From: Planctomycetota bacterium
Lineage (GTDB): Bacteria > Planctomycetota > UBA8108 > JACQVS01
Length of the DNA stretch: 64,000 bases
Reading direction: 5' to 3'
NCBI GenBank assembly: GCA_016209605.1
Contig: JACQVS010000264.1
Span: forward strand, 1 to 64,000
Part shown: positions 1 to 64,000 of the stretch, one piece after another
Numbering within the stretch: position 1 is the stretch's first letter
Layout of the letters: every line of letters begins with the position of its first letter
The notes under the pieces: generated by a model
What the model was told of the DNA's origin: nothing
Database searches by the model: none
What the model saw: the letters and a program-made list of their open reading frames with translations, nothing else
Position numbers and translations under genes: made by a program

Positions 1-368
1 CCCCCGCACCGACCCCCGCCCCGGCACCGGCGCCAGTCAGCCAGGAGACCCTTCGGGCGAGCCACATCTTGATCGCTTACAAGGGAGCGCAAAACGCTGC
101 GGAGAACGTCACCCGCACCAAGGACGAGGCCAAGCAGGAGGCCGCGAAGCTGCTCGATGAGCTGAAGAAGGAGCCCGGCAAGTTCGAAGAGCTGGCCAAG
201 ACCCGCTCGAGCTGCCCATCGAGCGTCAAGGGCGGCGATCTCGGCTCCTTCGGCCGCGGCGCCATGACCAAGGCCTTCGAGGAGGCCGCCTTCAAGCTCA
301 AGAAAGGGGAGCTCTCCGGCGTGGTGGAGACCGAGTTCGGGTTCCACCTCATCAAAAGAACCGAGTGA
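1..368 (+). CDS. Parvulin-type peptidyl-prolyl isomerase, C-terminal end (partial)
   Basis: The frame is open from the window edge (first full codon at base 3), so the gene starts upstream. The visible part begins with a Pro/Ala-rich linker, then R-A-S-H-I-L-I, the classic first strand of a PpiC/parvulin rotamase domain. It continues with a helix rich in K/E, a G-G-D-L-G-x-F-x-R-G turn and an F-G-x-H-L-I-K-R end; these are family landmarks. Such domains catalyse cis-trans isomerisation of prolyl bonds, usually on exported or cell-surface proteins. Location and partners cannot be judged because the N terminus is missing. A TTG inside the domain (base 69) should not be taken as the start. Confidence 0.9.
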   Translation, partial: PAPTPAPAPAPVSQETLRASHILIAYKGAQNAAENVTRTKDEAKQEAAKLLDELKKEPGKFEELAKTRSSCPSSVKGGDLGSFGRGAMTKAFEEAAFKLKKGELSGVVETEFGFHLIKRTE

Positions 369-381
369 TTTCGGCCGCCGC

Positions 382-432
382 AAAAAAAAACCGGATCAAT
401 TCCATGCCGTTGATAGGCCGGGATTGATCCGG
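382..432 (-). terminator. Intrinsic terminator of the dockerin lipoprotein gene
   Basis: A 10-bp perfect inverted repeat (391-400 with 423-432, loop 22 nt) is followed, on the minus strand, by nine consecutive U (382-390). It lies 130 bp past the stop of the minus-strand lipoprotein gene. The hairpin could also act on the plus-strand parvulin gene, but the U-run favours the minus strand. Confidence 0.7.
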
Positions 433-561
433 GCGGAGAACGGATAATTATTTTCGATTTCGAAAGCCCACCTAAAACTTTATAAGAGATCCTCCCCGCC
501 GGCAAGGGCAAAGTTTAAAAAGTCATAAGACGTTTCCCTGCAAGGGAATGTAAACCTGCCT

Positions 562-3500
562 TCAATACCCCTGTTCGCAGGTCACCTGGTCGTCGGTTGG
601 ATCGGGGCCGGGAAGGGGGAAGGGGGGCTTGGGGGCAATCTTGCCGCGGAAGATGTAATCGAGGAGAACCACCAGGTCGACGAACTCGAGGCGGCCGTTG
701 TCGTCGATGTCGGCGGTGTCGAGGCAGGCGGGGGGCGTCCCATCCTTGTAAATATAGGTCACCAGGGAGATGTAGTCGGCGAGATCCACCTTGTGCGACA
801 TGTTGACATCGCCGCGGATGAAGACCTCCTGGGGGGGCGGCGGCGGGTTTTGGATAGAGATCTTTCCGGAGAAGAGATCGGGGAAGACGCTGAAGCCGTC
901 CTTGACGAAGACGTTGTCAAGGGGCGGATCGCCAACCTGGTTCTTCAGCTCGACGGTAGTGTCGCCTAGGGCCGCATCCGGCGGCACGTCAAAGACGAAG
1001 CGGACGAGGGATTGGTCGTTGGTCGGGAAAATCTTCTTCAAGGTGAAGGGCGGCATGAAGTCGAAGATGGCGGAGTAGATGAAATAGCCGTCCTGGTCCT
1101 GGATCTTGTCGACCACGAATTCCGGAACGACCGGCTCGGTCACCGTGCCGGCGAGGTCGAACTTCGAGATGGCGATGGCCTGGGGATTGTATGTTCCAGC
1201 GACCGTGTAAGCGTCGATCGCATCGACGTTGGTGATGGTGAGCGTGCCGAGGTTGCCGGTGCTGCCGACATTGACCGTGAGGTCCTTGAAACGCAGCTTG
1301 TTGGGATTTTCCGGCGGCGGCGGGCCCTGGAGGATGGTGATTGCCGAACCGTTCGTTTTATGGGGGACGTGCTGGCCATCGCTCACCAGGGTGAGCCTGT
1401 CGCTGCCGCCGCCGGCGGCCTCCGGCAGGGTCAAGTCGTGGAGGCCAAGGGCCGCATCGGATTTGATGTTGAAGAGCGGTTTGAAGATCAGCTGGTCATG
1501 CCCGGGCAGCAAGCGGTTCCTGGCGAAGGGCGGCAGGAAGTCGAAGATGACGTCATAGGCCAGATAGCCCTGGTCGTCCTTCACGCGCGCGCTGGTGAAT
1601 TCTGGCGCGGCGGCGTCGGTGGCCGTGCCGTTGAGGGAGACGGCCGTGGCCGTCATGGCCGCGGCATCGTAGCCGACCAGGATGGTGAAGGCGTCGATGG
1701 GGCTGTCGTTCGAGATCAGGACCTTGACGGCCACAGCCTGGTCGCTCTGCTTCGCCTCCAGCGGCAGGATGCTGAGGATGTTCTCGGGGGGAGGCGGCGG
1801 CTTCTCGAGGACCGTGAAGGTGGAGCCGCTGGCCGTGAACGGAACCGGAAAGCCGTTCGACGACAGGGTGGTCTGAACCGGAGGGGTGGCCCCCGGCTCG
1901 GGGATGATGAGCGGCGTGGGTCCCGCGGGAGCGCTGTCCTTCACGTCGAAGAGCGCCTTGAAGAGGACGCGGTCCTCGCCAGGGACAAGGCGCACTCCCT
2001 CAAAAGGGTCCATGATTTCGAAGATGACGTTGTAGGAGAAGAAACCCTGGTCGTTTTCGAGCTGCGCCACCTTGAAGTCCGGATTCAAGGTCTCGGTGAC
2101 GGTGCCGGCGAGGCTGACATCCTTGGCCGTCAAGATGGCGGGATTGAATCCGACCACCACCGTGAAGGCTTCGATGGGGCTGTCGTTCTTGAGCGTCGCG
2201 GCGACCGGGACGTCCGTGGCGCCCGCCTGCCCCTGCGCGTCCGAGAGGCTCAGGCGGTTGTCCGGCGGCGGCAGCTCGACCTCGCTGAGGAGCGGGATCA
2301 AGTGGCCGTCCACCGCGGCGATGAGGTCCCGGATGCCGTCGCCGGTGAAGTCGAAGGCGATGAGGGCGGCCACCGGCTCGTTGGCGAGCAGGTCGCCGGC
2401 GGGGCTGCCGGCGCTGAAGAGGCCGTCCTGGTTGCGCTTGTAGTTGATCTTCCCGGCCTCTTGATTGGCGAGGAGGATGTCGACCCAGCCGTCGCCATCG
2501 AAGTCGGCCAGAGAGATTTGCGACGGGCCCTGGGTCGGAAGGAGGATCGACTCTCCGTTATTGGCCGAGGCCCCGCCGCCCAGCGGCAGGAAGAGGATCT
2601 CCTCGCCCCCCTCGGGCATCTTGGGGACCAGGGCGACGATGTCCGGGAGGCCGTCGCGGTTGAGATCATCCACTTGCACGTCGCGGGCGTCGTTGGGCAA
2701 GGCCAGCTCCTGCGGCGGCCCGAAGCCCTGCCCGGGCGTGAAGGAGCGGATGGAGATCCGGTTGCCGGCGGTGTCGCCGTAAAGCAGCTCGAGAAAGCCA
2801 TTGCGGTTCAGGTCGCTGAGGATCAGGCCGGTCCGGGAAAGCCGGATCTGCCCGATCTCCTGCGCCGGCGCGGCGGCCAGGCCTCCGAGAAAGATCTTCA
2901 AGCCGCGGTCGGTGTCGAGGACGAGGTCGGCGAGCTTGATGTCCTCGTGGTCGATGTCGCCGCTGGCGATTCCGCGCACCGCCGTGCCGGTCCCGAAGTC
3001 GGTGGGGCCCTGAAAGGTGAAGCCGCCCTGGTTCTTGAACTGGGTGGCGCGGTCGCTCGAGCCAGCCAGGATGTCCATGCGCCCATCGCCATCGCAGTCG
3101 ACGACGGCGATGGAAAGCGCCGCCTGGGGGAGCTGCAGGTCCGGCTGCCGGGTGTATTTCCCTTTGCCCGTGTTCCTGAAGATCTGAAGGACGGCGCCGC
3201 CCCCGGTGCGGCCGGTGAGGTCGATGAGGCCGTCAAGGTCGAAGTCGGCCGCCGCCAGCTCGACGATCTCGCCGCTGGCGGGGATGTCGGGGCCGCGATG
3301 CAGGTCGCCGATCGGCGGGCTTCCGGCGGCGGTGAAGGAGAAGGTTTCCCCGGCGAAGGCGGCGTTCTTGGCGGAGCGCAGGCCCTTGCCGAGGATCACC
3401 GTGATCCGCTCGAACGGGTAATAGCGGCGCTGCGGGGTGAGGATGAGCCGGCGCGAACCGGGATTGATGATTTCGGAAATCGTCGCGGCGATGCGGCCTC

Positions 3501-4104
3501 CGATGCTGCCAAGGAGCTGGACGGTGCTCGAGCTGAAGCTCAAGGGGTCCATGATCTGATCGAACTCGATGATCACGCGGGCGTCATTGACCACGTGCGT
3601 CGCATTGGGAGCGGGGGCGCGCGTCGTGACCTTGGGCTCGGGAGGGGGCGGTACGACGTCCGGCGGCTTGATGGTGAAGGAAAAGACGCGGCCCGGCGAG
3701 GAGGCCCCGGACTTGCCGCGGAGGTCCTTGGTGATCGCGACGGTGATGGTCTCGCCGCGCTTGAAGGCCTGGGCGTGGCTGTAAGTGACGCGGCGGTCGT
3801 TTTCGCTCAAGACGTAAGTGCCCGCGACCGCGCCGCTCTCCGATCCGGTGACCTTGAAGGAGCTTGCGGTGACCGAACTGGAGTTCACCGACGCCGAGAA
3901 CTTGACGGCAATGGTGGCGGCAGGATCGACGTCCGTGCTGCCATCGGCCGGCTGCACCTCCTCGATGGACATGCTGCCGCCGAAAAAGCCGCGATGTTTC
4001 TTGGAACAGCTGGCAAACCCCAGGGGAATGAGGAGGCTGCCCAGGATCCAGCAAAACAGGATTCCGAAGGACATGGTCGGAAGGAAGTTCTTACGGAGAG
4101 ACAT
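562..4104 (-). CDS. Lipoprotein with Ig-like, FG-GAP, cohesin-like and dockerin domains (1180 aa)
   Basis: The start was set at the ATG at 4104, preceded by GAGGA at a normal distance, because it gives a lipoprotein signal: hydrophobic stretch (residues 11-32) and lipobox L-G-F-A-S-C with the lipidated Cys at 33. Domains in order: two Big_5/SbsA-like Ig modules (about 47-270, each opening with P-A-D/N-G-x-x-D-V style motifs), an FG-GAP/VCBS-like propeller region with repeated D-x-D-x-D-G calcium motifs (about 290-600), three homologous cohesin-like beta modules of roughly 130-150 aa (each with V-x-x-N-D-S-P-I-x-A-F and F-D-x-x-P-P-F type motifs), and a C-terminal dockerin-type EF-hand pair (R-G-D-V-N, then D-I-D-D-N-G). 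A surface-anchored, calcium-binding scaffold is likely; the ligand is unknown. Alternative in-frame starts up to 4359 exist but lack support. Confidence 0.85.
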   Translation of the reverse strand: MSLRKNFLPTMSFGILFCWILGSLLIPLGFASCSKKHRGFFGGSMSIEEVQPADGSTDVDPAATIAVKFSASVNSSSVTASSFKVTGSESGAVAGTYVLSENDRRVTYSHAQAFKRGETITVAITKDLRGKSGASSPGRVFSFTIKPPDVVPPPPEPKVTTRAPAPNATHVVNDARVIIEFDQIMDPLSFSSSTVQLLGSIGGRIAATISEIINPGSRRLILTPQRRYYPFERITVILGKGLRSAKNAAFAGETFSFTAAGSPPIGDLHRGPDIPASGEIVELAAADFDLDGLIDLTGRTGGGAVLQIFRNTGKGKYTRQPDLQLPQAALSIAVVDCDGDGRMDILAGSSDRATQFKNQGGFTFQGPTDFGTGTAVRGIASGDIDHEDIKLADLVLDTDRGLKIFLGGLAAAPAQEIGQIRLSRTGLILSDLNRNGFLELLYGDTAGNRISIRSFTPGQGFGPPQELALPNDARDVQVDDLNRDGLPDIVALVPKMPEGGEEILFLPLGGGASANNGESILLPTQGPSQISLADFDGDGWVDILLANQEAGKINYKRNQDGLFSAGSPAGDLLANEPVAALIAFDFTGDGIRDLIAAVDGHLIPLLSEVELPPPDNRLSLSDAQGQAGATDVPVAATLKNDSPIEAFTVVVGFNPAILTAKDVSLAGTVTETLNPDFKVAQLENDQGFFSYNVIFEIMDPFEGVRLVPGEDRVLFKALFDVKDSAPAGPTPLIIPEPGATPPVQTTLSSNGFPVPFTASGSTFTVLEKPPPPPENILSILPLEAKQSDQAVAVKVLISNDSPIDAFTILVGYDAAAMTATAVSLNGTATDAAAPEFTSARVKDDQGYLAYDVIFDFLPPFARNRLLPGHDQLIFKPLFNIKSDAALGLHDLTLPEAAGGGSDRLTLVSDGQHVPHKTNGSAITILQGPPPPENPNKLRFKDLTVNVGSTGNLGTLTITNVDAIDAYTVAGTYNPQAIAISKFDLAGTVTEPVVPEFVVDKIQDQDGYFIYSAIFDFMPPFTLKKIFPTNDQSLVRFVFDVPPDAALGDTTVELKNQVGDPPLDNVFVKDGFSVFPDLFSGKISIQNPPPPPQEVFIRGDVNMSHKVDLADYISLVTYIYKDGTPPACLDTADIDDNGRLEFVDLVVLLDYIFRGKIAPKPPFPLPGPDPTDDQVTCEQGY

Positions 4105-4470
4105 TCTCGAGTCCTCGTTTTTAAGAAAATCTTGGCTCGACCGCGGGGGCGGTCCGGTCAAGACCATGAAATTTGATGGTCTGCTAGCGCACTTTTGACT
4201 TACGTATACGCAAATGCAATGCCCGGTATGAACAGGTCCGATTATATCAGTATCTAGAGAAAATTCCTCGATTTCCTGGCAGTAGTCTGAATAAAGATAC
4301 GGCCGGCGGTTTTCAGATGATGTACCAATTTTAGACCTGGAGACCAGGCCGGTCATCAAAAAAGACCGGTTATCAAAAGGGATCCACGCGCTTGCCGGGG
4401 CCGCTCGATCGGGATCTCTCCCCGCCGTCGTTGACCCTGGGAAGGAGAGCGACTATCATAATCCACGCCC
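4105..4470. other. Divergent intergenic region with two leader hairpins
   Basis: This 366-bp, relatively AT-rich gap lies between the divergently transcribed lipoprotein gene and the hypothetical gene at 4471, so it should hold promoters in both directions. Two small inverted repeats sit in the lipoprotein leader: GACCGC/GCGGTC (4139-4144 with 4149-4154) and GACCAT/ATGGTC (4162-4167 with 4176-4181). They could be operators or RNA hairpins. I could not pick a convincing -35/-10 pair and see no coding signal. Confidence 0.35.
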
Positions 4471-5325
4471 ATGAAGAATCCCAGATCTAGCGCGCTGGCG
4501 GACCAAGAGCGGGACCACACGGTGTGGACGATCGTGGAGCTCTTTTTCCGGGCGCACCTCACCTTCCAGGAACAGTTCAACCGCTACGAGCGGCGAGTGC
4601 TCCAGTACAGCGAGCAGAAGGGCCTGCACCGGCTGGACTTGCGGCTGACCCCGGAAGACCTCGCCAGCCTGCTCGATTACAAGTCGCTGGAGAGGATGAG
4701 AGATGACATCATCCATCCCCTCAAGGACTTCTGCCACCGCGTCTTCCGCGGGCAGAACCGCACCGACCTTCTCGATCGGTACGTGTCGGACATCTTCCAC
4801 GAGCTCTCCATCCTCAAGGAGGAGCACTACAACGTCAAAACCTACGCGCCGCAGTACGCCCGCGACTCGGCCAAGGTGGAGCTCAACTACATCCTTGACG
4901 AGGTGCATGAGCTTTTCCCCAAGAAGCTCAACCAGATCAAGTTCCTTTTCCAGAAGGCTCAGGACCGCATGGATGAGCTGTTGTCGAGCTTCACCGGGAA
5001 CCGCATCTTCATCCGCTCGCTTTACCTGCACCGCGATGATTTCATCAAGGAGTGCTATCCCGAAGGCGTCCGGCGCTTTTACTGGCTGATGTACCCCGCC
5101 TTGGGGCCGCTGGAGGGATTTTACGAGGCCGGCATGAGCTTCCTGCGCTCCGGCTTCCTCGCCCGCGCCCTGGAAGCTTTCAAGCTGGCGGAGGCGGAGC
5201 TGCAGGTCAACCGGCAAGTCGCCGCCAAGGCGAAAAAGCACGAGAAGTGGATCCGCTCCCGCTTGAAGGAGCTGCATCACGCCGAGCTGCACCCGCCGGA
5301 GCTGCCGCTTCCTTCACCGCATTGA
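4471..5325 (+). CDS. Hypothetical protein, helical (284 aa)
   Basis: I do not recognise this protein. It is predicted to be mostly alpha-helical, soluble and charged, with no signal peptide or membrane segment. Visible patches include an N-terminal region with W-T-I-V-E-L-F-F, a central stretch rich in Lys/Glu, and a C-terminal TPR-like helix pair (A-R-A-L-E-A-F-K-L-A-E-A-E-L) ending in a His/Pro-rich tail. The C-terminal helices suggest a protein-protein contact role, which is only inference. It lies 18 bp upstream of pyrF on the same strand and may be cotranscribed with it. The nearest AAGGAG is 20 nt or more before the ATG, so the start is moderately uncertain. Confidence 0.7.
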   Translation: MKNPRSSALADQERDHTVWTIVELFFRAHLTFQEQFNRYERRVLQYSEQKGLHRLDLRLTPEDLASLLDYKSLERMRDDIIHPLKDFCHRVFRGQNRTDLLDRYVSDIFHELSILKEEHYNVKTYAPQYARDSAKVELNYILDEVHELFPKKLNQIKFLFQKAQDRMDELLSSFTGNRIFIRSLYLHRDDFIKECYPEGVRRFYWLMYPALGPLEGFYEAGMSFLRSGFLARALEAFKLAEAELQVNRQVAAKAKKHEKWIRSRLKELHHAELHPPELPLPSPH

Positions 5326-5343
5326 GCAAACCCTGAAAACAAC

Positions 5344-6309
5344 ATGGAAACGACCGCCGCTTCCAGCGCCTCCCCGCCACCGTCCTTTGCCAGCCGCCTC
5401 GAAGCGGCCATGGGAAAGAAAAGATCCTGCCTGGTGGTCGGCCTCGACCCGGTGCTGGAGCGCCTGCCCGGGGAAGTCCACGCTCGCCTGGGCGGTTGGG
5501 AGCCGAAGGGCGGAGGGGGTGCGGCCGTCAACACCGCCAGGGCCTCTTTGGGGCTGGCGCTCTTTTCCAATGAGGTCATCAAGGCGGTGGCTCCCTATGC
5601 CGTGGCGGTCAAGCCCAACACCGCCTTCTTCGAGCGCTTCGGCGCCGCCGGCTGGGACGCCCTGCAGCAGGTTTGCCGCCAGGCGAAGAAGGAGGGCTTG
5701 CTGGTGATCCTCGATGCCAAGCGCGGGGACCTGGAAAGCACCGCCGTTGCCTACGCCGAAGCCCTCCTGGGCGATTTGATCGACACCCCCGGGCCGGCGG
5801 TCGACGCCTTGACCATCAATCCCTACTTCGGCCTCGACGGCGTGCGGCCATTCATGGAAGCAGCGCAGCCGCGGGGAAAGGGCCTCTTTGTCCTGGTGCG
5901 CACCTCCAATCCGTCAGCGGCCGAGTTTCAGGATCTGGACGCCGGCGGCGAGCCCTTCTATCTGCGCGTCGCCAGAGCCGTCGCCCGCTGGGCGCAGGAA
6001 TCGCGCGAGGCCTCGGGCTGGAGCCCGGTGGGGGCGGTGGTGGGGGGAACGGCGCCGGAGCCGGCGCGGCGCCTCCGCGAACTGCTACCCAGCTCCTTCT
6101 TCCTGGTCCCCGGCTACGGCGCCCAGGGGGCGCCGGCGGCCGCGCTGCGGCTCTTCTTCCTGCCGGGTGGCCGGGGGGCCGTGGTCAACGCCTCGCGCTC
6201 GGTGATCTTCGCCCACGAGAAGAGCCCGGGCTTGCCGTGGACCGAAGCCGTCGCCCAGGCAGCCAAGTCCGCCCGCGACGAGCTGGAGGCGATGCGCGTC
6301 ACGCGGTAG
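5344..6309 (+). CDS. pyrF: Orotidine 5'-phosphate decarboxylase, type 2
   Basis: PyrF removes CO2 from OMP to give UMP, the last step of de novo pyrimidine synthesis in the cytoplasm. The catalytic D-A-K-R-G-D motif is at residues 124-129 (Lys126 being the proton donor), preceded by V-G-L-D-P (32-36) and V-K-P-N (89-92). The 321-aa length and the long insert before the active site fit the type 2 (mycobacterial-like) subfamily rather than the shorter E. coli type. carB, which makes carbamoyl phosphate for the same pathway, lies 1.8 kb downstream. The 3' end overlaps a possible antisense membrane-protein reading frame. Confidence 0.93.
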   Translation: METTAASSASPPPSFASRLEAAMGKKRSCLVVGLDPVLERLPGEVHARLGGWEPKGGGGAAVNTARASLGLALFSNEVIKAVAPYAVAVKPNTAFFERFGAAGWDALQQVCRQAKKEGLLVILDAKRGDLESTAVAYAEALLGDLIDTPGPAVDALTINPYFGLDGVRPFMEAAQPRGKGLFVLVRTSNPSAAEFQDLDAGGEPFYLRVARAVARWAQESREASGWSPVGAVVGGTAPEPARRLRELLPSSFFLVPGYGAQGAPAAALRLFFLPGGRGAVVNASRSVIFAHEKSPGLPWTEAVAQAAKSARDELEAMRVTR

Positions 6310-6494
6310 GATTCGAGCCGGCCCCCCGCCCCACAGCTCGCGACCTTGTAAGCCGTCCCCAGTCCCAGGAAGATGAAGACGATGTTGGCGATGCTGATCC
6401 AGCTGCCGATGAAGCCGGCGATCAGAAAAAACGGCTTCATGTTCTTGAGGAATTCCTTTCCGTTGGGACTGGCCCGCCACTCCTCGTAGTTCAT
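6114..6494 (-). CDS. Small membrane protein, 3' end antisense to pyrF
   Basis: The reading frame starts 8 bp after the prfB stop on the same strand, which suggests cotranscription. Its first 60 residues look like a real small membrane protein: a charged start (M-N-Y-E-E-W-R) and two closely spaced hydrophobic segments (about residues 20-50). Past about residue 62 it runs for roughly 190 bp antisense to the end of pyrF, where composition looks like a shadow frame. Either the gene genuinely overlaps pyrF or its natural stop was lost. I cannot assign a function. Confidence 0.35.
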   Translation of the reverse strand: MNYEEWRASPNGKEFLKNMKPFFLIAGFIGSWISIANIVFIFLGLGTAYKVASCGAGGRLESYRVTRIASSSSRADLAAWATASVHGKPGLFSWAKITEREALTTAPRPPGRKKSRSAAAGAPWAP

Positions 6495-6501
6495 GTTCTT
6501 C

Positions 6502-7677
6502 TCATCTTCTTTCTTCTTGGCGCTCTTGGCGTCTTGGCGGTTTAATTTTTTTCTTTAGCCATCGTTCTGCCTCGGCTCCTCCCTTCCGCTTCCACCGCAG
6601 GTAGGCGTCCATGAAGGGCTCGAGCTTGCCGTCCAGGACGCCCATGGCGTTGCCGACCTCGCAGCCGGTGCGGTGGTCCTTCACTAGGGTGTAAGGCTGC
6701 AGCACGTAGGAGCGGATCTGGTTCCCCCAGGCGATCTCCCCCTTCTCGCTGTACATCTTGGCGAGCTCCTTCTCGCGCTTGGCCTCCTCGGCCTGGATGA
6801 GCTTCCCCTTGAGAAGCTTCATCGCCTGGGCGCGGTTGGAGTGCTGCGAGCGCTCGTTCTGGCACTGGACGACGATGCCGGTGGGAAGATGCGTGATGCG
6901 CACCGCCGACTCGGTCTTGTTGACGTGCTGGCCGCCGGCGCCGCTGGCGCGGAAAGTGTCGATCTTCAGGTCGGCCGGGTTGATCTCCAGCTTGAGGTCG
7001 TCGGGGAGGTCCGGCGCCACGTCCACCGAGGCGAAGGAGGTGTGGCGGCGGTTCTTGGCGTCGAAGGGGCTGATGCGCACCAGGCGGTGGACGCCGATTT
7101 CCGATTTCAGATAACCGTAGGCGTATTCCCCCTGGATTTCCAGGGTGGCGCTGCGCAGCCCGGCCTCATCGCCCGGCTGCGAGTCCACCTGCGCCACGGC
7201 GTAGCCGCCGGCCTCGGCCCAGCGCTGGTACATGCGCTGCAGGATGGCCACCCAGTCGCACGCCTCCGTCCCGCCGGCGCCGGCGGGGATGCTGAGGAAG
7301 GCGCTGTCCTGGTCGTGCTTGCCGCTCAAGGTGGTGACCAGCTCGACGCGCTCGACCTCGGCGAGGAGCTTTCCGATGTCTCGCCCCACCGCGCCCAGCG
7401 TTTTCTCGTCGTTTTCCGTGGCGGCCATTTTCGTGAGTTCCAGGAGGTCGGCGGTGCTCCGGCGCAGCTTCTTCACGGGCTCGATCTCCTTGCGGATGCC
7501 CTTGACTTCTTGAATGACCTCCTGGGCCTTGTCGTTGCTGGCCCAGAAGTTGGGGGCGCTCATCGAGTCCTCCAGGTCCTTGAGCCGCTTCTCTTTCTTC
7601 TCAAGCTGGACCGTGTCGGCAATCGCCTCGAGGCGGCTTCGGGCGGCGGTTAATTTCTGGATCAATTCGGTGCTCAT
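6502..7677 (-). CDS. prfB: Peptide chain release factor 2
   Basis: RF2 recognises UAA and UGA stops and triggers release of the nascent chain on the ribosome. The ATG at 7677 gives 391 aa; an upstream in-frame TTG (7710) is less likely. The stop-recognition S-P-F tripeptide is at residues 203-205 and the catalytic G-A-G-G-Q motif at 246-250, with the usual coiled N-terminal domain before them. The C terminus has an unusual basic tail (K-K-K-I-K-P-P-R-R) beyond the normal end. The frame is continuous: the UGA-dependent +1 frameshift used by many bacteria for prfB autoregulation is absent. This matters here because UGA also appears to encode selenocysteine in two window genes. Confidence 0.95.
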   Translation of the reverse strand: MSTELIQKLTAARSRLEAIADTVQLEKKEKRLKDLEDSMSAPNFWASNDKAQEVIQEVKGIRKEIEPVKKLRRSTADLLELTKMAATENDEKTLGAVGRDIGKLLAEVERVELVTTLSGKHDQDSAFLSIPAGAGGTEACDWVAILQRMYQRWAEAGGYAVAQVDSQPGDEAGLRSATLEIQGEYAYGYLKSEIGVHRLVRISPFDAKNRRHTSFASVDVAPDLPDDLKLEINPADLKIDTFRASGAGGQHVNKTESAVRITHLPTGIVVQCQNERSQHSNRAQAMKLLKGKLIQAEEAKREKELAKMYSEKGEIAWGNQIRSYVLQPYTLVKDHRTGCEVGNAMGVLDGKLEPFMDAYLRWKRKGGAEAERWLKKKIKPPRRQERQEERR

Positions 7678-8057
7678 GGTAAGGTTCAAAAAGGCTGCTC
7701 CGGCCTGCAATCAGGCCGCGCATGCCGGGTTTTCCAAAGATTGGTCAGGTTGGGAACTCAACTCCCGGCGCCAACGGGCGCGGGACGTCAGGGGGGCGGA
7801 GGCGGTCAGCCGAGGGCAGAGGGGCTGCTGGTATGGAAAAGGACTTCGATTCGAGTTGAATAGTTGGTATCCATAGGTCCGCTCTTATACCGTTCTGGCA
7901 CGGTGACTTTCGGCACCATGACTTGCGGGTATTTTAAGGGGATTTTTCGCTTTCGAAAGGGAAATTTGTAAAATCTTCATGCCTAGCAGCTTGAATCCCG
8001 TGAAGGAGCATGGTAAGTTCGAATAATTTTAAAAGGCGCCATGGATCCACTGGAACT
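7678..8057. other. Divergent intergenic region between prfB and carB
   Basis: This 380-bp gap holds the start regions of prfB (minus) and carB (plus). An AT-rich part at 7925-7985 is the likely carB promoter region, with a -10-like TAAAAT near 7970, but no good -35 could be placed. I see no RNA gene and no convincing attenuator or pyrimidine-control structure. Confidence 0.3.
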
Positions 8058-11303
<3,246 letters not shown>

Positions 11304-11345
11304 AAGGTTTCATTTTGGGGAAGAGAAAAGCTATAATAGATTATT

Positions 11346-11412
11346 CCTCCGCAACTTCTCCGCAGGAGCGGAGAAGTTGCGGATAGCTCGGTTGCGGGCG
11401 AAGCCCGCATTA
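11346..11412 (+). repeat. Double-hairpin intergenic repeat, copy 1
   Basis: This is one of three near-identical elements. A 15-bp perfect hairpin (11349-11363 with 11368-11382, loop AGGA) is followed by the link ATAGCTCGGTT and a 6-bp hairpin (11394-11399 with 11403-11408, loop GAA). The big-hairpin loop differs from copies 2 and 3 (loop TCC, 16-bp stem). It sits between carB and the next gene, after a TATAAT (11332-11337). The design resembles REP/BIME or small non-autonomous elements. Confidence 0.85.
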
Positions 11413-11457
11413 CGGGTTGAGAGAGAGAAGCGCTGAGCCCCATTCAGGGAGTTGACC

Positions 11458-12654
11458 ATGAGAAACAGGATAGTTATCCAGGGGACGGTGGTCCTTTTTA
11501 TTCTGGCGATGATGGCTTTTCCGATCTGGCTGCGCGCCGAAACCGCTTCCGGTGACCTGGAGGGCGCCATCCTCCACGGCGCCCGGTGGCTCGCGGGCCA
11601 GCAGAATCCCGACGGCGGCTTCGGGGGTCTCAAGAATCCGCGCCTCGAAGGGGTCTCGGACGTCGGCATCACCGCCTTCGCCCTCTACACCCTGGCGAGC
11701 GCCGGGAAGGGCGAGGGGGACCAGCGGCTGGTTGAGAAGGCGGCGGAGTTCCTGATTTCCAAGCAGCAGGCCGACGGCGGCTTTTTCGATCCCCGCGATC
11801 CCTCGCTCCAGAACTACAAGACCTGCGTGTCTGTCCTCGCCCTGGCCACCCTCGACCGGGTGAAGTACGCCCCGCAGATCTCGAAGGCGCAGAGCTTCAT
11901 CAAGTCGCTGCAGTTCTCCGAGGACCGCGGCGTCTCGAAGGATGACCTCAACTACGGCGCCATCGGCTACGGCAGCAATCCGGGCCAGGGGGATGCCTCC
12001 AACTCCCAGCTGGCCGTGGAAGCGCTGCACGTGTCGGGGCTCTCCGGCGCCGACAGCGTCTACAAGCGGGTGGCGGTCTTCCTCTCCCGCTGCCAGAACG
12101 CTCCCGAGGTCGACCCGGCCCTCAAGAAGGCCAGGGTGGGGACCACCAAGGACGGCGGCTTCCGCTACGGCCCGCACTTCACCCGCGGCCGCGAGGAGAC
12201 GCTCGACGACGGCACCCGGATTTTCTCCTCCTACGGCAGCATGACCTACGCGGGCCTGAAGAGCTTCCTCTACGCCAACGTCGAGAAGAGCGACCCCCGC
12301 GTCCAGGCCGCCTTCGCCTGGATCTCCCGGAACTTCACCGTCAAGGAGAATCCCGGCATGGCCAGCCCCAAGGACCCCTTGACCGGGCAGGAAGGGCTGT
12401 TTTACTACTATTACACCATGGCCAAGGCGCTGCTCGTCTACGGCGAGCCGCTGATCATCGACGCCGCCGGAGCGAAGCGCGACTGGGCGCGCGAGCTGGC
12501 GGAGCAGCTGGTGAGGATCCAGAAGCCGGACGGCTCCTGGGCCAACCCCTCGAAGCGCTGGATGGAGGAGGTCCCGGTGCTCGCCACCTCGTACGCGGTG
12601 ACGGCCTTGACCAACTGCAAAAAGGAACTGGAGAAGAGGGGGGAGAAAAAATAG
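11458..12654 (+). CDS. Exported prenyltransferase/squalene-cyclase-fold repeat protein (398 aa)
   Basis: The ATG at 11458 is preceded by GGGAG at good spacing and starts a signal peptide (hydrophobic residues about 8-25, cleavage near L-R-A-E). The mature part is an alpha/alpha-toroid of squalene-hopene cyclase/prenyltransferase-like repeats, seen as recurring Q-N-P-D-G-G-F-G, Q-A-D-G-G-F and Q-K-P-D-G-S-W motifs. The D-x-D-D acid motif of true terpene cyclases is not seen, and the export signal argues against a membrane-lipid cyclase. Such exported proteins are common in Planctomycetes and of unknown function. Five bp separate it from the DUF1015 gene, so the two are probably cotranscribed. 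Confidence 0.8.
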   Translation: MRNRIVIQGTVVLFILAMMAFPIWLRAETASGDLEGAILHGARWLAGQQNPDGGFGGLKNPRLEGVSDVGITAFALYTLASAGKGEGDQRLVEKAAEFLISKQQADGGFFDPRDPSLQNYKTCVSVLALATLDRVKYAPQISKAQSFIKSLQFSEDRGVSKDDLNYGAIGYGSNPGQGDASNSQLAVEALHVSGLSGADSVYKRVAVFLSRCQNAPEVDPALKKARVGTTKDGGFRYGPHFTRGREETLDDGTRIFSSYGSMTYAGLKSFLYANVEKSDPRVQAAFAWISRNFTVKENPGMASPKDPLTGQEGLFYYYYTMAKALLVYGEPLIIDAAGAKRDWARELAEQLVRIQKPDGSWANPSKRWMEEVPVLATSYAVTALTNCKKELEKRGEKK

Positions 12655-12658
12655 CTTC

Positions 12659-13933
12659 ATGAATCCGGACGGCAACTTCGAGATCGCCCCGTTCCGGGCG
12701 CTGCGGTTCGACCTGGGGAAAGTCCCCGGCGGCAATGGCCGCGCCGCCAGCGCGGCCGCCCTGGTGGCGCCGCCTTACGATATCATCGCCCCCGAGGAGC
12801 ACGCCCGGCTGCTCGAGAAATCGCCTTGCAACATCGTCCATCTCACGCTGGGAGACCGGCCGGGGGAGAAGGCCGACTACCGCCGGCGCGGGGAGACGCT
12901 CCTCGGCTGGAAGAGGCAGGGGATCTTGACCGACGACCCATCGCCCGGCCTCTTCGTCTACGGCTGCGAGTACACCGTTCCGGGATCTCAAAGGCGAGCT
13001 TGTTTCCGCGGCCTGATCGCCCTGGGGAAGCTCTTCCCCTTCGAGGCGCGCCTCGTCCAGCCTCACGAGAAGACGTTTTCCGACGTCGTCGACGACCGGT
13101 ACCGCCTGCTCGAGGCCACCCGTACCCACCTCGAGCTGATCTTTCTCCTCTACGAGGACGGGAAGAAGGAGATCGATGGCCTGCTCGAGGCTGAGAGCCG
13201 CGGCCCGCCGGTCCTGGCGGTCCCCGGGAAGCCGGGGGAGACTCACACCCTCTGGAAGGTGGAGAGCCCGGCGGCCATCGGCCGCTTGCAGGAGCTTTTC
13301 CGGAAGCAGAGGCCGATCATCGCCGACGGACACCACCGCTACACCACGGCGCTGCTTTACCGGGAGCGCAAGAAGAACGATCCTCAAGCCCGCCCCGGCA
13401 GCGGCTGGCAGCCCATGGTCTTCAGCAACCTGGTGGGAGAGGGGCTCTCCATCCTCGCGACCCACCGCCTGGTGGACACCAGCGGCAAGACCCGCGAAGC
13501 CTTGCAGGTCCTGGAAAAGAACCTGGAGGCGGCGCCGGAGGGGGACGCGAGCTACGATTTCCTGGTCGAGACCCGGGCGCAAAAGAGGAAGTTCCGGATT
13601 CCGGCCGGCTTGAGGAATTCCCGGAAAGGCGCTGCCGCCACCGATTACGCCATCCTCGAGCGGACCGTGCTCCAGGAGTGGCTCGAATCGCTCCTCGTGA
13701 AGGAGAAAAACGGCGACTGGCGCATCCGCTACTTCAAGGAAGGGAGCGGCGAGCGCGAGGCCCTGGAAAAGGGCGATGGAGACCTGCTCTTCCGCATGCA
13801 GCCGGTGAAGGCCGCCGAGTTCCGATCCGTGGTCGATGGAGGCGAGATCTTCCCGCACAAGACCACCTTTTTTTACCCGAAGATCTGGAGCGGGCTGGTG
13901 CTGTGGTCGATGGCGGAGCCGCCATCACAATAA
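12659..13933 (+). CDS. DUF1015 family protein
   Basis: Typical DUF1015 features are present: an N-terminal F-R-A-L-R-F that aligns with the family opening, V-A-P-P-Y-D-I-I (about residues 37-44), and I-A-D-G-H-H-R-Y-T-T in the centre (about 220-229). The Asp/His-rich centre suggests metal-dependent or phosphatase-like chemistry, but the biochemical role of the family is not firmly known to me. At 424 aa the protein is full length. It is followed by a class V aminotransferase 22 bp later, so a role in serine/glycine-type amino acid metabolism is a reasonable guess from context only. Confidence 0.8.
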   Translation: MNPDGNFEIAPFRALRFDLGKVPGGNGRAASAAALVAPPYDIIAPEEHARLLEKSPCNIVHLTLGDRPGEKADYRRRGETLLGWKRQGILTDDPSPGLFVYGCEYTVPGSQRRACFRGLIALGKLFPFEARLVQPHEKTFSDVVDDRYRLLEATRTHLELIFLLYEDGKKEIDGLLEAESRGPPVLAVPGKPGETHTLWKVESPAAIGRLQELFRKQRPIIADGHHRYTTALLYRERKKNDPQARPGSGWQPMVFSNLVGEGLSILATHRLVDTSGKTREALQVLEKNLEAAPEGDASYDFLVETRAQKRKFRIPAGLRNSRKGAAATDYAILERTVLQEWLESLLVKEKNGDWRIRYFKEGSGEREALEKGDGDLLFRMQPVKAAEFRSVVDGGEIFPHKTTFFYPKIWSGLVLWSMAEPPSQ

Positions 13934-13955
13934 GTCCAATCAGGATGGATTGATC

Positions 13956-15023
13956 ATGTACAAGAAGCTTTTCATTCCGGGGCCGACCGAAGTCGGACCG
14001 GAAATGCTCAAGGTCCTGGCCACGCCGCAAGTTGGCCATCGCTCGGGGGAGTTCCAGGAGCTGTACGCACGCCTTATCCCTAAGCTGAAGAAGCTGCTCA
14101 AGACCAGCGGCCACGTCTACCTCGCCACTTCTTCGGCGAGCGGCATCATGGAGGGGAGCATCCGCAACCTTGTCCCCGAGCGCTGCCTGCACTTGACCTG
14201 CGGCGCCTTCAGCGAGCGGTGGTACGAGATCGCCATCGCCAACGGCAAGCAGGCGGACAAGCTGGCGGTCGAGTGGGGGAAGCCGAACCTCCCCGGCGCG
14301 CTCGATGAGGCACTGGCCAGGAAGAAGTACGACGCGGTGGCGGTGGTGCACAACGAAACCTCTACCGGCGTCATGAACCCCCTGCGAGAGATCGCCTCGG
14401 TGGTGAAGAAATACCCCGGCACGCTGCTCCTCGTCGACGCGGTAACCTCCATGGCGGTGGTGGACATTCCGGTCGATGAGATCGGCATCGACCTCATCTT
14501 CGCAGGCACGCAGAAGGGCTTCGGCCTGCCGTCGGGTACCACCGTCTTCGCCGCCAGCGAGCGAGCCTCCGAGCGGGCCAGGTCGGTGCCGGCGCGCGGC
14601 TACTACTTTGACATCCTCGACTTCGAGAAGTACCACCAGCGCAACCAGACTCCGACGACGCCCTGCATCCCGATTTTATACGGCCTCGATCATCGGCTCG
14701 ACCAGATCTTCGGCGAGGAGCCAGAGCGCTGGTTCGCCCGCCGCCTCGAGATGGCGACAAGCTGCCGCAAGTGGGCGAAGAAGCACTTCGCGCTGCTTCC
14801 CGAGCCGGGCTACGAGTCGGTTTCGCTCACCGCCATCCGCAACACCCGCAAGATCTCGGTGGCCGACCTCAACAAGAAGCTGGGCGAGCGCAGCATGACG
14901 CTCTCCAACGGCTACGGCAAGCTCAAGGAGGAGACCTTCCGCATCGGCCACATGGGGGACCTCGACTTGAAGGACCTCGACCTCCTTCTCAACACCATCG
15001 ATGAGATCCTGGGATTGAAGTGA
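13956..15023 (+). CDS. Class V aminotransferase (serine/alanine-glyoxylate type)
   Basis: This 355-aa PLP enzyme has the PLP-binding lysine at 187 in G-T-Q-K-G-F-G, the cofactor Asp in V-D-A-V-T-S (161), and an N terminus F-I-P-G-P-T-E-V that is standard for the family. Members transfer the amino group between Ser, Ala, phosphoserine and glyoxylate or pyruvate; the exact substrate cannot be told from motifs. The start ATG at 13956 has AGGA about 11 nt upstream. Together with the preceding DUF1015 gene it may act in serine synthesis; a serine:glyoxylate role linked to C1 assimilation is a second option. Confidence 0.88.
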   Translation: MYKKLFIPGPTEVGPEMLKVLATPQVGHRSGEFQELYARLIPKLKKLLKTSGHVYLATSSASGIMEGSIRNLVPERCLHLTCGAFSERWYEIAIANGKQADKLAVEWGKPNLPGALDEALARKKYDAVAVVHNETSTGVMNPLREIASVVKKYPGTLLLVDAVTSMAVVDIPVDEIGIDLIFAGTQKGFGLPSGTTVFAASERASERARSVPARGYYFDILDFEKYHQRNQTPTTPCIPILYGLDHRLDQIFGEEPERWFARRLEMATSCRKWAKKHFALLPEPGYESVSLTAIRNTRKISVADLNKKLGERSMTLSNGYGKLKEETFRIGHMGDLDLKDLDLLLNTIDEILGLK

Positions 15024-15061
15024 TCGTTTGAACAAGAATTCCTTTCAGGGGGAAAGGCCAA

Positions 15062-15721
15062 ATGAAAGCAGGCGGGATGACGCTGGGAGCCCTGATCTTG
15101 GCTGATGGGGGTCTGGCCGATAAGCTTTATTGGGCGTTTCCTCTTGCCATCCTGGCGATCGTCGTCTTCCTCTTCCTCCGGTTCAGCCGGAAGCGGTTGA
15201 TCGCCCGCCTGTCGAAGGAGGAGGAGCCGCAGCGGGCCAGGGGAGGGGGCGGCTCGGCCTTGGCCTCCGGGCCGGCTTCCGCGAGCGGCGGGATCAGCGA
15301 GATCCAGCGGCTCTTCGTCGAGATCCACGACTTCGCCCGCGAGGTGGAAGGCCGCCTCGACACCAAGATAGCCTACCTCCGCCGGCTCTTGGACGAGGCC
15401 GAGGCGGTCACGAGGAAGCTCGGCCAGCTCCTGGAAGCCGCCGGCGGCTCGAAGGAGCCGGGAGGGCTGCCGACCTCAAAGCCGCCCGAGCCGGCGCCGG
15501 CCGAGGCTGTGCCGGCCGGAGCCGGGGCGGGAAAGGCGGTCGACCTGGTGGTGGGGGAGCCGCCCCGCGAGGCCGCCAGCCCCCAGCTCCGCGGCCGCAT
15601 CCTCGAGCTCCACCAGGCCGGCCGGAATGTTCCGGAAATCGTTCAGGCGGTTGGGCTGCCCAAGGGGGAGGTGGAGCTGATCATCAACCTCCACCAGAGC
15701 GCATCCGGGGACAAACCTTGA
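15062..15721 (+). CDS. Membrane-anchored coiled-coil protein with C-terminal HTH (219 aa)
   Basis: One transmembrane helix (about residues 20-40) is followed by a basic stop-transfer stretch (R-F-S-R-K-R), a low-complexity linker, a coiled-coil segment (about 78-125), an Ala/Pro-rich linker and a C-terminal helix-turn-helix-like piece (I-L-E-L-H-Q-A-G-R-N-V-P-E-I). The layout matches DUF2802/DUF6115-like proteins often found near flagellar or surface genes in other bacteria; no such neighbours are seen here. Function unknown. Confidence 0.65.
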   Translation: MKAGGMTLGALILADGGLADKLYWAFPLAILAIVVFLFLRFSRKRLIARLSKEEEPQRARGGGGSALASGPASASGGISEIQRLFVEIHDFAREVEGRLDTKIAYLRRLLDEAEAVTRKLGQLLEAAGGSKEPGGLPTSKPPEPAPAEAVPAGAGAGKAVDLVVGEPPREAASPQLRGRILELHQAGRNVPEIVQAVGLPKGEVELIINLHQSASGDKP

Positions 15722-15785
15722 ATCTCAAGGAATCGGGCCTAAAATAAATAGCGCGTATAAATCTGGCGTTCCTCGCGCGAAAACC

Positions 15786-15814
15786 TTTGACTATTTAATC
15801 CGGGCAATTAAGAT
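15786..15814 (+). promoter_or_regulatory. Candidate promoter of tRNA-fMet
   Basis: TTGACT (15786-15791) and AAGATT (15809-15814) are spaced by 17 bp and lie about 29 bp before the mature tRNA. The -35 is good and the -10 weak (3 of 6). Position and spacing are the main support. Confidence 0.4.
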
Positions 15815-15842
15815 TCCTTTTTCCACAACCATCGCCAGTTAT

Positions 15843-15918
<76 letters not shown>

Positions 15919-15921
15919 TAT

Positions 15922-15961
15922 AAAGCCCGGTGTGACAAAGAGTTGCGCCGGGCTTTTTTTG
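15922..15961 (+). terminator. Intrinsic terminator of tRNA-fMet
   Basis: A 9-bp perfect stem (15922-15930 with 15948-15956) with a 17-nt loop runs into a T-tract. It begins 4 bp past the tRNA CCA. A diverged version follows attR, implying that this copy arrived with the element. Confidence 0.85.
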
Positions 15962-16179
15962 TGCCAAAAGTTAACGCAATCGTGATGTACTACTTGATGT
16001 CCTAGGAATTTTTCCCACTTTTTGCCAAACGGCTTCGGGTTCAAGACGGCCCCGCGCCCCAACCATCACTAGGCCTCGCGGCGGCCGCCCGTGGCCGCCC
16101 TGGGCCGCCTGGCGCGGCGATACGGCACCTCCCCGACAAGAAGCCGGCCCACTCCCGAGGAGCAGGCCGCGGCTGGCGG

Positions 16180-16420
16180 CGGGTGCCGTCCCCCCGGACT
16201 CATCCGTCGCCGGCGGCATCCTACCAGGCCCGGCCCGCGGCCGCGACGTCCTGGCGCTCATCGACCAGGTCACGGAGGGGAAGATCAATGGAAGGCCGCC
16301 AAAGGATAAAGTCGTTGACAATGTACACGATTTATCAAGGCCCACCGGCAATTCCCGCGCCCAGGCGCTCCGCCGGCTCCGGCAGCAGCGGCCTGACCAT
16401 ATGCCACGTGGCATATCCCG
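16180..16420 (+). pseudogene. Remnant of a phage-associated protein gene
   Basis: One plus-strand frame, open through this stretch, reads D-V-L-A-L-I-D-Q-V-T-E-G-K, then G-R-P-P-K, and then T-G-N-S-R-A-Q-A-L-R-R-L-R-Q-Q-R-P-D. This order resembles proteins often seen in prophages and plasmids (T-G-N-S-x-A-x-A-L-R-R-L-R-K-x-R-P-D-L). The usual continuation after R-P-D is not there and no start with a ribosome site is visible. It is the only plus-strand coding trace in the element. Recognition is from memory of the motif, so it is tentative. Confidence 0.35.
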
Positions 16421-16561
16421 GACCACTTTTCCTCCCACCATAGCTAAAAATCGAGGAATTCGCCCCAACCCGCCTTCCAGCTCTGGCATCGTCGCGCTCC
16501 GGGTGATCATCCGCGCCGATGATCCATCGCCCGGAGAAGCACGGGCCGCCGGTTTCGCCCC

Positions 16562-16744
16562 TCAGCGCCGGAGGAGGTGGTCCTCGGCGAGGAGGCGTCG
16601 CTCCGCCGCGGCCCGTTTCCGCGCCTCGAGCTCGATGATCTCCTCGGCGATCCGTGCCGCGGCGCGCTCGCACTCGAGCGGGTGGATGTCGAGCAGCTCG
16701 CGCAGGTTCCTCAAGATCACGTCTCGCAGGTCGTTCTTGTCCAT
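16562..16744 (-). CDS. Small charged helical protein (60 aa)
   Basis: A short gene-like frame in line with the capsid genes. The product is a single amphipathic, Glu/Arg-rich helix pair (R-A-A-A-R-I-A-E-E-I-I-E-L-E-A-R-K-R-A-A) with no Cys or membrane segment. It ends 60-odd bp past the decoration-like gene. No strong ribosome site is seen. It could be a small head-completion or regulatory protein, but that is a guess from position. Confidence 0.5.
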   Translation of the reverse strand: MDKNDLRDVILRNLRELLDIHPLECERAAARIAEEIIELEARKRAAAERRLLAEDHLLRR

Positions 16745-16809
16745 GTTGATGTTGAATCTCGCCCGAGCGGCGGGGGAAGTGCCGCCCGGGCGAGGAATTG
16801 GAGATTGCC

Positions 16810-17262
16810 TTACGCCGTGCCCTCCGGCGGCGCATGCATCAGCTTCGAGCCGGCAAGGACGGTCGTCGAGTCGTGCGTCGGCGGCGCCGCCTGCGGGCCG
16901 CTCAAGACGGCGACGATCCCGTCGAGGGTGGCGTTCTGGGTGGCGCGGTTGACGATCAGCTTCAGGTAGCGCTTCTGCGGCCGCGTCACCTCGACGAAGA
17001 CCAGCTTGTTGTCCTGGTCGTCCGCCACGGTGACTTTCGAGCCGAGCAGCGAGCCGTAGGCGTCGGCCACGCCATCGTCGCTCGACTGGTGCACCTCGAC
17101 CGAGGTCGCGGCGCCGGCGACGATCGCCCCGAGTGCCGCGATGAAGGTGCAGGAGTCGAAGCCCTTCATGTCCACGCCGGCGCTGGGGGTGATGGTGGTC
17201 ACGCCGGCCGCCACGGCGTTCGAGTGCCGAATCAGTTTCGTGTTTTTTGTGAGATTGTTCAT
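16810..17262 (-). CDS. Putative phage head decoration/stabilisation protein (150 aa)
   Basis: It begins 11 bp after the capsid stop, with AGGAA in between, and is thus coupled to the capsid gene. The product is Ala/Thr/Val-rich, lacks a signal or membrane helix, and looks all-beta, with a central V-E-V-H-Q-S-S-D-D-G segment and a Pro-rich C terminus. Small beta-rich proteins directly after an HK97 major capsid gene are often decoration proteins. The sequence itself gives no named family that I recognise. Confidence 0.6.
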   Translation of the reverse strand: MNNLTKNTKLIRHSNAVAAGVTTITPSAGVDMKGFDSCTFIAALGAIVAGAATSVEVHQSSDDGVADAYGSLLGSKVTVADDQDNKLVFVEVTRPQKRYLKLIVNRATQNATLDGIVAVLSGPQAAPPTHDSTTVLAGSKLMHAPPEGTA

Positions 17263-17272
17263 TGGTTCCTTC

Positions 17273-18595
17273 CTACGTAATCATGATGCCGCTCATGTGG
17301 ACGAAGAAGGCCGGCCGGAGGATGGCCACGTCCAGCCGCGTGTAGGCGACGACCAGCTTCCCGAGTTGCGCCGCGGCGTTGAAGGTCGTCCCGGCGGAAT
17401 CGGTGACGCTACCCTGGTCGAGGATCCGCACGGCGATCTGCGTCCGGACGCCGAGCAGGACCTGAGAGAAGTCGCCGAGGTAGCCGGAGCTCTCGGCGCC
17501 GGCCCCTTCGGTGATCGAGAGCGAGGTCGTCGCGAACTTGCGCAGCCGCGCCACCCATTCGGGCGGGACCAGGGGCTGGTTGCCGGTTTCCTTGAGCTGC
17601 ATGAGCTTCGAGAGGTCGCGCGGGTGCAGGACCAGCGCCAGGCCCTCGATCGCACCGCTGTAGTTCGCGGTCAGAACCTTCTCGACCGCCTGGACGTACT
17701 TCACGAAATCGGCCGGCGTGCCGAAACTCGTGATGGTGTTGATGCCGCTGGTATTCCGGATGCCTTGCTGGGTAGATTCGGAGCCTTGGCCGAAGAGCAC
17801 CGCCTGGTCGATGACCAGGCCCATGCGCTCCCGGATCGCGCTCTCGATGATCGAACCAAGATTCGGCGAGTCTTCGATTAACTCGATTGCAACCGGGATC
17901 GCCACCGCCAGGGTCCGCGGCCGCAGGGTGACCCGCTCGAAGGCCATGTCGCCGACGGGAACGTTCACCCATTCGGACCGCCAACCCGGAGTCGGTTCGC
18001 TCGAGAGGCGGACGAGGTTCGTCTCGCCATCGATCGGGACGGTCGCGGCGCCGGCCGCGACGGCCACGGACGCGCTTCGCGCCAGGTCGATGAACCTCGT
18101 GCTGGCCGCAGGCGATAGGAGGAATCCACCGCTGGAATCAATCCCGCCGAGGAGACCCCGAGACTCGCTGGGATCCAGCTCGTGCATGCGGCCGGTCACG
18201 GCGGCGGCGATCAGCCGGCCGATCGGCGGTTCCTACCCTTCGGGACAGAGCCGCTCGCCGGGAGTGTAAGAACGCAGCTCCCGGCCAGCCAGGTCGCGGT
18301 AGACGGCTCCACCTCCGGGCTTCGGCTTGGGCGTCCCCTCTTCGCCGTCATCGGAAAAAAGCCGCGAGGGGAGCTTCGGCGGCAGGGGCGTCAGCCGCGC
18401 CGCCAGCTCCTCGCCGACCTGGAGGCCTCGTATCTCCCGTGAGAAGCGGTCGTATTCGGCGTTGAGGGAATTCCACTCGGTTTCATCGATCGCCGTCCAG
18501 GGCACTTTCTCGTCCTGGCAGCGCTCGGCCAGCGCTTGGATTTTAATTCCAACCTCGCCGCGCTTTTCGGCGAGTGCTTTAATCGTTGTTGGCAT
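17273..18595 (-). CDS. HK97-type major capsid protein interrupted by an in-frame TAG
   Basis: From the ATG at 18595 (AGGA about 10 nt upstream) one frame runs to 17273 with a single TAG at codon 121 (18233-18235); total 440 sense-length codons. Codons 1-120 encode the coiled-coil delta/scaffold domain (K-A-L-A-E-K-R... E-I-R-G-L-Q) and the linker R-E-L-R-S-Y-T-P-G-E-R. After the TAG comes I-G-R-L-I-A-A-A-V-T-G-R, then G-G-I-D-S-S-G-G-F-L-L-S-P, the classic start of the mature HK97 fold. Both halves are therefore one gene. A CAG-to-TAG change would explain it. A GTG at 18199 could restart translation and give a 308-aa mature-type capsid. The final stop is also TAG, which argues against wholesale amber recoding. 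Confidence 0.8.
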
Positions 18596-18649
18596 GATTG
18601 AATCCTTTGAAATTTCCGATTGTTGAACGGTTCGGAGCCGCGGCGCTGG

Positions 18650-18721
18650 CCGGCTGAAGAGCCGGGGCGCAGCGGCCTCCCGCCGCCGGCGTGTCGCTGA
18701 AAAGCTGGCGCCGGCGGCGGG
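18650..18721 (-). other. Two strong hairpins between the Cys-rich gene and the capsid gene
   Basis: A 13-bp perfect GC-only inverted repeat (18679-18691 with 18709-18721, 17-nt loop) is followed on the minus strand by a 6-bp stem with GAAG loop (18650-18665). Neither has a U-run, so a simple intrinsic terminator is unlikely. They could slow readthrough from early into late genes, protect the capsid mRNA 5' end, or mark a packaging site. Confidence 0.5.
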
Positions 18722-18741
18722 GTCGCTTCGTGCGTCTGATT

Positions 18742-19365
18742 TCAATTTTTCATGGCCAGATCTCTGAGCCGACCGTGGATCGCTTGCTGCTCGCGCAGGC
18801 GGAGGAAGCCGGCCTTGAATTCGTCTCGGATCTGGCTGAGGTTCGTTAGCTTCGTCCCCGCTGGCGCCGCCGGGATCATCCCGGTCGGGACCTGGAGCGG
18901 CCTCATGTAACCCGCCGGTTCGTCGATCAGCAGCCATAGCGCCTCGCCGGCCTTGTCGGCCTTCTTGAAGTTGCTGAGAACCATGCCGAAGGTCTGCTCG
19001 ATCTTCTTCCCGCGCAGCTCGCCGGTCCGCGCGTGGGCCGAGATCAGCGTCAGTGCGACCAGGGCCTCGGCGGTGAGAACCAGATCTCCCGAGTCGGGAT
19101 CGCGTGCCAGCGGTAGGTTGCCGCGCAGGAGCCAGCTCCAGAAGGTCTGCGCCGGCACGCCTTCCTTGACCGCCGGCGGCCCGCCAGCAGGCCGGCCGAG
19201 GCGCCAGGCCGGCAGCTCCTCGGCCTCCCAGGCCGCCGCGCAGGCGGCGCAACGGTCCTTGCCGTCCGGGCAGCGGATCAAGGCCTCGGCGGCGCGGCAG
19301 GCCTGGCAAGGGTGATTTGGACCGGTTTGGACCGGTTGGACCGGTTCATCCATAACTTTTCCCAT
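18742..19365 (-). CDS. Element-encoded Cys-rich hypothetical protein (about 207 aa)
   Basis: The N-terminal third has two C-x-x-C pairs (H-P-C-Q-A-C and C-A-A-C) with extra Cys between, a likely zinc ribbon. The rest is helical, with W-S-W-L-L-R-G-N-L-P-L and a long C-terminal basic helix. It follows the primase gene. It may help replication or regulate the switch to capsid genes; this is inference from position only. The start is uncertain: ATG at 19365 is used, but a further-upstream TTG (19404) and an ATG at 19353 are possible, and none has a clear ribosome site. The 5' end overlaps the GGACCGGTT repeats. Confidence 0.6.
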   Translation of the reverse strand: MGKVMDEPVQPVQTGPNHPCQACRAAEALIRCPDGKDRCAACAAAWEAEELPAWRLGRPAGGPPAVKEGVPAQTFWSWLLRGNLPLARDPDSGDLVLTAEALVALTLISAHARTGELRGKKIEQTFGMVLSNFKKADKAGEALWLLIDEPAGYMRPLQVPTGMIPAAPAGTKLTNLSQIRDEFKAGFLRLREQQAIHGRLRDLAMKN

Positions 19366-19421
19366 GATGCGCGATGATGGAAAGTTTCCGTTTAACCGGT
19401 CCAAGGGGGTCCAACCGGTCC
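19319..19421. repeat. Iteron-like GGACCGGTT repeats (three direct, two inverted)
   Basis: The 9-mer GGACCGGTT occurs at 19319-19327, 19329-19337 and 19338-19346; its complement AACCGGTCC at 19394-19402 and 19413-19421. Each holds the palindrome ACCGGT. The cluster spans the end of the primase gene and the start of the next gene. Dense short repeats beside a primase gene recall replication origin iterons or an operator array. Confidence 0.6.
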
Positions 19422-19422
19422 A

Positions 19423-21051
19423 TTATTGGTCCCTACCGCTTGGATTCTCGACACGAAGGCCGATTCCTCGCCACCATTTGCAGCCGCTGTGCTCCCGTAC
19501 CAGGCCAAGCTCCCCAAGCCGGAGGCCAAAGGCCGTCTGGGTTAAGAACTCCTCACGGTTGGCCTCGCACCATTCGACGTAGGCCTTAAACAGGTCGCCG
19601 GCTCGCGCTTTGACCGTCTGGTCCAAAAGGCACTTTTCCCCGATAAATTGCGCCAGCTTGTCTTGTTCTTCCCGGTATCCGGCGGTTGCCTCGGTCACTG
19701 CTCCCGCCTCGCCAAGGCCTTCCCGTTGCCAAGCCAGGCAGCCGGCGACGGCCCAGGCCAGGATGCCGGGCAGCTCCGCCTGCAGCTTCTCCGCGAGCTT
19801 GTCGTCCCCAGGCAGGAGGTATGGTGGCGACGTCGGCTCCCCCGGCTTCATGAATTTGACGGTGAAGGGTAGTAGCCGGATCCGCCGCCAGATACCGTGG
19901 TCGGTGCCGCGCACCTCCGGCTTGTGGTTCGCCGCCAGCCAGATCATCCACGACCGCTTGAACTCGAAGCTCTCCTGGTAGAGGAACCGTGCGCGAATCC
20001 GATCGCGGGAGGTGATCTGCTTGACGACGCCCTCGTCGAGGCGCGCCCCGGATGGCGGCTCTGATGCCGAGACGAAGCGCGCTCCCCGCAGGGCGGCGAT
20101 GTCGTTGCGGATGTTGTCTCGGCGCCGGGCTTCGAGGAAGGTCGAGAACTCGGACGCCTGGGCGTAGTCGCCGAGAGCGCGGGCCACCGCCTCTATCAAG
20201 GTGGTCTTCCCGTTGGCGCCGACGCCGTGCAGCAGTAAGAAGACCTCCTCGCGTGGGTCGCCGGTGATCGAGGCCCCGACGGCTCTCTGAGTGAATTCGG
20301 CCATCGATTCGTCGCCGGCGAAGATCTCCGTGAGGAAAGTCCGCCACCGTTCACATCCCGCATCGGGCTGATAGTCGGCGCCGGCCATCTTGGTCAGCAG
20401 GTCTTCACTTTTATGTGGCTTAAGTTCACCAGTCCGCAAATCGATGGTTCCATTTGGACAGTTGAGAAGCCAGGGATTGGCGTCCAGTTCTTCCGGAAGC
20501 GCTGGAATACCGGGTCGAGAACCGGCCAGGTCAATCATCGCCTCGAGCCGCTGCAACGATTCGGATCTAACCGCCCAGGTAGCGAGCTTCTCCCGCAATT
20601 CCTTCGTTGTTGCGGTGGAGGCCTCGGCATAAACTCCCGAGGCGGCCATGGTGGCGGAATTTTTAATTTCATCCTTCAAGTCGGGAATCCACCGCGTCCC
20701 ATCGAAGAAAATCCACCGCTTCCACGGCGTGACATAACGCGCCTTGCCGGCGAGGTGCTTAACTAACCGGTCGGCATTTGCTACATCGGTGCACGGATCT
20801 CCTTGCACGTTCAAAAACGCCTGGAGCCGATCGCCTTCACCATCAAGCCAGATTCGCGCGAGGGAGCCGATCTCCGGTGACCACCATCCCGGTATGGTAG
20901 CCTCGGTCTCGGCTTGAAGTCGGGCGACCGCGGCCTCGAGCACTGGCCCAGCCAAGCGGCCACCGGCGCTCCGGCGCACCTCGCGGCAGGCAGCCTCGAG
21001 TGCTTCGAGGCGGGCGGAGGGCTTGAGAGAGGCGAGCATTTTTTCATTCAT
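19423..21051 (-). CDS. D5-like primase/SF3 helicase of phage-plasmid type (542 aa)
   Basis: The C-terminal half is a superfamily 3 helicase: Walker A G-V-G-A-N-G-K-T-T (about residues 270-278), followed by the expected R-G-A-R-F-V-S-A-S-E-P Walker B region, and W-L-A-A-N-H-K-P-E-V-R-G-T-D as the sensor motif C. Before it sits a D5_N domain with N-P-W-L-L-N-C-P-N-G-T-I-D-L-R-T-G, typical of P4-family primases. The first 100 residues lack recognisable primase zinc or TOPRIM motifs, so priming activity is uncertain. The gene overlaps the methyltransferase gene by 4 bp (ATGA), showing translational coupling. It points to autonomous replication of the element. Confidence 0.88.
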   Translation of the reverse strand: MNEKMLASLKPSARLEALEAACREVRRSAGGRLAGPVLEAAVARLQAETEATIPGWWSPEIGSLARIWLDGEGDRLQAFLNVQGDPCTDVANADRLVKHLAGKARYVTPWKRWIFFDGTRWIPDLKDEIKNSATMAASGVYAEASTATTKELREKLATWAVRSESLQRLEAMIDLAGSRPGIPALPEELDANPWLLNCPNGTIDLRTGELKPHKSEDLLTKMAGADYQPDAGCERWRTFLTEIFAGDESMAEFTQRAVGASITGDPREEVFLLLHGVGANGKTTLIEAVARALGDYAQASEFSTFLEARRRDNIRNDIAALRGARFVSASEPPSGARLDEGVVKQITSRDRIRARFLYQESFEFKRSWMIWLAANHKPEVRGTDHGIWRRIRLLPFTVKFMKPGEPTSPPYLLPGDDKLAEKLQAELPGILAWAVAGCLAWQREGLGEAGAVTEATAGYREEQDKLAQFIGEKCLLDQTVKARAGDLFKAYVEWCEANREEFLTQTAFGLRLGELGLVREHSGCKWWRGIGLRVENPSGRDQ

Positions 21052-22676
21052 GGCCTAACCCCTTCGGCGGCCCGGGCGATGCGGTCCAGGTCGGCGACGT
21101 CGAGGGGCGGCGCCTCTTTCCCCCATAGGTCCAAGCCTTCATGCCTCGGCAGGCGGGCCTTGACACTTGCGAGAATCTTAATCAACTCGCCGATAGCGTC
21201 TGAAAATTCTCTTGTGAAGGTGGGGAAATCGGCGAGGTATTTGAAATTTTCTTCGTCATCCAGAAGGTTTGAAAATAATTGTGCTTGCCCCGACAATTTT
21301 CCAGACCATTTATCAATCCACAGTTCAAGCCCTGGCGGCTTTTCTTTTTTCTTTTCGCCTGCCGGTGCCGTTGTGTCGCCCTCGAGTCGGCGCGCCAACT
21401 CGCCGAGGCGTGCCTCCTCGATGATGCGTGCCTCTTCGGCGATGCGCGCCTTGGCGATCTTGAAGTTCTCTTCATCAATCTCGGCGCCGATGGCCCGGCG
21501 GCCCTGGCGCTGCGCCGCGACCATCGTCGTGCCGGATCCGGCGAAGGGATCGACGACCAGGTCGCCGGGATTTGTCGTTAGCCGCTCGACCAGATACTCG
21601 AAGGCCCGTAGGCCTTGCTGCCACGGGTGAAAGCTCTTGTCTGGCGTGTCGTTGCGGATGACTGTCTCGATTGGTCCCCGGCGTTTATATTTGCCTTTGG
21701 CAAAAAAAAGTATTGGCCGATCAAGGACATGAATGTTGTGGCACTGAAGAAATAGATGCGAACCACTGAGAAAAAGGGTCAGGGAGGAGACGAATTTCAG
21801 TTTTTCGGCGAGTCGATTCGCGGCGTCGAGATATGTCAAATGGCCGACATAGGCGATTAGGGGCGCGCCGGGCTTGAGCACTCGCGCTGCAAACTTGCCG
21901 AGGTGCAGGAAGTTTTCGATCTCGGCCGCATGCCACGGGGGGTCAGTGATTATGGCGTCTACGGAATTGTCAGCGATATTTTTCAGCACCTCGCGGAAGT
22001 CGCCGTGCCGGAGATCAATTTCGGCAGGCAGGACGGCGCCCGCGCCGCGCTGGCGATAGGATTCCTGAATGGCTTCGCGCCGTTTGGCGGTTAATTCCTT
22101 TTTGGCTTCAGGGATATCCATCTCCCCAGCCCGCACCTTCTCCGCCAGCTCTGGCGCTTCCGCCTTCAACTTCTTGGCGTCCGAGATGTAGCGCGCCGCG
22201 ATGTGGAACATCTCCGCGGCCTGGTCACGGGACTTACCTTCACTTGTGGTATTTTTACCACCAGTGTTTTTTCCTTTTCCCGGCGCCGTTCCGCCATGTT
22301 GCCGTTGTCTCTCTTTCGCTTCCATTTCCAGCATCGGCAGCGCATCACTGGCGACCATGGCCCGCTGGCTCGGCGTCAGATGGCGGCGATGCAGGTTGAG
22401 CGAGATGACGAAAGCGGTCTCGGATCCCTTGCCATCCCAAGTCCGGTATGCCGGATCGATCCCGAGGATCTCGCACGCCCGCAGCCGGTTCCGGCCGTCA
22501 AGGACTCGGCCATCGGGGTGTACCGTGATCGGTTCCCGCAGGCCGTGCCGCCGGATATCCTCGACCAGAGCCTCAAACTCGGCTCCGGCGAGGAGTGGGA
22601 AAAGATTGGCGATGGGATGGATTTCATTGCCCAGGCGCCCGTTGACAGGATCGACTTTGTTCGGTAAAGTATCCAT
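21048..22676 (-). CDS. ParB-like nuclease domain fused to a DNA methyltransferase (542 aa)
   Basis: Residues about 15-110 are a ParB/Srx-like domain (G-R-V-L-D-G-R-N-R-L-R-A-C, a classic motif) followed by a helix-rich KorB-like linker with T-P-S-Q-R-A-M-V-A. The methyltransferase domain (about 215-420) has the catalytic D-P-P-W (motif IV) before the SAM motif F-A-G-S-G-T-T, the order of beta-class amino-methyltransferases (N4-cytosine or N6-adenine). A Glu/Arg-rich C-terminal region of about 120 aa follows. Such fusions occur in phages and integrative elements and probably methylate element or host DNA against restriction; the target site is unknown. Confidence 0.87.
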   Translation of the reverse strand: MDTLPNKVDPVNGRLGNEIHPIANLFPLLAGAEFEALVEDIRRHGLREPITVHPDGRVLDGRNRLRACEILGIDPAYRTWDGKGSETAFVISLNLHRRHLTPSQRAMVASDALPMLEMEAKERQRQHGGTAPGKGKNTGGKNTTSEGKSRDQAAEMFHIAARYISDAKKLKAEAPELAEKVRAGEMDIPEAKKELTAKRREAIQESYRQRGAGAVLPAEIDLRHGDFREVLKNIADNSVDAIITDPPWHAAEIENFLHLGKFAARVLKPGAPLIAYVGHLTYLDAANRLAEKLKFVSSLTLFLSGSHLFLQCHNIHVLDRPILFFAKGKYKRRGPIETVIRNDTPDKSFHPWQQGLRAFEYLVERLTTNPGDLVVDPFAGSGTTMVAAQRQGRRAIGAEIDEENFKIAKARIAEEARIIEEARLGELARRLEGDTTAPAGEKKKEKPPGLELWIDKWSGKLSGQAQLFSNLLDDEENFKYLADFPTFTREFSDAIGELIKILASVKARLPRHEGLDLWGKEAPPLDVADLDRIARAAEGVRP

Positions 22677-22749
22677 GAAATTTCTCTTCCGGCCGCGGCG
22701 CTCCTTCTCCTCAAGAAAACCAGGCGCTGGCGGCGCGCTTCTTTCCTAG

Positions 22750-23031
22750 TTATTTTTTCTTTGCCCATCGTCCCGGCTTGCCGCCATACTTCGTAGGATC
22801 ACGGGTTGCAACGGGTCCTCCCTTAACGGCGCCAGCGAGGTATTTTTCAAAGTCTGACCGCAACACCACCACGGCTCCGCCCCGGCCGATCTGGCGTCCG
22901 ACAAGTTCTCCAGAATTGATTTTGTTTCGCCAGAATTGGGGATGCCTTTTTGATCAGGCGGCCAGCTCGGGGATCGTGTAGGCTGGCTCAAAGCCCTCAA
23001 GCGTTGAGTCGTGCGAAAGAATTTTGCTCAT
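22750..23031 (-). pseudogene. Excisionase/HTH_17-like DNA-binding protein with in-frame TGA
   Basis: An ATG at 23031 has a perfect GGAGG five bases upstream. The frame reads 25 codons ending Y-T-I-P-E-L-A-A, then TGA (22954-22956), then S-K-R-H-P-Q-F-W-R-N-K-I-N-S-G-E-L and onward to a TAA at 22750. With the TGA read as an amino acid this is a normal MerR/Xis-like HTH_17 domain plus a basic tail (93 codons). The stop falls between helices 1 and 2. CGA-to-TGA or TGG-to-TGA would explain it. No bacterial SECIS-like hairpin follows. If dead, the element may be unable to excise. Its position beside the integrase supports an excisionase or regulator role. Confidence 0.6.
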
Positions 23032-23055
23032 GTAAACCTCCAAAAGTTTGAATTT

Positions 23056-23065
23056 TGAATATTCA
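23056..23065. promoter_or_regulatory. Palindrome upstream of the HTH gene, possible operator
   Basis: TGAATATTCA is a perfect 10-bp palindrome 25 bp before the HTH gene start, inside an AT-rich pocket of a GC-rich element, flanked by CCAAAA and TTTTGG arms. An operator for the element regulator is a fair guess. Confidence 0.35.
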
Positions 23066-23118
23066 GTTTTTGGAAGTTTACAGGGAAGGCGACGGCTCAG
23101 TGGCGGGCAGTGAGCTAA

Positions 23119-23697
23119 CTAATTTTTCGGATTTTTGGTGCGGCGCTTGAGGGTTGAGAACGAAGCCGCGCACTCTTTCGCAAGCTGCTGGCAAGCCCAG
23201 TGGTAAGAAACGCCTGGATTCTTCATCTTCTCATCAATTTTCTTTTGCAGCTCCGACCATCTGGCGAGTTTGTCTTCTTTATTTCCATGAACCACTTCAT
23301 GGCCGCGTTTTGCCCCGCCCACCACCTTTTGGCCGCGCGCGGCTTCCGGTTCAAACGGCCGGATAGCTGCGCGCTCGCTCAGGCGGCCGAGGTTAAACCA
23401 CCAGTAGCCGGTGTTGGCGCCGCACCTGATCCTCTCGCAGGCGAGGAGCGCGCGATAGGCATCGCGGCGCTCGCTCTCGATTACCTTCGGCCGCGGCGGC
23501 TGCGGATACTTCTGGTTGATCTTAGTCAGGCGCTCACGGATCGCCGCGTCCATATCGGCCAGGAATTTGTCGTCTTGCGGCAGCTCCTGGTCCGCGATCT
23601 CGTCCAGGAGCGCCTCGACGTCCTTGGTGTTCTTCAAATTGGCGGTCCTGATGGTCCGTTTGTAGATCCCGGTATCTTCCACGCGCTCCTCGATCAT
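23119..23697 (-). CDS. Element-encoded hypothetical protein (192 aa)
   Basis: The gene starts 2 bp after the integrase stop and so is cotranscribed. The product is soluble, charged and helical, with I-R-E-R-L-T-K-I-N-Q-K-Y-P and a central Y-W-W-F-N-L-G-R-L-S-E-R; a basic C-terminal segment (F-S-T-L-K-R-R-T-K-N) could bind DNA. I do not recognise a family. Confidence 0.6.
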   Translation of the reverse strand: MIEERVEDTGIYKRTIRTANLKNTKDVEALLDEIADQELPQDDKFLADMDAAIRERLTKINQKYPQPPRPKVIESERRDAYRALLACERIRCGANTGYWWFNLGRLSERAAIRPFEPEAARGQKVVGGAKRGHEVVHGNKEDKLARWSELQKKIDEKMKNPGVSYHWACQQLAKECAASFSTLKRRTKNPKN

Positions 23698-23699
23698 GT

Positions 23700-24857
23700 T
23701 CAGGCCTCGGCTTTCGATTGCGAGATGGCGTTGAAGCCGGAGAGCCTGGCGATGGCCTCGCGCTTCTCGTGCTCGCCGACCCGGCGGTAGAACTTGAGCG
23801 TGGTCTTCACGTCCCGGTGGCCGACGAGGGCGGCGGTCACCTCGAGGTCGACGCCGGCCTGCCGGCAGCGGGTGATGAAGCTGGCGCGCAGGTCGTGGAA
23901 GCGCAGCGGCCGGATCTTGGCGCGTTTCACGGCCCGCTTGAAGGCCTTCCGCACGTCGCCGCGCTCCGGCAAATCGAACACCTTGAAGCTTCGCGCCTCC
24001 GCCTTCAACGTCTTGAGAACCGCGATGGCTTTCTCGCTCAGTGGAACGCTGATTCCTTCACGCGCCTTCATCTTTGATGGCGCTATGCGGACCATGCGCC
24101 CCTGGAAATCGATGTCTGCCCATTCCAATTGGTCGAGTGTTCCGTAACGCAGGCCGGTTTCGATGGCCGCCTCAACCAGCGGCCGTAGCCAGCGCGGCGG
24201 CTGGCAGGTCTGTTGCCACTCGCTGGTTTTGTCTGTGACCCTTCCGCCGGCGCGGCCGCCTTGGTTGCGGATGGCGATCACGTTGACGGTGTACCCCTCC
24301 GAGCAGGCGCGGAGGAGCTTCTCTTCCTCTTCGGGAACCAAGACGCGGATCTCCCGTTTCTCCTCCGGATAGCGCGGAATCGTGGAAAGAGGATCGCCCT
24401 CGCACCAGCCGCGTTTCCGGCACCACGTGAAAAACTGCTTCATCTGGGAACGTTCATGGTTCAGGGTTTTCCCGCTGACCACAACACCTCGCGATTGGAA
24501 ATATCCCTCAACCAGGTTGTTGGTGACGCCGCGAACAACGGCGCGCTCCGGGAAGTGCTTCAGCCAGTGGCCACAGTAGGCCTTGTAAGTTTCATGGCCG
24601 CGGGGGGTCAATACTGGCTGTTTAAAATCGAGCCAGGCCGCGACAGCCTTGGAGAAGAGAACGTCTTTCTGGTCCGATTTGCCGGCGGCGTCGCGCAGCT
24701 CCCATTGACGCTTCTCCTCCAGCGCCGCCTTGACGCTCGTCCTGCCGGTCGATAGCCAAACTTGTTTTTTTGTGAGCGTGTCATAAGCGCGGCAGTAGAA
24801 GCACTTGCTCAGCTCATCACGAACCTTGATCCTCTTGGGATTTCCGTATCGCATCAT
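23700..24857 (-). CDS. int: Tyrosine recombinase (phage-type integrase)
   Basis: Site-specific recombinase that inserts the element at tRNA-fMet. The ATG at 24857 (AAAGGCGAG upstream) was chosen over the ORF limit at 24917, giving 385 aa. Catalytic residues are all visible: Arg in E-T-G-L-R-Y-G-T-L, H-D-L-R-A-S-F (His and second Arg), L-V-G-H-R-D (His) and the nucleophile Tyr in T-T-L-K-F-Y. An N-terminal SAM-like core-binding domain (about 55-170) precedes them. It lies 214 bp from attR, the normal place for an integrase in a tRNA-targeting element, and appears intact. Confidence 0.95.
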   Translation of the reverse strand: MMRYGNPKRIKVRDELSKCFYCRAYDTLTKKQVWLSTGRTSVKAALEEKRQWELRDAAGKSDQKDVLFSKAVAAWLDFKQPVLTPRGHETYKAYCGHWLKHFPERAVVRGVTNNLVEGYFQSRGVVVSGKTLNHERSQMKQFFTWCRKRGWCEGDPLSTIPRYPEEKREIRVLVPEEEEKLLRACSEGYTVNVIAIRNQGGRAGGRVTDKTSEWQQTCQPPRWLRPLVEAAIETGLRYGTLDQLEWADIDFQGRMVRIAPSKMKAREGISVPLSEKAIAVLKTLKAEARSFKVFDLPERGDVRKAFKRAVKRAKIRPLRFHDLRASFITRCRQAGVDLEVTAALVGHRDVKTTLKFYRRVGEHEKREAIARLSGFNAISQSKAEA

Positions 24858-25070
24858 CTGTCTCGCCTTTCCCCGATGGGGGTCCTGGCTCCAGGCCGGA
24901 CATGAACCGGTTACCACTTATCGCCGGTCCCGACAAATCTGATGTCCTACCTGATGACCTAGGAATTGGTTTATTTAGGTTTATGTTAGCTTAGGCGAGT
25001 TTGGCCATAAGTTCAAGAGAAATATGCCGATGCGTTAAAATTAAAGAACTTGCGAAAACCGCCGTTCTCC

Positions 25071-25117
25071 GGCTCATAACCCGGAGGTCGTGGGTTCGAA
25101 TCCCACCCCCGCTACCA
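25071..25117 (+). other. attR, duplicated 3' end of tRNA-fMet
   Basis: A 47-bp perfect copy of 15872-15918 with no tRNA 5' half, so it is not a functional tRNA. It marks the chromosomal side of the insertion and probably keeps the original host 3' end. Confidence 0.9.
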
Positions 25118-25574
25118 AGTTAAGCCCGGCCGTGACAAAGAGTTACGACCGGGTCTTTTTATTCCAAAAGTCAATCAACTGATGATCTGGCGACCCCCGT
25201 GCACGCGTCTCGATCTCGTTTTTTCACAGGATCCGGGCTTCAGGCTTTCGGGGTGCTCAAAGATGGCGCGATTTTTCAGATTTTTCCAAATAGCTGAGGC
25301 CCGTGAAGGATCAAAAGGGGTAGGAGATCACTCCGTACTTCAAGAATTTTTTAATAAGGACAGCCCTCCAGGCACCATCGCGGAGTTGGAGACGGTTGCG
25401 AAAAAATTTTGCGAAGAATTTTTCCAGAAGATATTAAGCTTCTCTTAAGGTTCTTGAGATAAAATGTAAATTTAATTATGGCGATCTCCAGGGAAGGGAT
25501 CGCTTGATAGGTCCGGTCATCGATTCCATGCCAGATCTGGTACCGGTAAGATCGAAGCATGAAAGGAGAGTTTC
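25118..25574. other. Intergenic region: old tRNA terminator and dockerin-gene leader
   Basis: Right after attR lies GCCCGG/CCGGGT (25124-25129 with 25149-25154) and a T-run, the diverged original terminator of tRNA-fMet. The rest is AT-rich. A possible -10 TAAAAT (25460-25465) may drive the dockerin gene. A weak 88-codon frame at 25182-25448 has no family match, ribosome site or typical codon use, and I do not call it a gene. Confidence 0.5.
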
Positions 25575-27227
25575 ATGGTGAAGGTTCAGCGCGGTTTGTT
25601 CCTGGCGGCAATGGTTCTGGGGGCGGGTACAATCATCTCGATCCCCGTCTTTGTTCACGGCGGCGATGGCCAGGAGGGGGATGATGCCACCCCGGTTAAG
25701 TTTGGATTCGGCAAGCTGTCCCCGCCGGAGGGAGCGGCTGATCAGGACGCCAGCGGGTCCATCCATCTCAAGCAAAAGGGGGACCGAAGCGCCATCCATG
25801 TCCACGTCCGCAACCTCGAGCCCGGCGCCACCTACGATGTTCAGGTTACGAAGGGCGAGACCACCGAGAAGATCGGCAGCATCACCACCCATGACGGGAA
25901 TCCTCCTCCCCCGCGCTGTTTCTCGGCCAAACTGTCCGTCCCTCCCCCCCCGGCCGGCGAGGGTGTCGGCGGCCACCATCCCGAGGGAGATCAGCCGGCC
26001 ACGCCCCGCGGGTACGCGATCTTCCACTTGAATGAGGAGAGAACCCAGCTCAAGTACTGGATCGTCGTTCGCGGGCTCGGCGAGATCGCGTCCGCGGAAC
26101 TTAAAATCGGTGACGCGACGGTAACCCTGGAAACCGACGGGATCGGGAGACTCGACGTGAACGCGGAGCAGCTCGCGGCGCTGGCCGCGGGCCAGGGCTC
26201 CGTCACCGTGACCGGCGCGGGAGATCCCGCGGTCACGATCACCGGCAGTGTCCAGGTCTGCTTCGAAGAGAAGCGCGAGCGGATCGCTGCGCATCGGGCT
26301 GGCCGCGGCGCCCTGCGCCTCGACACCGCCCGCGGCGACAAGCTGCCATTGGGGGCTCTGGGTGTGGCCGATCTCGTCGGGGCGACGTTCTCAGTAGTCG
26401 ACTCGGCAGGCAACACCGTTCTCACGGGCGCGGTTGCGGAATTGATGGAGGGCGGTTTCCACCGCCCGAATGACGGCGGTCACGGCGGCAATCCGCCGGG
26501 GGCCGACGAACCCTGCGAGGCGGATCTCACCCGGCCGGATCCGGCTCCCGACGCGGATGCCGTGGGCGATATCGAGATCGAGGGGGAGGAGCTCGAGGTC
26601 GAGGTCGCCCGCCTCGAGGCGCACACCGTTTATGACGTCATCCTCATCCAGCCCGGGGAGGGTGGCGCCTCAGCGTCCATTGGCCAGCTGAAAACCGGCT
26701 GGAGAGGCGCTGCGAATCACGAGTTCAAAGCGGTGGAAGGAACGGCGCTGCCGTTTGGCAAGACGAAGATCTCGGAGTTCGTCGGCCACGGCGTCGAGAT
26801 CAAGAACCCGGATGGCGCGGTGGTGCTCAAGGGCGCGATTCCGGCAATCGCCTGCGCGCCCGAGGAAATGGACCGGAAGCCCGGCATGGAAGGAGGCGGA
26901 GGCGCCTTGCCTGTAGGCGTTGCCGATTCCTACTTCCAGCTCGATGAGAAACACGACGCGAGTTTCATCCGAGGCGACGCGAACGATGACGGCGCCGTCG
27001 ATGTCTCGGACGTGGTCTCCACCCTCCGCTACCTCTTCCTGGGCATGGAAGCCCCGTACTGCCCTGACGCCGCAGACTCCAACGACAATGGTGAAATCGA
27101 AATTTCCGATCCCGTCCTGGTACTCTTGAGCATCTTCCAAGGGTCGGGGCCCATCCGCGCTCCGTATCCGGAGCAGGATTTTGATCCGACGGCCGACGAG
27201 AGCTCCTGCCGGCCGTTCTCCGGGTAG
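25575..27227 (+). CDS. Exported dockerin protein with CHRD-like domains (550 aa)
   Basis: AAGGAG sits just before the ATG and a signal peptide spans about residues 1-28. Two similar halves follow, each with a CHRD-like beta module (for example G-Y-A-I-F-H-L-N-E, later L-K-Y-W-I-V-V-R-G-L) and Y-D-V-x-V/L motifs. The C-terminal 75 residues are a dockerin-type EF-hand pair: R-G-D-A-N-D-D-G-A-V-D and D-S-N-D-N-G-E-I-E, then the D-F-D-P-T-A-D-E-S-S-C end typical of Planctomycetes. It is probably a calcium-binding cell-surface or matrix protein. The dockerin is a sibling of that in the lipoprotein at 562-4104, whose cohesin-like modules are possible partners. Confidence 0.82.
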   Translation: MVKVQRGLFLAAMVLGAGTIISIPVFVHGGDGQEGDDATPVKFGFGKLSPPEGAADQDASGSIHLKQKGDRSAIHVHVRNLEPGATYDVQVTKGETTEKIGSITTHDGNPPPPRCFSAKLSVPPPPAGEGVGGHHPEGDQPATPRGYAIFHLNEERTQLKYWIVVRGLGEIASAELKIGDATVTLETDGIGRLDVNAEQLAALAAGQGSVTVTGAGDPAVTITGSVQVCFEEKRERIAAHRAGRGALRLDTARGDKLPLGALGVADLVGATFSVVDSAGNTVLTGAVAELMEGGFHRPNDGGHGGNPPGADEPCEADLTRPDPAPDADAVGDIEIEGEELEVEVARLEAHTVYDVILIQPGEGGASASIGQLKTGWRGAANHEFKAVEGTALPFGKTKISEFVGHGVEIKNPDGAVVLKGAIPAIACAPEEMDRKPGMEGGGGALPVGVADSYFQLDEKHDASFIRGDANDDGAVDVSDVVSTLRYLFLGMEAPYCPDAADSNDNGEIEISDPVLVLLSIFQGSGPIRAPYPEQDFDPTADESSCRPFSG

Positions 27228-27529
27228 CCAGCCCCGGCGGTATGTTACTGGGACCGCGCTGGCGCGGTCACAGCCACCGACTTGCTTTTTATATCGTTGC
27301 CAACGCTGTCACTGATTTTTCTCGAGTACCTGGAGCAGCGCTTCCAAGGACGGCGCCGGGCTCACAGCGTGGGTGCAGATCTCACTGCTGGCGCCTTCGC
27401 CACTTGACTTCCGCACTCTCCAGGGAGAAAATGACCCGCTCTTGATGTTTGATCTGTCTTTTCCGTGACCGGCGAGTTATTCAAACGCCCTTGCTAAAGG
27501 ATAATTTTGCTCCATGAACGGAGGAAGAG
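27228..27529. other. Intergenic region upstream of the fwd cluster
   Basis: A 7-bp hairpin with loop CTGG (27252-27258 with 27263-27269) follows the dockerin gene and may end its transcript, though the T-run (27286-27290) is about 16 nt away. The remainder should hold the fwd promoter; I could not place one convincingly. No gene seen. Confidence 0.35.
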
Positions 27530-27910
27530 GTGGCCGGTAAACGTTTCATCATGAACGTAGGTCGCACGACCAAGCAAGGGAGACAGATCAATGTCGGCAA
27601 GGACAACGCCGAATACGAGGCCCTGGTCACCACACTGATAATGCATCCCGAGGACATGAAAGAGATTGGAGTTTCCTCGGGAGGAGCCGTCCTGGTTCGT
27701 TCTGAGAACGGAGAGGGCACGTTTCTATGCAAGGAACATGGAGAAAAAGACGGGAAAGTGCCCCGAGGGATGGTTTTCATCCCCTATGGCCCCCCAACCT
27801 GCCGGCTCATGGGCCAGAGTACCGATGGGACCGGGATGCCCACTTCCAAGGGTTGGGAGGTCGAGATCGAACCCGTGGCTGGCGCAGCGCCAACCGGCGA
27901 AAAGTCTTGA
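27530..27910 (+). CDS. fwdD: Formylmethanofuran dehydrogenase subunit D
   Basis: FwdD is the small molybdopterin-dinucleotide-binding subunit that completes the bis-pterin Mo/W site of FwdB. The GTG start follows GGAGGAAGAG. At 126 aa it is a full-length subunit: N-V-G-R-T-T-K-Q-G at the start, L-I-M-H-P-E-D-M-K-E-I-G-V in the middle, and R-G-M-V-F-I-P-Y-G-P followed by D-G-T-G-M-P at the end, all diagnostic of the family. In the Fhc hydrolase complex of aerobic methylotrophs this subunit is absent, so its presence argues for a redox-active enzyme. It heads the cluster fwdD-B-A-C. Confidence 0.9.
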   Translation: MAGKRFIMNVGRTTKQGRQINVGKDNAEYEALVTTLIMHPEDMKEIGVSSGGAVLVRSENGEGTFLCKEHGEKDGKVPRGMVFIPYGPPTCRLMGQSTDGTGMPTSKGWEVEIEPVAGAAPTGEKS

Positions 27911-28257
27911 GAAAGATCGTGGAGCTGGTTCGTCGTGTTCGGAAGGCAGTGGTTTTCAGAAAAGACAGGGCTTTTTAGAAATGGTAGGCCAACGCAATGG
28001 GTCTAGCAAAATCTACAAGAATTAATAGAGATGCCAGAGGGCCTGAGACGGCGCAGTTTTCAGAGAATCCCGATCCGGCGGCGGTCGAGGATTTGAAGGC
28101 ATGGGAGCTGATCGACCCCGAGATCGGCCGGTACATGCCACGGCGGATCCGGGGTAGCTGTCGCGGGCGGGCCCTTGGTTGAAGTTTCATCATCAGGCCC
28201 GGTCCGGGCGCAAATTCCCCCCGAGGGGACAGCGATACCGAATAAGCAGCGAAAATA
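27911..28257. other. 347-bp gap between fwdD and fwdB
   Basis: It contains one 61-codon frame (27997-28182, ATG start) with a plausible middle (A-A-V-E-D-L-K-A-W-E-L-I-D-P-E-I-G-R-Y) but no clear ribosome site and no family I recognise. It could be a small real gene or a remnant. The rest looks non-coding, unusual inside a tight functional cluster. Confidence 0.35.
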
Positions 28258-29589
28258 ATGACCCATACCGTTGTAAAAAACGCCACGTGTACCTTCTGCG
28301 GCTGCGTGTGTGACGACATGGAGCTGCACGCCGAAGGCGATCGCATCGTCAAGACCAAGCTGGCTTGCGGTCTCGGCGAAGCGTGGTTCAAAAACCATAC
28401 CGCAGAACACCTCTATCCCGACGCGCTGATCGATGGCCAACCCTCCTCGGTCGAAGAAGCGGTGCAGGCCGCAGCCGATTATCTCTACGAGGCGGACATG
28501 CCTCTGGTATATGGGCTCAGCAATATTACCTGCGAGGCGCAACGAGCCGCAGTGGCTCTGGCCGAACGGATCGGAGGGGTGGTTGACAGCCACACCTCGT
28601 TGTGACACGGTCCAACCGAAATAGCCGCCCAGTTGGGTGGTAAAGTCACGTGCACGCTAGGCGAGGTCATGAACCGAGCTGACTTCATCATCTACTGGGG
28701 AGGCAATCCGGCCGACTGCCATCCGCGGCACTTCACCAAATACACCCTGACCCCGAAAGGCAAGCACGTGCCCATGGGCCGCAAGGGCCGAACGATGGTC
28801 CTGGTCGACGTCCGGGAGACTCCCAGCGTAAGGGCTGCGGATATCTTCCTCCAGGTAAGGCCTGGTAAAGACTTCGAGGTGATCACCACGCTGCGTGCTC
28901 TCGTCAAGAATCAACCCGTCGACCAGGCCCGCGTTGCAGAAACCGGACTGACTCTCGCGCAGCTCCAGGACCTCGTCGGCCGGATGAAAAACGCCCGCTT
29001 CGGGGTGATCTTTTTCGGGATGGGCCTGTCGATGACGCGCGGAAAACACATGAATTCGGCTGCAGTCCTGGCGTTGGTCGCGGAGTTGAACGCATTTACC
29101 AAATTCGTATGCATGCCGATGCGGGGACATGGCAACGTTACCGGGGCGGACGTGGTCATGCGTTGGACGACCGGCTTTCCGTTCGGGGTAAACTTGTGCC
29201 GCGGTTACCCTCGGTTCAATCCGGGCGAATTTTCAACGGTCGACCTGCTGGTCCGAGGAGACAACGACGCCGCGCTCATCCTTGGCGCCGATCCGGGCGC
29301 TACCATGCCGCAGCCGGCCATCGACCACCTGGCGAGGATACCGACCATCGTGCTGGATCCGAAAGTAACGCGCACCAGCCGCTTGGCCCGCGTCCACATC
29401 ACGACGGCCGCCATGGGCATCAGCGCGCCTGGGACCGTCTATCGCATGGATGAGATTCCACTTCCCCTCAGGCCGATCCTCCAGTCGCCCTATCCCACCG
29501 ACGAAGTGGTGATCCGCCGCATCCACGAACAGGTCAAGGCGAAGCCAGCATGGTTGCCTGCTTCTTTCAAGAAGGTACCCTGCGCATGA
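28258..29589 (+). CDS. fwdB: Formylmethanofuran dehydrogenase subunit B, selenocysteine-containing (443 aa)
   Basis: FwdB carries the Mo/W-bis-pterin active site that reduces CO2 (or oxidises formate to CO2) next to FwdA. One frame runs from 28258 to the TGA at 29587, crossing a UGA at codon 116 (28603-28605). The UGA is followed by H-G-P; in archaeal FwdB the metal ligand is Cys or Sec in this (C/U)-H-G-P motif near residue 118, and Sec versions are known in methanogens. The 4Fe-4S cysteines are intact: C11-x2-C14-x3-C18-x18-C37. The length equals that of archaeal FwdB, and the second part carries the family motif W-G-G-N-P-A-D-x-H-P-R-H. A SECIS-like hairpin lies just downstream of the UGA. 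Annotation software would split this into 115-aa and about 318-aa pieces. Confidence 0.88.
28603..28641 (+). promoter_or_regulatory. UGA plus candidate bacterial SECIS element of fwdB
   Basis: After the UGA (28603-28605) a 7-bp stem, 28624-28630 with 28635-28641 (five G:C and two G:U pairs), closes the tetraloop AGUU (28631-28634). The loop begins 25 nt after the UGA and has G at its second position, followed by U. These values fall within the usual bacterial SECIS rules (loop 16-37 nt from UGA, G among the first two loop bases). It would be the SelB binding site. Confidence 0.75.
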
Positions 29590-29614
29590 AGAAAGCCGGA
29601 AAAGCTTAGAACGT

Positions 29615-31246
29615 ATGCTCCGAATAACGGGGGGGAGAGTTTATGACCCGGCCAACGGCATCCACGGTGAAGTCAAGGATGTCTGCATCTCGGATGGCCG
29701 CATCGTCGCCGAGGTCGAGGGAACGGGCGTCAGGACCATCGATGCTTCCGGGATGGTCGTCTTTCCCGGAGGGGTCGACGTCCACACGCACGTCGCCGGC
29801 GCAGCGCTCAACTTCGCCAGGGCGATGACTCCCGAAAATCAACGGGAGGCCGTCAAGTTCATTCACTCGCCGGAGCTTCGCGCCGGCATCGGCGGGATCA
29901 CCCCTACCACTTTTGCCACCGGGTACCTGTACGCCGGGCTGGGGTACACGACGGTCAACGAGGCCGCCGTGCCGATCCTTTCGGCCCGGCACACGCACGA
30001 AGAGCTCCGCGACACGCCCATTGTCGACAAGTCCTGCTGCGTGCTGATGGCCAACAACGAGCTGGTGTTGGACCTGCTCGAGGAAGGCGAAACCGAGCGT
30101 GCCAAGCAGGTTGTGGCCTGGCTGATCTGGGCGGCGAAAGGCTACGGAGTGAAGGCGGTCAATCCCGGCGGCGTCGCCGCCTGGAAGTGGGGAAAGGATG
30201 CCAAGATCCTTTCCGAGCCGGTCGAAGGCTACAGCAAGGTGACGCCCGCCAAAATCATCGCGAGCCTGGCCGCGATCGTCAATGATTTGCAATTGCCGCA
30301 CCCGCTTCACATTCACTGCAACAACCTGGGGGCGCCGGGCAACATCAGCACCACGCTCGAAACCATGAAGCTGCTCGAGGGATACCGGGCGCACATGGCG
30401 CACCTGCAATTCCATGCCTACGGCGGCGATGGCTGGAACTCGCTGCGCTCCGAAGCGGCCACGCTTGCCGAGTACTTCAACGCGCATCCCAACCTCACCG
30501 CGGATGCGGGCGCCATCCTGTTCGGCAACTCGGTGACCATCACCGCCGATGGTCCGTGGCAGCACCTGCTGTATCAACTCACTGGACACAAGTGGGGGAA
30601 CCTGGATGTCGAGAACGAGACCGGGTGCGGGATCGTTCCCTACGTGTACAAGGGAAGCAATCTGGTCAACGCCGTGCAGTGGGCCGTGGGATTGGAATTG
30701 CTGCTGCTCATCAACGACCCTTGGCGGATCTTCCTGACCACCGATCATCCCAATGGCGCCTGCTTCTGGCGTTATCCGGAAATCATTCACCTGTTGATGG
30801 ATGTCGACTTTCGCCGCGAGCGTGTGAGAAAACTACCGGCCAAAGCGCTGAAGCGAATTGTTCTCGGCGATCTCGATCGGGAGTACACGTTGTCCGAAAT
30901 CGCCGTCATCACCTCGGCGGGTCCAGCGCGGGCCCTCGGGTTGTCCCGGAAAGGTCATCTCGGACCGGGCGCGGATGCAGACGTGGCCATCTACAACGAA
31001 AATCCCGACCGCGAGCTCATGTTCCGGTATCCTCGCTACGTCCTCAAGGGCGGACAGGTCGTCGTCGAGGAAGGTGCCATCCGCAAGGTGGTCGATGGAC
31101 GTGAGTTCATCGTCCATCCTTCCTTCGATGAGAACATCGAGGAGTATCTGCGGCCGTTGTTCGAACAATACTACACGATGTCTTTCGACAATTACCCGGT
31201 GGAGATGCATCGGGTCGAAGGAGCGGACATCCGTGAATGCGGTTGA
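29615..31246 (+). CDS. fwdA: Formylmethanofuran dehydrogenase subunit A (amidohydrolase)
   Basis: FwdA is the metal-dependent amidohydrolase that condenses formate with methanofuran, or hydrolyses formylmethanofuran. Ligand residues of the dinuclear zinc site are all visible in the 543-aa product: H57-x-H59 in D-V-H-T-H, the carboxylated Lys180 in G-V-K-A-V-N-P-G-G, H232/H234 in L-H-I-H-C-N-N and Asp377 in T-T-D-H-P-N-G. It begins 25 bp after fwdB. No strong ribosome site precedes the ATG. Archaeal FwdA proteins are of similar length. FwdA, B, C and D together form the heterotetrameric core; extra ferredoxin subunits (F, G) are not seen. Confidence 0.94.
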   Translation: MLRITGGRVYDPANGIHGEVKDVCISDGRIVAEVEGTGVRTIDASGMVVFPGGVDVHTHVAGAALNFARAMTPENQREAVKFIHSPELRAGIGGITPTTFATGYLYAGLGYTTVNEAAVPILSARHTHEELRDTPIVDKSCCVLMANNELVLDLLEEGETERAKQVVAWLIWAAKGYGVKAVNPGGVAAWKWGKDAKILSEPVEGYSKVTPAKIIASLAAIVNDLQLPHPLHIHCNNLGAPGNISTTLETMKLLEGYRAHMAHLQFHAYGGDGWNSLRSEAATLAEYFNAHPNLTADAGAILFGNSVTITADGPWQHLLYQLTGHKWGNLDVENETGCGIVPYVYKGSNLVNAVQWAVGLELLLLINDPWRIFLTTDHPNGACFWRYPEIIHLLMDVDFRRERVRKLPAKALKRIVLGDLDREYTLSEIAVITSAGPARALGLSRKGHLGPGADADVAIYNENPDRELMFRYPRYVLKGGQVVVEEGAIRKVVDGREFIVHPSFDENIEEYLRPLFEQYYTMSFDNYPVEMHRVEGADIRECG

Positions 31247-31288
31247 GTCGGAGGCCCTCGCTTTCGGGACGGCGCCGCGGGGATCATC

Positions 31289-32104
31289 ATGATCACACTG
31301 ACCCTCAAGGAGCAGCCCAGAGTTCCGCTCGAAGCCGAGGCCATCTCGCCCGATGTGATGGCGAAACTAAGGCATGACGAGATCCGCGCCGTGCCGATGT
31401 TCCTGGGCAAACGGCAGCGCCGCCTCGACGATTTCTTTGAGGTCGAGGGAGAGGCCAGCGAAGATCTGGAGATCCGCGGTGACGTTGGCAAGGTCAAATG
31501 GATCGGCCGGGGCATGACGCGCGGCCGCATCAGAGTCGCCGGCAACGCCGGAATGCACCTGGGAGCCTACATGAAGGGCGGGACCATCGACGTTTCCGGC
31601 AACGCTGCGGACTGGGTTGGCGGCGAGATGTCGGGTGGGCTCATCCGAATCGGTGGCAACGCGGGCGGACAGGTCGGAGCCGCCTACCGGGGCAGTCTCA
31701 CCGGGATGCAGGGCGGGACCATTCTGATCGAGGGCTCGGCTGGTCTGGAAGTCGGCATGCGGATGAAAAGAGGGATCATCGCGGTCAAGGGTTCGGTCAG
31801 GGACTTCCCGGGCCTCCAGATGAAGGGCGGCACCATCATCCTGGGCGGTGCCGAGCTCCGGACGGGAGCTTGGATGATCCGGGGCACGATCCTCTCCTTG
31901 AGACCGATCCCGCTCTTGCCGACGTTCGCGTATAACTGCAACTACAATCCCAGCTTCTTGCGCCTGTACGCCAAGCATCTACAAATCCAGGGATTCTCCA
32001 TCCCCCATGAAGAGGGCGACGGGGCCTATCTACTTTACAGCGGTGACGCCGCGGTTTCCCAAAAGGGGGAGATTCTCATCTGGCAGCCCCGCGCCTCCAG
32101 CTAG
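31289..32104 (+). CDS. fwdC: Formylmethanofuran dehydrogenase subunit C
   Basis: FwdC is a right-handed beta-helix subunit related to the glutamate synthase C-terminal domain; it links FwdA and FwdB. The 271-aa product shows the expected run of G-x-x-x-G repeats (G-N-A-G-M-H-L-G, G-N-A-A-D-W-V-G, G-N-A-G-G-Q-V-G, G-S-A-G-L-E-V-G, G-S-V-R-D-F-P-G) with G-G-T-I between them. The C terminus is about 70 aa longer than the helix and ends W-Q-P. It is the last gene of the fwd set; what follows is gene debris. Confidence 0.92.
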   Translation: MITLTLKEQPRVPLEAEAISPDVMAKLRHDEIRAVPMFLGKRQRRLDDFFEVEGEASEDLEIRGDVGKVKWIGRGMTRGRIRVAGNAGMHLGAYMKGGTIDVSGNAADWVGGEMSGGLIRIGGNAGGQVGAAYRGSLTGMQGGTILIEGSAGLEVGMRMKRGIIAVKGSVRDFPGLQMKGGTIILGGAELRTGAWMIRGTILSLRPIPLLPTFAYNCNYNPSFLRLYAKHLQIQGFSIPHEEGDGAYLLYSGDAAVSQKGEILIWQPRASS

Positions 32105-32235
32105 GCATCGTGACAAACCCGATAAGACCATCAGTCACCCGCTCGGTGAACTCCTCCGTTCATAATTCCATCTCGACTACGGCGTTCCGCTGCTGACTTT
32201 TTCTTCGAAAGTCACTGGCGACTTTTCTCGGGAAA

Positions 32236-32349
32236 TCAGCGCTTTGCACCTCGACGCTCGGCCTTTTCCAGCACCCTGACGATCTTGGTGATCGTCGCGG
32301 TATTGGAGGTCACCTTCGCCTTCTCGATCCGGTTGAGCGTTTCAGGTCG
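32236..32349 (-). pseudogene. C-terminal remnant of an XRE-type antitoxin/regulator
   Basis: The minus strand reads R-P-E-T-L-N-R-I-E-K-A-K-V-T-S, then T-A-T-I-T-K-I-V-R-V-L-E-K-A and ends R-R-G-A-K-R-stop. This is the recognition helix and last helices of an HTH_3 domain. The first half of the domain is missing upstream. The rest of the 500-bp gap between fwdC and the sigma/kinase gene shows no coding signal. Confidence 0.6.
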
Positions 32350-32607
32350 GACTGCCGCAAGGAAAAGTGACCGAGATCACGGACAGATTCCGAGAAAAAA
32401 TGATCTTGTGGATTTTTGAACGGTTCGCTCGCTGGCTTCCTCTCCTTCCGACTCTACGGCCCGAGCCTACGGGAGGCGGGGCGGGCAGCCGGCCGGTTAT
32501 GCCTGTCGCTGGCCGTAAGTCATTGCAGGGCAAGGGTCTTAAAATTGGGGATTTTTTTAGGGGATTTCGAGTCCCTTTTTCGCGCCGGCAGAGGAATAAG
32601 GGATGAG

Positions 32608-33798
32608 ATGACACCGATTATGATGGACGAAATCGGGGAGAATCAACTCGTGGCCAGAGCCCAGGCGGGCGACCGGGCCGCGTTCGACGAGCTCGCCAGA
32701 AGGCTTGAAGCGCGGTTGAAGTCTTTCATCCGATCGCAAATCAAGCCCACTTACCGGGGCAGACTGGACGTGGATGAGGTCCTTCAAGAAACCCTCATCC
32801 GGGCTTTCCAGTCGTTGCCTGGTTTCCGGGGAAAAGACGAAGACGATGCGGAGCAGCGATTTGAAGACCTCGCGGCTCACTACGCTGACCGCTTGCTGGC
32901 CGGTGACCAATTGCAGGCAGAAAAAATTCTTTCCGCCCATCCGACCCTCGGCCATGAAATCCTGGAGCATCTGGAAGCCTTTATAAAGTGTTCTTCGGGA
33001 GGGAGAGAGCCGGCCACCCTCGGCACCCTCGGCGACTACACGCTCCGCCGCCAGATCGGCCGCGGCGGAATGGGCGTGGTTTACGAGGCGTGGCAGAACT
33101 CCATGAACCGGCGCGTGGCGCTGAAGGTGATGCCCAAGGCCGTCGCGGCCGACACCAGGGCCGTGGAGCGGTTCCTCCGTGAGGCCCAGATCGCCGGCAA
33201 GTTGGCGCATCCCAACATCGTCACCATCCACGCCATCGGCATCGAGGAGCGGGTCCCCTGGTACGCCATGGAGTTCGTCGAGGGCAACACGCTGGCGCAG
33301 GTCATCAAAAAGCGCGGCGACGCGTTGCCCGAACCGGCCGAGATCATCCGCCTGGCCGAATCTTTCGCGGCTGTGGCCGACGGTCTCCATCACGCGCACT
33401 CGTACAAAATCATCCACCGCGACATCAAGCCGTCGAACCTCATCCTCGACGGGGAAGGTCGCCTGCGGATTCTTGACTTTGGCCTGGCGCGCCTCGAGGG
33501 CCAGGAGAGCCTCACCGCTTCGGGCGACTTCCTCGGCACGCCGCTCTACATGAGCCCCGAGCAGGCCCGGCGGAAGAAGATCCCCATCGATCACCGCACG
33601 GATATCTATTCCCTCGGCGTTACCCTCTACGAGATGCTCGCCGGTCGGCCACCGTTCCAGGGCAAGGACCACCAGGACACACTGAGCCAGATCATCGAAA
33701 GGGACCCGGTCGAGCCGCGGAAGGCGAACCCGAGAGTACCGATCTCCCCATCAAGACGAAAGATATGCAGTCGGTATAGCTCACTTCCTGATCGCTGA
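32608..33798 (+). CDS. Sigma-70 region 2 / Ser-Thr kinase chimera, truncated at the 3' end
   Basis: Residues 1-79 are sigma-70 region 2 of an ECF-like factor (L-V-A-R-A-Q-A-G-D-R-A-A-F-D-E-L, then D-V-D-E-V-L-Q-E-T-L-I-R-A-F). Region 4 is missing. From about 80 the sequence changes to the helical N-terminal piece seen in planctomycete kinases (R-L-L-A-G-D, A-H-P), then a Hanks kinase domain from about 143: G-R-G-G-M-G-V-V-Y glycine loop, A-L-K-V lysine, H-R-D-I-K-P-S-N catalytic loop, D-F-G-L-A. The domain breaks off after A-N-P-R-V-P, before the last helices, and ends in unrelated sequence antisense to a PIN gene. In-frame fusion of a sigma gene and a neighbouring kinase gene by deletion is likely. 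Activity is doubtful. Confidence 0.75.
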   Translation: MTPIMMDEIGENQLVARAQAGDRAAFDELARRLEARLKSFIRSQIKPTYRGRLDVDEVLQETLIRAFQSLPGFRGKDEDDAEQRFEDLAAHYADRLLAGDQLQAEKILSAHPTLGHEILEHLEAFIKCSSGGREPATLGTLGDYTLRRQIGRGGMGVVYEAWQNSMNRRVALKVMPKAVAADTRAVERFLREAQIAGKLAHPNIVTIHAIGIEERVPWYAMEFVEGNTLAQVIKKRGDALPEPAEIIRLAESFAAVADGLHHAHSYKIIHRDIKPSNLILDGEGRLRILDFGLARLEGQESLTASGDFLGTPLYMSPEQARRKKIPIDHRTDIYSLGVTLYEMLAGRPPFQGKDHQDTLSQIIERDPVEPRKANPRVPISPSRRKICSRYSSLPDR

Positions 33799-34075
33799 AC
33801 TTTTCAAAGAAATCCACCGCCTTCAGCTCATCCTCCGCTTCCGGGCGAAGGATCACGAGAAGCTGGGAGTTCAATAGGTTCCGGGCTCTCTCGGCGGCGA
33901 AGCGATATCCGGCGCGACGAGCGAGAAGAGTGAAGGTTTCATCCAGGACAAAGTTGCTCGTATAGCATGGTTCCCGGCGCCGGCGCAGATTTTCCCAGGC
34001 GCGGCTGGATTCCTGGTGATGCTCGTCCTCCTTGAGATGGCGGGACAGGAAGGCTCCGGTGTCAATATAAATCAT
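33692..34075 (-). pseudogene. PIN-domain toxin (VapC-like), 3' end truncated
   Basis: The N-terminal PIN core is intact: I-D-T-G-A-F (Asp5), L-D-E-T-F-T-L-L (Glu near 45) and S-Y-T-D-C-I-S-F (Asp near 100), which would bind Mg2+ in an RNase active site. After S-F-V-L-M the normal end (roughly the last 20 residues) is replaced by translation of kinase antisense sequence. The breakpoint near 33740 is the same point where the kinase is cut. It overlaps its antitoxin gene by 4 bp (ATGA). It might still fold, but loss of the C-terminal strand makes an inactive toxin likely. Confidence 0.7.
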
Positions 34076-34308
34076 TCCTTCATCCCGTAGAGATACTTAT
34101 CGTGCCGTCTAGCCACGTCTTTTGGAGTTTTTCCTGAAAAGACGGCCCGATCGTTGAACAAGGGATCGTCATGGAGAGCTTTGGAATTTTTCAAGATCTT
34201 TTCCAGGGAAAACCGTACCAGTTCGCCGAAAGAAATGCCCAGCCGCTGGGCCTGGCGGGCGGCTTTAAATTTCAATTGGGCTGGGAGCATGATCGTTGTT
34301 CGGTGCAT
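34072..34308 (-). CDS. VapB-like antitoxin (78 aa)
   Basis: The ATG at 34308 starts M-H-R-T-T-I-M-L-P, a ribbon-helix-helix strand, followed by helices (F-K-A-A-R-Q-A-Q-R-L-G-I-S-F-G-E-L-V-R) typical of small CopG/VapB repressors. The C-terminal half is the expected toxin-binding tail. Coupling by ATGA overlap to the PIN gene supports a VapBC pair. An ORF start at 34335 is possible but less like the family. Confidence 0.72.
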   Translation of the reverse strand: MHRTTIMLPAQLKFKAARQAQRLGISFGELVRFSLEKILKNSKALHDDPLFNDRAVFSGKTPKDVARRHDKYLYGMKE

Positions 34309-34718
34309 TGGAACCTCCGATAATTGTATATACATAATAACATAGCCATATTTATTTTACAAAAATTTGTTCCAGTTGTCATTGGATTCGTTGAAGGGCC
34401 TCTTTGGCCTCCTCCCCCCAGGAGTAGCGACGATTCGCAATTATCGGATCGCCCATCGGTAGTCGGGTCACTTGGTAAAGAGGTAGTTCTGAGGCCAGAT
34501 GCGCCACGCCACCTGGTCATCGCGGCGGCGGATTTTTTCCGCCGCAGACAGTTTCTGCTCTCTCGGCGCCGGCCCAGCGCTGGATCGAGCGGGAATTGCA
34601 AGCGGCCTGCCGCTTCACCTCTGCCGAGTCGTGGCTGCGCTACGCCACGCCGGAGTGGGTGAAGAAGGCCGGCGCCAGGGGTTACGACAGCGCCGCCGGG
34701 AAGGGCGCGCTGAACTTT
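34309..34718. other. Gene-poor gap in the debris zone
   Basis: The first 80 bp are AT-rich (likely vapB promoter). A plus-strand frame at 34590-34730 encodes W-L-R-Y-A-T-P-E-W-V-K-K-A-G-A-R-G-Y, which looks protein-like but has no start and merges into antisense of the next gene; it is probably a fragment of an unidentified gene. Confidence 0.3.
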
Positions 34719-35291
34719 CTAAAGGAGCGCCAGGAAAGCCTCCAGGCTGGGGCAGACCATGGCCTCATCGAGGAGGCTCTCCAGCCTCTGGAGGTCCTTG
34801 AAAACCTCCAGACGCTCGGAAAGCTCGGGCGGGAGCTCTCCAAAGCGCCTCCTCACAACCCTGAGGACGGCCAGGCGGGCTTCCTGCCTAGCCCCCTCCA
34901 AGAGGCCCTCCTGGCGGCCCTCTTCCCAACCTTGAACCTTGCCGATCGCAATCCCCTCTTCCCGGAAATAATCTAAAATGAAGTTTTCACCCATGACCCG
35001 GATCTCCGATATCAAATGGCCTCTCAAGACCTCATCTTTTATCACCTTGCCGGCCAGGCCGGAAAGGATGGCCAACAGTTCTCGCTTGGTTTCCATACCG
35101 GCCAGCGCTTCTGAGCATTTGGCAATCTTTTCACACGATTTTAACACCAGGCTCTCCGGATTCCCAGCCATGAACGGGACAAACGGCAGGAGGCCGGGGC
35201 TCTCAAGCTCGAAGATGGGCCGCGGATCGACCTCCCAGAGCTTGATGACCTTGTAAGCGATGGAGAGCTTGAAGTCGAGGTATCCGGACAC
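34719..35291 (-). pseudogene. Rpn/DUF4351-like transposase-nuclease, N-terminal part missing
   Basis: The frame begins in the middle of the family: Y-L-D-F-K-L-S-I-A-Y-K-V-I-K-L-W-E, then P-G-L-L-P-F-V-P-F, a helical connector and a C-terminal G-x-x-E-G-x-x-E-G stretch with R-R-F-G-E-L-P. These are marks of Rpn-type PD-(D/E)XK proteins. The catalytic N-terminal half is not found upstream in any frame in order, so the gene is truncated. The region 35292-35544 upstream holds only short disrupted frames. Confidence 0.6.
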
Positions 35292-35544
35292 TTTTCAATT
35301 GGACGCGGGAGGACGCGAGAGCATGATCTGGCGCGGCGATGGCCGCTGTTGAAATCCCGGCCTTCACACTGCCTGGCTCTTGGAGTAGTACCCTGAAGCT
35401 TTCGGGGGCTGCTGCCCTCGTCGATCTTCCCCAGGCCGACCAGCACCTCTGCCATGGCGTGGTAGCGTAGGAAAGCAGAGTCTGCCTCACGGTGGTGGAG
35501 ATCAAACCTTTGGCTTTTTGAGAATGTCGTTCCGGAATGAGAGC

Positions 35545-36447
35545 TTAAGCCGGGGACGGTTTCTGCTCCCCCGGCGTCGCCGCTCCCGGCAGGACCATGG
35601 CGAAGCCCTTGCCGATGGTCTCCAGGCCGGAGAGGAGGCAAGTCCAGACCTTGGTGAAGGCCAGGCGCACCTTGGAAGAGCGCTGCACCTGGACCACCGG
35701 CGGTGGCGCGGCCGAGACGATGGGGAGCTTCTGAGGGAACTCCAGTTCGAGCGAATTGAGCAGGCCGCCTTCTCCGGAAAAGCTCCGCACCATCTCCCCC
35801 GAAGGGAGGGCGGCGAGGTAGGCGCAGGGGTAGACCAGGCCCGCAAGCTCGAAGAACGCCTCGGCCTCAAAGCGGAGGCTGTGGAAGAAGAGCGTCAAGG
35901 CGGTCCGTTCCGGATGCGCGGCGGGAAGGGAAGCGAGCCCTGGAGGGACCTCGGCCTCGGGAATCTTCAGTCGGATCCTCCCTTCGGCCACGTGGACGCC
36001 CTCTTGCCAGGTGTTGATGGTCGCTTCGAAGCCCTTTTCAGATCCGGAAGGTTGGAACTGGTAAAGGTTGGTCAAGACCGCCCCGTAGCGGGCCAGGGCG
36101 CGGAAGCGGAAGCGCAGGCTCTGGACCGATCCGCCGGCGAACAGGACCTCCGGCAGGAGGAGGATCCGCGCCGCCGTCATGGCCCCGGGAATGACGTTCC
36201 CCAGGCTGTGGATGGAGTTGTCGTCGCGGCAGGCCCGGGTAAACAGCCGGCCTTCCTCCGGGGTGACAGTGTAGCGCTGGATGGCGACAAATGGGCCGGC
36301 GGCCCGCAGCTCCAGACAGCCACGGTGACGTTCCGGTAACAAGCCCGGCCGCGGTCCGCGGCCGCGGGGATCGCGGAGGCAGATCCGGTCGCCGGAGCTG
36401 GAGAGCCGGTCGAAGTTCAATCCGAAACCGCGGGCTTGGATGAGCAT
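35545..36447 (-). CDS. MaoC/hotdog-like hypothetical protein (300 aa)
   Basis: A central patch, A-C-R-D-D-N-S-I-H-S, then V-I-P-G-A-M-T-A-A-R, recalls the hydratase motif of MaoC hotdog proteins (D-x-N-x-I-H, then G-x-x-x-A). The N-terminal 80 residues and C-terminal tail match nothing I know. The Asp and His expected for hydration are present. It might act on an acyl thioester, but the match is partial. It is divergent from the GH88 gene with only 35 bp between start codons. Confidence 0.5.
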   Translation of the reverse strand: MLIQARGFGLNFDRLSSSGDRICLRDPRGRGPRPGLLPERHRGCLELRAAGPFVAIQRYTVTPEEGRLFTRACRDDNSIHSLGNVIPGAMTAARILLLPEVLFAGGSVQSLRFRFRALARYGAVLTNLYQFQPSGSEKGFEATINTWQEGVHVAEGRIRLKIPEAEVPPGLASLPAAHPERTALTLFFHSLRFEAEAFFELAGLVYPCAYLAALPSGEMVRSFSGEGGLLNSLELEFPQKLPIVSAAPPPVVQVQRSSKVRLAFTKVWTCLLSGLETIGKGFAMVLPGAATPGEQKPSPA

Positions 36448-36482
36448 GGGTGCATTTTGATAGGTTTGTTACAATAGTCAAT

Positions 36483-37670
36483 ATGATATCGACCTCGATT
36501 TTAACCGGTGACTCGCTGCGCCAGCGCCTGGAGCGCGCTATCGCCTTCGCCGCCCGGCAGCTCCGCGCCACCCTGAAGACCTGGACTCCCGATCGGCCGG
36601 CGCCGGTCCACACCCGGGCCGGCAAGTGGTACCGCCCCAGGGAGTTGTGGACCGACTGGACCCCCGGCTTTTACGCCGGCCAGATGTGGATCCTCCATCA
36701 GATCACCCGCGAGCCGTCCTGGCGGGCGGAGGCGGAGCGCTTCAGCCGCAAGCTCGAGCCGCGCCGCTTTGACCGCGACGTCCACGATCTCGGCTTCATC
36801 TTCTTATCGAGCTACGGCCGCTGGCACGACCTCCTCGAGGCCGGCGATCCGCAAAAAGATCGTGTCCGCGACATCCTGGTCACCGCCGGCACGGTGCAGT
36901 CGTTCCGCTGGAACGGCTGCGGCTCCCACGGCTTCCTTTACTCCTTCAATGGTCCGCAGTCCCTCTTCGTCGACATCCTGATGAACGTCCGCCTGCTCTT
37001 CTGGGCGGCCCGCCACGGCGCGCCGGCCGAGGTGCACCGCCGCGCCCTCGAGCACTGCCGCACCACGGCCCGCTACCTGGTTCGGAAGAGCGGCAGCGGC
37101 CTCGGCGAGGAGGATGGCCGCGTCGCCCACGAGGCCATCTTCAACGCCGAGTCGGGGCGCGGCGAGTTCCGCTGCCTGTCGACGCAGCAGGGCTACTCCC
37201 CCTTCACCTGCTGGGCGCGCGGCCTGGCCTGGGCGCTTTACGGCTTCGCGGAGGCGTTTCGCTACAGCGGGGAGGAGGAGTTCCTGGAGACCGCCGAACG
37301 CTGCGCCCGCTACTACCTCAAGCGCACCCCCGCCGACGGCGTCCCGTACTGGGATTACGGAGCGCCGCAGATCCCCAACGAGCCCAAGGACAGCTCGGCG
37401 GCGGCCATCGCCGCCTGCAGCCTGCGCCTCCTGGCCGAGGCGACTCGCGACCCGGCGCTCGCCTCGGAATGCCGGCAGGCGGCCGCCCGGATCCTCGAGA
37501 CCCTCGCCGGCGAGGAGTACCTGGCCGAGGGGCATGCCGGCGAGGAGGGCATCCTGCTGCACGGCGTCTACCACCGCCCGCGCGGCTGGGGCGTGGACGC
37601 CTCGACCATGTGGGGGGATTACTTCTTCCTGGAGGCGATCGAGGGGGCGTTGAACTCGCTGCCCAGTTAA
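36483..37670 (+). CDS. Unsaturated glucuronyl hydrolase, GH88 family
   Basis: GH88 enzymes remove the 4,5-unsaturated uronic acid left on oligosaccharides by polysaccharide lyases, acting by vinyl ether hydration. The 395-aa alpha/alpha-barrel product has the conserved D-V-H-D-L-G-F (catalytic Asp in H-D-L-G-F), R-W-N-G-C-G-S-H-G and V-D-I-L-M-N (second Asp), and W-A-R-G-L-A-W near the C-terminal third. There is no signal peptide, so it should be cytoplasmic. The product feeds the 2-keto-3-deoxygluconate route, for which kdgK and eda are present 19-21 kb away. The ATG at 36483 is preferred to one at 36450. Confidence 0.88.
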   Translation: MISTSILTGDSLRQRLERAIAFAARQLRATLKTWTPDRPAPVHTRAGKWYRPRELWTDWTPGFYAGQMWILHQITREPSWRAEAERFSRKLEPRRFDRDVHDLGFIFLSSYGRWHDLLEAGDPQKDRVRDILVTAGTVQSFRWNGCGSHGFLYSFNGPQSLFVDILMNVRLLFWAARHGAPAEVHRRALEHCRTTARYLVRKSGSGLGEEDGRVAHEAIFNAESGRGEFRCLSTQQGYSPFTCWARGLAWALYGFAEAFRYSGEEEFLETAERCARYYLKRTPADGVPYWDYGAPQIPNEPKDSSAAAIAACSLRLLAEATRDPALASECRQAAARILETLAGEEYLAEGHAGEEGILLHGVYHRPRGWGVDASTMWGDYFFLEAIEGALNSLPS

Positions 37671-37916
37671 AAAATCAACGGGAGGATTTATCCGGATGCG
37701 GATTGGGCCTGGCCCACAAGCGGACCAGAAAATGAGCGGAGCCGCTTTCAAATTCCGGCGCGGGCGCGCCGTGTTTGAGCATCTGCTGCCGGATGAACAC
37801 GATCCCGAATCGGGGGCGCCGAGGAAGTCCGGCCGAACGCCCGGCCATCGATCCGGCGGGGATTTTTTCGGCTTCCGATCTCCAGGCGAGCCTTTAGCCT
37901 GGCGGCGCCGCCGCGG

Positions 37917-38831
37917 TCACCGGAGCACCTCGTGGAGATGGAACTTGAACTTCCCCAGGTGGCCGCCGTAGTTGCCGGCGGAGATGGCGGCGATGCCCTC
38001 GTCGCCATCGGGGCTCGCGCAGGCGGCGAGGATCCCCTGCTTCATCGCTTCGCGGATGGCGGCCTCCCCGATGCCGTTCACGATGATCTCGTAGACGGCG
38101 TTGGCCTCGGGGTGGAGCTGCGTGGCCGCCCGGCTCCGCAAGGTCGGGCAGAAAGCCTCGTTGGTGGAGGCCTTGAGGGCGCGGTAGCGCGAGCCCACCT
38201 TGCTGCCGCTCCGCGCCAGGCCGCCCGGGAAGGGGGTGATCACGTCCGGGAGCGGCGCTATGGCCGCCACGGCGCGCTCGGCGGCGGCCAGGGCCGCCTC
38301 CAGCGTCCGCCCCTCGATCAGGAAGTTCCCGCCAGCGATCCCCTTGGCGGCGCGCGCGGCCTCCTCGACCACGAACTCCCCGTCCATCACCGGAATGCGC
38401 CAGAAGCGCCGTCCGCCGATCACCTTGCTCTTCTGGAAGCCATCGCCGAAGTAGCGGAGCTGCTTGCCGAGGGGGAAGGGCTCCGCGTCCGGGGGAGGAG
38501 GCTCGAGGCCGTCGTAGACCGCCGTCGTCGCGCAGGTGAGGACGCACTGGCCGACGCGGTTGAGCACCGCCCTGGCGAGCGCTTCGGTCGAGAAGCCGAA
38601 GAAGAGCACGGCCGCTCCCGGCCGGCCATCCGGGGTGCTCCCGGCCGGGAGCACCCGCTCGAGGCCGGCCTCGGCGTCGCAGGCGATGACCGAGGAGCCG
38701 TAACCGGTGGCCTCCACGGCGGCGGTCCTTGCCCACGCCTCGCTCGCCGCGGTGATGATGAGGCGCGAGTAGCGCATGCGGAAGGCCTCGGCGTAGGCGT
38801 CCTCGATCACGGTCTTCCCGATCAACATCAT
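37917..38831 (-). CDS. ftr: Formylmethanofuran:tetrahydromethanopterin formyltransferase
   Basis: Ftr (FhcD in bacteria) moves the formyl group between methanofuran and N5 of H4MPT. The 304-aa product matches the family along its length: I-E-D-A-Y-A-E-A-F at the start, [17 protein letters not shown], the loop [20 protein letters not shown], and the end [11 protein letters not shown]. The ATG at 38831 overlaps the TGA of the preceding 63-aa gene (ATGA) just after GGGGGG, showing translational coupling. With Fae, MtdB and Fwd in the window, only the cyclohydrolase Mch is missing from the formaldehyde-to-CO2 route. Confidence 0.95.
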
Positions 38832-39019
38832 CTCCCCCCTTTCTGAAAATCGGCGCTCGCGGGTAGGGGCTGGATATTGAGCCAATCGGCCCCCCGATCG
38901 CAGGCGTTCGCCGCTGGATCGATGCGGCCGCCTTCGTGGCGGAGCTCGAGGTCGTCGCACAGGCAGCCACAGCGCGCGCAGACGAACGGTGGAGCCGGGG
39001 GGCTCTCAGTCATGTTCAA
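38828..39019 (-). CDS. 63-aa iron-sulfur mini-protein resembling the FwdB N terminus
   Basis: The product contains C14-x2-C17-G-C-x-C21-D-D-L-E-L and C40, the same spacing (C-x2-C-x3-C-x18-C) and D-D-x-E-L as the 4Fe-4S end of FwdB at 28258. It stops there. It is a deliberate-looking gene: its start overlaps the ATP-grasp gene by 14 bp and its stop overlaps the ftr start by 4 bp. It may be a separate 4Fe-4S or zinc module for the C1 complex, the stump of an fhcB whose rest was lost, or part of a split FhcB completed elsewhere. Confidence 0.7.
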
Positions 39020-40130
39020 CTCCTTCGAATTGGAAGGCGCTGCAGGCCTCCGGCGCCGCCTCGGGGAGCTCGCGGTAGAGCGCTTCCGCCGCCTCGAGGA
39101 GCGACCGCTTGCAAGCGGATGGATCCTTCGCGGCCGCGAAGACGGTGAGGATCGGCCGGCCGCGGGGAATGGCCGTTCCCGCGGCCGGAAGGTCGGCCAG
39201 CGGATGGCGCCTCATGTCCCAGCGCAGCTCCCCTGGAAAAAGGACGGCTGCGCGGGCAAAGAGGACCGCCTTGCCGAGGACTTGACCGCTCCCGAGTGCC
39301 TTTTCTAGGACCTCCACCGAGGCGGTGAAGCGGGGATTGACCTCCACCGGGTAAGGAGCGCTATCGCGAAGGATCGCATCGACCCCGAAAAAGCCGCGCA
39401 GCGGAAAGCTCGCCGCCAGCGCCCGGCCGATCCGGACGAAGCGCCCGCGCTGGTCCTCCGCCAGCGGCAAGGGCCCGATGCTGCCGCAGTAGGCGAAGGG
39501 GGAAGCGCCGAGACGCTCTTCCCCCACGAGCTGGAGGGTGGCGCCCCAAAATTCCGCGCCCCCCCGCCCATCGCCGATATAAACCGCGGCGGCCGGCGCC
39601 CCCTCGATCCTTTCCTGGAGATAATGGCCGCCGGGAACCGGCCCGGAATTCCGGTAGATCGCGATCCCTCTTCCGCCCGCGCCGTGAATCGGCTTTAGCA
39701 GCCAGGTCACGTCCGAAGTTGCGCTCGCGGGCGGCGCCTCGAGGGCGATCCGCGGACAGAGGAGGCCGGCCGCCCCGTAAATCCGGGCCTGCTGGAGCGG
39801 ATCGCGGAGGGGGCCGAGGGCGGCGGCGGGGCTGCCCTCGTTGGGGCGGTCCTTCTCCAGCGCGGCGATGACCTCAGGATGGTTCTCGAGGCCGCCGGTG
39901 AAGATAAAAGGGGCTCGGGGAAGCTCCTTCGCCAGGGCCGGGATCGCCTGAGGATAATCCCCGGGGGCGATCCGGCGGTAGACGCTCGCCGCCTTAATCA
40001 GGTCGCGGTCGCCGAAGAGGTCGATGGCCAGGGGCCTCCGGCCGCGGCGCAGCGCTGACTGGGCCGCGGCGCGGGCGCTCGCGCCGACGATGAGGAGAGG
40101 TTTGCCGGGAGCCGCATCCATAGTGTGCAC
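39006..40130 (-). CDS. ATP-grasp protein of the H4MPT/methanofuran gene set (374 aa)
   Basis: An ATP-grasp fold is supported by the N-terminal Rossmann-like L-L-I-V-G-A-S-A-R-A, the nucleotide motifs W-L-L-K-P-I-H-G-A-G-G-R-G-I and Y-L-Q-E-R-I-E-G, and the metal-binding V-E-V-N-P-R-F. ATP-grasp genes recur in bacterial H4MPT C1 clusters, and one archaeal ATP-grasp enzyme (MfnD) ligates glutamate to tyramine in methanofuran synthesis. By context this gene may make the methanofuran-type cofactor needed by Fwd and Ftr. The specific substrate is inferred, not seen. Confidence 0.75.
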   Translation of the reverse strand: MHTMDAAPGKPLLIVGASARAAAQSALRRGRRPLAIDLFGDRDLIKAASVYRRIAPGDYPQAIPALAKELPRAPFIFTGGLENHPEVIAALEKDRPNEGSPAAALGPLRDPLQQARIYGAAGLLCPRIALEAPPASATSDVTWLLKPIHGAGGRGIAIYRNSGPVPGGHYLQERIEGAPAAAVYIGDGRGGAEFWGATLQLVGEERLGASPFAYCGSIGPLPLAEDQRGRFVRIGRALAASFPLRGFFGVDAILRDSAPYPVEVNPRFTASVEVLEKALGSGQVLGKAVLFARAAVLFPGELRWDMRRHPLADLPAAGTAIPRGRPILTVFAAAKDPSACKRSLLEAAEALYRELPEAAPEACSAFQFEGVEHD

Positions 40131-40181
40131 GTTTTAATCCCAAAGCTTCGAGGCTGTCAATATCCATCGCCATCATAGCTA

Positions 40182-40211
40182 TTGCAATGGCGCCGAGATT
40201 TCTGGTATATC
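40182..40211 (+). promoter_or_regulatory. Candidate fae promoter
   Basis: TTGCAA (40182-40187) and TATATC (40206-40211) are 18 bp apart, about 90 bp before the fae ATG and in an AT-rich stretch. This is the best sigma-70-like match in the divergent 170-bp region. Confidence 0.4.
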
Positions 40212-40300
40212 TTTGTTGGATTTTTAAGGGTTTATTTGTCTTCTTATCAACGTGCATTCCGCCAGGGAGCGGGATCCAGGAAACAGAAGGAGAGCGTGTT

Positions 40301-40798
40301 ATGTCGTTGCTTATCGGAGAAGCTCTGGTTGGAGAGGGGAATGAAATCGCCCACATCGATTTGTTGATCGGCGACAAGGATGGGCCGGTCGGCCACGCCT
40401 TCGCGGCGGCCCTGGCGGACCAGAAGGCGGGCCACTCCAACCTGCTCGCGGTGCTGGAGCCCAACCTCCTGGCCAAGCCGGCCACCGTCCTGATCACCAA
40501 GGTCACCATCAAGGGGGCCAAGCAGGCCGTGCAGATGTTCGGGCCGGCGCAGTACGCCGTCGCCAAGGCGGTCGCCGATTCGGTCGCGGAAGGGGTGATT
40601 CCAAAGGACCAGGCCGACAAGCTGGTTTGCATCTGCGGCGTCTTCATCCACTGGGAAGCCAAGGATGATGCCAAGATCCGCAAGTACAACTACGAGGCGA
40701 CCAAGCTGGCCATTGCCCGCGCCATGAAGGGGGAGCCGCGGATCGAGGAAATCGCCGCCAAGAAGGACAAGGCCAAGCACCCCTTCATGGGCGCCTGA
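40301..40798 (+). CDS. fae: Formaldehyde-activating enzyme
   Basis: Fae condenses formaldehyde with H4MPT to methylene-H4MPT, both detoxifying formaldehyde and feeding its oxidation. The ATG at 40301 (AAGGAG 9 nt upstream) gives 165 aa, the normal size; the ORF is open further upstream but not needed. Family motifs: G-E-A-L-V-G-E-G-N-E-I-A-H-I-D-L at the N terminus (the His being the proposed catalytic residue), G-H-A-F, K-A-G-H-S-N-L-L-A-V-L-E-P-N-L, and F-G-P-A-Q-Y-A-V-A. The mtdB gene follows by 39 bp. Its presence strongly suggests that the host meets formaldehyde. Confidence 0.96.
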   Translation: MSLLIGEALVGEGNEIAHIDLLIGDKDGPVGHAFAAALADQKAGHSNLLAVLEPNLLAKPATVLITKVTIKGAKQAVQMFGPAQYAVAKAVADSVAEGVIPKDQADKLVCICGVFIHWEAKDDAKIRKYNYEATKLAIARAMKGEPRIEEIAAKKDKAKHPFMGA

Positions 40799-40837
40799 GG
40801 CCGGCTAACGATCTCGTTATCAACAGCAAGACAGCTA

Positions 40838-41719
40838 GTGTCGGACAAGAAAAAGATCCTCATCCAGCTGGACAGCGATCCGATCCCGAGCGTCTTCGAT
40901 CGCATCGTCGCCATCGATGCCGGCGCCGATGAGGTCTTCAGCTACGGTGGAATCGCCCCGGAAATGGTGCGCGACCTCATTTACGGGGCGATTTTCACCC
41001 GCGGCACCAAGGATCTCAACCACACCGCCGTTTTCATCGGCGGCAACGACCTGGCCCGCGGCGAGGAGATGCTCGGCCGCGCCGTGAAGAGCTTCATCGG
41101 CAGCCTGCGGGTCTCGGTGATGCTCGATTCGAACGGCGCCAACACCACCGCGGCGGCAGCCGTGGCCTCGGCCGGCCGCCATCAGGAGCTGAAAGGGGCC
41201 GCCGTTCTCGTCCTGGGGGGCACGGGGCCGGTGGGGAAGAGGGTGGCTCGGTTGTGCGCGCGGGAAGGGGCGGCGGTGCGGCTGGGCTCGCGCAGCCTCG
41301 ACAAGGCGAGGCAGGCCTGCGAGGAGATGCGGGCCAGGATCGCCCCTGGCTCCGGCAGCCTCAGCCCGGCAGCCACCCAGAGCGAAGCCGAGCTGAGCCG
41401 GGCCCTCGAGGGGGTGCAGGTGGTGATCTCGGCGGGAGGTCCCGGCGCCCTCCTCCTTCCCAAGAAGGCGAGGGAGCGGTTTCAGCAAATCAAGGTCATG
41501 GCCGACCTCAACGCCGTGCCGCCCCTGGGCATCGAAGGCGTTGACGCCATGGACAAGGCCGCCGACCGCGATGGGGTGGTCGCCTACGGGGCGATCGGCG
41601 TGGGCGGGCTGAAGATGAAAATTCACAAGCAGGCCGTGGCCGCCCTCTTCGAGCGCAACGACCAGGTTTTCGATGCCGAAGAAATTTTTAAATTGGGCCG
41701 CGCCCTGCCCGCCCAGTAA
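40838..41719 (+). CDS. mtdB: NAD(P)-dependent methylene-H4MPT dehydrogenase
   Basis: MtdB oxidises methylene-H4MPT to methenyl-H4MPT using NAD(P)+. A GTG start gives 293 aa. The N-terminal folate-like domain has Q-L-D-S-D-P-I-P-S-V-F-D and the Rossmann domain has V-L-G-G-T-G-P-V-G-K-R-V-A (about residues 127-139). Further matches are D-L-N-A-V-P-P-L-G-I-E-G and the end G-V-G-G-L-K-M-K-I-H. These separate it from MtdC-like and folate enzymes reasonably but not fully. It sits between fae and the LuxE-like gene in one apparent operon. Confidence 0.93.
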   Translation: MSDKKKILIQLDSDPIPSVFDRIVAIDAGADEVFSYGGIAPEMVRDLIYGAIFTRGTKDLNHTAVFIGGNDLARGEEMLGRAVKSFIGSLRVSVMLDSNGANTTAAAAVASAGRHQELKGAAVLVLGGTGPVGKRVARLCAREGAAVRLGSRSLDKARQACEEMRARIAPGSGSLSPAATQSEAELSRALEGVQVVISAGGPGALLLPKKARERFQQIKVMADLNAVPPLGIEGVDAMDKAADRDGVVAYGAIGVGGLKMKIHKQAVAALFERNDQVFDAEEIFKLGRALPAQ

Positions 41720-41769
41720 AATCAGGGCTTGGTTTTTATTCATCGCAACCCCAAGAGAGTACGGCTGTC

Positions 41770-42849
41770 ATGTCTTCAGAACTGGAAAAAAAGGTCAAGC
41801 GTGCCCGCGAGCAGCTCGACGCCCACGTCCGGGAGATCGTCGCCTGGCACTTCAATCCAGAAACCGGCTGCCCTTTCTGGCTGGAGTACGCCAGGTCGCT
41901 GAAGTTCGACCCCCGCCACGCCATCAAGTCCTACGAGGATTTGAAGCTCCTCCCGCACTTCGAGGATGAATGGCTGCGCGGCGGCCCGGTGCGCCGCTGG
42001 GTGCCCAATGCCTACTCGGACCGCCCGATTTACATCTTCGAGACCGGCGGCTCGACCGGCGTCCCCAAAAGCCGCATCAGCATCGAAGACCACAAGATCG
42101 ACTACGAGATGTTCAGCCAGACCCTGCCGGAGAAGTGTTTCCCCCGCGGCGCCAACTGGCTGATGCTGGGCCCCAGCGGCCCACGGCGGCTTCGCCTCGC
42201 GGTCGAGCATCTCGCCCAGCACCGCGGCGGGATCTGCTTCTGCGTCGATCTCGACCCGCGCTGGGTCATCAAGCTCATCAAGAAGGGGTGGATGGACCAC
42301 CTCAAGGCCTACAAGGACCACGTCATCGACCAGGGGGTGACCATCCTCAAGGCCAACCACAGCATCAAGTGCCTCTTCACCACTCCCAAGCTGCTCGAGG
42401 CGCTGGCCGAGCGCATCGACCTCAAGGAAGCCGGCATCACCGGCATTTTCTCCGGCGGCACGGAGTTCACGCCGCAGTGGTACCGCTTTGCCACCGAGGA
42501 GCTGCTGCACGGGGTCTACATGACGCCAACCTACGGCAACACCTTGATGGGTCTTGCGGCCAGCAAGCCTTTCGTTCCCGAAGACAACTACAAGATCACC
42601 TACCACGCGCCGCAGCCGCGCGCCGTCATCGAAGTGGTCGACTTCGAGGATCCCGAGAAGCTCGCCGACTACGGGCAGAGCGGCCGCGTCATGCTGACCA
42701 CCCTGACCCGGGAGTTTTTCCTGCCGCGCTTCCTGGAGCGCGATGAGGGCGAGCGGGAGCGGCCCATCGAGCTTTACCCCTGGGATGGCGTGAGCGGCGT
42801 CCGCCCGTACCGCGCTTTGGCATCGACCGTCGTCGAAGGAGTCTATTGA
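41770..42849 (+). CDS. LuxE/PaaK-like acyl-activating enzyme (359 aa)
   Basis: The adenylate-forming core motif E-T-G-G-S-T-G-V-P-K is at about residues 94-103, followed by G-I-F-S-G-G-T-E-F-T and T-P-T-Y-G-N-T-L-M-G. The short length (about 360 aa) and loss of the usual large C-terminal AMP-binding lid resemble LuxE acyl-protein synthetases and short PaaK relatives. LuxE passes an activated acyl group to a Cys of its partner LuxC. The next gene, an aldehyde-dehydrogenase-like protein, overlaps by 1 bp. The pair would then reduce a carboxylate to an aldehyde; the substrate is unknown. The link to fae and mtdB may mean aldehyde or formate metabolism. Confidence 0.75.
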   Translation: MSSELEKKVKRAREQLDAHVREIVAWHFNPETGCPFWLEYARSLKFDPRHAIKSYEDLKLLPHFEDEWLRGGPVRRWVPNAYSDRPIYIFETGGSTGVPKSRISIEDHKIDYEMFSQTLPEKCFPRGANWLMLGPSGPRRLRLAVEHLAQHRGGICFCVDLDPRWVIKLIKKGWMDHLKAYKDHVIDQGVTILKANHSIKCLFTTPKLLEALAERIDLKEAGITGIFSGGTEFTPQWYRFATEELLHGVYMTPTYGNTLMGLAASKPFVPEDNYKITYHAPQPRAVIEVVDFEDPEKLADYGQSGRVMLTTLTREFFLPRFLERDEGERERPIELYPWDGVSGVRPYRALASTVVEGVY

Positions 42850-44276
42850 TGCTGCACCTTTCCGTCCTCCGCTGGGGGGAGCCCTACATCAGCCTCGACA
42901 AGCAGAAGGTCTTTCACTTCGCCACCGGCGAGCCGGTGGCGGAGGTCAGCCAGGCCAACGGCGGCTTGATCGAGCGCGACCTGCGCCAGTCGCGTCGCGC
43001 CCGGAGGGCGCTGCTCGAGATCCCCTGCGCCGAGCTGGTGAAGATGATGAAGAAGGCGGGCGAGCTGTTCATGACCGCTCGGCTGCCCATGGGGGACGGG
43101 ACGCAGGCGCCGGAGGAGTTCGTGCGGGCTCAATCGGCGACCGCCGGGCTGCCGGAGCACATGTGCCGGAAGAACATGGAAAAGCTGCAGCACGTGCTCG
43201 CCAGCATGGACAGGATACTCGACGCCCTGACCCGAGGCCTGGACCTTTCGTTCCTGAGCGCCGGCCACGGCATCGACCGCGAGGGGAGGCTCTTGAGCTA
43301 CCAGGCGCAAGCGCCGGTCCTCGGCATGGTGCTCCCCAGCAACTCGCCGGGCGTGCACGTGCTGTGGCTGCCGGTCATCCCGCTCCAGATCGGCCTGGCG
43401 CTCAAGCCGGGGCCTCAGGAGCCGTGGACGCCCTACCGCATGGCGGAGGCGATGTTCCAGGCCGGCATTCCTCGCAACGCCATCGCCCTTTATCCCGGCG
43501 AGGCGGAGGCCGGCGCGGCGGTGGTCAACAACTGCCGGAAGAGCCTGATCTTCGGAGGCTTGCCGACGGTCGAACGCTACAAGGGGAATCCCGCGGTTCA
43601 GGTGCATGGGCCGGGTTACTCGAAGATCCTCTTCGGCGACGATCAGGTCGGCGAGTGGGAGGCGCACCTCGACATGATGGAGGAAAGCGTCTTCGCGAAC
43701 AGCGGCCGCGGCTGCATCAACTGCTCCGGCATCTGGGTGCCGCGCCACGGCCGGGCCATCGCCGAGGTGCTGGCCCGGCGGCTGGCGGTTCACGAGCCGC
43801 TCCCGCCGGCGCATCCGGAAGCGTCGCTGGCGGCCTTCACGGTGCCGGGCCAGGCGCAGCAGATCTCGGCGGCCATCGACCAGGACCTCAAGGCGCCGGG
43901 CGTCGAGGAGATGACGGCGAAGCACCGCAAGGGCCCGCGGCTCATCGCCCGCGAGCGCTGCGCCTATCTCCTGCCGACGGTGGTCTACTGCGACTCGCCG
44001 GAGCCGGCCATCGCCAGGAAGGAGTACATGTTCCCGTTCGTGGCGGTGGTGGAATGCCCGCAGGAGAAGATGCTCGAGTCGATCGGCCCGACGCTGGTGG
44101 CCACGGCGGTGACCCGCGATGAGAAGTTTCGCCGCGACCTGATCGAGGCGACCTCCATCGACCGCTTGAACCTCGGCCCCATCCCGACCACCCAGCTCAA
44201 CTGGCTGCAGCCCCACGAGGGGAACATCGTCGACTTCCTCTACCGCCCGAGGGCCTTCCAGATCAAAAACTCGTGA
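42849..44276 (+). CDS. Aldehyde dehydrogenase/LuxC-like acyl reductase (475 aa)
   Basis: ALDH-superfamily layout: cofactor domain with V-L-G-M-V-L-P-S-N-S-P-G (about 160-171), L-K-P-G-P-Q-E-P-W and I-F-G-G-L-P-T-V, then the catalytic domain with S-G-R-G-C-I-N-C-S-G, whose first Cys fits the acyl-thioester nucleophile. ALDH glutamate motifs are less clear, as in acyl reductases of LuxC type. The start codon ATG overlaps the TGA of the LuxE-like gene. With it, this should be an NAD(P)H-dependent acid reductase or, in reverse, an aldehyde-oxidising system. It ends in a 14-bp convergent overlap with the esterase gene. Confidence 0.78.
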   Translation: MLHLSVLRWGEPYISLDKQKVFHFATGEPVAEVSQANGGLIERDLRQSRRARRALLEIPCAELVKMMKKAGELFMTARLPMGDGTQAPEEFVRAQSATAGLPEHMCRKNMEKLQHVLASMDRILDALTRGLDLSFLSAGHGIDREGRLLSYQAQAPVLGMVLPSNSPGVHVLWLPVIPLQIGLALKPGPQEPWTPYRMAEAMFQAGIPRNAIALYPGEAEAGAAVVNNCRKSLIFGGLPTVERYKGNPAVQVHGPGYSKILFGDDQVGEWEAHLDMMEESVFANSGRGCINCSGIWVPRHGRAIAEVLARRLAVHEPLPPAHPEASLAAFTVPGQAQQISAAIDQDLKAPGVEEMTAKHRKGPRLIARERCAYLLPTVVYCDSPEPAIARKEYMFPFVAVVECPQEKMLESIGPTLVATAVTRDEKFRRDLIEATSIDRLNLGPIPTTQLNWLQPHEGNIVDFLYRPRAFQIKNS

Positions 44277-46161
44277 CCGTCACGAAATTTTTCTCCGCCC
44301 CGGCGGCCTGATAGTAGCTTTTAACCTTGTCGAGCAGCTCCTGATTTCTGGTGGTGATTTGCAGCCCCTTCGGCGCCAGGAGCCCCAGCGCGTCTCCGAT
44401 ATCGCAAACCCGCAGCACGTTGAGGAGGATCGGCCCCTCGGAGTGCGAAGCCGGCGGATCGACGACCGCGGCCTGGTCGATGGCGCTGGAGAACAGCGCC
44501 GCGTAAGCGCCGATCACCCCGGCCTGCTTGCGGCCGACCACGCCGAGGGCGATTTGAGAGTTTCCTCCCCTCAAGGCCTCCGCCGCCTGCGCCACATCCC
44601 GGACCCGGCCGCTGTCGAGGGTGCGGCCGAGGAGGGCGAGGGAGCGGCGGACGGGCCATGGCGCTTTCTCGGGAAAGGCGTTTTCGCCGGCGGCCCGCGG
44701 CGCGAAGGGGATGACCTGGCGGTTGGCGCCGGCCCAGGTCTTGGCCCATTCCAGGTCGGAGGCCTCCTCGCCGGCATTGAGAACCAGGAGCCAGACCTCC
44801 TTTTCGCCGGGGCCGAGCCGCGCCGGCGAGGGAAAGGACATGACCGGAAACTCATGCTCCGGCGAGCCGAGGGAAAGCCGCTGGAGTTCGTCCAGAACGC
44901 GGCTCTTTGCGGCCGCGAAATCCGCCAGTAGGCGGGGTGGCTCGAGGCGCGCCCGCGGCACGAACAGCTCATCGACCTTGCCGTTCACCGCATCGGCGGG
45001 GAGATCGCCGGGGAAGGCGCGCAGCTCGGCGCCTGGGAAGAGTTCATAAGCCGGCTCGCTCACCTCGGCATTATCGCCCCTCAGGAAGCGGTTGATCCAC
45101 TGGTAGGCCTGGAGGCGCAGCGCCAGCTTGTCGGCGTGCCCCCCGGGCGCCACCGCCTCGCCCACGTTCTGGGGAACGCCGAGCAGCTTGTAAAATTCGC
45201 GCAGCTTGCTGATGATGCGGTGGTTGGCGGGCATGGGGAAGATGCCGTCCGAGTCGGAGTTTTCGAAAAGGAGCGGCCGCGGTGCCACCAGCATGGCGAT
45301 CCCGAGCCAGGACCATCGATGAGCGTTGTAGAGAAACATGCAGTCGCAGTGGCCGTTCACCACCTGCTCGTTGACGTAAGTGTCGAGGTCGCTCATGCCG
45401 CTCACCGGAACGGCCACCTGGATGCGCTCATCGGCGGCGGCGATCCAGAAGGAGCTGGCGCCGCCGCCGGAGATGCCGGTGACGGCGATCTTCCCGCCGT
45501 CCACCTCGGGCCGGGACTGCAAATAGTCGAGGGCGCGCATTCCGTTCCAGCACTCGACGCCGGCCGGGGTGTAGCCGCGGGCGTGCCACCACCAGCGGTT
45601 GTGGCGGTAGGTGCCGTGGTGGATGCCCGCCGCCTCGCCGAGCTGGAGGGTGTCGATGATCAGGCAGACGTAGCCGTGGCTGGCGAACCAGAAGCCGTGG
45701 TGCTGAAAGACGGTCTTGTTGCCGTCGCGGCCGCGGTCCCAGTGGCCGCAGGCATAAAGGACGGCGGGAAGCTTCCCCGGCAGACTTTCGGGGCGGTAGA
45801 GGTTCCCGGTGACGTAGAGGTTGGGGAGGCTCTGGAAGTGCAGGCGCTCGACGGCGACCCCGTTCTTTTTCGCGATTCCCACCACTTGAGCGTTGAGCGG
45901 CGTCCGCTCGGGGAGCGGGTAGAGGCCCAACATCTCCAGGTACTGGCGATGCAGCTCGGGCCGGAGCTTCTCCCAGCGTTCCTTGGTTTTGATCTTTTCA
46001 AAAAACTCAGTTTCCACGCGCTCCACCTCGCTCTTGAGGTAGAGCTTCATGCGCTCCTCGGCGTTCCGCGGCGGGGTTTGACCGAGCAGGGCTCCGGTCA
46101 CCAGGAGACCGGACATCAAAAGAAGGGCTGGAAAAATTGGCCGGTTAAATCGGTCGATCAT
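44263..46161 (-). CDS. Exported alpha/beta hydrolase, acetyl-xylan-esterase-like (632 aa)
   Basis: A signal peptide (hydrophobic residues about 11-27) is followed by an alpha/beta-hydrolase domain with nucleophile elbow G-I-S-G-G-G (G-x-S-x-G), oxyanion region Y-A-C-G-H-W-D-R-G, an acid in N-S-D-S-D-G-I-F and the His in G-G-H-A-D-K. This resembles dienelactone-hydrolase/acetyl-xylan-esterase relatives that planctomycetes have in large numbers. The C-terminal 230 residues repeat a shorter alpha/beta pattern without a clear triad. It may release acetyl or uronyl esters from plant or algal polysaccharide, in line with the GH88 gene. Confidence 0.78.
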   Translation of the reverse strand: MIDRFNRPIFPALLLMSGLLVTGALLGQTPPRNAEERMKLYLKSEVERVETEFFEKIKTKERWEKLRPELHRQYLEMLGLYPLPERTPLNAQVVGIAKKNGVAVERLHFQSLPNLYVTGNLYRPESLPGKLPAVLYACGHWDRGRDGNKTVFQHHGFWFASHGYVCLIIDTLQLGEAAGIHHGTYRHNRWWWHARGYTPAGVECWNGMRALDYLQSRPEVDGGKIAVTGISGGGASSFWIAAADERIQVAVPVSGMSDLDTYVNEQVVNGHCDCMFLYNAHRWSWLGIAMLVAPRPLLFENSDSDGIFPMPANHRIISKLREFYKLLGVPQNVGEAVAPGGHADKLALRLQAYQWINRFLRGDNAEVSEPAYELFPGAELRAFPGDLPADAVNGKVDELFVPRARLEPPRLLADFAAAKSRVLDELQRLSLGSPEHEFPVMSFPSPARLGPGEKEVWLLVLNAGEEASDLEWAKTWAGANRQVIPFAPRAAGENAFPEKAPWPVRRSLALLGRTLDSGRVRDVAQAAEALRGGNSQIALGVVGRKQAGVIGAYAALFSSAIDQAAVVDPPASHSEGPILLNVLRVCDIGDALGLLAPKGLQITTRNQELLDKVKSYYQAAGAEKNFVTVTSF

Positions 46162-46227
46162 CTGGCGGTCATCCTCTTGACAATTTTCTACCTGAAAAAC
46201 CCAGGAACAGGGTAATATAACACCTCC

Positions 46228-47592
46228 ATGTTACAACAGGAAGCCGAGGATCAGAGCAAGGCCGCGGCGGCGCTGAATGCCGTGGCGGCGCTTCGGGAAA
46301 CGCATCGCCTGATCGAGCTTTACCCGGACCTCCCCCCGGAAGCCATCTTCAAGGAGGACCTGCTGCGGACCGGCATCTCCTTCAATGAAGAGGCGCTGGC
46401 GGTTTCCGCGCGTTCCAAGCCGAAGTCCTATTTCATCTTCTCGTTCGACCGGACGGCGCTCGCTGACTTCGAGCAGGCGGAGGACCGGCGCGCGCCGGAG
46501 GAGATCGCCCTGGCGGGGGGGCCGTACCGTTTTCGCAGGACCATCGTCTCCATGCGCCTCAATCCTCAATCCCCCTATCGGGTGGCTGTCGAGGGCGATG
46601 GGAGGCTGCAGCTCCTCTGCGGCGGCGAGGCCATCGCCGGGGTCGAGCTGCAGGAGGTCCCGCCCTACTACCGGAGAAACCTCAAGAACGGCAAGCCCAT
46701 CACCGAGATGGCGCCGACCATCGAGTGGGGATACCTCGTCTACCTGACGGTCTACCGCAAGTGCCAGTACTTCGGCTTCCAGGAGGAGTGCCAGTTCTGC
46801 GACCTCAACGAGAACTTCCGCCAGCAGGTGGCGGCCGGGCGGCCGTACAACACCGTCAAGGAGGTCGGGGAGATCCTCGAGGCCCTGGAGATCATTGACG
46901 AGGAGGACCGCGAGCGCCGCACCATGGCTTACACCATCACCGGCGGCAGCATCACCTCGAAGCTGCGAGGCAAGAGCGAGGCCGAGTTCTACTGGCAGTA
47001 CGCCGAGGCGATCGAGAAACGCTTTCCCGGACGCTGGATCTCGAAAATGGTCGTCCAGGCCCTGCCGCTCGACGACCTGCGGCGCTTTCGCGAAGCCGGC
47101 GTGAAGATCTACCACCCCAACTACGAGATCTGGGACCCGCGCCTCTTCTCGATCATCTGCGCCGGCAAGGACCGGGTCATCGGCCGCGGCGAGTGGATCC
47201 GCCGGGTCGTGGCCGCTGCGGACGTCTTCGGCGCCGCGAGGGTCATCCCCAACTTCGTCGCCGGCATCGAGCTGGCCCGGCCGCACGGCTTCGACAGCGT
47301 CGAGGAAGCCCTGCGCTCGACCGGCGAGGGCCTCGAGTTCTTCATGTCCAAGGGCATCACCCCGCGCTTCACCACCTGGTGCCCGGAGCCTCTCAGCGTC
47401 CTGGGGAGGATCCAGGGCCCGGCGCCGCTCGAGTACCATGCCGGCCTCTTGCGCCTGTGGCGGGAGACCCATCGCCGCCACCGCCTTCCGGCGCCACCGG
47501 GCTACGGCGATCCGGGGGCCGGCCGCGCCGTCTTCTCGGTGAGCGCCTTCATGGACGTGATCGACCCCGCGACGCCGGTGGCGGCCGTTTAA
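46228..47592 (+). CDS. Radical SAM protein with an unusual C-x8-C-x2-C cluster motif (454 aa)
   Basis: Three cysteines in K-C-Q-Y-F-G-F-Q-E-E-C-Q-F-C (about residues 178-190) should bind the 4Fe-4S/SAM cluster, but the spacing is C-x8-C-x2-C rather than the standard C-x3-C-x2-C. Downstream radical SAM barrel marks are present: Y-T-I-T-G-G-S-I (the G-G-E-P-like strand), V-V-Q-A-L-P and N-F-V-A-G-I-E. The first 170 residues are an unknown domain with a Pro- and Tyr-rich segment. No partner gene reveals the substrate. No signal or extra iron-sulfur motif is seen. Confidence 0.75.
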   Translation: MLQQEAEDQSKAAAALNAVAALRETHRLIELYPDLPPEAIFKEDLLRTGISFNEEALAVSARSKPKSYFIFSFDRTALADFEQAEDRRAPEEIALAGGPYRFRRTIVSMRLNPQSPYRVAVEGDGRLQLLCGGEAIAGVELQEVPPYYRRNLKNGKPITEMAPTIEWGYLVYLTVYRKCQYFGFQEECQFCDLNENFRQQVAAGRPYNTVKEVGEILEALEIIDEEDRERRTMAYTITGGSITSKLRGKSEAEFYWQYAEAIEKRFPGRWISKMVVQALPLDDLRRFREAGVKIYHPNYEIWDPRLFSIICAGKDRVIGRGEWIRRVVAAADVFGAARVIPNFVAGIELARPHGFDSVEEALRSTGEGLEFFMSKGITPRFTTWCPEPLSVLGRIQGPAPLEYHAGLLRLWRETHRRHRLPAPPGYGDPGAGRAVFSVSAFMDVIDPATPVAAV

Positions 47593-47615
47593 CTCGTTTA
47601 ACTGCACCCGGGACA

Positions 47616-48761
47616 TCAAAACCGCTCGATTTTTCGGCCTTCCAGGCACCTCACCACCGCATCGTGGAACTGCGCCCGCACCGCGGCGATCTTCTGGTTC
47701 TTGCGGGTGGGATGGACGCGGTTGGAGAGGAGGATGGCGTAAACCTGCCGCGCCGGATCGATCCACAGGGAGGTGCCGGTGAAGCCGGTGTGGCCGAAGG
47801 TTTGGAGGGAGAAGCGGCTGCCGGCGGAGCTGCCTTTTTCCGAACGCGTGTCCCAGCCCAGGGCCCGCGTCGAGCCGGGCACGAGCTGGCGCCGGGCGGT
47901 GAACTCCCGCGCCACCGCCTGGGGGAAAATGGCGCTCCGGCCGTCGAGGGCGGCCAGCATTTCGGCGGCGAAGAGCCGGAGGTCGCCGGCGGTGGAAAAA
48001 AGCCCGGCGTGCCCCGAGACGCCGCCCATGGCGAAGGCGTTTTCATCGTGGACCTCGCCGTGGATCAGGCAGCGCCGGTAAACCTCGTCCACCTCGGTCG
48101 GCGCGATGCGCCAGCGCTCGCTCGCCGGCGGGCAGAAGAAGGTTTCGCGCATGGCCAGGGGGAGGAAGACCTTTTCCCAGGAGAGCGTCGCCAGGGGCTT
48201 GCCGCCGGCGCGGGCCACGCACTCCCCCAGCAGGATGGCCCCCAGATCGCTGTACTCTTCGCGCCGGCCGGGCGGGACCTCGAGCGGGGTGGAGAAAATC
48301 GCGCGGAGGACCTCCTCGCGGCCGCGCGCCTTGAGGTAAAACGGCCGCCATGCCGGCAGGCCCGCGGAGTGGGTGAGGAGGTGCTCCACGGTAACGGCTT
48401 CGCGTCCTTCCCCCTGAAACTCCGGGAGGTAGTCCCGGACCGGCGCTTGCAGCCTCAATCGCCCCGTGCTTACGAGAGTCATGGCCGCGGCCGTGGCCGC
48501 CGCCACCTTGGTCAAGGAGGCGAGGTCGTAAAGGGTGCGCGGCGTTACCGGAACGGAGCCGGCTCCTCCAAGAAGCCCGAAGCCTTTCTGCCAGGCTTGA
48601 CCGCGGGAAGAGCCGACACAGGCGGCGCAGCCGGGGAAGGCGCCGTCTTTGACCGCCGCCTCGAGCACCGCGGCGGCCCTGGAGAAATCGCACCCTGAAA
48701 ACTCCATGATTTCACGATCGTAACCGGTAAAGAACCGGGAAAGCAACTTCCGATCCATCAT
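47616..48761 (-). CDS. Serine hydrolase of the beta-lactamase/PBP fold (381 aa)
   Basis: The nucleophile motif S-L-T-K (in L-A-S-L-T-K-V) near residue 85, the Tyr motif Y-S-D-L-G and the C-terminal H-T-G-F-T-G (in place of K-T-G) identify the class C/esterase-type serine hydrolase family. H-T-G is usual in esterase and peptidase members and less so in true beta-lactamases. No signal peptide is seen, so the enzyme is probably cytoplasmic. It could be a peptidase, esterase or cell wall recycling enzyme. It diverges from the next gene with only 3 bp between starts. Confidence 0.82.
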   Translation of the reverse strand: MMDRKLLSRFFTGYDREIMEFSGCDFSRAAAVLEAAVKDGAFPGCAACVGSSRGQAWQKGFGLLGGAGSVPVTPRTLYDLASLTKVAAATAAAMTLVSTGRLRLQAPVRDYLPEFQGEGREAVTVEHLLTHSAGLPAWRPFYLKARGREEVLRAIFSTPLEVPPGRREEYSDLGAILLGECVARAGGKPLATLSWEKVFLPLAMRETFFCPPASERWRIAPTEVDEVYRRCLIHGEVHDENAFAMGGVSGHAGLFSTAGDLRLFAAEMLAALDGRSAIFPQAVAREFTARRQLVPGSTRALGWDTRSEKGSSAGSRFSLQTFGHTGFTGTSLWIDPARQVYAILLSNRVHPTRKNQKIAAVRAQFHDAVVRCLEGRKIERF

Positions 48762-48764
48762 CGT

Positions 48765-49541
48765 ATGAGCCGTTTATCCAATCCGAGGTTGAGCCCTCCC
48801 GCCACCAAGCCGGCGCTGGTCATCGCCAGCGCCTTCCCTTCCCGGCAGGCGGCCGATGCGGAGCTGAAGCTGCTCGGACTGGTCCAGGCCTTGCAAGCCC
48901 TCGGGTGCCGTGTGGATCTGGCGGTGCTCCTGCCGGAGCGCCGGGCGATTTCCAGGAGGCCGGCGGGCCTGGAGGCGCTATCCGGCGACTTGCACGTTTT
49001 CCATCATCCGGCGGCCTTTTCCCCCGTCTGGGAGGCGTTCTTCAAGGTCCGCAATTTACTGCGCGGCCATGAAGTCGGGGACTCCTTCGACTGCCCGGGC
49101 CCATGGCGGCGGCAGGTCGCCCAGCTGGCGCGGCGGAAGCCGTATGACACGGTGGTGGTGCAAGGACTGCCGCTCGTTCCGCTGGCTGGCATGCTCCCGC
49201 CGGAGAGCTTGAAGGTGCTCGACCTTCTGGAAGTGGAGGGATTCTCCGCCCCCTCAATTTTTGAATTCGAAGGCGGGCCGGCGCCGGCCCCGCGGGTTCC
49301 CCCTTCAAGGATCCTTCCGTTCCTCAGGGCTTACGATTGCGTCCTGGTGCCGGCGCGCCTGGATGCCCAGGTCCTGCGGGCGGCCGGATACAGCCGCGCC
49401 GCGGCGGCCTTGCGGACGCTCGGCAGCGTCTTGGGGTATGAGGAGCGGCTCGTTAGTCGGTTATTCCAAAAAACTCCCTCAGGTGGTGGTCATAGATCTT
49501 CGACCCCTGCTCCGTGGCCAGGTTCAAGCGGTACTCGTTGA
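48765..49541 (+). CDS. Glycosyltransferase-like N-terminal domain protein, short (258 aa)
   Basis: The N-terminal half looks like the acceptor domain of a GT-B glycosyltransferase: A-S-A-F-P-S-R-Q-A-A-D-A, L-Q-A-L-G-C-R-V-D-L-A-V-L and later V-L-V-P-A-R-L-D-A. The C-terminal nucleotide-sugar domain is missing and the last 30 residues are antisense to the TPR-YggX gene. Either a deletion removed the second half or the protein is a divergent single-domain form. Function is uncertain. Confidence 0.45.
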   Translation: MSRLSNPRLSPPATKPALVIASAFPSRQAADAELKLLGLVQALQALGCRVDLAVLLPERRAISRRPAGLEALSGDLHVFHHPAAFSPVWEAFFKVRNLLRGHEVGDSFDCPGPWRRQVAQLARRKPYDTVVVQGLPLVPLAGMLPPESLKVLDLLEVEGFSAPSIFEFEGGPAPAPRVPPSRILPFLRAYDCVLVPARLDAQVLRAAGYSRAAAALRTLGSVLGYEERLVSRLFQKTPSGGGHRSSTPAPWPGSSGTR

Positions 49542-50070
49542 TCACCTTAATCGACATGGCGATCCACTCCTTCCAGCAGGGGGCGCAGATGGTCTCGAAG
49601 ATCCGCTTACCGAGCGGCGAGTCGAAGGGGGGGGCCTCCCGGCGGGGGTTGGGCTTGCCGCAGCGGCTGCAGAACCACTGGCCCGGCGCCGCGCCGGCGC
49701 CCCGCGCCTGCCGGGCGTGCTCGACCGGATCGGGAGGAGTGACGCCGAGGCTCTTGAGCAGCTCCTGCATTTGATTGCGCGGCTGGTACTCCCCCTTCTC
49801 GTGGGCAAGGAGGACGCCATTTTTCAGCATCTCGATGGCCTCCTCCTTCCGGCCGCGTTCCATCAAGACCTGGCCCAGGAGCTTCATGGCCACCGAGTGA
49901 CGGGGATTGAGCCCCAGAGTTTGCCGCAGGGACTTCTCGGCGCTTTCCAGATCACCGCTCTCCAGGTAAAGCTTACCGAGGGTGAAGTGGGCCAGCTCGT
50001 TTTCCGGGTCGGCCTTGAGCATGTTGGTGAAGACTTGAATCCGGTCGGCATAGTTTGCGGGTCCAGCCAT
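49453..50070 (-). CDS. TPR protein with C-terminal YggX-like domain (205 aa)
   Basis: The ATG at 50070 has AAAGGA upstream. Residues 1-110 form about three TPR units (E-L-A-H-F-T-L-G-K-L-Y-L-E-S-G-D-L). The C-terminal 70 residues have C-x-x-C followed by D-S-P-L-G-K-R-I, W-K-E-W and I-N-E-Y-R-L-N-L, which align in order with YggX iron-trafficking/oxidative-protection proteins (L-G-K-R-I, W, I-N-E-x-R-L-N). YggX is normally a 90-aa stand-alone protein, so fusion to TPRs is unusual. A role in iron-sulfur protection is plausible, relevant to a host rich in Fe-S C1 enzymes. Confidence 0.65.
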   Translation of the reverse strand: MAGPANYADRIQVFTNMLKADPENELAHFTLGKLYLESGDLESAEKSLRQTLGLNPRHSVAMKLLGQVLMERGRKEEAIEMLKNGVLLAHEKGEYQPRNQMQELLKSLGVTPPDPVEHARQARGAGAAPGQWFCSRCGKPNPRREAPPFDSPLGKRIFETICAPCWKEWIAMSIKVINEYRLNLATEQGSKIYDHHLREFFGITD

Positions 50071-50172
50071 GGATCTATCCTTTGATAACGGCGCACTTTT
50101 ATGGAGTTTCACGAAATAGAGAGTACAATACCACGAAACGTTTCTGTGCTCAAAGGAGATCAGATCACTCCC

Positions 50173-51006
50173 ATGCTCAACAAGAACTTGCTCTTGATCG
50201 GCGGCGGCAACATGGGCACGGCCCTCTTGCGGGGCATCCTCAAGGCCAAGCTCACCCCGCCCCGGCAAATCACCGTCGTCGATGTGCATCAGGGCAGGCT
50301 CGCCGAGCTCAAGAAGGCCTACAAGATCCATGCCGACAGCGAGGCGGCGCCGCACGTCCCCGAAGCGGCGGTGATCATCCTGGCCATCAAGCCGCAGACG
50401 CTGAACGAGGTCCTGGACCGGATCCGCGAGGCCGTCAAGCCGGAGCAGCTGATCATCTCCATCATCGCCGGCGTCGAGAGCGCGTACATCCGCGACCGCA
50501 TCGGCAAGAAGAACCCGGTCATCCGCGTCATGCCCAACATCGCCGCCACGGTCGATGCCGCCGCCAGCGCTCTCGCCGGCTGCCCTCCGGCCACCGACGA
50601 GCACTTCAGGATCGCCGAGGCCATCTTCGGAGCGGTGGGGGAGGTGGTCAAGGTGGATGAACACCATCTCGATGCGGTGACCGGCTTGAGCGGCAGCGGC
50701 CCCGCTTACATTTACATGATCATCGAAGCGCTTTGCGACGGCGGGGTGAAGATGGGGCTGCCGCGCGACGTCGCCATGAAGCTCGCCACCCAGACCGTCT
50801 TCGGCGCCGCCAAGCTGGTGCGCGACACCGGAGCGCATCCCGCCACCTTGAAGGATCAGGTCACGACGCCGGCAGGAACCACCATCGCCGCCGTCCACGA
50901 GCTGGAGGAGCGCGGCTTGCGGGCGATGCTGATCAGCGCCGTGGTCACCGCCACGGAGCGCTCGCGCGAGCTGAACCGCCGGGTGGCCGGCCAGCAATCC
51001 GGTTAA
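50173..51006 (+). CDS. proC: Pyrroline-5-carboxylate reductase
   Basis: ProC reduces P5C to proline with NAD(P)H. The chosen ATG gives 277 aa and places the Rossmann G-G-G-N-M-G at residues 9-14. Other landmarks: A-I-K-P-Q-T-L, R-V-M-P-N-I-A-A, and the C-terminal signature G-L-S-G-S-G-P-A-Y with D-Q-V-T-T-P-A-G-T-T. An upstream in-frame extension to 50101 has no family support. It ends in a 4-bp convergent overlap with the next minus-strand gene. Confidence 0.95.
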   Translation: MLNKNLLLIGGGNMGTALLRGILKAKLTPPRQITVVDVHQGRLAELKKAYKIHADSEAAPHVPEAAVIILAIKPQTLNEVLDRIREAVKPEQLIISIIAGVESAYIRDRIGKKNPVIRVMPNIAATVDAAASALAGCPPATDEHFRIAEAIFGAVGEVVKVDEHHLDAVTGLSGSGPAYIYMIIEALCDGGVKMGLPRDVAMKLATQTVFGAAKLVRDTGAHPATLKDQVTTPAGTTIAAVHELEERGLRAMLISAVVTATERSRELNRRVAGQQSG

Positions 51007-51641
51007 TTATTCAGGCGCAGCAACACCTCGCTCGCCGTGGCCAGTCCCAGGACCGGCAGCGGATCCTCATGCTGCAGGATGTCGAGGTAGTAGTGCGCCG
51101 TCGAGCTGGGGGCGTCTTGATTGCCGCTCGAGCTGGAGCCGGCTTCGGCCGCCGCCACGGTGCGGCCCTTCACCCGCAGTTCCCACTCGTGTTGGCGGAG
51201 ATTTCCGGAGAGCTGCCAGGGCTGTCCACCCGGCCCGGGCAGCCCCTCCGGCGCCGGAAGAATCTCGACGCTTTGTCGATCCTTGGTAAGCCGGAGGGAA
51301 AAGGACAGCCGCCGGTCGATCCATACCCGGAGCGTCGTCCGCAGGGCGAAGAACGCCGGCTTGAAGGCGATGCGGACGGCTTCGTTCTGATCGACCAGAT
51401 GCAGCCTCGGCGTCCAGGATTCCCCTTTTTCAATCGTGGCGAGTTGCGCTCCGTTGGGCAGTTCCTCGACGGCGGGTCCGGCGCCGGTGCTCAAGCGCGC
51501 GGGCGTGATCTTGAAGGTCTTCCAGCGCTGCGGGCCCTTGGGAGGAGGCGGCGGAGCCGCCGGCCTTGAAAAGAGGGCCAACGCCGCCAGGCAGGCGATC
51601 AGGAAGGCGCCGGAGATGAGGAAAAAGTCGAGCGAGGTCAT
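51003..51641 (-). CDS. Membrane-anchored hypothetical protein (212 aa)
   Basis: One N-terminal transmembrane helix (about residues 5-24) is followed by a Pro-rich linker and a beta-rich outer domain with no family I recognise. The ORF is open upstream to 51728, but those codons (M-R-A-S-P-A-T-E-L-S-A) are just the translated repeat element, so the ATG at 51641 is used. A Ser/Gly-rich loop precedes the C-terminal Y-Y-L-D-I-L-Q motif. Confidence 0.65.
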   Translation of the reverse strand: MTSLDFFLISGAFLIACLAALALFSRPAAPPPPPKGPQRWKTFKITPARLSTGAGPAVEELPNGAQLATIEKGESWTPRLHLVDQNEAVRIAFKPAFFALRTTLRVWIDRRLSFSLRLTKDRQSVEILPAPEGLPGPGGQPWQLSGNLRQHEWELRVKGRTVAAAEAGSSSSGNQDAPSSTAHYYLDILQHEDPLPVLGLATASEVLLRLNN

Positions 51642-51662
51642 GGGCCTGGATAATATATTCTT

Positions 51663-51730
51663 CCTCCGCAACTTCTCCGCATCCTGCGGAGAAGTTGCGG
51701 ATAGCTCGGTTGCGGGCGAAGCCCGCATTA
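51663..51730 (+). repeat. Double-hairpin intergenic repeat, copy 2
   Basis: A 16-bp perfect stem (51666-51681 with 51685-51700, loop TCC), the same 11-bp link ATAGCTCGGTT and the small GCGGGC/GCCCGC hairpin with GAA loop (51712-51726). Identical to copy 3 over the whole core. Similarity to copy 1 extends a few bases to the left (ATAATAnATTnTT). Confidence 0.9.
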
Positions 51731-51778
51731 AAGATTATCGGCAGGACTGGAGGGAAGCTGGGGATTCCTTATGATGGC

Positions 51779-54028
51779 TTATGAAGGTCGCCAGGTTTCA
51801 GGATTTTTAGCCGGCTTTCCCTGGACTGAGCGGGGCTCGTGCCGGGGCCGATAACCTGGAGCGCTTCCTGCCGGCCGGCGCTCCCGGGCGAGGGCTGGCG
51901 CCGCTGACTGGGGAGCCCGCAGGGGCTGGAAGTCGGTGCCGCGCAGCAGGAACTGCCGGCGGCGGATTCCCCGGCGCAGCCGGCGCAAAACCGGAAGCAG
52001 CGTCAGGAAGGGCAGGGCGGCGAGGGCCAGCGCCGTGAGCGTCTTCCCGGCCTCCAGGCCCGGCGGGCGGTACTCCAGGTCGAGGTGATGGGAGCCGGCG
52101 CCCAGCGCCAGGCCGACCTGCCTGCCGTTGGCTGGAAAAAGGGCGGCCGGCTTGCCATCGACGCGGGCTTGGATTCCAGGGACGAGCAGGTCTGCCGCCA
52201 CCACGATGGCAGGCCCCGGCAGCTCCAACTGGCAGGAGAGCCGGTTCGGGGTCCTCGCCGCGCTGGCGATGACTCCAAAGCGGCCGGCGCCGGCGCCGGC
52301 CGGCGGGGAAATCTCGCCAGCGGAACCGGCGTCCGGCTTCTCGAGGAGCGGCTGCAGCGGATTGCCGATCGCTCCGGAAAGGGCCACCGCGCCGGGGCGG
52401 CGGGGAAAGATCCAGCCGGCGCCGGCCGGCTCGCCGCTTGAGGAGGGCAGGATTTCCACCCTCTGGGTCCAGTAAATCGGCCCCAGCCGGTACGGGTTGA
52501 GGTAGAGGTACTTGCCCTCGGCGCGGACATACTGGAGGAGGGGGAAGCGCTGGCGGGTGTCGGGGAGGTCGGAGAGGATCAGCTGTGTGTCGGTGACGGC
52601 AAGGGGGACGGTCTCCTCGATGTCGTCAATCGACCGCCAGGATTTCAGGCCGCTCCAGGACTGGATCTGGTGGAAGGCCAAGAGGTCCAGATGAACATCG
52701 GCGCCGGTCCCGCCGCCGCCGAGGACCAGAACCCGGCCGCGCCGGCCGGATGCCTCCAGGTAATTCACCCAGCGCGGCGCCGGAGTGATCTCCGCGAACG
52801 TTTTTCCTGCAAGCTTCGGCTGCTGAGCGGGCCAGGCTTCCAGGATGAGGAGGGCGGTGGCCAGCAGGGAAGCCGCCGCCGCGAGGCGCCGGAAGTGTCC
52901 CCGCTGCGCCGCCGCGGTGAAGACCGCGCTCGCGGTCATGCTGAAATAAAATCCCAGGAACGGCAAGCCCGCGCGCGGTCCTACGGCCGCAAGCCCGCCG
53001 GCCAGGATGGCGAGGTAAAGCTGCGGCTTCTTCCCGGGCGAGGTCACAAGTTTCCAGAAGGAAAGCAAGTAGACGGTCAAGGTCACCGCGCCGAGATGGT
53101 AAGGCAGGCGGATCGATTCCAGGCCGCTCCACCAGGGGGAGAGGAGTTCCGCCGGAGAATCCGTTTGCGCCCAGGCCGCCAGGGCCGTGGTCCAGCGAAA
53201 TGCGCCGCAGGCGATGCCCCAGACCGCGCCGAGGAGGATGGCGAGCGCGGCTTTTTTAAGACTCCGCCGTTTCTCCGCCGGCCGCCCATCGGGCCAGAGC
53301 AAAGCCGGAGCCGTGGCCGTGAAGAGGAGGAAGGCCAGGAGCAGAGCCGCCGGGTCCGCGGCGCCGGCCAGGGCGGCGATCAGGAAGCCCCAGAGGGCGC
53401 CGCGGCCCAGCCGGGGATCTTCGAGGAGGCGGAGGAAGGCCAGGAGCAGCGCCGGAAGAAGGGCAGCCGCCATCAGGGAGCCCAGCTCGGCCGGCCGAGT
53501 AGCGGCATTGAGCAGTCCGCCCGTGAAGAGGTATGCGCAGGCGGAGAACAGGGCGGTGGAGTCGCCGCCGCCCTGGCGCCGCGCCAGGAAATAGACCGAG
53601 AAGCCGCCCAGGGCCAGATGCGAGAGCACTACCAGGGTGAGCGCAAGGCCGGCGGGCAGGATCCACTGAAGAACGAAATAAAGGGGGTGGGTGAAGAGTG
53701 GAGGAACGGCCCGGGGAGGATTGCCGGAGAGAGCGCCGGGAAGGCCGCCTTCTTCACCGCTCCAGGTTCGGTAAAGGACTTCGCCGGTCGAAGCGAATAC
53801 GCGCGACTGGAGAACCGCCTCCAGGATGGCCCCGTGGCCCGAAGCGCCTCCAGGATCCGGAGCGGCTGCGGCCGGAAACCGGTCCGGATGGAGCAGCAAG
53901 CTGCTGAAGAGGCCCAGAAGCAGCGCTGCCCATACCAGCAATCCGGTCCAGAAGGGAGTGCCGGCGGGAGCGGCCTCGGAGAAGGCCGGCCTCCGTGGCC
54001 AGTGGAAGAGGCGAAGGATCGGGTTCAT
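51779..54028 (-). CDS. YfhO-like polytopic membrane protein (749 aa)
   Basis: The ATG at 54028 is chosen; the ORF runs open to 54193 with low-quality sequence. There are roughly a dozen hydrophobic helices in the first 450 residues and one pair near the C terminus, with a large soluble loop of about 230 aa between. The layout fits YfhO family proteins, related to GT-C-fold lipid-linked sugar transferases. The acidic loop motif expected after TM1 is not obvious. It probably acts in surface glycan or lipid modification. Confidence 0.65.
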   Translation of the reverse strand: MNPILRLFHWPRRPAFSEAAPAGTPFWTGLLVWAALLLGLFSSLLLHPDRFPAAAAPDPGGASGHGAILEAVLQSRVFASTGEVLYRTWSGEEGGLPGALSGNPPRAVPPLFTHPLYFVLQWILPAGLALTLVVLSHLALGGFSVYFLARRQGGGDSTALFSACAYLFTGGLLNAATRPAELGSLMAAALLPALLLAFLRLLEDPRLGRGALWGFLIAALAGAADPAALLLAFLLFTATAPALLWPDGRPAEKRRSLKKAALAILLGAVWGIACGAFRWTTALAAWAQTDSPAELLSPWWSGLESIRLPYHLGAVTLTVYLLSFWKLVTSPGKKPQLYLAILAGGLAAVGPRAGLPFLGFYFSMTASAVFTAAAQRGHFRRLAAAASLLATALLILEAWPAQQPKLAGKTFAEITPAPRWVNYLEASGRRGRVLVLGGGGTGADVHLDLLAFHQIQSWSGLKSWRSIDDIEETVPLAVTDTQLILSDLPDTRQRFPLLQYVRAEGKYLYLNPYRLGPIYWTQRVEILPSSSGEPAGAGWIFPRRPGAVALSGAIGNPLQPLLEKPDAGSAGEISPPAGAGAGRFGVIASAARTPNRLSCQLELPGPAIVVAADLLVPGIQARVDGKPAALFPANGRQVGLALGAGSHHLDLEYRPPGLEAGKTLTALALAALPFLTLLPVLRRLRRGIRRRQFLLRGTDFQPLRAPQSAAPALARERRPAGSAPGYRPRHEPRSVQGKPAKNPETWRPS

Positions 54029-54243
54029 GCGCAGCTCTCCAGCCCGAAATTCCGATGTTCCCGGCCGGCAACTTCCGATAACGCCGCCGGTGGATTTCCC
54101 CGTTATTGCTTCGGAAGGGCGGGAGGGAATTCTGAAGGCGGGCAGCCCGGTTTGAGCACTTCGGAATCCTCGAGAAAAGGCCGATATTATCATTGTGAGG
54201 TGGAATGTTTCAGAACCGCAGAAAATAATCGCTGATTGAAGCC

Positions 54244-54744
54244 ATGAGGAGCATCGTCCGTTTCATTCTGCTGGTTGCCGTTTCGTTCGCGGGCGCGAGC
54301 TGCAAGTCGACCATGATTTTTGAAGCCTTGCGGGGAGGGGTGAAGGTGTTCCCCGATCTCCTCAACGACCAGCCGACGGTGATGGCGTTCTTGAGCGCCA
54401 ACGACCGGCGTTGCGACAAGGAGATCCCCAGCTTGCTGGCCCTGTACTACCGCGAGGACACGCCGGTGCAGGTGGTCGGAGTGCTGGTTTTCGATGAATT
54501 CGAGTTCGTCAACCAGATCACCACCTTGAACCAGGCCGCCTTCACGGTGCTCCTCGACCCGGAGCGCCGGCTCGTCGAGAAGTACCGCATCGTCAATTAT
54601 CCCACCTACGTCTACCTGTCGCCCCGGGGGAAGGAGATCGACCGGGTGGAGGACATTCGCCTGGCCCGCCGCTGGGTCGACTTCCCGCGCTGGCACGAGA
54701 AGGCGGCGGGGCAGCCGAAGGAGAGCGCCTATCGGGGTAGATAG
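54244..54744 (+). CDS. Thioredoxin-fold lipoprotein without C-x-x-C (166 aa)
   Basis: A lipoprotein signal ends A-G-A-S-C (Cys20). The body has a thioredoxin/TlpA-like pattern: V-M-A-F-L-S-A-N-D-R-R-C-D-K-E-I-P, a V-V-G-V-L-V-F strand, L-L-D-P-E-R, and the cis-Pro loop Y-P-T-Y-V-Y-L-S. Where a reductase has W-C-x-x-C there is only a single Cys (R-R-C-D), so it could be a peroxiredoxin-like or non-redox binder. Its stop lies just before repeat copy 3. Confidence 0.72.
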   Translation: MRSIVRFILLVAVSFAGASCKSTMIFEALRGGVKVFPDLLNDQPTVMAFLSANDRRCDKEIPSLLALYYREDTPVQVVGVLVFDEFEFVNQITTLNQAAFTVLLDPERRLVEKYRIVNYPTYVYLSPRGKEIDRVEDIRLARRWVDFPRWHEKAAGQPKESAYRGR

Positions 54745-54750
54745 GTTCTC

Positions 54751-54818
54751 CCTCCGCAACTTCTCCGCATCCTGCGGAGAAGTTGCGGATAGCTCGGTTG
54801 CGGGCGAAGCCCGCATTA
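54751..54818 (+). repeat. Double-hairpin intergenic repeat, copy 3
   Basis: Same core as copy 2: 16-bp stem 54754-54769 with 54773-54788, loop TCC, and the small hairpin at 54800-54814. It lies in the convergent gap between two genes, and its last bases supply the TAA stop (54816-54818) of the SSS transporter. Confidence 0.9.
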
Positions 54819-56393
54819 TGGTCTCTTGGGCCTGCCGAGAGCGCCGATCCCGAAGGACACCGCCGTGCCCACGACGATCCAGAGCGGCCAGGCCAGGGGC
54901 GGGACATGGTCGATCACGCCGCGGGTCCAGAGGGTTGGAAGCCGCTCGATGAAATGGCTCAGGATCTCGGGAGCTGAACCCGGCTTGCCCAAAAAGTCGC
55001 GCAGCTGCAGGAGGAGCACGCTGGGGACGGAGATGAACATGCCGGCCAGCACCGAGGCGGTATTTCCCCGTCGCGTGAAGATTCCGAGCAGAAAAACTCC
55101 CAGGATGGCGCCGTAAAAGTACGTCAAGACTCCCATCGCCAGCCGCAGGATGTTCTCCTGACTGTCGAAAAAGGCCCAGGCGATCCCCATCAGCAGGGCG
55201 CCCCAGAGCACCGTCAGGAGGCGCGACATCGACAGGTAATGCTCCTCCGAAGCGCCTTTCACCAGGAAGGGCCGGTAGAAGTCGGCGATGGAGGTTGCCG
55301 CCAGGGCGTTCAGGACCGAGGTGTGGCTCGAGAGCGCCGTGGCGAAGAGCCCGGCGAAGACGATGCCGGCGATCCCCGCCGGCATGTGCCGGACGATGTA
55401 CAGCGGAAAATAATCGTCGGCGTTGGCCGCCCCGGCCGGCTGCATTTCCGGGTGGATCTGGTGCAGGAACCAGAGCAGTGAGCCGACCGCCAGGAAAAGA
55501 GCGATCATGGGGAGGAGGATGGCGGCGCTGCCGAGGAGCGAGCGGCCGCCGCGCCGGGCATCGGGGCAGGCGAGCATCCTCTGGACGATGTCCTGGTCGA
55601 TGCCGTGAGTTGCCAGGGTGAGGACGAAGCCGCCGACGAGTCCGACGAGGAGCGGCTGGTCGCTGGCGAGGAGCTGCAACCAGCCGCCGGTTCCCGAAGC
55701 CTCCCCGGCCGCCGGCAGCCCCCAGTGCAGGATCCGGAGCTTCTCCTGGAACGCTGGATGGGAGGCCACCGCGCTCCAGCCGCCGTCGATCCGATGCAAG
55801 ATGCTCGCGGCCGCAATGGCGCCGCCGGCCAGGAAGGTGAGTCCGAGGATGCACTCCGCCCACACCACCGCCTTGATGCCGCCGAAGAGCGTATAGGCGA
55901 TGCCGGCGACCCCGAGGATGAGCAGCGACCAGCCCTGCGGCAGGCCGGTCGCCACCCGGACCGCCAGGCACGCCGCGAAGAGCCGGACGCCGCTGGCGAT
56001 GGCCCGGCCGCCCAGGAAGAACAAGGCGGCCAGGGCCCGGGAGGCGTTGCCGAAGCGCTTCTCCAGAAAGCCGTAGACGGTGATGATCTCGAAGCGGTAA
56101 AAGCTGGGTATGAAAAAGCAGGCCAGGAAGATCCGCCCCAGCACCAGGCCCAGGACGATCTGCAAGTAGTACCAGTCGGTGCGGTAGGCGAGGCCGGGGG
56201 TGCCAATGTACGTGGCCACGCTGGTCTCGGTGGCGATGATGGACAAGGTCACCGCCCACCACGGCAGGCCGCGATCGCCGATGAAGTACGCCCGCGTCGA
56301 CTTCTGACGGCCGGAGGAGTAGAGGCCGATGAGGAAGACGGCCACCAGGTAAATGCCGATGACCGCCCAGTCGATCGCCGACAGCGTGGGCAT
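54816..56393 (-). CDS. Sodium:solute symporter (SSS family)
   Basis: This is a 525-aa polytopic transporter with about 13 helices. SSS landmarks are D-W-A-V-I-G-I-Y near the N terminus, R-A-Y-F-I-G-D-R-G-L-P-W-W after TM1, S-I-I-A-T-E-T-S-V-A-T-Y-I-G-T-P-G in TM2 and Y-G-F-L-E-K-R-F. The closest groups carry sugars, sialic acid or uronates. kdgK and eda start 144 bp beyond its 5' end on the other strand, so an organic acid such as a uronate or keto-deoxy-gluconate is a fair guess. The stop codon is provided by repeat copy 3. Confidence 0.9.
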   Translation of the reverse strand: MPTLSAIDWAVIGIYLVAVFLIGLYSSGRQKSTRAYFIGDRGLPWWAVTLSIIATETSVATYIGTPGLAYRTDWYYLQIVLGLVLGRIFLACFFIPSFYRFEIITVYGFLEKRFGNASRALAALFFLGGRAIASGVRLFAACLAVRVATGLPQGWSLLILGVAGIAYTLFGGIKAVVWAECILGLTFLAGGAIAAASILHRIDGGWSAVASHPAFQEKLRILHWGLPAAGEASGTGGWLQLLASDQPLLVGLVGGFVLTLATHGIDQDIVQRMLACPDARRGGRSLLGSAAILLPMIALFLAVGSLLWFLHQIHPEMQPAGAANADDYFPLYIVRHMPAGIAGIVFAGLFATALSSHTSVLNALAATSIADFYRPFLVKGASEEHYLSMSRLLTVLWGALLMGIAWAFFDSQENILRLAMGVLTYFYGAILGVFLLGIFTRRGNTASVLAGMFISVPSVLLLQLRDFLGKPGSAPEILSHFIERLPTLWTRGVIDHVPPLAWPLWIVVGTAVSFGIGALGRPKRP

Positions 56394-56536
56394 TTTCAAA
56401 CAACCCTGTTTCTTAGGCGGTTTTCTGAACTATAATCATCCCTTCATTTGCAGTTGCATTACATTAACGAGTCGTTTCCGAATTCCAAGGGAATTGTTGA
56501 GTGGAGAGCGGAGGCGCGCGGCGCTTCCCTGCGGCC

Positions 56537-57571
56537 ATGAATCGAGTCGTCACCTTCGGAGAGATCATGCTGCGGCTGTCGCCGCCGGGGCAGCAGCGCT
56601 TTGTCCAGGCGGCGAGCTTCGATGTCCACTTCGGCGGCGGCGAGGCCAACGTCGCCGCTTGCCTGGCGGGCCTCGGGGGGCCGGCATCTTTCGTGACGCG
56701 GCTCCCCGCCGGGCCGATCGGCGATGCGGCCATCGCGTACCTGCGCCGGTTCGGCGTCGGCACCGAAGCGATCCTGCGCGGCGGCTCGCGCCTGGGGATC
56801 TACTTCCTCGAGACCGGCGCCACCCAGCGGGGAAGCGTGGTGATTTACGACCGGGCGGGCTCCGCCTTCAGCGAGATCGACCGGGGGATGGTGAAGTGGG
56901 AGGAAGCGCTTCGAGGGAGTGGCTGGCTCCACGTCACCGGCATCACCCCCGCGGTGAGCCGAGGCGCCGCCGCCGCCGCCCTCGAGGCGGTCGAGGAGGC
57001 GCGCGCCGCCGGCCTCAAGGTCTCCTGCGACCTCAATTACCGCGCCAAGCTGTGGAAGTGGGGGAGGGAGGCCCGCGAGGTGATGCCGGAGCTGGCCGAG
57101 CGGTGCGATATCCTCCTCGGCAACGAGGAGGACGCCGACAAGGTCTTCGGCATCAAGGCGCCGCACACCGACGTCGGCAAAGGGCAGATCTCCGCCGCCG
57201 GCTACGAGAAGGTCGCCGAGCAGCTGCTGGCGCGCTTTCCGAGGCTTCAGGGCGTGGCCTTGACCCTGCGCACCTCGCTGGGAGCGAGCCACAACCGCTG
57301 GTCGGCGGTTTTCCATGACCGCAAAGACTTCCGCGTCGCCCGCGAGCACGACATCATCCCCATCATCGACCGGGTGGGGGCGGGCGATGCCTTCGCCGCC
57401 GGCCTGATTTACGGCCTCAACCGCTGGCCGGATGAGCCCCAGAGGACCCTCGAGTTCGCCGCCGCTTCCGGCTGCCTCAAGCACTCCGTCCCGGGCGATT
57501 TCAATCTCGCCAGCCTGGAGGAAGTGGAAAAGCTGGCGCGGGGGGAAGCTTCCGGCCGCGTCGCCAGGTAA
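56537..57571 (+). CDS. kdgK: 2-keto-3-deoxygluconate kinase-like PfkB sugar kinase
   Basis: A PfkB-family kinase of 344 aa: V-T-F-G-E-I-M-L-R-L-S near the start, F-G-G-G-E-A-N-V-A (substrate region), and the ATP/anion-hole motif R-V-G-A-G-D-A-F-A-A-G (about residues 279-289) with Asp as the base. The E-I-M-L-R-L-S-P-P beginning favours KDG kinases over ribo- or fructokinases. The next gene, 36 bp away, is the matching KDPG aldolase. Together they convert KDG to pyruvate and glyceraldehyde-3-phosphate. Start at ATG 56537; 12 extra codons upstream are possible. Confidence 0.87.
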   Translation: MNRVVTFGEIMLRLSPPGQQRFVQAASFDVHFGGGEANVAACLAGLGGPASFVTRLPAGPIGDAAIAYLRRFGVGTEAILRGGSRLGIYFLETGATQRGSVVIYDRAGSAFSEIDRGMVKWEEALRGSGWLHVTGITPAVSRGAAAAALEAVEEARAAGLKVSCDLNYRAKLWKWGREAREVMPELAERCDILLGNEEDADKVFGIKAPHTDVGKGQISAAGYEKVAEQLLARFPRLQGVALTLRTSLGASHNRWSAVFHDRKDFRVAREHDIIPIIDRVGAGDAFAAGLIYGLNRWPDEPQRTLEFAAASGCLKHSVPGDFNLASLEEVEKLARGEASGRVAR

Positions 57572-57606
57572 ATTGCGAAATCGAATGAATTGAAAGGAGG
57601 TCACAC

Positions 57607-58287
57607 TTGGCCCGTTTCAAACGCTTGGAAGTCCTGAACCAGATCGCCGCGAGCGGCTTGATCCCCATCCTCTACCACAAGGACGTGGAGGTGCTGATGC
57701 GCGCCGTCGACGGCTGCGTCGCCGGCGGTTCGCAAATTTTTGAAATGACCAACCGCGGCGACGGCGCGTTCCGCGCCTTCGAGGAGCTGCTCAAGCGCTG
57801 CGAGAAGAAATATCCCCAGCTCATCCTCGGGGCCGGCTCCATCGAGGATCCCCACACGGCGGCGATATACCTCGCCCTGGGGGCCAACTTCGTCGTCAGC
57901 CCGCTCTTGAGCGAGCCGATGATCCGATTCTCGAACCAGCGCAAGGTGGCGGTCATCCCGGGCGCCGGCAGCGTGACCGAGATCGCCGCCGCCGAGGAGC
58001 TGGGCTGCGAGCTGGTCAAGGCCTTCCCCGCCGATGGCATGGGCGGGCCGGGATTCGTCAAGGCGCTGCTGGGGCCGCGGCCCTGGTCGAGCATCGTGCC
58101 GACGAGCGGCGTCGAGCCCACCGAGGACAACATCCGCGCCTGGTTTCAGGCCGGCGTCGCCGCCCTGGGGATGGGCTCGAAGCTTTTCAACATCAAGCGC
58201 CTCGAGGAGGGGGAGGACCCGGAGCTGGCGAAGCGGGTGGCCAGTGTCCTTGCCTGGATCAAGGCGGCCCGGCAGAAGCCGGCTTGA
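57607..58287 (+). CDS. eda: KDPG/KHG aldolase
   Basis: Eda splits 2-keto-3-deoxy-6-phosphogluconate to pyruvate and glyceraldehyde-3-phosphate. A TTG start follows a near-ideal AAAGGAGG. The product of 226 aa has the Glu of F-E-M-T-N-R-G, G-A-G-S-I and the Schiff-base Lys in L-V-K-A-F-P-A-D, then V-P-T-S-G-V. It is slightly longer than E. coli Eda because of a C-terminal helix. It forms an operon with kdgK and completes uronate and Entner-Doudoroff-type breakdown. Confidence 0.93.
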   Translation: MARFKRLEVLNQIAASGLIPILYHKDVEVLMRAVDGCVAGGSQIFEMTNRGDGAFRAFEELLKRCEKKYPQLILGAGSIEDPHTAAIYLALGANFVVSPLLSEPMIRFSNQRKVAVIPGAGSVTEIAAAEELGCELVKAFPADGMGGPGFVKALLGPRPWSSIVPTSGVEPTEDNIRAWFQAGVAALGMGSKLFNIKRLEEGEDPELAKRVASVLAWIKAARQKPA

Positions 58288-58378
58288 GGCGGATTGAAAG
58301 CTGAATGTCCAGGCTCTCCATGTTAAGATGTCCTGCTCAAGGACAGGTTTATTTCCAGGAAGTCTCAAGGAAAATATC

Positions 58379-58651
58379 ATGACCAAGAAAACGACTAACA
58401 CCAAGAAGCCCGAAGTCTCCATCGAGTACTGCACCGCTTGAAACTATCTTCCCAAGGCGGCCAGTCTGGCCGCCGACTTGAAGAAGGAGTTCGGCGTCGA
58501 GGCGAAGCTCATCAAAGGCTCGGGAGGCGTTTTTGAAATCACCGTGAACGGAGAACTGATCTACTCGAAGAAAGCGACGGGCAAGTTCCCCGAGCCCGAG
58601 GAGATCTTCTACCACGTCCGCCAGGCCGCCGGCGCCGGCGCGGCGAAATAG
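58379..58651 (+). CDS. Rdx/SelW-family selenoprotein (90 aa, Sec21)
   Basis: The frame from ATG 58379 to TAG 58649 has one UGA at codon 21 (58439-58441). The product reads V-S-I-E-Y-C18-T-A-U21-N-Y, the C-x-x-U redox motif at the end of strand 1 of selenoprotein W/Rdx proteins. It continues with L-A-A-D-L-K-K-E-F-G-V, K-G-S-G-G-V-F-E-I-T-V-N-G and the F-P-x-x-E-E-I end, all in SelW order. The length is right for the family. A perfect 8-bp hairpin follows the UGA. Proteins of this type are thioredoxin-fold redox proteins of uncertain partner. Standard gene finders would skip this gene. Confidence 0.88.
58439..58474 (+). promoter_or_regulatory. UGA plus candidate bacterial SECIS element of the SelW-like gene
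   Basis: After the UGA (58439-58441), 58456-58463 pairs perfectly with 58467-58474 (8 bp) around loop GUC (58464-58466). The loop starts 22 nt after the UGA with G first and U second, in agreement with bacterial SECIS rules. The fwdB element shares the CC-AGU apex. Confidence 0.82.
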
Positions 58652-58701
58652 GCGGTGAAAAGCAGTCTTCGCTGGGCGAGGAAGGCCTCGACCATCTTGC
58701 C

Positions 58702-60813
58702 ATGAATCCTCACGCTTTAAGGGTGCTCGAGTACGGACAGATCCGGGACATCCTCGCATCCTACGCCGCCACGCCGCTGGGGCGGGCCCTGGTGGCGGGG
58801 CTCGAGCCGATGCTCGGCCTGGCCGACATCCGCGTCCGGCTGAGCGAGGCGGCGGAAATGGGAGAGCTGATCAAGATCGCCCGCTTGCCGCTCTCGGGCT
58901 TCAAGGACGTGGCTTCCGAGGTGCGCGCGCTGGCGGCGGGCGGCCGGCCGGCCGAGCCGGAGCTGCTTTACGATGTCCTCGAGCTCCTGCGCGGCTCCCT
59001 GGCCTTGAAGGAGGCGCTGTCGCGCCAGCCGGAGGCCTTTCCCGCCCTCACCCGGATCGCCGCCGGCCTCGCCGACCTCCCCTCCCTGCGCCAGGGCATC
59101 GACCGGGCCGTCGATCCGCGCGAAGGGATCCGCGATGACTGCACCAAGAAGCTCCAGCTCCTGCGCCGTGAGCTCCGGCAGCTCCGCGAGTCGATCCGCG
59201 AGCGCATCGGCCGCAAGCTCGCCGATCCCCGCCTGCACAAGGCCTTCCAGGGCGAGGGGATCAAGTTCAAGAACGACCGCTATCTCCTGCCGGTGAAGGC
59301 CGACTACCGCCAGTGGGTGGCCGGCGTCATCCGCGACCGCTCCCACACCGGCGGCACGCTCTACATCGAGCCGGAGGATCTGATCCTTGAAGGCGACCGC
59401 CTGCTCGAGCGGATCGACGACGAGCGCGCCGAGGTGCAGCTCATTCTCTGGGAGTTCACCCGAGCGGTGCTGGCGGAGGAGAACCGGTTCGTGGAGAACC
59501 AGCACCTGATCGCCCTCGCCGACCTCGCCTACGCCAAGGCTTGCTACGCCCAGGCCTTTGGCTTGTCGATCCCCGAGATCCACGATCCTCGGGAGGAGGG
59601 GGACTTCCTCCTCGAACTCCGCCAGGCCCGCCATCCGTACCTCTTGTGGCTGAACCGCGACCAGCGGCGCGACCGGCGCGACCCCGGCCTCGAAGAGGCG
59701 CGCGCGAAGGTCGTCCCGCTAGACGTGCGCCTCGGCGATCCCTCGCGCCTCCTCATCATCACCGGCCCCAACACCGGCGGGAAGACCGTGGTGCTGAAAA
59801 CCATCGGCCTCAACCTCCTCATGGCCTTGAGCGGCATGCCCATCGCCGCCGAGGCGGGTTCGAAAGCGCCGCTGGTCTCGAACCTTTTCGCCGACATCGG
59901 CGATGAGCAGAGCATCGAACAGAGTCTGAGCACCTTTTCGGCGCACCTTGCCCAGATCGTCGAGATCCTGAAAGTCGGCGATGCCAGCGCGCTGGTGCTC
60001 CTCGACGAGCTGGGGGCCGGCACCGACCCCCTGGAGGGGGCCGCGCTGGCGACGGCGCTCCTCGACTGGTTCTACCGGAACGACTGGAAAGCGATCATCA
60101 CCACGCACCTCGGGAGCTTGAAGGAGTTCGCCTACCTCCATGAGGGGGCCGAAAACGCCGCCATGCTCTTCGATCCCGAGACCTTGAAGCCGACCTACCG
60201 CATGGCCATGGGGATCCCCGGCAGCTCGCACGCCCTCGAGATCGCGCGGCGCATGGGCGTGAATGCAGAGATCGCCGGAGCGGCCGAGGAGAGGATGCGG
60301 GAGATCCAGGCGCCGACGGAGGAGGTCATCGAGAAGATGATGAGCTCGCACCGGCAGATGGAAAAGGAGCGGCGGCGCATGCAGCGCCTGCGGCAGCGAG
60401 CCCAGGGGGAGCGCCGCGCCGCCGAGGCCGATCGCGAGGAGGCGGCGGCCGAGCGCGCCGCCTGGCGGCAGGAGGCGGAAATCCTCGCCGACCAGGCCGT
60501 CCGCGCGGCGCGGGAGAAGCTCCTCGCCTTCCTCCCCAAGCTGCAGGGGGTGCCGAAAGCGCTGCAGCCCGTAGTCGAGGAGCTGCGCTGGACGGTAGAA
60601 TTGCTGCTGGCCGGAACGCCCCTGGGGGAACGGCGCGAGGAGTTCGCCCGCTCTCTCAAGAAAGAAGACGAGGTTTACGTTCCCAAGTTCCGCGAACGCT
60701 GCAAGGTCCGCAAGGTCAACAAGTCCGAGCGCGTGGTGACGGTGCTCTTGAACGGCATCGTGACGGACGTCAAGTTCGACGACATCTCGTGGCTCGATGG
60801 AAAGAACGAGTGA
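58702..60813 (+). CDS. mutS2: MutS2 family ATPase lacking the Smr domain (703 aa)
   Basis: MutS2 proteins suppress homologous recombination or rescue stalled ribosomes in different bacteria. The ATPase has Walker A G-P-N-T-G-G-K-T and Walker B V-L-L-D-E-L-G-A-G-T-D-P, with the start Y-x-x-I-R-D-I-L-A-S-Y-A-A-T-P-L-G typical of the family. A Glu/Arg-rich coiled coil (about 545-615) follows and then a short beta KOW-like tail ending L-D-G-K-N-E. The C-terminal Smr nuclease domain (about 75 residues in usual 780-aa MutS2) is absent. Confidence 0.92.
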   Translation: MNPHALRVLEYGQIRDILASYAATPLGRALVAGLEPMLGLADIRVRLSEAAEMGELIKIARLPLSGFKDVASEVRALAAGGRPAEPELLYDVLELLRGSLALKEALSRQPEAFPALTRIAAGLADLPSLRQGIDRAVDPREGIRDDCTKKLQLLRRELRQLRESIRERIGRKLADPRLHKAFQGEGIKFKNDRYLLPVKADYRQWVAGVIRDRSHTGGTLYIEPEDLILEGDRLLERIDDERAEVQLILWEFTRAVLAEENRFVENQHLIALADLAYAKACYAQAFGLSIPEIHDPREEGDFLLELRQARHPYLLWLNRDQRRDRRDPGLEEARAKVVPLDVRLGDPSRLLIITGPNTGGKTVVLKTIGLNLLMALSGMPIAAEAGSKAPLVSNLFADIGDEQSIEQSLSTFSAHLAQIVEILKVGDASALVLLDELGAGTDPLEGAALATALLDWFYRNDWKAIITTHLGSLKEFAYLHEGAENAAMLFDPETLKPTYRMAMGIPGSSHALEIARRMGVNAEIAGAAEERMREIQAPTEEVIEKMMSSHRQMEKERRRMQRLRQRAQGERRAAEADREEAAAERAAWRQEAEILADQAVRAAREKLLAFLPKLQGVPKALQPVVEELRWTVELLLAGTPLGERREEFARSLKKEDEVYVPKFRERCKVRKVNKSERVVTVLLNGIVTDVKFDDISWLDGKNE

Positions 60814-60835
60814 TGGCCGCTTGAAACGAGGTTAT

Positions 60836-61600
60836 ATGCCCAAAGCGTTGAGTTGGTTGCTCTTGACCGGAATTCTCTCTTTTTCTCCAATCCTTCAAGC
60901 CAAAAATATGGCCGAGGCGCCAGCCTTGAATGAACTTGAAATAGCCCGTGAAAAGTTTGGCCTGAAGGCTTTTGGAGATCCCGCCAAAATTCTCAAGTTT
61001 CTCGCCATTGTCCTCGGCGCCGTCGCCCTGGGAGCCGTCCTCGCCTACCATCCCCACTACCTCCACAAGGTGACCAGCCTGGAGGAGGTCGACCAGCCCA
61101 AAATTTTCATCACCTACACCGTGATCGGTGCTGTGGTCGCCATCGTCGTCGGCCCGTTCCCCACCATGGCCTTCGCCATCTTCGGCATCGGCGGCTTGAT
61201 GCGCTTCCGCACCGAGCTGGGGGCGGCCCGGGAGACCGGGCGGGTCATCCTGGCCACCATCATCGGACTTTGCTGCGGCCTGGAGTTCTGGTTGGCGGCG
61301 GTCATTGCCACCATCCTCGCCTGGCTGCTCATCCTCGGCCTGGACTGGAAGGTCGCTCACGCCATGATTGTCCGGGGCATCGACAGGGACCGCATCAAGG
61401 ACAGCTCGGAAGCCTACAGCAGCCTGCTCGAGGAGTACGGCTGCAGGGTCCTGCAGGTGCGGCGCAACCCTAAAAAGGAGCAGTTCTCGGTCCTCTTCAA
61501 GTCCAGCCGCAAGATCACCCGCGACGGCCTGGAGGTGGCCTTTGAGGATGAGATCGACGAAAAGCTGCGCGGCACTATCGACTGGCCGGAGGAAGGGTAG
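60836..61600 (+). CDS. DUF4956-like membrane protein (254 aa)
   Basis: The ATG at 60836 gives an N-terminal signal or first helix, followed by three to four further helices (about 50-185). The motif F-G-I-G-G-L-M-R-F-R-T-E-L-G-A-A-R-E-T-G-R matches the R-F-R-T and following acidic/Gly pattern of DUF4956 proteins. The cytoplasmic C-terminal domain (about 190-254) is beta/alpha mixed. Function unknown. It starts 22 bp after mutS2 and probably shares its transcript. Confidence 0.7.
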   Translation: MPKALSWLLLTGILSFSPILQAKNMAEAPALNELEIAREKFGLKAFGDPAKILKFLAIVLGAVALGAVLAYHPHYLHKVTSLEEVDQPKIFITYTVIGAVVAIVVGPFPTMAFAIFGIGGLMRFRTELGAARETGRVILATIIGLCCGLEFWLAAVIATILAWLLILGLDWKVAHAMIVRGIDRDRIKDSSEAYSSLLEEYGCRVLQVRRNPKKEQFSVLFKSSRKITRDGLEVAFEDEIDEKLRGTIDWPEEG

Positions 61601-61606
61601 CGGCCG

Positions 61607-63178
61607 CTACCGTTTCGGCCGCTCGGGCCCGCGTCCGCCGCCGCTCTTCCCGCCCGCGCCGCCGCCGGTGTTGCCGCCGCCCGCGCCCGTCGCTCCCCCG
61701 CCTTTATTTCCGCCGCCCGTACTTCCGGCTCCGGCCCCCGGCCCCTTCTTGGTCTGGCCGCTCTTTTCCATGGCCTCGTTCTGCTTGAGGACGTAGTTTT
61801 TCCAGGACCCATCGAGCTTTTCCAGCTTCTGGCGGTAGATCTTGTTCAAGGCCTCCTCCTGAAAGGCGATGTACTGGACGAAGAACTCCTTGAAGTTGGC
61901 GTTGTCGGCGGGCGGCGCCGGCGCCTGCTCGCTCTTCAAGTCCTCGATGAGCTTTTGAAAGCCGCGCTTGTTGGTCTGGTAGAGGAAGTCGACCAGCGTC
62001 AAGACGCGCGCCTGGCTGGCGATGGTCTCCCGCTTGCTCATTCCCGGAGACTCGAGCAGGTCGGCGATGTTGAAGGCGTTCGAGTTGCTCGCCAGCTCCG
62101 CCGCCACCTGCTGGAAGGCCTTCGGGTAACGCTGCCGCTGCTTCCCGTCCTCGGTCTGCGCCGCCACCCAGCTCGCCACCCCTTGCCGCAGCCACCAGTT
62201 GACCCAGCGGCTCGAGCCGTTCATGCGGTCAAGGGCGGTCTCCCCCAGGACCTGGGCGAGGATGTCGCCTTCCAGGCGGTAAAAAACGGTGTGCTCCTGG
62301 GGCTCATCGTGGGTGTACCAGCCCTGCTGCTCGGGGAAGCGAATGCCATCGACCACCTCGGCGAATGTGACGCACTCGGCGGCGGCGCGGAAATAGAGAA
62401 GATGCACCTTCTCGGGCCAGATGGGCGGCGACGTCCTGGCGCCGGTCAAGGTCAGAATGTTCTTTTTGATGGCCTTGAGGAGGTTGACCAGGTTGCGCAC
62501 CTGGGCGGAGCCGGCCTCGAAGGAGGTGTGGACGAGGAAGTCCTCCTCCTCCGAGAGGTTCAATGTCTGCATCAGCTTCTGGGCCGACTCCTTGGCCCAG
62601 GCCTTCTTGCGGGCGATGACGTCCGCCGCCTTGACGACCTCCGCCTTGGCCTCGCCTTCCGCCTTCGGCGGTCCGGATTTCGCCTCCGGCGATCCGGGCT
62701 TCCCCGGCTCATCCCCCTTCTCCGGCTTCTCGACCGGGGGTTCAGGCGCCGGTGGGGAGGTTGGGCCGGATGGTGTCGCCGGCTTACCTTTGGCCGAGTC
62801 TTTCGCATCGGCGGCCTCCTCCGCTGGAACCGGCGCCGGGCGCTCGCCGCCGATCTTCCAGCCCAGGCCGTAGCGGCGGTAGCCCAGCGCCGTGCGGGCG
62901 GCGGCGTGCTCGGGATCGACCTCGATCACCCGCTCGAGGAGCTTGCGGGCTTCCTTCTTGAGGCCGCTGTCTTCGCACCAGCGCGACAGCTCAAAGAGCC
63001 CTTGCGGGTCGCGGGGCGAGACAGCGGCGATCTTCTTGCAGTACTCCTCGATGGGGGCGGACTTCGTCCCCTCGGGGGGAGCGAGGGGGGCGAGCACGTC
63101 AGCGAGAAGCGCCGGAGCGAGGAAAAGCGCCAGGGAAAGAGCGAGATGGTCCCGGAATGCAGAGGGGCGTGGATTCAT
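61607..63178 (-). CDS. Exported DUF1570-like protein with degenerate peptidase site (523 aa)
   Basis: A signal peptide (about 1-26) is followed by TPR-like helices with A-R-K-L-L-E-R-V-I-E-V-D-P-E-H-A-A-A-R-T, a long Pro/Lys/Glu linker (about 115-180), and a domain with the order of DUF1570 proteins: W-P-E-K-V-H-L-L-Y-F, G-W-Y-T, L-A-Q-V-L-G-E-T-A-L and W-L-R-Q-G-V-A-S-W. In active gluzincins the third would be H-E-x-x-H and the fourth would contain E; both are lost here. A Gly-rich tail ends the protein. It may be a structural pseudo-peptidase. Start ATG 63178 has AGG upstream. Confidence 0.7.
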   Translation of the reverse strand: MNPRPSAFRDHLALSLALFLAPALLADVLAPLAPPEGTKSAPIEEYCKKIAAVSPRDPQGLFELSRWCEDSGLKKEARKLLERVIEVDPEHAAARTALGYRRYGLGWKIGGERPAPVPAEEAADAKDSAKGKPATPSGPTSPPAPEPPVEKPEKGDEPGKPGSPEAKSGPPKAEGEAKAEVVKAADVIARKKAWAKESAQKLMQTLNLSEEEDFLVHTSFEAGSAQVRNLVNLLKAIKKNILTLTGARTSPPIWPEKVHLLYFRAAAECVTFAEVVDGIRFPEQQGWYTHDEPQEHTVFYRLEGDILAQVLGETALDRMNGSSRWVNWWLRQGVASWVAAQTEDGKQRQRYPKAFQQVAAELASNSNAFNIADLLESPGMSKRETIASQARVLTLVDFLYQTNKRGFQKLIEDLKSEQAPAPPADNANFKEFFVQYIAFQEEALNKIYRQKLEKLDGSWKNYVLKQNEAMEKSGQTKKGPGAGAGSTGGGNKGGGATGAGGGNTGGGAGGKSGGGRGPERPKR

Positions 63179-63342
63179 GGTCCTCACCTGAGATGTGATC
63201 GAGGTTACAGTTTATGAAAATCTCGTTGTTATTATATCCCAAAGGGGGGCTGGCACGGAGAAAAAAGGCTTCCGGTTGTGCCGGTCCATGAGCATATAAT
63301 GGTTCGTGCAAAAAGCATATCCGGGCTCCTGTCAGAGTCATC

Positions 63343-64000
63343 ATGAAGGAACAACCAGCGGCCGGCATTTCCGACCGGGAGAGCCGGCTGCAAAAAACCT
63401 ATTCGGAATACCTCCTCGCCGCCCAGTCCGACCGGGCCGCGGCGCGGCGGGAGTTTCTGGCCCGCTACCCGGACCTGGCCGCCGACCTGGTGGAGATCTT
63501 CGAGGGGGAGGACTGCGTACGGCAGTTCACCGACTCCTCCACGAGATCCTCGCCCCGCGAGGCCGGCAGGGGAGCTGCGCCGCTTGAACCGCCGCGCCCC
63601 TTTGGAGACTATGAGCTCCTCGAGCTGATCGGCCGTGGCGGCATGGGATTGATCTACCGCGCCCGCCAGAAGAGCTTGAGCCGGGAGGTGGCGCTCAAGA
63701 TGATCCTCGCCGGCCACCTGGCTTCGGGATTGGAGGTGGAGCGTTGCCGGCTGGAGGCAAAGGCCGCGGCCCGGCTCGACCATCCGAACATCGTCCCCAT
63801 CTATGAGGTCGGCGAGCTGGAGGGGCAGCATTTCTTTACCATGAAGCTGATCGACGGGGGCAACCTGGCCGATGAAGTCAGGCGCTTCACCGCCGACCCC
63901 GGCGCCGCGGCGCGGCTGCTCGAGAAGGTGGCGCGGGCGGTTCACTATGCCAACGAGAACGGCATCCTGCATCGCGATTTGAAGCCGGGGAACATCCTCC
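63343..64000 (+). CDS. Hanks-type Ser/Thr protein kinase (partial, N-terminal 219 codons)
   Basis: The gene runs off the window. After an N-terminal helical segment (about residues 1-60: Y-S-E-Y-L-L-A-A-Q, R-Y-P-D-L-A) comes the kinase domain: L-I-G-R-G-G-M-G-L-I-Y-R-A glycine loop, V-A-L-K-M-I Lys, and H-R-D-L-K-P-G-N catalytic loop at the edge. The N-terminal helices correspond to those in the truncated kinase at 32608. Planctomycete genomes hold dozens of such kinases, often with WD40 or TPR C-terminal parts, which lie outside the window here. Confidence 0.9.
   Translation, partial: MKEQPAAGISDRESRLQKTYSEYLLAAQSDRAAARREFLARYPDLAADLVEIFEGEDCVRQFTDSSTRSSPREAGRGAAPLEPPRPFGDYELLELIGRGGMGLIYRARQKSLSREVALKMILAGHLASGLEVERCRLEAKAAARLDHPNIVPIYEVGELEGQHFFTMKLIDGGNLADEVRRFTADPGAAARLLEKVARAVHYANENGILHRDLKPGNIL

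Follow-up and report, generated by a model that had tools for sequence, protein, structure and literature searches.

Organization of the fwd locus

The window, by which is meant the whole 64,000-nucleotide stretch of contig JACQVS010000264.1 that was analysed, belongs to a 6.2-Mb metagenome-assembled genome (MAG) that is 80% complete and, to judge by FwdB, has mostly Planctomycetota as its relatives. It contains genes for the subunits of a formylmethanofuran dehydrogenase in the order fwdD-fwdB-fwdA-fwdC, with a small open reading frame (ORF) containing a UGA codon between fwdD and fwdB, and with ftr and fae genes located 6-9 kb from the operon (Table 1). When compared with the NCBIfam FwdD model the fwdD product scored 78.4 bits, which is under the exception cut-off for that model. 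The gene is found 5' of fwdB in nearly all loci encoding a selenocysteine (Sec) form of FwdB. Planctomycetes have been said to be without fwdD (PMC5020050), contrary to its presence here in both Sec and Cys operons of planctomycetes. No genes for the electron-transfer proteins FwdF or FwdG were found beside the operon, a statement that extends to the operon genes only and not to the genome.

Two further features of the window were observed. A 61-amino acid ORF at 38828-39013 on the reverse strand lies between an ATP-grasp gene and ftr, overlaps both, and resembles only the 4Fe-4S N-terminus of FwdB (TIGR03129, 27.7 bits). As ORFs of this type stand alone only in the window genome, with other matches located in long frames or in FwdB N-termini, it may represent a remnant or a solo Fe-S domain. 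A possible integrated mobile element spans positions 17141-24917, where primase/helicase-like, ParB/methyltransferase-like and integrase-like ORFs were recognized by eye from their translations.

Table 1. Features of the fwd locus and neighbouring C1 genes (positions in the window)
Feature	Position	Strand	Evidence
fwdD, molybdopterin-dinucleotide-binding subunit	27530..27910	+	Pfam Molydop_binding 40.5 bits
Putative small selenoprotein gene, 82 aa, predicted Sec at residue 62	27997..28245	+	invariant TGA, flanking conservation, mixed stops, hairpin covariation
UGA codon of small protein, predicted to be read as Sec	28180..28182	+	TGA in 63/63 loci
SECIS-like hairpin of small gene, GCCCG-GUC-CGGGC, loop 19 nt past UGA	28197..28209	+	
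fwdB, formylmethanofuran dehydrogenase subunit B, predicted selenoprotein	28258..29589	+	TIGR03129 486.7 bits; full-length alignment to solved FwdB chains
UGA codon 116 of fwdB, predicted to be read as Sec; metal ligand position	28603..28605	+	
Predicted SECIS hairpin of fwdB, 7 bp, AGUU loop, GCCGCCC-AGUU-GGGUGGU	28624..28641	+	
fwdA, amidohydrolase subunit	29615..31246	+	TIGR03121 707.9 bits
fwdC	31289..32104	+	TIGR03122 261.7 bits
ftr/fhcD, formylmethanofuran:H4MPT formyltransferase	37917..38831	-	NF002554 417 bits, TIGR03119 399 bits
fae, formaldehyde-activating enzyme	40301..40786	+	TIGR03126 264 bits

A UGA codon at the metal ligand position of FwdB

Translation of the fwdB frame produced a 443-residue sequence whose only UGA, at codon 116, precedes H-G-P. 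All four Cys residues of the N-terminal 4Fe-4S site (C11, C14, C18 and C37) are present, and the description given in the initial annotation is thereby reproduced. The TIGR03129 profile matched this protein over model positions 1-421 of 421 and well above the cut-off of 327.8 bits. Standard ORF calling breaks the gene into two frames at 28258-28605 and 28633-29589, the very split that had been foreseen. In known FwdB proteins the residue at the ligand position is Cys or Sec. When aligned with solved FwdB chains, codon 116 was opposite a non-standard residue (X) in 9sfi_Q and a Cys in 8rja_B, and so matches the Cys/Sec ligand of these structures.

Conservation of this codon was assessed in a set of 81 sequences comprising the window FwdB and its best relatives. 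The codon is TGA in all 65 members of a clade consisting of the window and 64 further loci, and TGC or TGT in the 16 more distant homologues. Neither a frameshift nor another residue at codon 116, either of which the initial annotation had named as grounds for rejecting a Sec residue in FwdB, was encountered among the close relatives. In a maximum-likelihood tree the Sec sequences form one group with modest support (83/34, and 78% of bootstrap trees), with the Cys sequences as its sister group. The Cys-type FwdB proteins of Planctomycetota (L086-L101) are approximately 60% identical to the Sec form and likewise have fwdD upstream, but they carry a Cys ligand, a SECIS-like hairpin is absent in 15 of 16, and they are without the small UGA-containing gene. 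Two tandem FwdB paralogues carry Thr at the ligand position; a paralogue of this kind is located between the small gene and the Sec-FwdB gene at L053:4547-5842 and L054:4619-5872.

The hairpin described in the initial annotation was found with its loop 25 nt past the UGA (z -2.3 against shuffles). The bacterial SECIS model used here specifies a loop of 3-9 nt, a stem of 4-16 bp, a spacing of 16-37 nt, a G at one of the two leading positions of the loop and a minimum free energy of -7.5 kcal/mol or lower (PMC13188914), all of which are satisfied by the window hairpin with its energy of -11.7 kcal/mol. The model is satisfied at 60 of the 65 Sec codons as against 1/16 Cys codons, and by 102 of 1300 random codons (about 8%) of the same genes. 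The seven pairs are preserved in 97% of cells, and the two codons that surround the loop, CAG and TTG, are identical in all 65 sequences, with variable codons on either side. Since the hairpin is so conserved its covariation is weak when taken alone; a C-G to U-A double change in the stem of L047 is accompanied by a Gly-to-Ser change. When the region and the entire window were scanned against Rfam, no SECIS model was matched and one tRNA only was returned. The fit to the bacterial model and the conservation in relatives bear out the expectation of a SECIS element at this UGA.

The genome encodes tRNA-Sec (72 bits), SelA, SelB and SelD, such that the complete set of selA, selB, selC and selD that had been left to be sought is present, with tRNA-Sec near selA and selD, and selB elsewhere in the genome. 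The tRNA-Sec model also produced matches in all 14 control genomes, and weaker extra matches besides the best one. The selD gene of the window genome, which adjoins selA and tRNA-Sec, itself has one in-frame TGA (L017, G000 contig C21). Among 244 sampled phylum genomes, selA is present in all four with a TGA-containing fwdB. The UGA kept at the ligand position, the conserved hairpin and the Sec machinery together identify the gene as encoding a Sec-FwdB within an fwdD-fwdB-fwdA-fwdC operon, the insertion of Sec in vivo being inferred.

A second UGA-containing gene in the operon

The small ORF starting at 27997, which the initial annotation overlooked, lies directly upstream of fwdB and runs for 61 codons before its UGA. 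In 63 of the 65 Sec loci fwdB is preceded by a relative of this gene, the other two (L025 and L067) being on contigs that start too close to fwdB. The corresponding figure for the Cys-FwdB loci is 0/16. The encoded proteins are roughly 60-90 residues in length, Arg/Gly-rich, and share the motif GR[FY]MPRRxRGSxxGRxLG-U-xF. Sequence N-terminal to the UGA is better conserved than that following it. Before the UGA, identities at the three codon positions are 0.94, 0.90 and 0.58 (figures that include the UGA codon itself), so that third positions are free and this part of the gene is conserved as protein. The second codon past the UGA is Phe in 63/63 sequences, with both TTC and TTT used, followed by mostly hydrophobic residues and Pro. 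An AlphaFold model (pLDDT 63, pTM 0.27) contained one short beta-hairpin at residues 36-48, predicted with low confidence.

A hairpin with the loop, loop G, stem and spacing of the SECIS model is located past the UGA in all 63 small genes, and the energy cut-off is met in 50 of these; the window hairpin, at -7.0 kcal/mol, falls narrowly short. Two registers occur, offset by one codon. One stem pair of the short form is U-A in 13 sequences, C-G in 12 and U-G in 4, whilst the long form has double changes at four pairs. Pairing amounts to 92-97%, double changes occupy 12 and 19 cells in the two forms, and none of 500 shuffles equalled the observed percent paired or covariation score in either form, sequence kinship not having been removed. 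Pairing fell to about half or less when the partner strand was displaced by 1 to 3 columns. A second, small selenoprotein is thus apparently encoded in the same operon, as judged from sequence features without protein-level or selenium evidence, and Sec insertion in vivo is again an inference.

The distribution of the small protein was assessed by a profile search of the 244 phylum genomes and 170 genomes of the G239 family. Matches were found in 11 of the 244, of which four were strong (E below 1e-18) and coincided exactly with the four genomes carrying TGA-FwdB. The other seven (E about 1e-3) were weak and partial, all but one lacked a TGA, and they were judged to be chance, leaving no convincing match in the remaining 240 phylum genomes. 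In the G239 family the gene was found in 32/170 genomes, with TGA in all 32, and in 29/29 TGA-FwdB genomes among the matches listed. Three other genomes of this family carry it: in one the FwdB match is weaker and its position is not among the matches listed, and two are fragmented assemblies with no FwdB match at the threshold used. The remaining FwdB genomes of the family, about 126, are without the small gene. Lack of a Cys homologue is unusual for a selenoprotein, and no Cys form of the small protein was detected in the 244 phylum genomes or in the 170 genomes of this one family.

No NCBIfam or PHROG match was obtained for the small protein, and comparison with Pfam produced a single match at chance level, in one of 44 members. 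A PDB profile search returned only a ribosomal match, rejected as chance level. The motif is absent from the 119 prokaryotic selenoprotein families inventoried in 2026 (Table 1 of PMC13188914). Small selenoproteins of that inventory (UXX-star, KCU-star and TsoA/B/C) are alike in their uncertain function and short Sec motif, but they share no motif with the present family and none has LG-U-xF. Six MAGs labelled Acidobacteria (L023, L028, L032, L045, L049 and L081) carry both Sec-FwdB and the small selenoprotein gene, and their FwdB sequences occupy two separate places in the FwdB tree; these carriers reflect either cross-phylum transfer or mis-binning. Sec-FwdB and the small gene also occur together at L079 in Planctomycetes bacterium K23_9, the genome of which (CP036526) is complete.

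Proposed roles and alternative explanations

In the mechanism proposed here, SelB and Sec-tRNA would decode the fwdB UGA, aided by the hairpin just 3' of it, and the resulting Sec would serve as a ligand of Mo or W, the metal itself being inferred. The enzyme would interconvert CO2 and formyl-methanofuran as in methanogens, with FwdB as a CO2/formate oxidoreductase at the Sec-bound metal and FwdA as the amidohydrolase half acting on the formyl-methanofuran amide. The small protein, with its putative Sec borne on an Arg/Gly-rich tail, may be a dedicated partner of Sec-FwdB, either as a small subunit or as a maturation factor, which in the latter case would present its selenol on a flexible arm. 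To a Sec-FwdB operon, a second UGA gene with its own SECIS-like hairpin and this proposed partner role, taken as one explanation, we assign a probability of roughly 0.92. The more specific proposal, that the small proteins constitute an undescribed selenoprotein family without known Cys forms and an obligate partner of Sec-FwdB (subunit or maturation factor) in Planctomycetota and some Acidobacteriota, is one towards which we incline without regarding it as settled.

The small gene could instead be a selenium-sensing leader in which reading of the UGA sets fwdB expression and the protein has no function. This possibility retains some weight, given the position before fwdB, the separate SECIS-like hairpin and the strict linkage to Sec-FwdB. 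Against it, at least 11 residues are invariant, the majority in the 18 codons that lead up to the UGA, and together with the Phe that follows they argue for selection on the protein. The distance from the stop of the small gene to fwdB is also not constant, as it ranges from an overlap to over 200 nt. For the same reason, coupling of fwdB translation to the small gene by readthrough was ruled out. Strict linkage to Sec-FwdB and sequence constraint favour a role for the protein over a leader, both being untested predictions.

With ftr and fae near the operon, Fwd, Ftr and Fae would probably oxidize formaldehyde-derived, H4MPT-bound C1 units, and on account of this proximity oxidation of such units to CO2 is considered more likely than CO2 fixation, although direction and enzyme activity are both inferred. 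The proximity of Ftr and Fae, seen too in bacterial formaldehyde oxidation, would also suit an Fhc-like formyltransferase/hydrolase complex with an inactive FwdB. We consider this improbable as against an active Sec-FwdB, since the ligand, the HGP motif and all 4Fe-4S Cys residues are retained and FwdD is present, whereas the inactive-looking forms are divergent paralogues in which Gly, Ser or Thr takes the place of the ligand.

It is slightly less probable still that the small ORF ends at its UGA and that the hairpin is no SECIS but an attenuator or a translational-coupling element for fwdB. The small-gene UGA is TGA in 63/63 loci, whereas only 105 of 212 fwdD, fwdB, fwdA and fwdC genes in these loci terminate with TGA. 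The location of the hairpin upstream of fwdB and the better conservation N-terminal to the UGA would be in keeping with such an element, but the codons beyond the UGA are conserved as protein, as seen in the invariant Phe encoded by either codon, and the terminal stops of the small gene are mixed (TGA 27, TAA 21, TAG 15). The loop, spacing and stem agree with the bacterial SECIS model, and the variable distance to fwdB is equally at odds with such an element. Finally, whilst errors are possible in a lone MAG contig, a sequencing error at the fwdB UGA or a pseudogene is already refuted for practical purposes by the presence of TGA at the same codon in 64 independent loci with the frame otherwise intact.

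Relation to known selenoproteins and significance

It was already known that selenium occurs in the methanogen enzyme that fixes CO2, and a Sec-containing FwdB was reportedly described from Methanopyrus kandleri by Vorholt in 1997. The M. kandleri protein, which has an entry in Table 1 of PMC13188914, resembles the window FwdB in having Sec at the active-site ligand (UHxP motif). The two differ in that archaeal SECIS elements are mostly outside the coding region, whereas that of the window is of the bacterial, in-gene type, and in that the window operon is without FwdF/FwdG genes.

The suggestion in the initial annotation that a Sec-FwdB was undescribed in this lineage did not stand. According to the main text of Kim et al. 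2016 (PMC4807772), fmdB is a selenoprotein gene in the planctomycete P2 (Rhodopirellula) and on a fosmid of a Lake Washington bacterium, the gene order is fmdD-fmdB-fmdA-fmdC, and other planctomycetes have Gly homologues. Gene, Sec and gene order are the same as in the window, whilst P2 is a different and more distant planctomycete than the window organism. Because of this report the window Sec-FwdB is not new but adds one more example to a group already described. The main text of the same paper makes no mention of a small selenoprotein between fmdD and fmdB; its table S9 may list one. Save for a possible listing in that supplementary table, the small selenoprotein is apparently undescribed.

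A bacterial Sec version of the CO2-fixing methanogen enzyme has thus been reported once, in passing. Annotation passes over the small gene owing to its shortness and its early UGA, and searches for Cys/Sec pairs, a main method of selenoprotein discovery (PMC13188914), would miss it for want of a known Cys form. The gene is therefore representative of selenoproteins that current methods overlook. As a constant companion of Sec-FwdB the small selenoprotein offers a direct handle on why selenium is used in this enzyme and on what else the enzyme needs. If it is indeed an obligate partner, one bacterial operon would make two selenoproteins that act together.
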